36,120 nucleotides of DNA, from positions 1 through 36,120 of the forward strand of contig JAUYTV010000036.1 in NCBI GenBank assembly GCA_030694985.1, written 5' to 3'. The first letter of the stretch is position 1, and the number at the start of each line of letters is the position of its first letter. This DNA is from Methanoregula sp. Lineage in GTDB: Archaea; Halobacteriota; Methanomicrobia; Methanomicrobiales; Methanospirillaceae. The notes beneath the pieces are model-generated. The model searched no databases. It saw only the letters and a list, made by a program, of their open reading frames with translations, and was not told the DNA's origin. This document shows, piece after piece, positions 1 to 36,120 of this stretch. The position numbers and the translations under genes are program-made.

Positions 1-1365
1 CGGGGTGAGTAAATACACGTATGTAGCGTTGCCGACAGTCACCAGCATATCGCCGCCGACCGGCCCGGTAGCCGGGGATACCCCGATAATCATTACCGGC
101 ACGAACTTTATCGGAGCAACGAACAGTGAAACCTCGCTCTATAACGTATCGATAAACGGCACCGTATTAACCAATATGACGGTAGTCAGTGCAACGTCGA
201 TCAGAGGGAGCACCCCGGCCGGTATCGCGGGGCTGGTTAACATCAACGTCACCACGCCGAACGGCACTTCGGTAACCGGTACGAACAAGTATACGTATGT
301 CGATCTCCCGAAATTCATCAGCATCACGCCATTGACCGGCTCGACAACGGGTGGTACACCGATAACAATCGTTGGTGAAAACTTAGCCGGAGCAACTAAG
401 TTAGCCGGTTCCATGTGGAATGTCTCGATTGGTGGCATCAACTTAACCAATATGACGGTAGTCAGTTCCACGAAAATCATTGGGAGTACACTGGCTCATG
501 AATCCGGACCTGTTGATGTAATTATCAGCACACCGAACGGCACATCCGTAACCGGTACAAGTGCATATACGTATGGTCTTCCCCCGGTGGTCACCAGCGT
601 CGCACCGCCGACCGCCCCGGTATCCGGCATCACCAATGTAACGATAACCGGTTCGAGTCTGACCGGCGCAACAGCAGTAACTTTTGGCGGGACACCGGCA
701 ACCAACATCACGGTCATTAATGATACAACGATCAATGCGAGTGCCCCTGCCCATGCAGCCGGTCTCGTTAATGTGAACGTCACGACGCCGAACGGTGTAT
801 CAGTAACCGGGACGGGTGTCTATCTCTATGTAGCCCTGCCGACGGTTACCAGTGTAGCACCGCCAACCGGCCCGCTTGTTGGCGGCACGGGTGTAACCAT
901 CATCGGTACGAACTTAACCGGCGCAACAGCAGTAACGTTTGGCAGGACACTGGCAACCGATGTTTCGGTAGTCAATGTGACGGCGATCACAGCGACCGCC
1001 CCTGCAAATGCAGCCGGCCTGGTATATGTCAATGTCAGCACCCCGAACGGCACGGCAATCGGGGTGAGTAAATACACGTATGTAGCGTTGCCGACAGTCA
1101 CCAGCATATCGCCGCCGACCGGCCCGGTAGCCGGGGATACCCCGATAATCATTACCGGCACGAACTTTATCGGAGCAACGAACAGTGGTTCTTCCCTCTA
1201 TAACGTATCGATAAACGGCACCGTATTAACCAATATGACGGTAGTCAGTGCAACGTCGATCAGGGGGAGCACCCCAGCCGGTATCGCGGGTCTTGTTAAC
1301 ATCAACGTCACCACGCCGAACGGCACCTCAGTAACCGGTACGAACAAGTATACGTATGTAGACGT
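1..1365 (+). repeat. Near-identical in-frame duplication inside the surface-protein gene
   Basis: The stretch starting at base 1 recurs from base 1060 with very few differences for about 300 bases (offset 1059 = 353 codons). It covers one IPT/TIG repeat and the start of the next. The main local difference is around base 125 versus 1184 (ETS versus GSS at protein level). Such identity points to recent duplication or gene conversion. Confidence 0.85.
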
Positions 1366-4300
1366 TCCGACATTTACGAGCATCACGCCGGTGACCGGCT
1401 CGACAGCGGGTGGCACACCGGTGACCATCACCGGGACGAACCTTATCGGAGCGACGAACAGTGGTTCTTCCATCTTTAATGTATCCATTGGCGGAACTGC
1501 GTTAACCAATATGACAGTAGTCAGTTCCACGAAGATTATCGGAAGCACCCGTGCAGGTAACGCAGGTCTCGCTGATGTAATTATCAGCACGCCGAACGGC
1601 ACTGCAACCGGGGGGGCTGGGGCATACACCTATGCTGGTCCCCCGACATTCACCAACATCACCCCGGCATCCGGCACTACATTGGGAGGTACCACAGTAA
1701 CAATTAGCGGTACAAACCTGATTGGAGCGAACGCTGGCGGAGTGAACGGCAATGTAACCATTGGCGGCTCACTGGTAACCATCGTATCAGTCGTCAGCGA
1801 TTCAATCACGGCGACTACACCTGCTCATGCAGCCGGAGCAGTTAACGTTGTCATTACCACACCTAACGGCACTGCAACCGGCACGGGAGTATATTCTTAT
1901 GGAGCACCCCCGACATTCACCAGCATCACCCCGGCATCCGGCACGACAGCGGGCGGTACCACGGTAACGATTAGCGGTACGAACCTTATTGGAGCGAACG
2001 CTGGCGGAGTGAAAGGCAATGTAACCATGGGGGGCTCACCTGCAACCATAGTCTCGGTAGTCAGTGGTTCTATCACAGCGACAACGCCTGCTCATGCAGC
2101 CGGAGCTGTTGACATCGTCATCACCACACCTAACGGCACTGCAAATGGTACAGGAGTATATTCCTACAGAGCACCCCCAACGTTCACCAGCATCAATCCG
2201 GCATCCGGCACGACAGCGGGCGGTACCACGGTAACGATTAGCGGTACGAACCTGATTGGAGCAAACGCCGGCGGAGTGAACGGCAATGTAACCATTGGTG
2301 GCTCGCCTGCAACCATAGTCTCGGTAGTCAGCGGTTCCATCACAGCGACAACGCCAGCTCATGCAGCCGGAGAGGTTGACGTAGTTATAACCACACCCAA
2401 CGGCACTGCAACCGGTGGGACCGGTGCATATACCTATACGGTTCCACCAACGGTTACCCACATTGCACCCCCGACCGGCCAGAACACGACAACGATCAGC
2501 ATCGCGAACCTTCAGGGAACCGGTTTCTATGGAACACCCACAGTCAACCTGACAAAGACTGGAGAAAATAATATCACGGCAACTGATGTGACGGTCGCAT
2601 CTGCAACCAAGATCACCTGCAAATTCGATCTGTCCGGTAAAAAAGTTGGAGCCTGGAACGTAACCGTGATCAATCCAGATGGTCAGTCAGGTTCACTCTT
2701 TGAGGGTTTTACGGTAACAAACTCAACACCCTCACCTGCAGTTAGCAGTATCACTCCCAGTACCGGCCAGAACAACGCAAGTGTCATTATCACCGACCTC
2801 GCGGGTACCGGGTTCCTTTCCGGTGCAACAGTGAAACTGACGAAGAGTGGCCAGACAGATATCGTGGCAACCGGTGTCACCGTTGTTTCTGCAACCCGGA
2901 TCACCTGCACGTTTGATCTGACCGGTAAAGCAGCCGGGCCCTGGAACATTGTCGTCACCAACACGGATACCCAGACCGGGACGCTCACCAACGGTTTTAC
3001 CGTAACCAGCCTCACCCCGACACCCACGTTCACCAGTATCACCCCGGCATCCGGTACGACAGCGGGAGGTACCACAGTAACGATTAGCGGTACGAACCTG
3101 ATTGGAGCGAACGCCGGCGGAGTGAACGGTAATGTAACCATTGGCGGCGCACTGGCAACTATAATATCAGTAGTCAGCGGTTCGATCACGGCGACAACAC
3201 CCGCTCATGCAGCTGGAGCAGTTAACGTAGTCATCACCACACCTAACGGCACTGCAACCGGGGGGACTGGGGCATACACTTATGTGAGTGGCCTGACGGT
3301 TACCGATATTGCACCTCCAACCGGCAAGAACACGAAAACAATTAGAATAGCGAACCTTAAGGGAACCGGGTTCTATGGATCCCCAACAGTCAACCTGACG
3401 AAGACCGGAGAAAATAATATCACGGCAACCGATGTGACGGTCGAATCTGCAACCAAGATATCCTGTACATTCGATCTGTCCGGTAAAACAACAGGAGCCT
3501 GGAACATAATCGTGATCAATCCAGACGGTCAACAAGCCTCACTGATCAACGGTTTTACCATAACAGATTCATCACACTCACCTGCAGTTACTAGTATCAC
3601 CCCCAGTACAGGCCAGAACACGACAAGTGTTATTATCACCAACCTCGCGGGTACCAGGTTCCTTTCCGGTGCAACGGTGAATCTGACAAAGAGCGGTGAA
3701 CCAGATATCGTTGCAACCGGAGTAACGGTCGTTTCTGCAACCAAAATCACCTGCACGTTTGATTTGACCGGTAAAGCAGCCGGGCCCTGGAACATTGTTG
3801 TCACCAACACGGATAACCAGACCGGGACGCTCCCCAACGGGTTTACGGTAACAAAACCCATTCCGGTAGCATCATTTACCCAGAGCCCGGTTACCGGTCC
3901 CGCCCCGCTGACGGTGAGCTTTACGGACACTTCAACCAATAATCCGACAAGCTGGAACTGGAACTTCGGTGAAGGAAACACGAGTACGATCCAGAACCCA
4001 ATTAACTCGTACGTGAATCCCGGGGTCTATAACGTAACCCTGACCGCAACAAACATTTACGGCAGCAGTCCTCCGAACACATCAGTGAAGATTATCTCGG
4101 TTACAACACCCGTAACCCAGAGTAACACGACTTATCCGGGAGTTACCGTCAGTAATGCTACTGAAAAAAATTTCCAGTTCAACATCACCAGTGTTGTGAA
4201 TTCGGGAGGATCTGTAAGTAACGCATCCTCTACCCAGGTTGACTATCAGACGCCTGGTTGGAAGAATATAGTTCTGACCGGTACAAACATCACCACCAGC

Positions 4301-6241
4301 AACGGGAATATCTTTGTTGACAAAGTGACTTCCGTTAAGATGGCAACTCTTCCGCTTACCTATACTTTCGATAGTGTTGGAACCGCCCGGTCGCAGTTTG
4401 TCCTTGACCAGAAGACCATGACGCAAGGGGCTGCATTTGAAAGAGCGGTTGTTCCTGGGGCCAATGAGACGGTGACTTCCCGGTTCCAGCTGGCTGTGCA
4501 GGGACAGGGTGCTACTCTGGGTGCCATCGGTTACACCGTTGAAGTAACCGGTTCTGCTCCATTCAATGCCAATATGACTGGGACGAATCCGGTTTCAATC
4601 AACCTGAGTGTGAGCCATGCATGGGTAATGGCGAACGGTGGTACGGGAGCGATCCGGATCCTTCACCTGCCCGAAAGCGGAACAGCAGAGAGCCTGACCA
4701 CAACGTATGCCTTTGGTGACGGCACAACCGATTACTTCAAGGCACATTCGAACGGATTATCCATCTTTGGTCTTGCAAGTGTAACAACAAATCCCACCCC
4801 AGCCCAAGCCTCAGGTCCAGCCAGCAGTAGTGGCACTATTCAGTCAGGTCAACCCAGTATTATTTCAGCAACCGCAAACCCGGCCCAAGCGGGTCAGACC
4901 GTCAGTTATTCGTTTGGCACCCCTTCTGCCACGTATCCGGTCTCGATCCAATCGGTATCCTTTGTACCCAACACGGCAATTCCCCAGTCCCTGTGTGTGG
5001 TCCAGCAGCAAGGCCCGTCAGCTGCATTTGGTCTCAAGGACCGACCTGCAGCATACGAGAACATTGAGATCTCGTGGATAAATCCGAATGCGATCACATC
5101 CGGAACGATTCATTTCAGCTTACTCGGGTCATGGGCAAAAGAGAACCAAATCGAACCTGCCAATGTAGTTCTGCTGCGGAGCCACGATCTTGTCTGGACA
5201 GAACTCCCGACATCATTTGAACACACGGAGGGGGATATTCATTATTATTCTTCCAATACCCCCGGTTTCTCGTACTTTGCAGTCTCTCAGAAACTGCCAC
5301 CCCTAACAGAAAAAGCAACCCCGCAGGCAACAGTATCCCCGGCAGGTAGCGTTCAGCCGGCATCGCCCTCTGTTACGGTAACTGCACTTATAACTCCTGT
5401 TCAAACGAAAATGGGCCCGGAAGTTGGGAAAGGTACTTCTGTGTTATCTCCCGCACCAGAACCCTCTGTTATTCCGGATACTGCAAGTATTCTGCTCGTT
5501 TTCGGGGTTGCCCTGTTTTGTGCAACCATTGTCATATATCTCTATTTCCGGAAAATGTCAAAGAAGACTTCTCATAAGACCCCGCACAAAACCCGTGTCC
5601 TTATCGTTGATGATGAACCGCAGATCGTCGAGCTATTCTCCTTCATTCTGGATATGGAAGGATACGAGCCAATAAAAGCTTCCAGCGGAAAGGAATGCCT
5701 TTTGCGGCTTTCGGACAAGAAAAACTCACCGGATGTCATCCTTCTTGATGTCACGATGTCCCCGATGGATGGATGGGAGACACTGGAAGCGATAAAGAAG
5801 GACCCGGCGCTCCGGAAAATCCCGGTGCTGATGCTTACGGGAAAACAACTGCTTCCTGAAGAAGCAAAACATTACGGGATATGCATTGAGGATTATCTCC
5901 TCAAACCAATTATGCCCCACGCGATGTATGACGCAATCGAGTATGTCATCAACCGGAAGAAGAAGATTGATGCTGAGATCCAGCTGGCAATCAAAGCAGG
6001 GCACGAAAAAGCCCTTGTATGCGAATATGCAAAACTCGCAAAACAGGTTGATGTAGACAAGAAACTCCTCAAACTCATGGGTAAGAAAAATTCCAAGATG
6101 GAAAAGACAGGGAATGGTATAAATCAGACCATTGAGGATCTGGCTGATGATATGGTGCTGAGGGAAGAGAAGTTGATACAACTCCGGGAAAGAATTTCCG
6201 TATCCCCGTTATCGTTTATCTGCCTCGAATTCCAAAATTAA
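1..6241 (+). CDS. Giant surface protein: IPT/TIG repeats, PKD, membrane helix, cytoplasmic receiver (REC) domain; 5' end outside window
   Basis: The frame is open from the left edge, so the true start and signal peptide lie upstream. The GTG at position 5 is an internal codon, because the same sequence recurs mid-gene at 1064. Numbering from that codon, about 14 IPT/TIG-type repeats of roughly 85-95 residues fill 1-1280; four of them are a variant with a TGQN-like opening. A PKD domain follows at about 1284-1367 (WNWNFGEGN). A segment ending in PGFSYFAVSQ (about 1640-1762) resembles the archaeal PGF-pre-PGF domain. A Ser/Thr/Pro linker leads to a membrane helix at 1829-1848. A receiver domain at about 1864-1985 has all canonical residues: D1869/D1870, phospho-acceptor D1915, T1945 and K1967. 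The last ~90 residues are charged and helical, with no DNA-binding or enzyme domain. The predicted topology is a long adhesive or sensory ectodomain outside and REC inside. I infer a role in surface sensing or adhesion controlled by phosphorylation; no kinase is nearby. Confidence 0.9.
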   Translation, partial: GVSKYTYVALPTVTSISPPTGPVAGDTPIIITGTNFIGATNSETSLYNVSINGTVLTNMTVVSATSIRGSTPAGIAGLVNINVTTPNGTSVTGTNKYTYVDLPKFISITPLTGSTTGGTPITIVGENLAGATKLAGSMWNVSIGGINLTNMTVVSSTKIIGSTLAHESGPVDVIISTPNGTSVTGTSAYTYGLPPVVTSVAPPTAPVSGITNVTITGSSLTGATAVTFGGTPATNITVINDTTINASAPAHAAGLVNVNVTTPNGVSVTGTGVYLYVALPTVTSVAPPTGPLVGGTGVTIIGTNLTGATAVTFGRTLATDVSVVNVTAITATAPANAAGLVYVNVSTPNGTAIGVSKYTYVALPTVTSISPPTGPVAGDTPIIITGTNFIGATNSGSSLYNVSINGTVLTNMTVVSATSIRGSTPAGIAGLVNINVTTPNGTSVTGTNKYTYVDVPTFTSITPVTGSTAGGTPVTITGTNLIGATNSGSSIFNVSIGGTALTNMTVVSSTKIIGSTRAGNAGLADVIISTPNGTATGGAGAYTYAGPPTFTNITPASGTTLGGTTVTISGTNLIGANAGGVNGNVTIGGSLVTIVSVVSDSITATTPAHAAGAVNVVITTPNGTATGTGVYSYGAPPTFTSITPASGTTAGGTTVTISGTNLIGANAGGVKGNVTMGGSPATIVSVVSGSITATTPAHAAGAVDIVITTPNGTANGTGVYSYRAPPTFTSINPASGTTAGGTTVTISGTNLIGANAGGVNGNVTIGGSPATIVSVVSGSITATTPAHAAGEVDVVITTPNGTATGGTGAYTYTVPPTVTHIAPPTGQNTTTISIANLQGTGFYGTPTVNLTKTGENNITATDVTVASATKITCKFDLSGKKVGAWNVTVINPDGQSGSLFEGFTVTNSTPSPAVSSITPSTGQNNASVIITDLAGTGFLSGATVKLTKSGQTDIVATGVTVVSATRITCTFDLTGKAAGPWNIVVTNTDTQTGTLTNGFTVTSLTPTPTFTSITPASGTTAGGTTVTISGTNLIGANAGGVNGNVTIGGALATIISVVSGSITATTPAHAAGAVNVVITTPNGTATGGTGAYTYVSGLTVTDIAPPTGKNTKTIRIANLKGTGFYGSPTVNLTKTGENNITATDVTVESATKISCTFDLSGKTTGAWNIIVINPDGQQASLINGFTITDSSHSPAVTSITPSTGQNTTSVIITNLAGTRFLSGATVNLTKSGEPDIVATGVTVVSATKITCTFDLTGKAAGPWNIVVTNTDNQTGTLPNGFTVTKPIPVASFTQSPVTGPAPLTVSFTDTSTNNPTSWNWNFGEGNTSTIQNPINSYVNPGVYNVTLTATNIYGSSPPNTSVKIISVTTPVTQSNTTYPGVTVSNATEKNFQFNITSVVNSGGSVSNASSTQVDYQTPGWKNIVLTGTNITTSNGNIFVDKVTSVKMATLPLTYTFDSVGTARSQFVLDQKTMTQGAAFERAVVPGANETVTSRFQLAVQGQGATLGAIGYTVEVTGSAPFNANMTGTNPVSINLSVSHAWVMANGGTGAIRILHLPESGTAESLTTTYAFGDGTTDYFKAHSNGLSIFGLASVTTNPTPAQASGPASSSGTIQSGQPSIISATANPAQAGQTVSYSFGTPSATYPVSIQSVSFVPNTAIPQSLCVVQQQGPSAAFGLKDRPAAYENIEISWINPNAITSGTIHFSLLGSWAKENQIEPANVVLLRSHDLVWTELPTSFEHTEGDIHYYSSNTPGFSYFAVSQKLPPLTEKATPQATVSPAGSVQPASPSVTVTALITPVQTKMGPEVGKGTSVLSPAPEPSVIPDTASILLVFGVALFCATIVIYLYFRKMSKKTSHKTPHKTRVLIVDDEPQIVELFSFILDMEGYEPIKASSGKECLLRLSDKKNSPDVILLDVTMSPMDGWETLEAIKKDPALRKIPVLMLTGKQLLPEEAKHYGICIEDYLLKPIMPHAMYDAIEYVINRKKKIDAEIQLAIKAGHEKALVCEYAKLAKQVDVDKKLLKLMGKKNSKMEKTGNGINQTIEDLADDMVLREEKLIQLRERISVSPLSFICLEFQN

Positions 6242-6347
6242 AACTAAATTTTTGGATGAAAGCCACAATCCGTAATTGTAGCGTTCCCGTATTCAGGTCC
6301 AAAAATTAGAAAAAATCCCGGTTTTCTGATGCCCTAAAAAAAACCGC
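6242..6347. other. Convergent intergenic spacer
   Basis: This 106-bp gap lies between convergent genes. It holds a short T run just after the surface-protein stop (6247-6251) and an A run at 6337-6344, which reads as T on the minus strand. These could serve as T-rich archaeal terminators for both sides. Nothing else was seen. Confidence 0.4.
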
Positions 6348-6770
6348 TCATTCGTTAGCAGTGCGAAGCCGGTAGCCAACCCAGTTCCCGCGATCGCATG
6401 CGGGTTTTGGATTCTCCATATGCTCAAAGACAAACTCGAAGGCTTCCTGCGGCATCACGCTTCTGCCGTTTTTGATGCAGAACTCGACAAACGCCTCATA
6501 CATCGCTGTGCAGGGAACCTGAGCCATAGTATCTGCCACCAGCACTTCTTCGTGAAAACTCCAGATGCTCTCGAATTCGAGTTCATCATCCATGAGGGGT
6601 TTGACGATCGCTTCATCAATTTCCAGGGATGCATGCTGTTCTTTTGTGGCAGACTCAATATCCTTATAAAAGTCCCTGACTACCGTAAGCCCCTGGCGGA
6701 GATCGTTTAAGTCCTGCTCAAGGTCTTTTATCTTATGCTCTTTATCAGTGACTGGTTTAGCTGGTTCCAT
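6348..6770 (-). CDS. Hypothetical protein: N-terminal coiled coil plus small C-terminal domain
   Basis: This 140-residue protein is not a family I can name with confidence. Residues 5-50 are heptad-rich and charged, a likely coiled coil. The C-terminal part (about 75-138) has the pattern AMYEAFVEFCIKNG then NWVGYRLR. This loosely resembles the winged-helix tail of D5-type primases and phage replication proteins, but the match is by eye only. It lies 62 bp downstream of hypF on the same strand, so it may be co-transcribed. An AAGGAAG-like ribosome site sits about 10 nt before the ATG. No membrane segment or signal peptide is visible. Confidence 0.65.
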   Translation of the reverse strand: MEPAKPVTDKEHKIKDLEQDLNDLRQGLTVVRDFYKDIESATKEQHASLEIDEAIVKPLMDDELEFESIWSFHEEVLVADTMAQVPCTAMYEAFVEFCIKNGRSVMPQEAFEFVFEHMENPKPACDRGNWVGYRLRTANE

Positions 6771-6832
6771 TGCAGGTACTTCCTTTGTTTATGCTTCCCA
6801 ACGGATAAAGTGCTCGAAGAAAGCTGACGTAA

Positions 6833-9076
6833 TCATGGCCCCGTTCTCGTCTGCTCCAGGGATTTTCCTGCATACACGCACTGCCCGTACGAAACACAGC
6901 CATCGCCCAGCGGGTAATCGGCATTGATGACGCAGTCATAGCCCGCTTGAGTAATCTCATCTCTTATCGTCTCGCGGATTGCGTTGTTGATGGCAACACC
7001 CCCGCTGATCGCAATCTTCTGCCTGCCATCTTTGTCCGCAGCCCGGATGGCAAGAGCAGCAATACCCCGCGAGAGATTGTACTGGAACGATGCAGCGATA
7101 TCCCGCACTGCCCGGAGATCATCCCCTGGTGCTTCCTGCATTCGTGTAAGTGTGGTCTCCATCAGGGAACGGGTGGAGAGGATGTCGCATCCAGCGTGGC
7201 GACCATACACCAGTTCCCATGGCCCGGTATGTCCGCCATATGCTGCAGCTTCGAGTTTCATGGCCGGCTCGCCATCATAGGTCTTCTCCCGGCAGATGTT
7301 GAGCAGTGCTGCGGCAGCATCGAGCACCCTGCCGGTACTGCTGGTCTGCGTGACATTGAATCCTGTTGCTAACTGTTTTTTCATCACACCGAGTTCGATA
7401 TCCGACCACCCGCGCCCGGCCAGCAGTGCGCAAATCCGCTCATCGGGCAGGATACCGTAGAGCATCCGCTCCGGAAACCGGGTGGCCAGATCCCCGCCGG
7501 GCATCGGTACTGGTTCGAGATGGGCTACGCGCCGGAAGTCCGGCACCGCCCCGCTGAAGATCTCGCCACCCCAGACAGTCCCGTCATCACCGTACCCTAC
7601 CCCGTCGATTGCGATGCCGATGCAGGGCTCCGTTGTCGCTGCTGCGATATGCGCCCTGTGGTGCTGAACCGGGATCAGTTCCAGCGAATGTTCCGCTGCC
7701 AGCTCGCGGGCGAAGCGGGTAGAGAGGAACTGCGGGTGGAGATCGTGGGCGATCACGTCGAACTTTGCGCCCAGCACCCTTTTGAGGTTCTGCACGGTCT
7801 CTTGCAGGTATTCCAATGTTGCCGGGTTCCGCACATTGCCCACATGCGGTGATGTGACCGCAAAACCGTTTTTGTAGATCGTTGCATTTGAATTCAGTTC
7901 CGGGCCTACCGCAAGGATGCAGTGTTTCCCGAGATCGATTGCGGTCCGCTTCGGCGCAATCCCCCGCGAGAGCCGGATGATGTACCCGTCCCGCATCACC
8001 GAGTCATCGCACCGGTTCACAATAGTCCGGTTGTGCGTTAAGAAGAAATCCACGTCCCGGTTCAGCTTCGCCATTGCCTGATCGATATTGGTTATCATCG
8101 GGTAGCCGGGCATGTTGGCGCTTGTCATGATCAGGAGCGGGTTTCTGAGATGGGAAAACAGGAGATGGTGAAGCCCGGTATAGGGGAGCATGCAGCCGAT
8201 GGTATGGACGTTGCTGATCGTTTCGTGAGCCGTGGGATCGCGCTTGGTGAGGACAACGATCGGGTGGACCGGGCTGTTTAACCGTTCCTTGTCCTGTTCA
8301 GTCACGACCGCCATCTGTTCGAGATAATCCGGGCGTACCATAATCGCAAACGGCTGCTCGATCCTGCCGAGCCGGTGCTTCAGTTCACCCGCTGAACTCT
8401 CAATACAGACAAGGTGGAATCCCCCAATGCCCCGTATCGCAAGGATCTTTCCGGCATCGAGCAGCCCTGCTGCTTCCCTGACGGGATCGCAGCAGTCCAC
8501 CTGCCGGCCTTGTGTATCGAAGAGTTCGATCTTCGGCCCGCACGTGTGGCAGGCGATAGTCTGGGCATGATGGCGCCGGGAATGGGGATCATTGTATTCC
8601 TGTGCGCAGGCGGGACACATCGGGAACTCTTTCATTGACGTGCGTTCGCGGTCGTAGGGGATTTCGTTGATGATGCTGTACCGTGGCCCACAGTTCACGC
8701 AGGATGTGGCCCAGTAATTTTCGTACCGCCCGCCCGTATTAAAAATATCAGTGATGCACTCATCGCAGCATGCAATGTCGGGCGGGATCATACCGCTGAA
8801 TGAACCGGTTGCGCTGGGTACTATGAAAAAACCGTCAGGAATGGTTTTTTGCGTGTCAGAAACGGTCACTGAATCAATGCGCGAGAGCGGGGGACCGCAG
8901 GTGACTGCTGCAACAAACTCTAAAAACCTGTCACCCCGGGCAAAAATCTCCACTTCGCTGCCGAGATTCTGTACCGTGCCGGCGATCTTCAGCCTCGCTG
9001 CCTGTGCGTACACAAACGGGCGGAACCCGACACCCTGAACAATTCCGCATACTGTGATTCTGCCCGTTTTTCGCAT
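6833..9076 (-). CDS. hypF: Carbamoyltransferase HypF, [NiFe] hydrogenase maturation
   Basis: HypF uses carbamoyl phosphate and ATP to carbamoylate HypE, the route to the cyanide ligands of the [NiFe] centre; it is cytoplasmic. The order of domains is classical. An acylphosphatase domain (1-90) carries GIVQGVGFRPF at 11-21. Two zinc-finger-like Cys motifs follow (C104/C107 with C126/C129; C154/C157 with C176/C179). Then come a YrdC-like domain (about 195-380, with MTSANMPG) and a Kae1-like domain with the HHRAH metal site and GVGYGDDGTVWGGE. The length of 747 aa is normal. There is no Shine-Dalgarno sequence before the ATG, and a TATA-like element lies about 30 bp upstream, so the transcript is probably leaderless. 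No other hyp gene is present; methanogens often scatter them. Confidence 0.97.
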   Translation of the reverse strand: MRKTGRITVCGIVQGVGFRPFVYAQAARLKIAGTVQNLGSEVEIFARGDRFLEFVAAVTCGPPLSRIDSVTVSDTQKTIPDGFFIVPSATGSFSGMIPPDIACCDECITDIFNTGGRYENYWATSCVNCGPRYSIINEIPYDRERTSMKEFPMCPACAQEYNDPHSRRHHAQTIACHTCGPKIELFDTQGRQVDCCDPVREAAGLLDAGKILAIRGIGGFHLVCIESSAGELKHRLGRIEQPFAIMVRPDYLEQMAVVTEQDKERLNSPVHPIVVLTKRDPTAHETISNVHTIGCMLPYTGLHHLLFSHLRNPLLIMTSANMPGYPMITNIDQAMAKLNRDVDFFLTHNRTIVNRCDDSVMRDGYIIRLSRGIAPKRTAIDLGKHCILAVGPELNSNATIYKNGFAVTSPHVGNVRNPATLEYLQETVQNLKRVLGAKFDVIAHDLHPQFLSTRFARELAAEHSLELIPVQHHRAHIAAATTEPCIGIAIDGVGYGDDGTVWGGEIFSGAVPDFRRVAHLEPVPMPGGDLATRFPERMLYGILPDERICALLAGRGWSDIELGVMKKQLATGFNVTQTSSTGRVLDAAAALLNICREKTYDGEPAMKLEAAAYGGHTGPWELVYGRHAGCDILSTRSLMETTLTRMQEAPGDDLRAVRDIAASFQYNLSRGIAALAIRAADKDGRQKIAISGGVAINNAIRETIRDEITQAGYDCVINADYPLGDGCVSYGQCVYAGKSLEQTRTGP

Positions 9077-9132
9077 TGAATTGCCGTAAAACTTATTGAA
9101 TCGTACATCGATATAATTATAGGGATTTTACC
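9077..9132. promoter_or_regulatory. Divergent promoter between hypF and the winged-helix/helicase run
   Basis: The 56-bp gap contains one AT-rich block (GATATAATTATAGG, about 9109-9122) that can act as a TATA box in either direction. It sits about 15-20 bp from the GTG on the plus strand and about 30 bp from the hypF ATG. This fits leaderless or nearly leaderless transcripts and implies that the two directions compete for TBP/TFB. Confidence 0.5.
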
Positions 9133-9645
9133 GTGCCGGGCCATATTCGAATAGTTAATGATCCTGTGGACCTCGTTCCGCTCCTAATGACGTTCAATGA
9201 TCCATCTTTTAAAAAGGTCTATGAACTGCTCAATAAATCGTGGTTGACAGAAGATGAGATAAAGGTGCAGGTTGGCCCGGAGAACGTGGAGGTCTGCCTC
9301 CAGCTCTTAAAGAAAGGAAATCTTGTCGAAGAGCAGTGGCGCATGCCAAAACCCGGTGCAAACCCGGAAAAAGAGTTCCGCGCCACCTACAATAAGTTCC
9401 GGGCAAACTTCCAGTGCAATCTTTCTGATCTTGCAGATATCATCTACATCTCGCTCTCCAATGATGAGAATCTCAGGGAAGTTGTGGACAATATTGAAGG
9501 AGAACTGACAAAGGGCAACAGCTCGATTAACGAACTCTCCCGCAAATTTGATGTCGGGCCCGTCTTTATCAAAGGCATAGCAAAAAGGATTCCCCATATG
9601 GATGTCAAAGGGCAGGGACTGGTGCTGCTTGACACTGGGCGCTAA
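9133..9645 (+). CDS. Archaeal winged-helix (ArsR-like) putative transcriptional regulator
   Basis: A 170-residue cytoplasmic protein. Residues about 20-70 (FNDPSFKKVYELLNKSWLTEDEIKVQVG, VCLQLLKKGNLVEEQW, spoken of in two blocks) look like an ArsR-type winged helix. The rest is helical and ends in a second HTH-like stretch (ELSRKFDVGPVFIKGIAKRI). It starts with GTG just downstream of the shared TATA element, so the transcript is probably leaderless. The next gene overlaps its 3' end, suggesting an operon with the second winged-helix protein and the helicase. The ligand and targets cannot be read from the sequence. Confidence 0.75.
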   Translation: MPGHIRIVNDPVDLVPLLMTFNDPSFKKVYELLNKSWLTEDEIKVQVGPENVEVCLQLLKKGNLVEEQWRMPKPGANPEKEFRATYNKFRANFQCNLSDLADIIYISLSNDENLREVVDNIEGELTKGNSSINELSRKFDVGPVFIKGIAKRIPHMDVKGQGLVLLDTGR

Positions 9646-10438
9646 GGATCCCCTCTACTCTATTCTACGTAGCAAACGTGAAGTTTCACGCCTCCAGATC
9701 CTGGTGGAAATTGCCGAGCACCAGCCGGCTGTCCGGCAGCAGGAGATCGCTGAAAAGATGGGAGTAACCCCGCAGGCAATCTCAGAATATATCCGGGAAC
9801 TGGTTGATGAGGGAATGGTCTCTGCTATTGGCAGGGGCAATTACGAAGTGACCAAGTCCGGCATCGAGTGGGTGCTTATCAATGCCGAGTCACTCGAGTC
9901 CTATGCCCGGCATATCCGGCGCGATATCATCCAGCAGGTATCGGTCTGGGCAGCAATTGCCGGAGAGGACCTTTCAAAGGGGGATGTTGTCGGCGTATAT
10001 ATGAACAACGGTTTTCTCTATGCCGGGAAATCCCCGCTTGCCGCGACCGGCACGGTTGTTGCTGATGCAAAGAAGGGTCAGGACGCTGGTGTTGCCCGGC
10101 TCAACGGGATCATCGAGCACAAGGAGGGAATGATCCATGTCTGCAAAGTGCCCCGGATCCAGCACGGGGGTTCTAAGAGGGTAAAGCGGGCTGAGATGCT
10201 GGCCATTACCGGTGCGGCGGGTATGGTTGCCGCAGTCGGGCTTGAAGCATATATCGCGCTCGAAGCGGCAGGCCGTAAGCCCGATATGTTCTTTGGCGCA
10301 CGCGAAGGTGTGATCGAGGCGGCGTTCCACGGGATTGACTGTGCGATTGTGATCGTGGATGAGGAGTTCACGGATTTTTTGAAACGGTTAGAGAGCGTGG
10401 AACTCGCATACGTGATCCATGACCTGATAGCGCCATGA
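9602..10438 (+). CDS. Conserved archaeal winged-helix regulator with C-terminal ligand-type domain
   Basis: About 278 residues. A MarR/Lrp-like winged helix at about 28-85 has LQILVEIAEHQPAVRQQEIA followed by GVTPQAISEYIRELVDEG. After it comes an alpha/beta region with glycine-rich loops (MNNGFLYAGKSPLAATG) and a terminal segment, about 190-275, that looks like a small-molecule-binding or dimerisation domain. The start is uncertain: ATG at 9602 overlaps the upstream gene by 44 bp, and a TTG at 9629 is an alternative. The stop overlaps the helicase start (ATGA), so the two are translationally coupled. Methanogens commonly carry such proteins; I know of no settled function. Confidence 0.8.
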   Translation: MSKGRDWCCLTLGAKDPLYSILRSKREVSRLQILVEIAEHQPAVRQQEIAEKMGVTPQAISEYIRELVDEGMVSAIGRGNYEVTKSGIEWVLINAESLESYARHIRRDIIQQVSVWAAIAGEDLSKGDVVGVYMNNGFLYAGKSPLAATGTVVADAKKGQDAGVARLNGIIEHKEGMIHVCKVPRIQHGGSKRVKRAEMLAITGAAGMVAAVGLEAYIALEAAGRKPDMFFGAREGVIEAAFHGIDCAIVIVDEEFTDFLKRLESVELAYVIHDLIAP

Positions 10439-12663
10439 AGATCATTGTCCAGCTCCAGCGGAGCGGTAATTACAAGCTCTTCTTTTATGACGGCAAGGGT
10501 GTGCGGGGCGCTGCCTATGTTGAACTGAATGATACGCCCCGTGGGCCCCGGCCAACAAAATACCGGGTGAAGTGGGGTTCGAAGAAAGATTACGTGCACA
10601 CGCCGAGTAAAGAGCTCATCGCGCAGCTCCGCGAGTCGGATGTGCGGATGGTAAAAAAAGACCATCTCTTTGAGGAGTTCTTAGAAGCGTTCCAGGTCAA
10701 GCCCGGGACGGTTACTCTCTGCCGAATGTGCTTAATGGACGAGCGGTATACGCCGATCAATGAAGAGAATACGATCACGTTTGGCAAGAACGAGAAGATC
10801 TGTCTTGACTGTGGTCGAAAGGAGCTGCGCCGCGAGGTCTCCCATATCGGCCGGCTGGGCCGGGACGGGATTGTCCATCTCGAAAAACTGCTCGCCCAGT
10901 ACCGCAATCTTGACCGGGTGTTAGCCACCCTCTCTCCGGATAAGATCTCGATGGAGTCGGCGATCTTCGACAAGCTTGAAGCCCACCCGGTGATGACAAC
11001 TGCATCGATCCATGAACTGCCCCTGCCCCGCCAGTTTGTAGAAGCAAGCGGGGTTACGCAGCTCATGCCGGCGCAGCACCTTGCCGTTGAGGCCGGCCTG
11101 CTGCGCGGACAAGACCTGCTCGTGGTTGCCGCAACGGCGAGCGGCAAGACGTTCATCGGCGAGATGGCGGGGATCAAGAACTATATGGAAGGCCGGGGCC
11201 GGACGCTCTTTTTAGTCCCGCTCGTGGCGTTAGCTAACCAGAAGTACGAACGGTTCACGGACCGCTACGCGAAGTTTGCAAAGACGGGCCTGCTCACCGG
11301 TACGAGCCGGCTCAACCTTCCCGAGACCCGGAAGGTCGGGGACCGGGATCCCCGGGCGCCGATCATTGTTGGTACGTACGAAGGCGTGGACAACATGATC
11401 CGCTGCGGCCAGAAGATGGCAAATATCGGCACCGTTGTGATCGACGAAGTGCAGATGCTCGAGGATGCGGACCGGGGCCACCGCCTCGACGGGATGATCG
11501 CCCGGCTCAAGTATCTCGCCCCGCAGGCCCAGTTCCTGTACCTCTCGGCAACGATCGGCTCTCCGAAGATCCTCGCCAAAAAACTGAACTGCACACTTGT
11601 AGTGTACGCCGACCGCCCGGTGGGGCTGGAACGTTACCTCCTCTTTGTCGAGCGCAAGATGAAGATCCCGATGATCAAGCAGATGACGACCGAGGAGTAC
11701 AAGCGCACGTCATCGAAAGGCTTCCGTGGCCAGACGATCATCTTCACGAACGCCCGGGCCCGGTGCCACACGATCGCCGATGCGCTCGGCATCCGGGCAG
11801 CCGCGTACCATGCGGGCTTAAGCGCGGTTGAACGTCGGGACGTGGAGTCGAAGTTCTTAACCGGCAAACTCATGGCGGTTGTCACGACCGCTGCGCTCGG
11901 GGCCGGGGTGGATTTCCCCGCCTCGCAGGTGATCTTCGATGCGCTTGCGATGGGCCGCGACTGGCTCTCGGTGCAGGAGTTCAACCAGATGGGAGGCCGG
12001 GCGGGACGGCCCGACTTCCACGACCTCGGGCGTGTCGTGATTTTAGCAGAACCCGGCGGCAGTTATTCGCGGGAGAACCCGGGCACCGAAGAAGAGATCG
12101 CGATCAAGCTGCTCAAGGGCCAGATGGAAGAAGTCGCCCCCGTGCACGAGTTCGAGGCGAGCTCGGAAGAGTACGTGGCAAACGCGATCTGCTGCGATGG
12201 CGAAGAGGCGGATCTCAACCGGATCAACAGCCTGATGGTCGGGAGCATGGAGCCCGTGCTGCCGGACCTCATCACCCACAAGTTAGTCGAGAAGCACGGC
12301 ACGAGGCTCGTGATGACGCCGCTCGCACGAGTGATGGCGGAGCATTTCATCGGCATGGAGCGGCTGCTTGAGATCATCCGGCTGACGAAGTGCAACACCG
12401 AGCCGCTCGATATCATCGGGGAGCTGGAGTACGAGGATATCCACAAGGACAAGCGGCCGGAGAAGAAGCGGGGGCCGGGCGGTGGGAAACCCGGGGAGCG
12501 GCTGCGGGAGCCGGAGAAGCGGGAGCACCAGCAGTCACCGAGGGGACGGTATCAGTCTCACCAGTCTGGGGAGAAGCCGAAGCATGTGCAGTCGGAGGCG
12601 ACGAAGATGCATGTGGGGCATGAACTGCCGGGGAAGCGGCAGAAGGTCCGGAGGAAGAGGTAG
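10435..12663 (+). CDS. Superfamily 2 DEAD/DEAH-type helicase with zinc ribbon and archaeal N-terminal domain
   Basis: A 742-residue helicase. Residues 1-90 form an archaea-type N-terminal domain (perhaps DUF5814, from memory). A four-cysteine zinc ribbon follows (C96, C99, C123, C126). Helicase motifs are clear: motif I ATASGKT at 233-239, motif II DEVQ at about 336, motif III SAT, and motif VI QMGGRAGRPD near 518. The order and the GRAGR motif place it near the Ski2/Hel308 group, acting on DNA or RNA with ATP. The last ~75 residues are Arg/Lys/Gly/Pro/Gln-rich and probably disordered, a nucleic-acid-binding tail. The start codon overlaps the upstream stop by ATGA. GC content is higher than in the accessory region to the right. 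Confidence 0.92.
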   Translation: MKIIVQLQRSGNYKLFFYDGKGVRGAAYVELNDTPRGPRPTKYRVKWGSKKDYVHTPSKELIAQLRESDVRMVKKDHLFEEFLEAFQVKPGTVTLCRMCLMDERYTPINEENTITFGKNEKICLDCGRKELRREVSHIGRLGRDGIVHLEKLLAQYRNLDRVLATLSPDKISMESAIFDKLEAHPVMTTASIHELPLPRQFVEASGVTQLMPAQHLAVEAGLLRGQDLLVVAATASGKTFIGEMAGIKNYMEGRGRTLFLVPLVALANQKYERFTDRYAKFAKTGLLTGTSRLNLPETRKVGDRDPRAPIIVGTYEGVDNMIRCGQKMANIGTVVIDEVQMLEDADRGHRLDGMIARLKYLAPQAQFLYLSATIGSPKILAKKLNCTLVVYADRPVGLERYLLFVERKMKIPMIKQMTTEEYKRTSSKGFRGQTIIFTNARARCHTIADALGIRAAAYHAGLSAVERRDVESKFLTGKLMAVVTTAALGAGVDFPASQVIFDALAMGRDWLSVQEFNQMGGRAGRPDFHDLGRVVILAEPGGSYSRENPGTEEEIAIKLLKGQMEEVAPVHEFEASSEEYVANAICCDGEEADLNRINSLMVGSMEPVLPDLITHKLVEKHGTRLVMTPLARVMAEHFIGMERLLEIIRLTKCNTEPLDIIGELEYEDIHKDKRPEKKRGPGGGKPGERLREPEKREHQQSPRGRYQSHQSGEKPKHVQSEATKMHVGHELPGKRQKVRRKR

Positions 12664-12915
12664 GCGGGGAGGTGGCGTTCAGGATCGTTGAAGGAAAGTA
12701 AGATCGCCGTAAGGCATTACGATTTGGTTTAATGGGGAATCAACGATTAAGACCCCGGATTGTTTCCCCGTTTACTTACACAACCAAACCCGTTCTAAGT
12801 ATATACAATGTATACATACACAATTTTGTGCCAAATGCGTAAACCCCCATTTACTTAGAGCCGTGGTTTTATTGTAGGTGAACCTAGAGTATAGTTGTAG
12901 GAGTTGTGGTGAATT
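12664..12915. promoter_or_regulatory. Upstream region of the Fic gene
   Basis: A 252-bp AT-richer gap. It contains an imperfect palindrome, GTATATACAATGTATAC (about 12798-12814), which also supplies TATA-like sequence, and two copies of TTTACTTA (about 12771 and 12850). The same octamer occurs upstream of rhuM (about 35839). An AGGAG at about 12899 and a GGTG just before the ATG at 12916 are candidate ribosome sites. An operator role is inference. Confidence 0.35.
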
Positions 12916-14058
12916 ATGGGAAGAAAAGCCGGGGAACTTGTCCGACAGGATCGAGGATTTGATGCATTCATCCCCAATCCTTTACCGCCGGATATTGAAT
13001 ACGATGATGAGTTGCATTTTCTCCTCTCGAAGGCCGATGCAGCCCTTGCCCGCCTTGACGGGGTGACCGAGGTTCTCCCTAATCCCGATATCTTTGTTGC
13101 GATGTACGTGAAGAAGGAGGCGCTATTGTCCGCCCAGATTGAAGGAACGCAGGTCTCCCTTCAGGGGGTGCTGGAGTTCGAAGCAAACCTCAAGCCAAAG
13201 GAGGATATCCGGGATATCAGGGAAGTTATCAATTACATCCGGGCCATGAATTATGGCGTTGAGCAACTCCAGAAGGGTGAGCTGAACCTTGCGTTAATCA
13301 ACGAGTCCCATAAGACGCTCATCACCGGGACACGGGGTTCGGATAAAAATCCCGGCAGATACAAAGACAAACAGAATTTTTTAGGAACTATGGGAGGAAC
13401 GATCTTTCAGGCATCATTCATCCCCCCGCCACCGGCAAAAATTGAACAGCTTATGCTGGAACTTGAATCGTTCATCCAGAAAAAAGACAAACTGCCGGTA
13501 CTCATCAAAATTGCACTGATTCACGCACAGTTTGAAACAATCCACCCCTACCTTGACGGTAACGGAAGAATGGGCCGGCTGCTCATTACGTACTATCTCT
13601 ACTGGACCAGATCTCTGTCAAGACCCCTGCTCTACCTGAGTTTCTACCTCAAGAAATACAAACCGGAATATGCTGAACACCTCAACAGGATCCGGTTCCA
13701 TGATGACTGGGAAGCCTGGCTGAAATTTTTCTTAAAAGGGGTTATCGAAGTATCCGAGAATGCGATCCAATCGGCACGGGAGATTATCGCACTCAAGGAT
13801 AGTTCGATCAAAAAACTGATCGAAAATAAGGTAGGTGGAACGAATGCGATCCGGTTGCTCGATCTCTTATTTGACAATCCAACCGTATCAATTCGGGAAG
13901 TGGCGGATAAACTGAAGATCAGCCCGGTTGCCGCAAATAAACTGGTCAATAAAATGGCAGGCTTAGGAATCCTGTTTGAGATCACCGGAAAAGAGCGTTA
14001 CCAGATGTTTGCATTTGTTGATTTTATCAGGATTATTGAAAAAGGGACAAGAGTGTAA
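12916..14058 (+). CDS. Fic-domain protein (AMP-transferase type) with C-terminal winged helix
   Basis: Fic enzymes usually transfer AMP from ATP to a hydroxyl side chain of a target protein. The active-site loop is complete: HPYLDGNGRMGR at 210-221, with catalytic H210 and the nucleotide-binding GNGR. An N-terminal inhibitory motif (S72-x3-E76-G77, SAQIEGT) marks it as class II, self-inhibited. The N-terminal Fic_N-type domain spans about 1-100. A winged helix at about 315-375 (VSIREVADKLKISPVAANKLVNKMAGLG) suggests DNA binding and autoregulation. The 380-aa length is normal for Fic_N/Fic/HTH proteins, which are common beside RM systems and in mobile regions. It is convergent with hsdS, with a 16-bp gap. 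The target is unknown. Confidence 0.93.
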   Translation: MGRKAGELVRQDRGFDAFIPNPLPPDIEYDDELHFLLSKADAALARLDGVTEVLPNPDIFVAMYVKKEALLSAQIEGTQVSLQGVLEFEANLKPKEDIRDIREVINYIRAMNYGVEQLQKGELNLALINESHKTLITGTRGSDKNPGRYKDKQNFLGTMGGTIFQASFIPPPPAKIEQLMLELESFIQKKDKLPVLIKIALIHAQFETIHPYLDGNGRMGRLLITYYLYWTRSLSRPLLYLSFYLKKYKPEYAEHLNRIRFHDDWEAWLKFFLKGVIEVSENAIQSAREIIALKDSSIKKLIENKVGGTNAIRLLDLLFDNPTVSIREVADKLKISPVAANKLVNKMAGLGILFEITGKERYQMFAFVDFIRIIEKGTRV

Positions 14059-14074
14059 TCTTCTCCCCCCTCCT

Positions 14075-15742
14075 TCATCCCGCCACCTGCTTCACCACCG
14101 CCCCCGCCAGCCGCGCCTGAACGCCCGCCCTCTCCTTCAGGCGCGATTCAAGGGCATCGCACAACGCCATCAGCGCATCAACCTTCGCGACGATGCGGTG
14201 TTGTTCGGTGAGCGGGGGGAGAGGAACCGGTAATAGTTTCAGATCAGCGATGTTTATTCCAGAATATGCGATCCCCTTCAAATTTTTCGAAAGCCAATTT
14301 TGGCAGAATGGTGATGCCAATGCATATGCAATGTATTTTTCAGATATTTTCGAAATAATGGGAATAACAGCAACTTCACGGGAAATGTTATACCCCTTCA
14401 TAAACCGAGGAACAACCGCAATGCCACCCAGTGTCCCTCTAACATTTATGACAATTTCTCCTCCGTTTAAAAAGGTTCGTTGATATTGAGCAGCGATTGA
14501 AGGATCGATACGTTTGACCTTGAAATCATTAATATGTAAAAATTTAACATCAGATGAACGAAGGACGGGTACACCATCACTTATTTCCGAACCCAGTTTG
14601 ATTACACCGTAAGTGATAATTCGGTTCTTTTCGCACAGTGAGACACATCTGGTCCCAATCCATCCACTCGGTAGATCAAAAGGAATATCGGTTGTTTGAA
14701 CAGGGTCATTTTTTTCTTTGCTCAATAATTTGCTCGCCGGTTCATCTCCCGGGTCCTGCCGGACCAGTCGCCCCTGCACCGCCAGCTGGAGGATCGTCTG
14801 CCGGAGCACCGCGACATTCTCCGGGCAATCCAGGATCAGATCGAACGCATCGCACACCTGCGCCCACTGCCGCCCGAACTCCTCCGGGCTCTCCGCGTTC
14901 TGCAACCCGGCAAGGCTCGCGGTGCCGAGTTTGAGGCAGCCCGCCCGCTCCAGCTGCTGTCGGGCTTCGAGTTCATCGCAGAGCGTCATGAGCTGGTTTA
15001 CTTTGACGACAATACGGTGTTGTTCGGCAAGTGGGGGTAAGGGAAAATAACAATTTCTCAATTTTGTTGCGTTAACATTAGGTACGCCGGTGCCAAGACT
15101 CTCGTCAGAGATTACACTCCAATAATAGGGAGATTTTAGAAAGAATGCAAAATAATCCCGATTTATCATGGGTTTGAATCTAATTAGATATGAAGCAAAT
15201 ACGGATTTTTTTGGATTTTTTATCAGATGACTTTCTCCAACAGAACCAGCACGTGAAATTACAATATCTCCATCAGTAATCAGATATTTTTCAAGATCTG
15301 TTGGGACTTCAGAACAATACGGAACGGTGTCCCAATTAATATTCCCAGATGTGATATCCGTAGTTCTCAATAAATGGATTTTTCCGGTCGTCGATCCTTG
15401 GGTTGTCCAACCGTATTGTGTCGGGGTGCAAATAGTTCCAATCTGTGTCCAAACCCAATTTTTTGGAAGGATAAATGGGATTTTGTGTTCATCAAAAGGT
15501 GAAATTTCTTTTTCACGACTACCATCGCTGCTAATTTTTCGAATCTGTTTTTTTACGGTCTCTAATAATTCACTCGCCGGCTCGTCACCCACATCCTGCG
15601 TCCCGAGTTTCCCCTGCACCGCGAGCTGCAAGATCAGTTCCCGCAGCCCGGCGATGCCATCCGGTGCGGTGGCAAGCGTGGTGAAGTGCTCGAAGAGGAG
15701 GGTGTCGGTCATTGCCGGGTTCGCGGGTATTGGATTTTTCAT
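14075..15742 (-). CDS. hsdS: Type I restriction-modification specificity subunit HsdS
   Basis: HsdS gives DNA sequence specificity to the HsdM2HsdS methylase and to the HsdR-containing nuclease. The 555-aa protein has the expected two halves, each a variable target-recognition domain followed by a near-identical conserved helix region: PLPPLAEQHRIVVKV...LCDELEARQQ in the middle and PLPPLTEQHRIVAKV...LCDALESRLKE at the end. The repeat LILQLAVQGKL / TILQLAVQGRL also precedes both domains. Both halves look intact. The two domains are AT-rich compared with the GC-rich conserved regions, which is typical of shuffled recognition domains. The ATG at 15742 is preceded by a duplicated leader; an internal start at MTDTLLFEHF is possible. 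Confidence 0.95.
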   Translation of the reverse strand: MKNPIPANPAMTDTLLFEHFTTLATAPDGIAGLRELILQLAVQGKLGTQDVGDEPASELLETVKKQIRKISSDGSREKEISPFDEHKIPFILPKNWVWTQIGTICTPTQYGWTTQGSTTGKIHLLRTTDITSGNINWDTVPYCSEVPTDLEKYLITDGDIVISRAGSVGESHLIKNPKKSVFASYLIRFKPMINRDYFAFFLKSPYYWSVISDESLGTGVPNVNATKLRNCYFPLPPLAEQHRIVVKVNQLMTLCDELEARQQLERAGCLKLGTASLAGLQNAESPEEFGRQWAQVCDAFDLILDCPENVAVLRQTILQLAVQGRLVRQDPGDEPASKLLSKEKNDPVQTTDIPFDLPSGWIGTRCVSLCEKNRIITYGVIKLGSEISDGVPVLRSSDVKFLHINDFKVKRIDPSIAAQYQRTFLNGGEIVINVRGTLGGIAVVPRFMKGYNISREVAVIPIISKISEKYIAYALASPFCQNWLSKNLKGIAYSGINIADLKLLPVPLPPLTEQHRIVAKVDALMALCDALESRLKERAGVQARLAGAVVKQVAG

Positions 15743-15760
15743 TGTCTAAACGTCCAAAAA

Positions 15761-16195
15761 TTATCTTATAATTATACAACTTGGATCTCCAATTCTCGCA
15801 GGATTGTCGGTCATTTCCGGATTCATCGCATTAAATCTCGTAAAATTTATCCAATAACTATCTAATAGATTTCCCATACAAGCGTCGGTTACACGTGTTT
15901 GGAGGGTGGGGTTATCTATTTCGCGCCTCTGAACTGCACATTCATTTGTCATTGTCTCAAATCCCGCAAATTTTTTAAAATGAGACAATCCCTGAATTTT
16001 AGTTCTCCAAGAATTATCGCTCAATTCAGGATTCGACGCGAAAATTCTGATAAAATTTAGACAATTGTTAGACAATCGTGAGACAATTGTTAGACAATTA
16101 TGAGACAATCGAATTTCATTACAGGAGTCAGTTACACGAGTCTGGAAGGGTGTGTTATCAATTTCGCGCCTCTGAACTGCACGTCCATCTGTCAT
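15761..16195 (-). CDS. Possible small protein encoded by the hsdS-leader repeat (doubtful)
   Basis: An open frame of 144 codons spans both 243-bp units. Because 243 is divisible by three, the units read in the same frame (MTDGRAVQRREIDN and MTNECAVQRREIDN). The units differ by a 33-bp insertion equal to three 11-bp repeats, again in frame. NPEMTDN and NPELSDN in the units resemble NPAMTD near the N-terminus of HsdS. It matches no family I know and has repeat-like composition. It may be a non-coding repeat that happens to stay open, or duplicated, decayed hsdS 5' sequence. Confidence 0.25.
   Translation of the reverse strand: MTDGRAVQRREIDNTPFQTRVTDSCNEIRLSHNCLTIVSRLSNNCLNFIRIFASNPELSDNSWRTKIQGLSHFKKFAGFETMTNECAVQRREIDNPTLQTRVTDACMGNLLDSYWINFTRFNAMNPEMTDNPARIGDPSCIIIR
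16058..16112. repeat. Five tandem 11-bp repeats
   Basis: Exactly five contiguous 11-mers of the form (T/G)AGACAAT(T/C)(G/A)(T/A): TAGACAATTGT, TAGACAATCGT, GAGACAATTGT, TAGACAATTAT and GAGACAATCGA. An 11-bp period is close to one helical turn, so sites would face the same side of the DNA. The second 243-bp unit seems to hold only about two degenerate copies, which accounts for a 33-bp length difference. Confidence 0.85.
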
Positions 16196-16250
16196 TATCT
16201 AACATCTCCAAATTATCTAATAATTATCTAATACTCGCATGATCGCACCC

Positions 16251-16268
16251 ACCAACCAACCAACCAAC
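16251..16268. repeat. Tetranucleotide repeat (ACCA/CCAA)
   Basis: About 4.5 copies of a CCAA tetranucleotide lie in the gap between the AlbA_2 gene and the hsdS leader array. Short tetranucleotide runs can vary in length by slippage, but this one is in no clear gene. Confidence 0.6.
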
Positions 16269-16340
16269 ACACCCCATTTTCAATTTCAAGGCAGGATATG
16301 AGAGAAATATTATCTATAAGATTATCTAAAAGAGACATGA

Positions 16341-18023
16341 TCACCGATCCTTTTGTGTTGAGCCGGCAAGAACCCATTTTGCATACTTTTTTCCACCCTT
16401 CGTGGCTATCGTCCCTTCCTTTCGCATCTCCTGAAGCAGGTTTTTAATAAAATACTGCTTTTGCTCATCAGTAAGAGCCTCAGATACCTTATCGAGCAGG
16501 AGATCATCAATGGTTATTTTATCGGCTTCTCTGAATTTTCTAAGATATTCGATAATCATATCCTTGAAATAGTGCTTGTCAAACGACCGTTTCCTGATAT
16601 AATCAACCCGTGTATCTGTCTCTGCGGCAATTGCGTCCGACACAAAAAGATTCGGGCGTCTCCCCTCAACCAGTTTCTTTGATTTGAGAGATGCAAACTC
16701 CGGCTCAGAAAGACGCTGCCCTTTCTGAACCTTGTCAAGCGCAATAACATCCGGCATATCCAGATCCTTGCGCCGGACAAGCATCCGGGTATATTTCGGG
16801 TCGATAATCTTCCCGGTTAATCTCACAGAAACCTTTCCCGCCACTGACAAATTATAATCTGGCAGGGGGAAGTTCCGCTCTCTCTGGAGCCGGAACATAC
16901 GCTTGATCCCGCTTCCAATCGTATCAATCATATTAAGATTGACCATAGCCTGAGCGAGAAACGGATTCCGGTAACGATCAGGCAATGCGTCACTGGTGAT
17001 CAGGGAATCAACCGAACCCGGGATGAACACCCCCCGGTTGGTAAAAAGGAGGGATTCATCGTTCTCAACAACCGAGATCCGGGCTCCCTGAAGATAATCC
17101 TGGTGGGCGATGCAGTTGTGAAGAAGTTCCCGCATCACCCATGAGTCATACTGGGTAAGTTCCAGAGGGAACAGGGTCTCACCGGAGAGATGGCGGACGG
17201 TAAGGTTACGGATCTTTTCAAAAACTTTGTCGATAGCAAGGATGATGGGAAGACCGAAATGAGCATAGTCTCTCTCCACTCCGGAAGCGTTCTTCAGGAC
17301 CCATGTTATCTGCCCGATCGCAGGTGACAGATGATGTCCTGAGGTATTTTTTCCCAGAAGGAGAATCGCAGTATGGGTAATCTTCCCGTCAATGCACAAC
17401 CCGACCCTGTTTAAGAATTCCACATCCGTCCATGAATCAACATCGTTGACCAGACGGGGATTCTTTTTCTTGTATTCCTGCCGGGCGAACGCGATAGCTG
17501 CCGGATCAAGATTGGCGATCGTTGCCTTTTCACAAATACGTGCCGACCAGTCCAATGTCGCACTCTGATCCCGGATTCTCTGTATCTTGTGAAGAGCCAG
17601 TTGCCCGGTGGAATCATGGATGCGACCATAGACCAGACCCTTCCACTCTGTCGGGATGCCACGGGTCGCCGGGGGGACCTTAAACATCACCACCCGTCCT
17701 TCCGGCGTGTGAAGTTCCTCTATCGAGAGAAATGTCAACTGGTGATTCGTTTGCAAAGAAATCTTATGTTTCAGTTTGTCCAGACCCGGTGGGGTCTCAT
17801 TAAAGTGAGAGCCAACAATCTTACGGGGGGATTTGTCAGTCACTCCAAAGATAAGCCAACCCTCCGGTTTATCGTTCAGGTTGGCTTCGTTGCTTAGTGC
17901 GGAAACATATCGCCCAATCAGCTCAAAATCAAAAGTGGTTCCCGCTTCCTTGAACTCAACCCATTCTGTCTCAGTAGGGAGATTCATCAGATCGTGCAGA
18001 ACTTTGAGCAGGTTTTCAGGCAT
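16341..18023 (-). CDS. AlbA_2 (Schlafen-like) DNA/ATP-binding-type protein inside the RM operon
   Basis: About 560 aa. The N-terminal AlbA_2 domain (about 15-150) shows the usual E-x-VEFKEA opening and GWLIFGVTDKSPRKIVG. A central region resembles the C-terminal part of RecG-related COG2865 proteins (ELLHNCIAHQDYLQGARISV, FTNRGVF, IDTIGSGIKRMF). The last ~150 residues contain a likely winged helix. Such proteins are often called ATP-binding or transcriptional regulators and are frequent in type I RM loci. The start is set by GAGG: it is one base from the ATG at 18029 but seven from the ATG at 18023, so 18023 is preferred. It lies 17 bp after hsdM, so the genes are co-transcribed. A role in control or accessory defence is inferred. 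Confidence 0.85.
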   Translation of the reverse strand: MPENLLKVLHDLMNLPTETEWVEFKEAGTTFDFELIGRYVSALSNEANLNDKPEGWLIFGVTDKSPRKIVGSHFNETPPGLDKLKHKISLQTNHQLTFLSIEELHTPEGRVVMFKVPPATRGIPTEWKGLVYGRIHDSTGQLALHKIQRIRDQSATLDWSARICEKATIANLDPAAIAFARQEYKKKNPRLVNDVDSWTDVEFLNRVGLCIDGKITHTAILLLGKNTSGHHLSPAIGQITWVLKNASGVERDYAHFGLPIILAIDKVFEKIRNLTVRHLSGETLFPLELTQYDSWVMRELLHNCIAHQDYLQGARISVVENDESLLFTNRGVFIPGSVDSLITSDALPDRYRNPFLAQAMVNLNMIDTIGSGIKRMFRLQRERNFPLPDYNLSVAGKVSVRLTGKIIDPKYTRMLVRRKDLDMPDVIALDKVQKGQRLSEPEFASLKSKKLVEGRRPNLFVSDAIAAETDTRVDYIRKRSFDKHYFKDMIIEYLRKFREADKITIDDLLLDKVSEALTDEQKQYFIKNLLQEMRKEGTIATKGGKKYAKWVLAGSTQKDR

Positions 18024-18040
18024 TATCATTCCTCAACAGA

Positions 18041-19486
18041 TTATTTCTTTCCCCCAAGCGATGCCATCAGTTCCCGCTTCAGCGCCTCGCGGGTTGCTGC
18101 CGCCTCTGCCCGGATCCTCTCATACTCGCGGAGCAGTTCCACAGGATCGCCCAGTTCGTCCGGCACAACATTCGGGTTCTTGATATCGAGGTTGAACCCG
18201 TTCGCGATCACCTGCTCGACCGGCACCCGCCATGCATGAACAGTCTCGGTGCGGTTCCTCCACCAGGCCTTCTCGGGCTCGAACTCCTCGATCCGGATGG
18301 GCTTTGTCTTGTTATACGATTTGACACCCTCGGGATAGGTGTGCTCGTAGTACCAGATCTCTTTTGTCGGCTTACCCTTCTCAAAGAAGAGCAGGTTCGT
18401 CTTGATGCCGGTGTACGGGGAAAAGACACCGTTCGGGAGCCTCACGATCGTATGGAGGTTGCATTCCGTCAGGAGTCGCTCCTTGATACGGCTCTTCACG
18501 CCCTCGCCAAAGAGCGTCCCGTCCGGCAGTACGATCGCTGCCCTGCCGCCATCTTTCAGGATGTGCATGATCAGAACGAGGAAGAGATCGGCGGTCTCCC
18601 GGGTCTGGTACATGGCCGGGAAGTTTCCTTCGATCCCGTCCTCTTCCATGCCGCCGAACGGAGGGTTCGTCACGATCACGTCAACCCGGTCCCGGGCCGA
18701 GTAATCCTTCAGTGGGCGGGCGAGCGTGTTGTCATGCCGGATCTGGATCGGGACATCGATGCCGTGCAGCATCATATTCGTGACGCAGAGCAGGTGGGGC
18801 ATCGGCTTCTTCTCGACCCCGTGGATCGAGCTCTGGAGCAGGTCCTCCTCCTCGATCGTCTTGACGGTCTTGCGGATATTCTCGATCGCACACGCAAGGA
18901 ACCCGCCGGTACCGCAGGCCGGGTCAAGGATCGACTCGCCGAGTTTTGGGTCCACCTGATCGACCATGAACTGCGTCACGGCCCGGGGCGTATAGTACTC
19001 CCCGGCATTGCCCGCACTCTGGAGGTCTTTTAGGATCTTCTCGTAGATCTCCCCGAACAGGTGCCGATCCTCCGTCCGGTTGAAATCGATCTCATTGATC
19101 TTGTTTGCCACCTGCCGGACCAGCGTCCCGTTCTTCATGTAGTTGTACGAATCCTCAAAGACCCGGCGCAGCAGGATCCCGGAGCCGTTCGATCCCGCTT
19201 CTGCGGGCAGTTCCTTTAAGGTGGTGAAAAGGTCGGCATCAATGAACTTCATCAGCGCATCGCCCGTGATCCCTTCTGGGTCTGCTGCCCAGTTTCGCCA
19301 CCGGAGCCGGTCCGGCATCGGTGACCGGTATCCTTTCCGGAACAGTTCGTACTCCTTCTCCTTGTCATCAAAGATCTTCAAAAACAGCATCCAGCTCAGC
19401 TGGCTGATCCGCTGGGCATCGCCATCAACACCAGCATCCTTCCGCATGATGTCCTGGATCGTCTTGATCGTAGTACCGACTGCCAT
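18041..19486 (-). CDS. hsdM: Type I restriction-modification methyltransferase subunit HsdM
   Basis: An N6-adenine DNA methyltransferase that works with HsdS to protect host sites using S-adenosylmethionine. The N-terminal HsdM_N helical domain (about 5-140) is followed by the N6_Mtase domain. Motif I DPACGTGG lies at 188-195 and the catalytic motif IV NPPF at 274-277. GEYYTPRAV and the tail region match the family. The 481-aa length is usual. It lies 29 bp downstream of hsdR and is followed within 20 bp by the AlbA_2 gene, so transcription of the whole locus probably starts before hsdR. The protein looks intact and active. Confidence 0.97.
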   Translation of the reverse strand: MAVGTTIKTIQDIMRKDAGVDGDAQRISQLSWMLFLKIFDDKEKEYELFRKGYRSPMPDRLRWRNWAADPEGITGDALMKFIDADLFTTLKELPAEAGSNGSGILLRRVFEDSYNYMKNGTLVRQVANKINEIDFNRTEDRHLFGEIYEKILKDLQSAGNAGEYYTPRAVTQFMVDQVDPKLGESILDPACGTGGFLACAIENIRKTVKTIEEEDLLQSSIHGVEKKPMPHLLCVTNMMLHGIDVPIQIRHDNTLARPLKDYSARDRVDVIVTNPPFGGMEEDGIEGNFPAMYQTRETADLFLVLIMHILKDGGRAAIVLPDGTLFGEGVKSRIKERLLTECNLHTIVRLPNGVFSPYTGIKTNLLFFEKGKPTKEIWYYEHTYPEGVKSYNKTKPIRIEEFEPEKAWWRNRTETVHAWRVPVEQVIANGFNLDIKNPNVVPDELGDPVELLREYERIRAEAAATREALKRELMASLGGKK

Positions 19487-19515
19487 AAAAAAACCAGTTC
19501 CTTACCCGTGCCGTT

Positions 19516-21822
19516 TTAGCACTCCGCTGTATAGAGACACTGCTCAAGCCGACGTATTGCTGTCATATAATTGGCGCTCCCGCCAAAAATAGTGTTCACA
19601 ATTTCGAGCGGTGTGCCAAACGTGGTGAACGGGTCCACCCGCAGCACTTCCATGCTCTCGATATCAGTAATGCCGCCATCGGAATATTTCGACAGGAGAG
19701 CATCGAGCACCTTTTTCGCCTGCTCGCCGTACTTCGTAAAGTAATTCGCCTTTCTGACCTTTGCCGCCCGCTCTTTGCGAGACATCGGTGGCTGACCGAA
19801 GACCACATGGCAGATCAGGTCGAAGGGATCATAATCTTTCCCCACCTGCTCCTGAAGTGCTTCAAAGAGAACGCCCTGCTCCTCCAGTTCCTCTAAGATC
19901 GCCGTCTTCTGATCTGCCTTCGACCACGAATTCAGGAATGCGTCGAGCGTAGCATACTGCCGGATCACGTTCTTCTTTGTGTAGTCTTCCAGCGACTCGG
20001 TGATCAGCTTCCCGTCCGCAGCAATGTACTGGACCCGCTCAGCAACAACGGAGACCGGTACATCGTTTACCACGTACCGCCTTCTGCCGGAAGGTTCCAC
20101 GGGTTTTGCCTCGGGAGGAGCGATTGGGTCGGTCGGGTCATACAGGCTCCCGTCCAGCGGCTCGCCGTCAAAGTCCGGGTCGGCGAAGAGCTCGCTCACC
20201 TTCCGGAAGTCCATGATCGTAAAGAAGAACTTGTTGTAATCCTCGTTGATCCGGGTCCCGCGCCCGATGATCTGCTTGAACTCGGACATCGACTCAATCC
20301 TTTTATCGATCACGATCAGCTTGCAGGTCTGGGCATCCACTCCGGTCCCCATCATCTTTGAAGTGGTCGCAATCACCGGGTACTTTGAATCCGGTATAAT
20401 GAAATTGTCCAGCTCTGCCTTTCCCTCAGGGCTGTCACCCGTAATGCGGACAATGTACCGGTTGCTCTCCTTCACCAGATCCGCGTTCTCGTTCACAAGA
20501 TACTGCCGCATCCGTTCGGCATGATCGATATTCTCGCAAAAGACGATCGTCTTGTCATAGCGTCCGGTATTTTTTAAGAAATCCGAGATTTTCCTTGCAA
20601 CCAGTTGCGTCCGCTGCTCTATCACAAGGCTCCGGTCGAAATCCTTCTGGTTATAGATCCGATCCTCGATCACTTCCCCGTATTTGTCCGTCTGCCCACG
20701 GGTCGGCCGCCAACCCTGTAAATCCTTGTCCAGATCGATCCGGTACACACGGTACGGAGCAAGGAACCCGTCTTCGATCCCCTGCTTCAGTGAATACACG
20801 TACACCGGCTCACCGAAATAGTGCACATTCGAGACGTACTTTGTCTCCTTTGGAGTCGCCGTCAGGCCGATGTGGGTCGCTGTCCTGAAGTAATCAAGGA
20901 TCTCCCGCCATAGTGCATCATCCGCAGCACTCCCCCGGTGGCATTCGTCAACAATGATCAGGTCGAAAAAGTCAGGAGAGAACTGCCGGTAGATGTTCTT
21001 ATCCTCCTCATTGCCGGACACGGCTTGGTAGAGCGATAGATAGATCTCGTAACTCTTGTCCACCTGCCGGTTCTTGATCTTCGTCATTGCCGACCCAAAA
21101 GGCTTGAAATCATTGGTCAGGGTCTGGTCAACCAGAATATTCCGGTCAGCTAGGAACAGGATACGCTTCTTGGTACCGGATTTCCAGAGCCGCCAGATGA
21201 TCTGGAATGCTGTATAGGTCTTGCCGGTCCCGGTTGCCATGACGAGCAGGATCCGGTCCTTCCCGTTTGCAATTGCTTCAACTGTCCGGTTGATCGCGTT
21301 CAGCTGGTAATACCGGGGCATCTTCCGGACATCATCGATATAGTAACTCTGCGTGACAATGCGCTCTTTGGTATCATCCAGACCTTTCCATTTCCGGTAC
21401 CGGGTCCAGAGATCCACCGGTCGGGGAAATTCCGTAAGGGAGAGCTCACGTTCCATGGGTTCATAATTGCCGGACCGATCGTGCAGTAAAAACCCGTCCC
21501 CATTGGAACTGAACACAAACGGGATGTCCATCATTTCCGCATAGGCAAGTGCCTGTTGCATCCCGGCACCCACGATGTGATTATTGTCCTTGGCTTCGAT
21601 GACAGCAATCGGAAGATTGGGTTTATAGTAGAGGATATAGTCAGCCCGTCGCGGTTTGGCCCGGCTTACTGCGTTACCCTTGACGAGCACCCGGCCATTC
21701 GTGACATTTACCTCTTCCCGGATCTGGTGATGATGATCCCAGCCCGAGAGGGTTAATGCGGGAGTAATGTATTTGGTGCAGATGTCCCGCTCACTTAACT
21801 TCTTCTTATCCGATGTGTCCAT
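19516..21822 (-). CDS. hsdR: Type I restriction enzyme endonuclease/translocase subunit HsdR
   Basis: HsdR translocates and cuts unmodified DNA with ATP. The N-terminal nuclease domain has D61 and the E76-A-K78 pair (PIAVIEAKDNN). Motor motifs follow: Walker A ATGTGKT at 196-202, the DEAD-like box DECH at 292-295, TATP, and a late GRGTR motif (IIGRGTRINED). The C-terminal ~170 residues resemble the EcoEI-type HsdR C-terminal domain. At 768 aa it fits the shorter EcoEI-like group rather than the ~1,000-aa EcoKI-like one. It is first in the operon, with a TATA-like box about 45 bp upstream. All key residues are present, so the system is probably functional. Confidence 0.96.
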   Translation of the reverse strand: MDTSDKKKLSERDICTKYITPALTLSGWDHHHQIREEVNVTNGRVLVKGNAVSRAKPRRADYILYYKPNLPIAVIEAKDNNHIVGAGMQQALAYAEMMDIPFVFSSNGDGFLLHDRSGNYEPMERELSLTEFPRPVDLWTRYRKWKGLDDTKERIVTQSYYIDDVRKMPRYYQLNAINRTVEAIANGKDRILLVMATGTGKTYTAFQIIWRLWKSGTKKRILFLADRNILVDQTLTNDFKPFGSAMTKIKNRQVDKSYEIYLSLYQAVSGNEEDKNIYRQFSPDFFDLIIVDECHRGSAADDALWREILDYFRTATHIGLTATPKETKYVSNVHYFGEPVYVYSLKQGIEDGFLAPYRVYRIDLDKDLQGWRPTRGQTDKYGEVIEDRIYNQKDFDRSLVIEQRTQLVARKISDFLKNTGRYDKTIVFCENIDHAERMRQYLVNENADLVKESNRYIVRITGDSPEGKAELDNFIIPDSKYPVIATTSKMMGTGVDAQTCKLIVIDKRIESMSEFKQIIGRGTRINEDYNKFFFTIMDFRKVSELFADPDFDGEPLDGSLYDPTDPIAPPEAKPVEPSGRRRYVVNDVPVSVVAERVQYIAADGKLITESLEDYTKKNVIRQYATLDAFLNSWSKADQKTAILEELEEQGVLFEALQEQVGKDYDPFDLICHVVFGQPPMSRKERAAKVRKANYFTKYGEQAKKVLDALLSKYSDGGITDIESMEVLRVDPFTTFGTPLEIVNTIFGGSANYMTAIRRLEQCLYTAEC

Positions 21823-21861
21823 TCCGTCATTCTCTTTATCGTTTACAATCCGCTAATACCT

Positions 21862-21900
21862 TTCTATATATATGGATGTGATAAATTGCATCACCCGGCC
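21862..21900 (-). promoter_or_regulatory. Likely promoter/operator of the RM operon
   Basis: CTATATATATGG at about 21864-21875 reads as a TATA box on the minus strand, about 45 bp before the hsdR ATG. Just beyond it, GTGAT (21878-21882) and ATCAC (21890-21894) form an inverted repeat with a 7-bp spacer, a possible regulator site at the BRE/TATA boundary. Confidence 0.45.
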
Positions 21901-21905
21901 AAACG

Positions 21906-22176
21906 CCCCCCGGTTCCCAAAAACCCCCGCTGCATAGGTTACCTAACCCGACCTCCAGATCCCCTCTCCAAACAGCTCCAAATAGGCCGGTTTTATCCTG
22001 CGCAAAATCTCCGGAATCCCGTATAAAGCCCAGAACAGGAATTTTTGAAAAAACACCCCCAAAAACCTGCTGAACAGGCCGGTCGCGAAGTAAAGGATCA
22101 GGGCAATCGGGGGCTGAAATAGACCCTGATGGCCATTTTCGGGGTTATGAGTGTGACCATGTCACCTCAGGTGATC
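21906..22176 (+). repeat. Dispersed repeat family B, full copy 1
   Basis: A 271-bp segment closely matched by 30441-30711 (also exactly 271 bp) and by the window's right end. It starts CCCCCCGGTTCCC and ends with two overlapping palindromes: GTGAC-CAT-GTCAC (22153-22165) and TCACCT-C-AGGTGA (22162-22174). No convincing coding frame was seen. It could be a non-autonomous mobile element or a structured intergenic repeat. Confidence 0.85.
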
Positions 22177-22279
22177 AGGTATCTGATAGAATGTACTCCC
22201 GGAATTGAGAGAGGTAAAGTTGGGATCCAAAACAGCCCTCCGGTTCCCAAAGTTCCCGGGACGCGATCGGAAACACAAT

Positions 22280-22342
22280 TGTTCATAGATCACAAACATT
22301 TTGTTCATAGACCGTGAACATATTGTTCAGGAACCATGAACG
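22280..22342 (+). promoter_or_regulatory. Operator array of the HEPN/MNT module (22-bp period)
   Basis: TGTTCA occurs at 22280, 22302 and 22324, exactly 22 bp apart. Its inverse TGAACA lies at 22315, with degenerate inverses at 22293 (CAAACA) and 22337 (TGAACG, overlapping the start codon). TGAACA-TAT-TGTTCA (22315-22329) is a perfect palindrome ending six bases before the ATG. The spacing places all sites on one face of the helix. I infer autoregulation, perhaps by the winged helix of the downstream protein. Confidence 0.7.
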
Positions 22343-22896
22343 AACAACTTCATGATCTCTCAGCGCTCTTCCGGACTGCGGAACGCATAACACTGCTTCA
22401 TGCCGCCCTCACCGTACCCACCTGCACCGTGCAGCAGATCACAACAAAGACCGGATTGTCAAAAGGACTCGTGTCCCCGTATCTTGCCTTGCTCGAACGT
22501 GAAGGGATACTGCAAAGGAAAGACCTCACGTACCATCTGAAGTTTTCCCCGCTGACCGTTGCGATAAAACGTCTCCTGAATATTGATAGGATCACCGCAG
22601 TGGGCAAAAAACCGGTATGGGCTTCCGGCATCGGCCTGTACGGGAGCTGGGCTGAAGGGACAAACACGGAAGAAAGCGATATCGATCTCTGGGTTTATGT
22701 CAACACCCTGCCAGCCGGCATTATGGTTGCAGAGCTGGAGCGGGATATCTCGCGTGCCCTTTCCGCTGAAGTCCATGTCCTGGTCCTCACCCGGGAGAAG
22801 ATCGCCGGTATGAAAGATTCTGATGACCCATTTTACCGGTCGTTTGTGAGACAAGCGATAACACTCGAAGGTGATTCACCTGACACGACTTACTGA
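22336..22896 (+). CDS. MNT-type nucleotidyltransferase with N-terminal winged helix (antitoxin of HEPN/MNT)
   Basis: 186 aa, cytoplasmic. Residues about 12-72 form a winged helix (TVQQITTKTGLSKGLVSPYL). The minimal nucleotidyltransferase domain begins near 97 with LYGSWAEGTNTEESDIDL; G103-S104 and the metal ligands D115 and D117 are present. The usual third acidic residue seems to be replaced by His147 (AEVHVLVL). In characterised HEPN/MNT pairs the MNT antitoxin AMPylates the HEPN RNase toxin; here the same is inferred from family and gene order. The gene overlaps the HEPN gene by 26 bp. The operator array ends in its start codon, which suggests autorepression by its own HTH. Confidence 0.85.
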   Translation: MNEQLHDLSALFRTAERITLLHAALTVPTCTVQQITTKTGLSKGLVSPYLALLEREGILQRKDLTYHLKFSPLTVAIKRLLNIDRITAVGKKPVWASGIGLYGSWAEGTNTEESDIDLWVYVNTLPAGIMVAELERDISRALSAEVHVLVLTREKIAGMKDSDDPFYRSFVRQAITLEGDSPDTTY

Positions 22897-23314
22897 ATGT
22901 TATGAACGCGGACTCCTGCGAAAGGTTGCTCCATCAAACGACAAGGCGATGCAGTCACTAGCGCAGGCCCGGGAGTGGGTGACTGAGGCCGGGTATGACT
23001 GTGATGCAGATGCGCTCCGGTCAGCGCTCATGGCAGCCTATATGGGATATTTCCATGCTGCCCGGGCGGTTTTATACCGTGACGGGATCCGGGAAAAAAG
23101 TCATTATTGTATCGGGGTGTATCTCGAATCCTACCGGGAACGGGGATTATTGGAAGATGAATGGGTACTCCAATTCGATCACATGAGGGGACTGCGGCAT
23201 GATGATCAGTACAGCCTGGATGCCCGCCCGACCATTCAGGAAGTCCGGCAATCTGTTGTGGAGGCCGGGAAATTTATCGAACGTATGGAACTGCTGGTGA
23301 ATGGTCTGCGATAA
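22871..23314 (+). CDS. HEPN-domain protein (putative RNase toxin)
   Basis: 147 aa, all-helical. The HEPN pattern is visible: AYMGYFHAARAVLYRDGIREKSH at 56-78 in two helices (quoted loosely in parts), and a catalytic-type R-x-x-R-H-D-D-Q-Y at 106-114 where HEPN RNases carry their R...H motif. It resembles the UPF0332 branch (RxxRHDADY-like). It begins with GTG inside the MNT gene, 26 bp before that gene's stop, with GAAG immediately upstream, so translation is probably coupled. HEPN toxins cleave RNA and are neutralised by their MNT partner; that mode of action is inferred here. Confidence 0.85.
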   Translation: MIHLTRLTECYERGLLRKVAPSNDKAMQSLAQAREWVTEAGYDCDADALRSALMAAYMGYFHAARAVLYRDGIREKSHYCIGVYLESYRERGLLEDEWVLQFDHMRGLRHDDQYSLDARPTIQEVRQSVVEAGKFIERMELLVNGLR

Positions 23315-23371
23315 TTCTTTCCGTTTTTATCTGCTCCCTTCGCGAAAATCCCTTGCCCTCCTGACAATAGA

Positions 23372-23540
23372 TCACTCTCCCAAACGCTCCGGTACACGCC
23401 CGGTCCGGTGCCCGTTCCTGTTCCGGACAATTGTCAAACGCCATGCGATGACCGGTTCAAGGCTGGGCCGTTACGCGGAGATCGGCCAGCCCCCGGGTTC
23501 CGGAGGGGACAAAAGTGGGGCCCGGGCCTTCCGATACCGC
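23372..23540 (+). repeat. Dispersed repeat family A, copy 1
   Basis: Begins TCACTCTCCCAAACGCTCCGG and contains the family core TTGTCAAACG.CATGCGATG, GGCTGGGCCGTTACGCG and GGCCAGCCCCCGGG. The arms AACGGC/GCCGTT and GGCTGG/CCAGCC can fold into nested hairpins. It is directly followed by copy 2, with a tandem period of about 170 bp. In this copy the first arm is mutated to AACGCC. Confidence 0.85.
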
Positions 23541-23692
23541 TCACTCTTCCAACGCTTCGTTACATGCCCGGTCCGGTGCCTTGTGTATCGCTCAATTGTC
23601 AAACGGCATGCGATCACCGGCTCAAGGCTGGGCCGTTACGCGAGGACTGGCCAGCCCCCGGGTTCCTGAGGGGATGGGTGGGGCCCAAGCCT
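23541..23692 (+). repeat. Dispersed repeat family A, copy 2
   Basis: In tandem with copy 1 and in the same orientation. It has an intact AACGGC...GCCGTT pair and GGCTGG...CCAGCC. It fills most of the gap between the HEPN toxin and the VapBC-type module. Confidence 0.85.
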
Positions 23693-23770
23693 TACGAAGC
23701 ACTACTGCATCCGAAGAGAGAGAAGCAGATATACCAGAGCAGTAATATATGAAATACAAAAGGAGCGAAC

Positions 23771-23953
23771 ATGCCGGTTACAGTCGAAGGAAAAATGGTT
23801 GACGGGCGCACGATCATCCTCGATCACCCGCTGGCAAACGGTCAGAACGAAGTCCTCGTACGGTTGAAAAAGAAGACCGACCGGACCAAGATCCCCGTTC
23901 CGGAACAATTCGCTATGATGATCGCAGAAACCAATATCGAAGAGCTTTATTGA
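23771..23953 (+). CDS. Short putative antitoxin of a PIN-toxin module
   Basis: 60 aa with a strong AGGAG site 10 nt before the ATG. Residues 1-35 suggest a beta-rich domain (VEGKMVDGRTIILDHPL, EVLVRLKKK), the layout of short AF2212/DUF104-like archaeal antitoxins rather than a classic DNA-binding VapB. The acidic C-terminal tail (AETNIEELY) would be the toxin-binding part. Its stop overlaps the toxin start (TGATG), a standard TA arrangement. Assignment as antitoxin rests mainly on gene order and size; I cannot name the exact family. Confidence 0.75.
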   Translation: MPVTVEGKMVDGRTIILDHPLANGQNEVLVRLKKKTDRTKIPVPEQFAMMIAETNIEELY

Positions 23954-24444
23954 TGAAAATCTCCAGCCTTCAGGACTGCTCGGTATTCATCGACACGAAT
24001 ATTCTCATCTATGCATTCACCTCCACTCGGTTCACTCCAGCCTGTGAAGAGCTTCTCGAAAAGGTACGGAATGGTGTGGTGAAGGGCCATATCAACAGCA
24101 CCGTCATTGATGAGTTCTTCCACAAAGTCCTGCTCATGCAGGTATATACCGAAAAAGGCATGCAGCCGAAAGAAGCGATTGCATTCCTGAAGCAGAACCC
24201 GGAACGGATAGCGGATTTCTCTCTCCCGTTCGATGTAACCCGGGAAGTGCTCCACGATTATGGGATGAACGTCCTTGATACTGCTCCACTTATGGATGAT
24301 ACCCTCGGTCTCTCACGGAAGTACGGTCTCCTCTTCTCCGATGCTCTCCATGCAGCAAGCTGCATGCATTATACTCTTGATCATCTTATCACAAACGATC
24401 GTGATTTTTCCCGGGTCGATTGTCTCTCAGTGATTGCACCGTAA
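23953..24444 (+). CDS. PIN-domain ribonuclease toxin, VapC-type
   Basis: 163 aa from the ATG at 23953; a TTG one codon earlier is less likely. The PIN acidic residues are in place: D14 in VFIDTNILIY, E54 in TVIDEFFHK, D130 in FSDALHAAS, and D149 in LITNDRDF. PIN toxins are Mg-dependent RNases, often cutting tRNA or rRNA; the target here is unknown. The start overlaps the antitoxin stop by one base, so translation is coupled. The length is slightly above the ~130-140 aa of typical VapC, the extra lying in the middle helices. Confidence 0.9.
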   Translation: MKISSLQDCSVFIDTNILIYAFTSTRFTPACEELLEKVRNGVVKGHINSTVIDEFFHKVLLMQVYTEKGMQPKEAIAFLKQNPERIADFSLPFDVTREVLHDYGMNVLDTAPLMDDTLGLSRKYGLLFSDALHAASCMHYTLDHLITNDRDFSRVDCLSVIAP

Positions 24445-24496
24445 CTGGTGATCCAGCCCCAGACATCATTATAACCGGGAAAATGGCATTTCGTCT

Positions 24497-24740
24497 GGTT
24501 CCGGAGTAGCTACGCTCATTCCTGTACCGCTCATTCTCCCAAAACGCTCCGGTACCTGCCCGGTCCGGTGCCCGTTCATGTTCCGGGCAATTGCCAAACG
24601 GCATGCGATCGCCGGCTCAAGGCTGGGCCGTTACGTGAGAGAGGCCAGCCCCCGGGTTTCGGAGGGGGCGGGTGGGGCCCGGGCCTTCCGGTTCCGGAGT
24701 AGCTGAGCTTTTTCCGGTACCGATCACTCTCCCAAAAGCC
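24497..24740 (+). repeat. Dispersed repeat family A, copy 3 (longest)
   Basis: This copy shows the family boundaries. GGTTCCGGAGTAGCT occurs at its start and again near its end (about 24690), each followed by a CCGGTACCG-like and CTCTCCCAAAA-like block. The unit therefore behaves like about 195 bp of a tandem array that has opened into the next unit. It lies between the PIN toxin gene and family C copy 1. Confidence 0.8.
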
Positions 24741-24798
24741 CCCACTCCGCGAATTTTCCCGAGCCCCAAAAATGCCGGCACCAGCCAGACTATTTAGT

Positions 24799-24902
24799 GC
24801 GTCACTTGCGTCACTATGTACCCTTTTTCCGGGATCTCTTACGAGAAAATTGTACATAAAAAAAGATCCCGGAAATGGCATGCAATGTGACGCAAGTGAC
24901 GC
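24799..24902. repeat. Nested palindromic element family C, copy 1
   Basis: Outer arms GCGTCACTTGCGTCAC (24799-24814) and GTGACGCAAGTGACGC (24887-24902) are perfect 16-bp inverted repeats. Each arm is itself a 9-bp doublet (GTGACGCAA twice). Inner arms TTTCCGGGATCT (24826-24837) and AGATCCCGGAAA (24864-24875) are also perfect. The loop includes CTTACGAGAAAATTGTAC, shared by all copies. Confidence 0.9.
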
Positions 24903-24967
24903 AAAAAATTCCATGAACCTGGACGGAATATAAAACCGGTTCTGCATGGGTAACGTGCCGGACGTGC

Positions 24968-25123
24968 CGGTAACTGCCCGGTCCGCTGCCCGTTCATGTA
25001 CCGACAATTGTCAAACGGCATGCGATCACTGGTTCAAGGCTGGGCCGTTACGCGAGGACCGGCCAGCCCACGGGTTTCGGTGGTACGGGGGGGGGCCGGG
25101 CCTTCCGGTTCCGGAGGAGCCCC
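24968..25123 (+). repeat. Dispersed repeat family A, copy 4
   Basis: Same orientation as the other copies, with core TTGTCAAACGGCATGCGATC and GGCTGGGCCGTTACGCG. It ends directly against the stop codon of the KilA-N gene, so it may provide that gene's 3' end structure. Confidence 0.8.
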
Positions 25124-25124
25124 G

Positions 25125-25940
25125 CTACACTCCACCAATCTTCCGGATACCTGCATCTTCCGTCAGCAGTTTCATCTGGTGAATCGCGATCTTGTTCAGC
25201 TTCACCAGCCGTTCCTGCTGGGAAATATTCTCATTGATAAAAAGGGCATTGAGGTTTTCAAGGTTGGAGAGACATACGAGCTGCGAGATGTCGGCATAAT
25301 CCCGGATATTTCCGGTCTTGTCAGCGTTTGCCTCCCGCCACTCTTTTGCGGTGACGCTGAATAGTGCCATGTTCAGCACATCCGCTTCGGATGCGTAAAT
25401 CGTGGTAATCTGTTGTCGGGTCAGTTCAGCCGGTATCAGGTTCTCTTTTATTGCATCCGTATGGATCCGGTAATTGATCTTTGCCAGATTCCGCCGGATA
25501 TCCCAGCCAAGCTGTTTACGCTCTTCATCCTTGAGCCGCTGGAATTCCTTGATGAGATAGAGTTTGAATTCTACTGAGATCCAGGACGCGAATTCATACG
25601 CAATGTCCTTGTGGGCGTATGTACCGCCATACCGCCCCGGTTTAGAGATAAGGCCAATAGCCGAAGTTTTTTCAATCCACTGCTTGGGAGTAAGGGTAAA
25701 ACTGTTGAGCCCGGCAAGTTTTCTAAACCCGTCGAATTCCACGGGTTTAAAATCCGGATTGTTGAGTCGCTCCCAGATTCCCAGGAATTCTATCGTATTA
25801 CGATTCCGGATCCAGTTCCGGATCAAATCATCGGTATTATCCGGATCCTTGTATCGTGCAATATCAGTAATGCAGATATAATCCTCATCATTCAGTGTAT
25901 AAATGGAAATTTCGTTATCCAGCACATGGATTTTTGTCAC
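25125..25940 (-). CDS. KilA-N domain protein
   Basis: 271 aa. The N-terminal KilA-N-like DNA-binding domain spans about 1-125: YICITDIARY, then IRNWIRNRNTIEFLGIWE, WIEKTSAIGL and GGTYAHKDIAYEFASWIS. The C-terminal ~140 residues are helical with no motif I can name. KilA-N proteins occur in phages, viruses and RM/defence loci; their exact role is usually unknown. The start is GTG with a GGGGAG site upstream, and I see no better in-frame ATG. It stands alone, flanked by repeats of families A and C. Confidence 0.88.
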   Translation of the reverse strand: MTKIHVLDNEISIYTLNDEDYICITDIARYKDPDNTDDLIRNWIRNRNTIEFLGIWERLNNPDFKPVEFDGFRKLAGLNSFTLTPKQWIEKTSAIGLISKPGRYGGTYAHKDIAYEFASWISVEFKLYLIKEFQRLKDEERKQLGWDIRRNLAKINYRIHTDAIKENLIPAELTRQQITTIYASEADVLNMALFSVTAKEWREANADKTGNIRDYADISQLVCLSNLENLNALFINENISQQERLVKLNKIAIHQMKLLTEDAGIRKIGGV

Positions 25941-26038
25941 TATTGCTCCCCAGATTAATTACCGGTTATTCTGGGGATAAAGACCCGGGTGCAGAGAGTG
26001 AAAGTGAATCTGTTCTGTATCACATCCAATCAATAAAT

Positions 26039-26142
26039 CCGGGCAAAAGGACAAAAAGTACCTGTTTTCCAGGATCTCTTACGAGAAAATTGTACAAAAA
26101 AAAAGATCCCGGAAATGACCCTCAATGTGCCCTAGTGCCCTA
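26039..26142. repeat. Nested palindromic element family C, copy 3 (divergent arms)
   Basis: The core CTTACGAGAAAATTGTAC and right inner arm AGATCCCGGAAA are conserved; the left inner arm carries one change (TTTCCAGGATCT). The right outer arm is a different doublet, GTGCCCTA twice (26127-26142), at the same 11-nt distance from the inner arm as in copy 1. The left outer position (26039-26054) matches its complement at about 10 of 16 bases, so this palindrome is decayed. Confidence 0.7.
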
Positions 26143-26160
26143 CATTTATCCGGTATCCTC

Positions 26161-26335
26161 CATTTCCGGAGGAGCTGATACCTTTCCGGTACCGCTCACT
26201 TTTCCAAACGCTCCGGTAAATACAAGTCCCGGTGCCCATTCATGTACCAGGCAATTATCAAACGGCATGCGAGACCCGGCCACCCCCCGGGCCACAGCGG
26301 GGATGGGCGGGGCGTGCCTAGTAGCTCAGCTCTCG
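26161..26335 (+). repeat. Dispersed repeat family A, copy 5 (internally deleted)
   Basis: Keeps the left part (TTTCCGGTACCGCTCACT, CCGGTGCCC) and TCAAACGGCATGCGA, but the GGCTGGGCCGTTACGCG hairpin is missing, consistent with a deletion. It follows family C copy 3 by about 18 bp. Confidence 0.7.
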
Positions 26336-26368
26336 GGTTTATGGCAAAGCAAATTCCTGCATCGTCAC

Positions 26369-27443
26369 TTAACCGGTTCGATCACGATCCAATCGCCGCA
26401 TAATCTCTTTTTCCCGCTCGATCTCTGCAACAAGTTCCTGTTCGCTGGGGAGATAGAGTTTATACCGGGATGCAAAAAGCTGGCGACTGTCATTGAGAAC
26501 TGAGTACCTCACGATAGTCTCATCTTTTTCTGTACACAAGATGATGCCGATGGTTGAATTGTCCCCTTCGGTTTTAATCCGGTCCTCGAACAACCGCACA
26601 TACATATCCATCTGTCCGATATCCTGATGGGTCAGCTTTCCGGTCTTCAAGTCAATGAGGACGAAACATTTCAGGATATAATGATAGAACACGAGGTCGA
26701 TATAAAATTCGGCTGTTTCCGTACTGATACGGTATTGGCGCCCGACAAACGAGAATCCTTTTCCCAGCTCCAGGAGAAAGTGCCGGATTTTATCGATAAG
26801 AGCCTGTTCAAGATCTTGTTCGAGATAGGATGATGATGCCGGGATATGCAGGAACTCAAGGACATAGGGATCCCTTATGAATTCCTCCGGGCTTTTGGTA
26901 TCCGGGTTTTTCTTTTTATGAACTGCGGTTTTTACGATCTCCCCATCCCGGCTTCTCAACAAACGTTCATATGAGAGAGAGTCAACCTGCCGCTCAAGAG
27001 TCCGTACACTCCAGTTCTGGCCTATGACCTCCTGAATATAATACCGGCGCGCAGCAGGATTTTCCACTCGCATCAGGAGCCGATAGTGAGACCAGCTCAA
27101 TCCGCTACACACTGTGTAGCCAATCTCATCATCAGGGATGTTTCCTTGAGAATACCCTTTTCTGAAAACCAGGTAGAACTGGCGGAAGTTTTTGAGGTTC
27201 ACTGCCGAAAAACCACGACCGAATTCACCGGTCAGCCGCAGCGCAAGATCTTCAAGAAGGTGTGTCCCGTACCCGGCACGGCTTTTTTGAGGCTTGTTCG
27301 TCTTCCACGATCAACCTACCGATGTTCCAGTACGCCTCGACCATAGCATGGTTGACGGCCCGGTACGCTCGCGTCCGGGCATCGTGAATGATGTCCCGGA
27401 GAGCATGATACAGGTGGTCTGGGACCGCAGGCTGGGATGTCAT
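26369..27443 (-). pseudogene. DUF1016/YhcG-type PDDEXK nuclease gene with a frameshift
   Basis: The N-terminal 53 or so codons (27443 to about 27285: VEAYWNIGRLIVEDEQASKK) and the rest (to 26369) match a single DUF1016 protein of about 355 aa split between two frames. The break is a run of six A on the minus strand (T6 at 27283-27288). Removing one A restores continuity into SRAGYGTHLLEDLALRLTGEFGRGFSAVNLKNFRQ (named in part). The C-terminal nuclease domain is intact: EFYIDLVFYH and FVLIDLKTGKL carry the D...D-x-K residues. YhcG-like proteins occur in RM and defence islands; their precise role is unclear. It could be a real mutation, a homopolymer sequencing error, or slippage. Confidence 0.88.
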
Positions 27444-27606
27444 GGGATTATTTCCTTATGTTATACGGTGGATCGGATTGCCCTGATATAGCGTGAGGCG
27501 GGCACCGGGAAAGTGAAAATGTTGTGGGAGTGCTGAAGAATTGGTATATCACAGAGAAAAAATCTGGAGGAATTGTCCGGGTGATGTTATATGAGCCTCC
27601 CGCGTC

Positions 27607-27760
27607 CGCTCACTCTCCCAAAATCTCCGGTACCTGCCCGGCCCGGTGCCTGTTCCTGTTCCGGGCAATAGTCAAACGGCATGCGATGACCGGCTCAAGG
27701 CTGGGCCGTTACGCGAGGACTGGCCAGCCCCCGGGTTTCAGCGGGGACGGGTGGGGCCCA
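27607..27760 (+). repeat. Dispersed repeat family A, copy 6
   Basis: Same core and orientation as the other copies. It ends at GTGGGGCCCACT, only 9 bp before family C copy 2, forming an A-C-A composite with copy 7. Confidence 0.85.
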
Positions 27761-27768
27761 CTCTCTCT

Positions 27769-27871
27769 GTGTCACTTGTGTCACTTTAACCCCCTTTTCC
27801 GGAAAGTCTTACGAGAAAATCGTACAGAAAAAAGATCCCGGAAAATGCCATCAATGTGACACAAGTGACAC
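27769..27871. repeat. Nested palindromic element family C, copy 2
   Basis: Outer arms GTGTCACTTGTGTCAC (27769-27784) and GTGACACAAGTGACAC (27856-27871) are perfect inverted repeats that differ from copy 1 at two positions per arm, with matching changes on both sides. The core CTTACGAGAAAATCGTAC is conserved. The left inner arm is altered and pairs only through TTTTCCGG/CCGGAAAA. Confidence 0.9.
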
Positions 27872-28024
27872 GCTCCGTTACATGCCCGGTCCGGTGCCCG
27901 TTCATGTACCGCTCAATTGTCAAACGGCATGCAATGACCGGCTCAGGGCTGGGTCCGTTACGCGGAGACCGGCCAGCCCCCGGATTTCGGACGGGTGGGG
28001 CCCGGGCCTTCTGGTCCTGAAGCA
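27872..28024 (+). repeat. Dispersed repeat family A, copy 7
   Basis: Starts immediately at the end of family C copy 2. It contains TTGTCAAACGGCATGCAATG and a hairpin variant with an added base (GGCTGGGTCCGTTACGCG). It lies just downstream of the lipoprotein gene's stop. Confidence 0.8.
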
Positions 28025-28059
28025 TGGTTCGTAAAGGGCAAATGTGGATATAAAAAAAA

Positions 28060-28584
28060 TTATTGTGATTTCTGACGGTGAAAAGTCATAGTCATTGCAA
28101 ATGCATTTCCGCCCGTATCCTTGCCCCCGGTATGAGTGAGCACAAGGAACATGGTATCCGGGCTGACAATCGTACCTTTTGCCCATCCACCCGGCTGATC
28201 GATCATGTAGACTGACTTCCCGTCAGGATCAAAAATACCAGCCATGGTCTGGTTTGCGTAGGTGCCATCCGGTTGTTTGAAAACCTTGTACCCCTCGGCG
28301 ATATGGCCGTGCTGCGAGGTAAAGATCCAAGTATTCTTACCGATAGCGACCGGCTGGATCGTGGTATTCAGATAATACCCGGCCTCATCATCGGATATCC
28401 AAACTCCGGTAATATTGGGATATTCAGTCATGGATGCCAGAGCATTTCCGGGTGAAGCGGTAGTTGTTGGAACCTGAGTTGTCATGAGCGGGACTGTCTG
28501 TGGGGTGCTGCTTGTACATCCCGCTACGAACAGGGTCACCATCAGGAATGCGAAAAGAAGAATGGAACGCTGAAATGACTTCAT
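28060..28584 (-). CDS. Secreted lipoprotein of unknown function
   Basis: 174 aa from the ATG at 28584. The signal peptide is MKSFQRSILLFAFLMVTLFV with lipobox FVAGC, so it is predicted to be lipid-anchored outside the membrane. A Thr/Pro/Ser linker follows. The remaining ~130 residues (ITGVWISDDEAGYYLN, WIFTSQHGHIAEGYKVF, MFLVLTHTGGKDTGGNAFAM) read as a small beta-barrel-like domain, with repeated G-x-W and T-x-x-F type strands. I do not recognise a named family. A TATA-like TTATTTATTGG lies about 25 bp before this ATG, which argues for a leaderless transcript and against the upstream ATG at 28638. Confidence 0.8.
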   Translation of the reverse strand: MKSFQRSILLFAFLMVTLFVAGCTSSTPQTVPLMTTQVPTTTASPGNALASMTEYPNITGVWISDDEAGYYLNTTIQPVAIGKNTWIFTSQHGHIAEGYKVFKQPDGTYANQTMAGIFDPDGKSVYMIDQPGGWAKGTIVSPDTMFLVLTHTGGKDTGGNAFAMTMTFHRQKSQ

Positions 28585-28602
28585 ATCTTCAGTAATCCAG
28601 CT

Positions 28603-28617
28603 ATACCAATAAATAAT
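28603..28617 (-). promoter_or_regulatory. TATA box of the lipoprotein gene
   Basis: On the minus strand this reads ATTATTTATTGGTAT and lies about 25 bp upstream of the ATG at 28584, the distance expected for a leaderless archaeal mRNA. Confidence 0.45.
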
Positions 28618-28719
28618 TTCTTTTTCTCTATCCGGCAAGGCAGCCGGCTAGCTTGGCTCGTACTGTTGATGTTCTGATAATACGTTGCTGTAAATCTACC
28701 CAACCAATTACAGCATTGC

Positions 28720-28890
28720 ACCCTCTCCCAAGATATCCGGTACCTTCAAATCCCGGTGCCCGTTCTTGTTCCGGGCAATAGTCAAACGGCATGTGATGAC
28801 TGGCTCAAGGCTGGACCGTTACGCGGAGACCGGCCAGCCCCCAGGTTTTTAGAGGGGACAAAAGTGGGGCCTGCCTTCCGGTATCGGAAG
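28720..28890 (+). repeat. Dispersed repeat family A, copy 8
   Basis: Contains AGTCAAACGGCATGTGATG and GGCTGGACCGTTACGCG with GGCCAGCCCCC. It lies between the two divergent lipoprotein genes. The remainder of that gap is AT-rich promoter sequence. Confidence 0.8.
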
Positions 28891-29020
28891 AGAAAAATTG
28901 CATCTCTATTTAGGTGAGTACGTGTGGAGGTATAATAAGAGAAAAGAAAATGACTATCACAAAATAAAACGTATAATCAAGCTAGTGGAACATGAGATTT
29001 AGTCGCTGGAATGGGACTAT

Positions 29021-29063
29021 ACCTATAAAAAAATCAGAGAACCTCACCAATAACAGGTGATCC
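29021..29063 (+). promoter_or_regulatory. Promoter and ribosome site of the lipoprotein pyrophosphatase gene
   Basis: ACCTATAAAAAAATC at 29021-29035 is a good archaeal TATA element. AGGTGA at 29056-29061 is a strong ribosome site just before the GTG at 29064. The spacing allows only a leader of about 10-15 nt. Confidence 0.55.
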
Positions 29064-30161
29064 GTGAACAAACAGATACTTTTCATTTTCACGCTCATTG
29101 CCATCTCGGCTTTACTGATTGCCGGATGTACCCAGCCGCAGCAGATGGCGGCCCAGACCCCGCAGCCAACAACGGTAACACCAGGATCTCACGGGCTGTC
29201 CGGCAGTAATAGCAGTGTCGTCTCCTTGGCACCCGTGCCAGTATATGTTATCGGTCATCGGCAACCTGACACGGATAGCATTGCCAGTGCAGTTGCGTAT
29301 GCCGCGTTGCTGAACCGGATATATCCCGGTTCTCCCTATATTCCTGCACGGTGTGGTGATCTGAATGCCGAGTCTGAATATGCTCTCCAGACTGCGGGCC
29401 TGGAATCACCGGTGCTGATTGAAAACGCTCACAACAAATCTGTCATACTTGTTGATCATAACGAATATGACCAGGCAGTTAAAGGAATAGAAACTGCGGA
29501 AATTAAGGAGATCATGGATCATCACCGGCTCGGGGGAATTACCACATTGAACCCGATACGGTTCAGAAATGAACCTGTTGGATCTACCGCTACGATTATT
29601 ACGATGCGATATCGCGAAGAACAGGTTACTCCTGCCCCGAAAATTGCATCAATCCTCCTCGCAGGTATTCTTTCCGATACCCTGGGGCTCAGGATGTCAA
29701 CAACGACAGACCAGGATAAAAAAGCTGTAGCCTATCTGTCGAACATGACGGGAATTGATCCGAAAAGTTTTGGAAAAACCCTGATTAACAAGGGACTGCG
29801 TCTTGACGGAATCCCCATCAGGGAACTGATTGTTCGTGACGTGAAAGAGTATACCCTGCAGGGCAGGAATGTGTCAATTGCCCAGATTATGACCGATTCA
29901 GACCAATTTCCTCAGAAAAACAAAAAAGAAATTCACGAGTCCCTCGACAAATTTCAGACAGGACATGGATATGTGGTGAGTATTGTTCTCGTAACGGATG
30001 TTATCGATCAGCGGACGTATCTGTTCGCTGCAGGTACACCAGATCTGCTGGAAAAACTTGGGTATGCAGAACAACCGGTTCTGCTTGAGGGTGTTATGTC
30101 AAGAAAACTGGATTTTTTCCCTTCGTTTGCCCAAAAGTTCGAACAAATTGTTCAGGGTTGA
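29064..30161 (+). CDS. Lipoprotein-anchored family II (DHH/Mn-dependent) inorganic pyrophosphatase homologue
   Basis: 365 aa. A clear lipoprotein signal (NKQILFIFTLIAISALL, lipobox LIAGC, C22) and a ~35-residue linker precede a full family II pyrophosphatase fold. DHH-domain residues are present: GHRQPDTDS (H65, D69, D71), D131 in VDHNE, DHH at 152-154, and SDT with D205. The DHHA2-type C-terminus ends with SRK (346-348), the substrate-binding Arg/Lys pair. Family II enzymes normally split pyrophosphate in the cytoplasm and start right at the GHKNPDTDS strand; here the enzyme is predicted outside the membrane. Start GTG 29064 is supported by AGGTGA and a TATA box. Activity is inferred from intact residues; another phosphate ester could be the substrate. 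Confidence 0.9.
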   Translation: MNKQILFIFTLIAISALLIAGCTQPQQMAAQTPQPTTVTPGSHGLSGSNSSVVSLAPVPVYVIGHRQPDTDSIASAVAYAALLNRIYPGSPYIPARCGDLNAESEYALQTAGLESPVLIENAHNKSVILVDHNEYDQAVKGIETAEIKEIMDHHRLGGITTLNPIRFRNEPVGSTATIITMRYREEQVTPAPKIASILLAGILSDTLGLRMSTTTDQDKKAVAYLSNMTGIDPKSFGKTLINKGLRLDGIPIRELIVRDVKEYTLQGRNVSIAQIMTDSDQFPQKNKKEIHESLDKFQTGHGYVVSIVLVTDVIDQRTYLFAAGTPDLLEKLGYAEQPVLLEGVMSRKLDFFPSFAQKFEQIVQG

Positions 30162-30295
30162 ATACAATTGTCCTTTCTCCCCAATACTTAACTCTGCTGA
30201 GAAAATCCAGTACGTTTCTGACGGTCCTGGTTTTTTTGTCCATTCCCGTCCCTCTGCGATCTTCTGCCATGGAGCCCCGTTCAGTACTATGCCTA

Positions 30296-30432
30296 CGTAG
30301 AGCCCCCGGGTTTCGGAGGGACGGGGGGTCTGCCTTCCGGTACCGGAGTAGCTGAGCCCTTTTCCGGTACCGCCCAATCTCCCAAAAGGTCCGGTAAGTG
30401 TGTGTCCGGAGCCCGTCCTCCGGGCATCTGGC
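30296..30432 (+). repeat. Dispersed repeat family A, fragment 11
   Basis: Only the right part of a unit (GCCCCCGGGTTTCGGAGGG, CCTTCCGGTACCGGAGTAGCTGAGC) followed by the left part of the next unit (CCGCCCAATCTCCCAAAAGG). The TCAAACGGCATGCG core is absent. It leads into family B copy 2. Confidence 0.65.
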
Positions 30433-30440
30433 CAAAACAA

Positions 30441-30711
30441 CCCCCCGGTTCCCAAAAACCCCCGCTGCATAGGTTACCTGACCCTACCCCCCGATCCTCA
30501 ATCCAAACAGCTCCAAACAGGCCGGTTTTATCCTGCGCAAAATCTCCGGAATCCCGTATAAAGCCCAGAATAGGAACTTTTGAAAAAACACCCCCAAAAA
30601 CCCGCCTGACTGGCCGGTCGCGAAGTACCTGTTCCGGGCAATCGGGAACTGAAATAGACCCGGATGGCCATTTTCGGGGTTATGGGTGTGACCATGTCAC
30701 ATCAAGTGATC
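30441..30711 (+). repeat. Dispersed repeat family B, full copy 2
   Basis: 271 bp, the same length as copy 1 at 21906, and very similar throughout (TGCATAGGTTACCT, AAATCTCCGGAATCCCGTAT, GAAAAAACACCCCCAAAAAC). The GTGAC-CAT-GTCAC palindrome is intact. The second palindrome is weakened to TCACATCAAGTGA. Confidence 0.85.
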
Positions 30712-30717
30712 TATTAT

Positions 30718-30806
30718 CCTTCAGTTCCTGAGTAGCTGAGCCATTTTCCAGTACCGCACACTCTCCCAAAAGGTCCGGTAAGTGAATTTCCCCAAGCCCC
30801 AAAACG
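30718..30806 (+). repeat. Dispersed repeat family A, fragment 12
   Basis: Contains TCCTGAGTAGCTGAGCC and the CACTCTCCCAAAAGG block only, then CCCCAAGCCCCAAAA, also seen after copy 3 (about 24761). It sits directly behind family B copy 2 and ends at the rsgA stop. Confidence 0.6.
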
Positions 30807-30812
30807 CAGGCA

Positions 30813-31910
30813 TCAGAACCGGCTTTTTGCATTCTTAATATCCCGGGCCTGGATCTTTATCGCCTTCCACCGTTTTCTCTCGATCCGGACAAGCCCGATA
30901 TCTGATTTTTCCTGTTCGAATGCAAGCTCCCGCATAAGCCGGTGATAATTCTCAAGCCGGGATGCAGGAAGGATCCCCTTGTTTGCGGCCTCCTGCACGG
31001 CACAGCCCGGCTCCCGCTCGTGCCGGCAGTCCGAAAACCGGCAGCCTTCAGCCAGTTCGAGAATGTCTGAAAATGTTTCGGCAATGCCGGCAGAAGCCGT
31101 GCCGATACCAACTTCCCGCAACCCGGGGTTGTCGATCATAAGTGCCCCGCCCTTTAAGATGAAGAGCTGGCGGACGGTCGTTGTATGCCGCCCTTTCCCG
31201 TCATTCTCCCGGATGCCGCCAATCTCCTGCATTGGCTGGTCGAGCAGCCGGTTGATCAGCGTCGATTTGCCAACACCCGATGAGCCAATGAGGACGATCG
31301 TTGTGCCAGGTGTAAGATAGGGTTCGAGCTGGTCGATCCCCTCCCCACTGATTGCACTGACAGGAATCAACGGAATACCGGATGCGACCGGAATAATATC
31401 TTCCGTAAGCAACGCAGGGTCGTCCGCAAGATCGGATTTGTTGATCACGATCACTGGCCGTGCACCGGATGCATGGGCGATGGCAAGGTACCGCTCGATC
31501 CTGCGGGCGTTGAGGTCATGACCGGCTGCAGTTACAATAAAAACGGTATCGATATTCGCCGCGATGACCTGGTCGGTCCCCTCTCTTTCGGATGCTCCCC
31601 GCGTGAACACGGTTTTCTGCGGGAGGATGTCAACGATCGTAGAGGAGCCAGCCTCGGGCTGGTGGAGCAGCACAACAAAATCGCCAACTGCGGGAAAGCG
31701 ATCGAGTCGTCGCAAAGCCCCGGATATCCCGGCTGTGACCGATCCGTTATCGATGAATACTTCCCATACCGTTTTTTGCCGGCATGCCACCCGCCCGGGA
31801 ATATAGGGGCTGGAGTATTTCGAGAAAGCCTGGGAGAATTCGTCAGTCCAGCCAAGTTGTTTCAGTGTATGGGGATGCGGCTGTCTGCATCCCGAAGAGG
31901 ATTTGTTCAT
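30813..31910 (-). CDS. rsgA: Ribosome small-subunit-dependent GTPase RsgA (YjeQ)
   Basis: 365 aa from the ATG at 31910; an ATG nine codons upstream is possible but has no better site. It is a circularly permuted GTPase: an OB-fold region (about 45-105) is followed by G4 NKSD at 157-160, G1 GSSGVGKS at 209-216 and G3 DNPG at 260-263. The C-terminal zinc site is C290, C295, H297, C303. In bacteria RsgA checks late maturation of the 30S subunit. Archaeal copies are few and I infer acquisition from bacteria; whether this one acts on the archaeal 30S is open. The N-terminus (residues 1-40) has the extended form seen in the longer RsgA group. Confidence 0.93.
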   Translation of the reverse strand: MNKSSSGCRQPHPHTLKQLGWTDEFSQAFSKYSSPYIPGRVACRQKTVWEVFIDNGSVTAGISGALRRLDRFPAVGDFVVLLHQPEAGSSTIVDILPQKTVFTRGASEREGTDQVIAANIDTVFIVTAAGHDLNARRIERYLAIAHASGARPVIVINKSDLADDPALLTEDIIPVASGIPLIPVSAISGEGIDQLEPYLTPGTTIVLIGSSGVGKSTLINRLLDQPMQEIGGIRENDGKGRHTTTVRQLFILKGGALMIDNPGLREVGIGTASAGIAETFSDILELAEGCRFSDCRHEREPGCAVQEAANKGILPASRLENYHRLMRELAFEQEKSDIGLVRIERKRWKAIKIQARDIKNAKSRF

Positions 31911-31979
31911 GAAAAAAACCTGAACCTTTGATAACAAGCGTGATATTCAAGGCGCCAAGTATTTTGTGGTCTTGATCTT

Positions 31980-32080
31980 TGGCAATTGTCAAACGGCCTG
32001 CGATGGCCGGCTCAAGGCTGGGCCGTTACGCGAAGACCGGCCAGCCCCCGGGTTTCAGGGGATGGGTGGGGCCGGTGGCT
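31980..32080 (+). repeat. Dispersed repeat family A, copy 9 (core only)
   Basis: Starts with GGCAATTGTCAAACGGC and has the intact GGCTGGGCCGTTACGCG and CCGGCCAGCCCCCGGG hairpin, but lacks the left 50-60 bp of other copies. Confidence 0.8.
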
Positions 32081-32601
32081 CTGCAATTGATTGCCATGTC
32101 CCAGTCATTCCCGCCATTTTTTATGAAATTATAATGTCAGATTCGGAAGTGAAAGACCTTCTTGAAAACGAAGGGGTATTTTAGAGGATTTTTTTTAAAA
32201 TCCTGTCTTTCCGGTAAACGTAATAAAAAAACCGGTCCCCCACCGCCATTTTTACCGCGCCCTCTCGCAATCCCCGGCTACACCCGTCAACCAGCCCCCC
32301 GCCCAAAACCGCCCACGTCCGATCATCTTCAGATGCCCAACCACCCGCTCAGGGGAACACGGCCCATCCGCAGAAAGAAGATGGCGACCCCCCACAAGTC
32401 CCATCACCTGAACAACCCCTATGATAAGATCCCGGGGCAAGACAAAAACGTGCACCTGCCGGCAGCACCGTCCGGGAAAATGTTCAACCGGTTCCTGCCT
32501 GAAAAATTTTCCTGCTTTGGGTGTGAACTCCCGTTCATATGCGTTTTGGCAGAGCAGGGATTTACCATATTTGATATACCGTTCTCATCCAACCGGTATG
32601 T
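32081..32601. other. Gene-free spacer before the acetyltransferase gene
   Basis: About 520 bp without a convincing gene. It holds one perfect hairpin, AGGATTTT-TTTT-AAAATCCT (32185-32204), then a C-rich stretch (about 32235-32400) and, near 32565-32585, a TATA-like ATATTTGATATACC upstream of the GNAT start. A 147-codon open frame is proline- and arginine-rich and looks accidental. Confidence 0.5.
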
Positions 32602-33072
32602 ATGAAAAAGGGACCTGACAGGCAGATCAGGAGACTTCTGACCGGTGAAAAAATTCCCTATTACCTACTTTTGCTGGCAGATGAGACAACAGAGGGAATT
32701 AACCGGTACATTTATGAATCTGATATCTATATCATTGAAAACGAGGGGCGGTTCATTGCAGTGTATGTCCTCCAGCCTGTTGATTCATCGGTTATTGAGA
32801 TAAAAAACATCGCGGTTGACAGGGAGTACCAGGGCCAGGGAATCGGGCTTTCGCTGTTATCAGATGCCATCCGGAGGGCAGGAGAGGAGGGATATTCTGA
32901 AATTATTATTGGAACTGCTGATCTGGCAGCCAGGCAGATATCACTGTACGAAAAAGCCGGATTTAAAAAATACGCGATAAAGAAGGATTTTTACCTGCGT
33001 CTTTATCCGGATCCCATCATTGAAAATGGGGTACAATTGCGTGATATGGTGATGTTGAAAAAAGTCTTATAA
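32602..33072 (+). CDS. GNAT-family N-acetyltransferase
   Basis: 156 aa, cytoplasmic. Transfers an acetyl group from acetyl-CoA to an amine; the substrate is unknown. The GNAT core is clear: strand 4 VIEIKNIAVDREY, the acetyl-CoA loop Q-G-Q-G-I-G at about 91-96, the helix LSLLSDAIRRAGEEG, and motif B SLYEKAGFKKYAIKKDFY. The length is standard. It is a single gene with its own TATA-like element about 20-35 bp upstream and no clear ribosome site, so the transcript is likely leaderless or short-leadered. The following 137 bp, up to the nitroreductase stop, holds nothing recognisable. Confidence 0.9.
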   Translation: MKKGPDRQIRRLLTGEKIPYYLLLLADETTEGINRYIYESDIYIIENEGRFIAVYVLQPVDSSVIEIKNIAVDREYQGQGIGLSLLSDAIRRAGEEGYSEIIIGTADLAARQISLYEKAGFKKYAIKKDFYLRLYPDPIIENGVQLRDMVMLKKVL

Positions 33073-33209
33073 ACAGACAATGGAATTCGGGGAGATCACG
33101 GAAGATTTCCCGGCCGTTCAGCAGGGGGGTAGGGATCATTACAAGGCTCGGAGTGTGAGATGATCCATTCCTGCGAGAGGATACCTCAGGGAAAGGACCG
33201 GCATTGGAA

Positions 33210-34034
33210 TCATCGCCATGTGACTTTAAGAGCATCCCGTTTTGGGATGCGTCGGAACCGGAATTTCGGGTAACCAACCAACATTGCATACTGGGACCTG
33301 TGCCCCTCAGGAAGATGAAGTGCCTGAAACACTTCCGGTGAAGCATCTGCCGCGATCTGCACAAATCCTGCCCAGCAAGTCCCAAGATCGAATGACGGCG
33401 CAACAAGGTCAAAGTGCGTCATGGCTATCACCGAGTCGATGAATGCATTTGGGTTGTCTTTCTGGCCATGGGCGATGACGATACAAGGTGCACTGTGACA
33501 TACGGGATCTGCTCCATGATCCCAGGCTTCAATAATCATCGGAAGGATGGATGCCAGCGGGTGGCCCGGCTGATTCTTCACTACATCACGGCCCCATTCA
33601 ATAATCGTGCCGGCAAGATGGTGGATCTCGGCCGGGTCCCTCATGACAAGCCAGTGGACGGGTTGCCCGTTCATTCCTGTCGGCGCATACCGGATGATTT
33701 CAAGGATCTGCCGGAGGGTTTCTTCCGGCACCAGCTCAACAGTATAATCGCGTATTGAACGGCGCATCATCAGATGTTGGCCGATCTGAGCAGGAGTAAT
33801 GGGATTATTTTTTGTGATGCCATGTACCAGCCCGGAGCCCGGATAATTCACGGTGATCGCCCCTTCCGGGCAGACCGCCTCACAGTGCCCGCAGTGGCAG
33901 CAGTTGGCAATCTTCAGAGGATCAACTGTAGGTTTTTCAGCAGATTCATCCATTTTCAGAATGAAATACGGGCAGACCTCAGTACAGGTTTTACATCCCG
34001 AACAGAGCGGGATATTAATGGAAATATCGGTCAT
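33210..34034 (-). CDS. Ferredoxin-nitroreductase fusion protein
   Basis: 274 aa from the ATG at 34034. Residues 1-60 are a two-cluster ferredoxin domain: CSGCKTCTEVCP and CCHCGHCEAVCP, each a C-x2-C-x2-C-x3-C site for a [4Fe-4S] cluster. The rest is an FMN-binding nitroreductase domain (RRSIRDYTVELVPEETL, YAPTGMNGQP, LGTCWAGFVQIAA). Such fusions are common in anaerobes and pass electrons from clusters to flavin; the substrate is unknown. AGAGGT lies 7 nt before the ATG at 34034, so the ATG at 34055 is not favoured. It is divergent from an HxlR regulator that probably controls it. Confidence 0.92.
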   Translation of the reverse strand: MTDISINIPLCSGCKTCTEVCPYFILKMDESAEKPTVDPLKIANCCHCGHCEAVCPEGAITVNYPGSGLVHGITKNNPITPAQIGQHLMMRRSIRDYTVELVPEETLRQILEIIRYAPTGMNGQPVHWLVMRDPAEIHHLAGTIIEWGRDVVKNQPGHPLASILPMIIEAWDHGADPVCHSAPCIVIAHGQKDNPNAFIDSVIAMTHFDLVAPSFDLGTCWAGFVQIAADASPEVFQALHLPEGHRSQYAMLVGYPKFRFRRIPKRDALKVTWR

Positions 34035-34141
34035 ACGTTCAAACCTCTTTGTCACTGTTTTTTTACCGGTCTTTCAGAGTCGTGGTAGCCCGGTCTTATG
34101 GCAGGAGAATAATGGTTGTTCGTAAAATTTTAAAAATAAAG

Positions 34142-34180
34142 TAGTACAAAGAAATATTTATACCATTAAAAAATGTACTA
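34142..34180 (+). promoter_or_regulatory. Operator flanking the TATA box of the hxlR-type gene
   Basis: TAGTACA (34142-34148) and TGTACTA (34174-34180) are perfect inverted repeats, 32 bp apart from start to start. They bracket the TATA-like AAATATTTATACC (about 34152-34164). A dimeric repressor bound here would block the promoter; HxlR is the natural candidate. Confidence 0.6.
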
Positions 34181-34200
34181 ATGGAGAAATTCTAACAAAA

Positions 34201-34527
34201 ATGGATTCTGAACCCTCAACAGTCCACGTTTACATTTCTGCGATTGGAGGTAAGTGGAAACCGGAGATTCTCTGGTATCTTAAGGATGGTCCGCTTCGGT
34301 TTGGGGAGCTCCGGCGAAGCGTTTTGGGAATTACCCAGGTCACGCTGACGAAAAATCTCCGTGAACTTGAATCTGACGGAATAATAATACGTACAGTGTA
34401 TCCTGAAATTCCTCCTCGGGTTGACTACCGTTTAACAGAGTTCGGAACATCCGTTTTTCCGGTTCTTGATGCAATCTCTTCCTGGGGACGAAAATATCAG
34501 AAAATGAAAAAAGGACACTCTTTGTAA
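34201..34527 (+). CDS. HxlR-family winged-helix transcriptional regulator
   Basis: 108 aa. The HxlR fold is complete: GGKWKPEILWYLKDGPLRFGEL (in part), then LRRSVLGITQVTLTKNLRELESDGIIIR as the recognition helix region, and the wing PPRVDYRLTEFG. HxlR proteins are dimeric and often respond to aldehydes, quinones or disulfide stress. This one has no cysteine, so thiol sensing seems unlikely. It is divergent from the ferredoxin-nitroreductase gene, with a perfect TAGTACA/TGTACTA inverted repeat in the shared spacer. I infer that it represses itself and the nitroreductase gene. Confidence 0.93.
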   Translation: MDSEPSTVHVYISAIGGKWKPEILWYLKDGPLRFGELRRSVLGITQVTLTKNLRELESDGIIIRTVYPEIPPRVDYRLTEFGTSVFPVLDAISSWGRKYQKMKKGHSL

Positions 34528-34532
34528 AACCC

Positions 34533-34624
34533 CGTATCACTCACACTCCCAAAAACTTCGGTACATACACATTCCGGTGCCCGTTCCTGTTCCGGGCAAT
34601 TGTCAAACGGCATGCGATGACCGG
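34533..34624 (+). repeat. Dispersed repeat family A, copy 10 (right part lost)
   Basis: Left part and core are present (CACTCCCAAAAACTTCGG, TTGTCAAACGGCATGCGATG, ACCGG). The unit stops where a decayed hsdS tail begins, so an insertion or deletion cut it. Confidence 0.75.
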
Positions 34625-34735
34625 CCCTCGGCTACCTCCCGCCCACTCCTTCAGCCGATCGCACAACGCCAATATGCGAGTAACAAAGGCGACAAAGAAA
34701 ATGCAGTGCGAAAGACGGGGAACCATTTTGCCGGA
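34618..34735 (-). pseudogene. Remnant of a second hsdS gene (C-terminal end)
   Basis: On the minus strand this reads VPRLSHCIFFVAFVTRILAL then CDRLKEWAG. It aligns with the C-terminal conserved part of the intact HsdS (PPLTEQHRIVAKVDALMAL then CDALESRLKERAG). At DNA level ATCGCACAACGCCA is shared exactly with the hsdS 3' end. The fragment is too short and changed to function. It lies just downstream of rhuM, a gene often found inside type I RM operons, so it marks a lost RM locus or a deletion scar. Confidence 0.6.
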
Positions 34736-34764
34736 GTCAGCAAAATTATGAAATATCCGATCAA

Positions 34765-35814
34765 TCACGGATTTTTTGGATTCTCGCGTACCTTTTGCTC
34801 AATCTTTTTTGAAATAGTATCAAAATCTGTATCTGAAAAAGTTATATCCTCAGCAAGCCGGAGGTGGGAAAATTTTTCATATTCTTCTACTGCGAGACGC
34901 TGTGCAACATCCATGGATACCTTACCGGAATCCTCAAGAATTTCCCGCTCATTGAACTTGAGGAAATTATCGAGTTTCTCTTTCCACTCGATCATGTGGA
35001 CGGGCTGTTTTCGTTCGGCTTGTAACTCTGCATAATCGAGATACATGGTGATGATGCGGTTGAGCTGACGGATCTCTGGTTCATCAAGGTAATTTTTCGC
35101 AACGGTGACATCCCTCTTTCTTACCTTTGCACCTTTCCAGTTCGTGAGCCCCATGTTCGGTCTGGATGCATCAGCCCGCTCTGCTATAATCTCTGCAGCT
35201 GTATGGCCGGTGATGGCCCAATGCAGCTTGTTCTGCACGGTCCTGAAAAATTCGAGCGTTGTTTCTGCCTGCGGATCGTAATCGATCGCGAGCGTATAAA
35301 TTTCCTTAATCTTCTCGTAGAACCGCTTTTCGGATGCCCGGATATCCCTTATGCGTTCGAGCAGTTCATCAAAGTAATCCGCACCGATGCTCTTTCCTTC
35401 CATGAGCCGCTCATCATCGAGTACGAAACCTTTGATGAGGTATTCACTCAACCGCTCGGTTGCCCACCTGCGGAACTGCGTGCCCCGGTGGGAACGGACG
35501 CGGTAGCCGATCGCGAGGATCATGTTGAGGTTGTAATATTCTATGGAACGCTGAACGCTTCGGGTCCCTTCTGTTTGAACTGTCAAGTATTCCTTGACAG
35601 TTGCAGTCTGTGAGTGTTCTCCTTCTGCCAGAATATTCCGGATATGGAGGCTGACATTCTGTTTGGTTATCTGGTAGAGTTCTGCGATGAGTGCCTGTGT
35701 GAGCCACACGGTCCCTTCTTCGAGCCGCACTTCAATCCGGCTGGTCCCGTTTTCGGACTGGTAAAAGAGGATCTGGGAGCGGGTCACCGGTTCCGGAACT
35801 TGGTTATTGCTCAA
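34765..35814 (-). CDS. rhuM: RhuM-family protein
   Basis: 349 aa. The sequence follows the RhuM family along its length: FYQSENGTSRIEVRLEEGTV (in part), WLTQALIAELYQITKQNVSLHI, YYNLNMILAIGYRVRSHRGTQFRRWA, and the C-terminal TNWKGAKVRKRDVTVAKNYL. RhuM was named after a Salmonella pathogenicity-island gene. Its N-terminal part resembles a phage-type DNA-binding domain, and it is frequent in type I RM operons; its function is not settled. The start is TTG at 35814 with GGTGGTGA about 5 nt upstream; no in-frame ATG nearby fits better. The neighbouring hsdS remnant suggests it once belonged to an RM operon. Confidence 0.92.
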   Translation of the reverse strand: MSNNQVPEPVTRSQILFYQSENGTSRIEVRLEEGTVWLTQALIAELYQITKQNVSLHIRNILAEGEHSQTATVKEYLTVQTEGTRSVQRSIEYYNLNMILAIGYRVRSHRGTQFRRWATERLSEYLIKGFVLDDERLMEGKSIGADYFDELLERIRDIRASEKRFYEKIKEIYTLAIDYDPQAETTLEFFRTVQNKLHWAITGHTAAEIIAERADASRPNMGLTNWKGAKVRKRDVTVAKNYLDEPEIRQLNRIITMYLDYAELQAERKQPVHMIEWKEKLDNFLKFNEREILEDSGKVSMDVAQRLAVEEYEKFSHLRLAEDITFSDTDFDTISKKIEQKVRENPKNP

Positions 35815-35838
35815 TAGTTCACCACCATCGCTACACCG

Positions 35839-35931
35839 TTTACTTAGTCATAACCGGATGTTTGGCCTTTTATAGTGTGTTACCGTGGGGTGAAAATGAC
35901 TGTGAACCATTTTGTTGGCGTTAACAAAATG
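35839..35931 (-). promoter_or_regulatory. Promoter/operator region of rhuM
   Basis: On the minus strand ACTATAAAAGG (about 35864-35874) is a TATA box. Upstream, CATTTTGTT (35908-35916) and AACAAAATG (35923-35931) form a perfect 9-bp inverted repeat with a 6-bp spacer, a likely regulator site. TTTACTTA (about 35839) also occurs twice upstream of the Fic gene. Confidence 0.5.
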
Positions 35932-36002
35932 ATTTAAAACCGGGTTTTGGAGGATTGTGGCCACGATAACAATTGATTAAATCTCCAAAATGAGTCCAAA
36001 CC

Positions 36003-36120
36003 CAACCCTACCTCCCGATCCCCAATCCAAACAGCTCCAAACAGGCCGGTTTTCTCCTGCCCAAAATCTCCGGAATCCCGTATAAAGCCCAGAATAGGAA
36101 CTTTTGAAAAAACACCCCCA
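36003..36120 (+). repeat. Dispersed repeat family B, copy 3, cut by the window edge
   Basis: Matches the first part of copies 1 and 2 from the CCCTACC..CCCGATCC block to GAAAAAACACCCCCA, the last bases of the window. The first ~45 bp of the family are missing or changed here. Confidence 0.85.

Follow-up and report, generated by a model that had tools for sequence, protein, structure and literature searches.

An adhesin-like surface protein of Methanoregula ending in a membrane helix, a receiver domain and MetOD2

As a rule, response regulators are soluble and stand at the end of a signalling path. An architecture in which a membrane helix, a receiver (REC) domain and the methanogen output domain MetOD2 follow one another in a single chain (TM-REC-MetOD2) is already known in Methanoregula, where it was tabulated by Galperin et al. 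in 2018 as MetOD3-REC-MetOD2, with MetOD3 termed membrane-anchored and ABS55483 / A7I6X2 as an example (PMC5847659, Table 3). These regulators have a MetOD3 ectodomain of ~150 aa and, at the loci compared here, an adjacent gene for an M64-like protease. As modelled below, MetOD3 has the fold of the N-terminal domain of the Bacteroides M64 peptidases BF3526 and BACOVA_00663 (PDB 4df9, 9qdi, 3p1v), the two halves of which appear as separate genes in Methanoregula, the N-terminal half being membrane-bound. Membrane helix and response-regulator domain are likewise united in a single polypeptide in the hybrid transmembrane transcription regulators of bacteria (PMC10269533), which also bear a DNA-binding domain and often kinase domains; for MetOD2, no DNA binding is known. 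A survey of transmembrane transcription regulators (PMC10269533) lists no member from archaea that carries a response_reg domain, in keeping with MetOD2 lying outside the recognised DNA-binding domains. Two further groups are relevant: the soluble REC-MetOD2 regulators of Methanomicrobiales (PF18548), which have neither membrane helix nor ectodomain, and the PGF-pre-PGF surface proteins of Methanoregula (TIGR04213), which are built from TIG, PKD and PGF-pre-PGF pieces with a Ser/Thr/Pro linker and end in a helix followed by RRWWIRRQNPALFRxYD.

Here, we describe a protein encoded in a window of 36,120 bases, which is the whole of contig C17 of a draft Methanoregula assembly (58 contigs, ~2.49 Mb, 96% complete). 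It has the order of membrane helix, receiver and MetOD2 of the MetOD3-REC-MetOD2 regulators, and its tail belongs to the same clade, but in place of MetOD3 it carries an adhesin ectodomain of at least 1,825 aa, and no M64-like protease gene is adjacent. It is 43-52% identical to the soluble regulators over the REC-MetOD2 part, contains neither half of the M64 peptidase, and shares the pieces and the linker of the PGF-pre-PGF surface proteins while ending in TM-REC-MetOD2. The protein joins the cell exterior to the signalling network in an unusual way, with a tail that apparently comes from a membrane-bound response regulator. An initial annotation had considered the layout unusual; this holds for the adhesin version, which was found once, but the layout is not unprecedented, as TM-REC-MetOD2 recurs in Methanoregulaceae with MetOD3 (PMC5847659). 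The literature searched, from which most subscription journals were excluded, made no mention of the adhesin version, of an exchangeable tail or of a relation between MetOD3 and M64, and contained no paper using the phrase 'membrane-anchored response regulator' or 'membrane-bound response regulator'.

The fused frame and its domains

The frame is uninterrupted, with zero internal stops, and its 5' end is cut by the edge of the contig, leaving no start context. Its features are listed in Table 1. Domain searches against Pfam and NCBIfam, hydropathy and the open frame bear out the initial annotation of a surface adhesin, one membrane helix and a complete receiver in one frame. A Pfam search of the 2079-aa frame gave ten TIG stretches with an E-value of 3.7e-118. 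The segment at residues 1829-1847 is the sole strong hydrophobic segment separating the ectodomain from REC and corresponds to an AlphaFold helix at residues 1827-1856; the basic stretch RKMSKKTSHKTPHK that follows it agrees with a location of REC inside the cell. These features support a type I surface protein predicted to hold a complete receiver domain in the cell interior.

Table 1. Features of the fused gene, with positions numbered along the window
Feature	Residues (aa)	Positions	Strand	Remarks
Whole fused surface protein ORF		2..6241	+	2079 aa visible, 5' truncated by contig edge
IPT/TIG repeat region	1-1285	2..3856	+	~10 Pfam TIG stretches, near-identical repeats
PKD domain	1286-1362	3857..4087	+	PF18911, PF00801; Pfam match at 1286-1357
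Domain without family assignment	1365-1628	4094..4885	+	Matches in L076 and L097, other Methanoregula surface proteins
PGF-pre-PGF domain	1629-1762	4886..5287	+	TIGR04213, NCBIfam; score 70.9 bits, threshold 28
Ser/Thr/Pro-rich linker	1763-1825	5288..5476	+	Alignable to anchor-ending homologue of G179
Membrane helix	1829-1847	5486..5542	+	Hydropathy; then basic stretch RKMSKKTSHKTPHK, cytoplasmic side
Receiver domain (Response_reg)	1866-1979	5597..5938	+	Pfam E 1.7e-19
Receiver site codons	D1870/D1871; D1916; T1946; K1968	5609-5614; 5747-5749; 5837-5839; 5903-5905	+
MetOD2 output domain	1985-2067	5954..6202	+	PF18548, E 1e-12; score 48.3 bits, threshold 30.6

The receiver site is complete, with the acceptor D1916, the acidic pair D1870/D1871, T1946 and K1968 (the earlier numbers were one lower), and all of these residues, including the acceptor aspartate whose conservation had been in question, are invariant across 14 aligned TM-REC-MetOD2 tails. 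No HisKA or HATPase_c domain was matched in the fused chain by Pfam up to an E-value of 0.1, and an identity as a hybrid histidine kinase was dropped on this ground. The helical tail that had been noted after REC is present and is a named domain, MetOD2 (PF18548). In a confident AlphaFold model of the tail (pLDDT 87), MetOD2 is formed by the terminal part of an extended alpha-5 together with two long helices, and as modelled it is more like a helical hairpin or a three-helix bundle than a compact HTH; an HTH variant was proposed for it earlier (PMC5847659). A VIA-align search with the REC-MetOD2 model returned a listing filled by REC matches and is uninformative on MetOD2 by itself. Foldseek matches of the tail model to PorX extend past REC at an rmsd of 16-19, which we record as a lead only.

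The frame stays open through the joint between the adhesin and TM-REC (5450-5600), neither GC content nor third-position GC jumps there, and the repeats that could trouble assembly lie at 2-2415, three kilobases away. In the contigs of the window genome examined, there is no orphan MetOD3-REC gene, no orphan adhesin end and no second M64 gene. On these grounds, the joint of the adhesin with TM-REC-MetOD2 is almost certainly real. The mis-join of two genes between 5480 and 5600 that the initial annotation had allowed for thus found no support, and no homologue was found in which the REC part is a separate neighbouring gene.

The missing 5' end probably lies on contig C6. Outside C17, the TIG-repeat DNA matches just the right end of C6, in identical orientation, and this end carries a 477-aa open frame without a stop, which opens with the signal-peptide-like segment MTVGLSNNVKRPPSASFYLLLVALLLIVGTVSA and continues with a Gly-rich domain and two TIG repeats. 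Judging from the sequences, the C6 frame and the C17 frame are probably one gene of >2,550 codons broken within the repeats, and the near-identical TIG repeats are the likely cause of the break. The signal peptide sought by extending the 5' end would accordingly be represented by a signal-like hydrophobic segment on the C6 frame, provided that the putative C6-C17 join holds.

Origins of the tail and the head

In a profile search, TM-REC-MetOD2 tails were found in ~20 of 108 Methanoregulaceae genomes. All such frames except that of the window are shorter than 500 aa, those checked have a signal peptide and a MetOD3 ectodomain, and the matches of the MetOD3 profile coincide with the TM-REC-MetOD2 frames of <500 codons. 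The tail sits on a large surface protein in the window genome only (one of 232 genomes of the class). The search for the same tail on other surface proteins was therefore answered in part: it does recur, on MetOD3 where checked, but not on adhesins elsewhere in the 232 genomes. Within the window genome, a helix directly upstream of REC is found in one of 43 receiver domains (HMM search of genome stretches), which is that of the window protein. MetOD3 is absent from the window protein, and its profile matches only contig C18 in this genome.

A tree built from the REC-MetOD2 sequence, with the membrane helix and ectodomain excluded, nests the window tail in a TM-linked clade of eight rows (support 100/98), grouped with those of G171 and G158 (support 100/91), and places 124 soluble REC-MetOD2 proteins outside this clade. 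The window tail forms a long branch (1.26), and given the long branches its membership of the clade is more secure than the identity of its closest sister. MetOD3 itself occurs both with and without a REC-MetOD2 tail, the copy at C18 of the window genome being tail-less, and the tail thus behaves as an exchangeable cytoplasmic end. Searching a plasmid collection with the tail gave matches to ordinary REC alone, at <60% identity, and no relatives of the tail were found in viral contigs.

The head has its own relatives. A homologue in G179 (L085) is 61% identical over the PGF-pre-PGF domain and linker and then ends in a membrane helix and ~15 residues, while the two remaining PGF-pre-PGF proteins of the window genome, like several of G192 and G193, finish with a helix followed by RRWW-x-x-RQNPALFR-x-YD. 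This ending (RRWWIRRQNPALFRxYD) is missing from the window protein, which has TM-REC-MetOD2 in its place, and no REC was seen in the ectodomain relatives read. It is also the usual ending of PGF-pre-PGF proteins in this genus, where the initial annotation had expected an archaeosortase signal; the reading of the protein as an archaeosortase substrate was dropped for this reason. Since the kin of the ectodomain end in a plain anchor and the linker is still alignable, the exchange is placed at the membrane helix or immediately ahead of it. By comparison of the two sets of relatives, the window protein looks like a real domain exchange that combined an adhesin head with the tail of a MetOD3 protein.

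MetOD3 and the M64-like protease

At all 13 of the MetOD3 loci compared, the gene directly upstream encodes an M64-like secreted protease on the same strand, mostly touching or overlapping the MetOD3 gene. The protease combines an HExGH...DTYCG motif with a PEGA/carboxypeptidase-regulatory-like domain, and the histidines and the glutamate of HExGH are invariant in 15 protease sequences, four of which weakly reach PF09471 (IgA peptidase M64; best E 0.0044). A model of MetOD3 derived from five sequences (pLDDT 75) has Bacteroides M64 peptidases as its best PDB matches (Foldseek E 5e-4) and aligns to the N-terminal domain of these enzymes (residues 27-151) with a Z score of 8.9 over 108 residues (rmsd 3.6); the next unrelated fold scores 4.9. 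Sequence searches of the PDB gave no match for MetOD3 and no peptidase for the protease, and the link to M64 comes from the fold of MetOD3 together with the weak PF09471 matches. These two lines agree that MetOD3 and the upstream protease probably constitute a split M64 peptidase, with a membrane-tied N-terminal half that often has REC-MetOD2 inside the cell, and the protease is a likely binding partner of MetOD3. This connection provides the first structural relative, as well as a likely binding partner, for the orphan domain MetOD3, and it opens the mechanism to experiments on Methanoregula that can be cultured or on the purified components.

The window genome has such a pair at C18, where MetOD3 stops ~8 residues past its helix; the REC-MetOD2 end in this genome sits on the adhesin and not on the C18 MetOD3. 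Neither C17 nor the part of C6 that probably lies ahead of the window gene contains a match to the M64-like protease, the only one being at C18.

Possible roles of the membrane-tethered receiver

Sequence evidence establishes the parts of the protein and their order, its topology, the integrity of the receiver site and the clade to which the tail belongs. Our preferred reading, at a probability of about 0.5, is that domain exchange produced a response regulator tethered to the membrane, which is phosphorylated in trans and acts through MetOD2 at the adhesin. A TIG/PKD/PGF-pre-PGF adhesin would have lost its anchor tail and gained the membrane helix, REC and MetOD2 end of a MetOD3-TM-REC-MetOD2 protein. 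Its ectodomain would be exported and bind a surface, a sheath or a partner cell, and D1916 would be phosphorylated in trans by one of the many histidine kinases of the cell. Phosphorylation may alter how REC pairs through its alpha4-beta5-alpha5 face and how the MetOD2 helices pack, and the altered state could determine the cytosolic partner retained beneath the membrane at the engaged adhesin. The ectodomain would provide place and clustering, REC the switch and MetOD2 the output. The co-occurring histidine kinases that the initial annotation proposed to look for are present in the genome, which has 56 HATPase_c matches and 47 receiver matches, but not in the window contig, and from this phosphorylation in trans is inferred. 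Against this reading, the exact fusion occurs in one genome only, so that there is no conservation to show selection; also counted against it are the long tail branch (1.26), a search around the window gene that revealed no linked kinase or partner, and the fact that MetOD2 has no known partner or activity.

The control might instead run from the inside out, which we regard as possible but clearly less probable: phosphorylation of REC would pair or part the tails and, through the membrane helix, cluster or release the ectodomains, switching adhesion on or off. A single helix with a short basic spacer links REC straight to the ectodomain, and in the relatives the tail carries an M64_N-like domain beside a protease gene, where a switch on extracellular activity is plausible too. 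However, the folded ectodomain is separated from the helix by long flexible linkers (aa 1763-1825), which make rigid transmission doubtful, although clustering is possible, and this mode does not need the separate output domain MetOD2. Slightly less favoured is the opposite direction, in which the ectodomain, or the M64 protease pair in the relatives, would sense the exterior and alter phosphorylation or dephosphorylation of REC, acting as a receptor that modulates a phosphorelay. REC domains can serve as phosphorelay sinks, and in the relatives the ectodomain half goes together with the gene of a secreted protease at all 13 loci, as would suit sensing of proteolysis or of a substrate, but there is no known ligand-binding site, and because the adhesin ectodomain is unrelated to MetOD3, any shared sensing would be non-specific, such as clustering.

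That the joining of the genes was recent, accidental and without function, with the tail tolerated but idle, is improbable. The fusion is a singleton among 232 genomes with a long tail branch, but the whole tail is open and the five receiver residues are kept at ~45% identity to the relatives, which implies constraint through most of the divergence of the tail, a divergence that may predate the fusion. Far less probable still is that an error of assembly or binning fused two genes, that of an adhesin and one of MetOD3 type. The draft state of the 58 contigs and the repeat-rich adhesin, already split at its 5' side, might speak for it; against it stand the distance of the repeats from the joint, which is in frame, correct in topology and even in composition, and the lack of leftover fragments in the contigs examined, and a chimera was dropped.

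One membrane-REC-MetOD2 end is thus found on two unrelated ectodomains, one the adhesin and the other an M64_N-like domain that is probably half of a split protease. Should the tail be functional on both, it would be a portable link between an archaeal phosphorelay and the cell surface. More speculatively, and with considerable doubt, the tail could be a transmembrane control module attachable to different archaeal surface proteins, through which a cytoplasmic phosphorelay sets the state of an extracellular adhesin or protease in an integrin-like, inside-out manner, using components of two-component systems.

In many genomes, the soluble REC-MetOD2 genes lie between a small Roadblock/LC7-like gene and a set of genes resembling an RNA polymerase operon (names read from the sequences), and this neighbourhood hints at a possible partner of REC-MetOD2.

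C-terminal tail of Methanoregula surface proteins

Many Methanoregula surface proteins carry, after the last membrane helix, a highly conserved C-terminal RRWWIRRQNPALFRxYD, which gave about 90 DNA matches across 108 genomes versus one for the reversed control and lies at the extreme C-terminus behind the helix in 23 of the 26 proteins read. Neither Pfam nor NCBIfam contains a model for this tail, which is possibly a sorting or anchoring signal undescribed so far.

A probable split peptidase

The gene of an M64-like secreted protease (HExGH) is followed directly downstream by that of the orphan domain MetOD3, whose predicted fold is that of the M64 peptidase N-terminal domain. Together they probably constitute a split, membrane-tethered peptidase, and the pair occurs both with and without a tail of receiver (REC) and methanogen output (MetOD2, PF18548) domains.

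REC-MetOD2 proteins and other genes of the contig

A long REC-MetOD2-like protein of Methanoregula, disordered in its central part and both hydrophobic and basic at its C-terminal end, may be another membrane-associated response regulator of the genus. Soluble REC-MetOD2 genes adjoin an RNA polymerase operon-like set across Methanomicrobiales (neighbours named from sequence reading) and, in many of these genomes, genes for a MinD-like ATPase and a small Roadblock/LC7-like protein. The window's genome carries a tandem pair of such soluble genes, and this duplication is seen again in many Methanoregula genomes. Immediately downstream of the adhesin-REC frame, the opposite strand of the window contig encodes a HypF-like carbamoyltransferase. 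Farther along, the contig carries an apparently complete type I restriction-modification set, within which lie a small repetitive ORF and a gene resembling AlbA-type ATP-dependent regulators.

Locations of the features (G000, the window's genome, with C, its contigs; L, individual DNA stretches from Methanoregulaceae or Methanomicrobiales genomes)
Feature	Location	Strand
RRWWIRRQNPALFRxYD tail	G000:C11 (L099:4204-6327), G000:C26 (L100:6305-9757), L284-L312	
Protease-MetOD3 pair, Methanoregulaceae	L072:3147-5700, L073-L084, L241:7988-10443	
Protease-MetOD3 pair, window's genome	G000:C18 (L248:7899-10828)	
Long REC-MetOD2-like protein	L086:7971-9392, L244:4936-6342, L245:4401-5699	
Soluble REC-MetOD2 gene neighbourhood	L154:8618-17899, L137:8989-18134	
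Tandem pair of soluble REC-MetOD2 genes	G000:C34 (L090:6668-8070)	
HypF-like carbamoyltransferase gene	window 6833-9076	-
Apparent type I restriction-modification genes (R, M, S)	window 14075-21822	-
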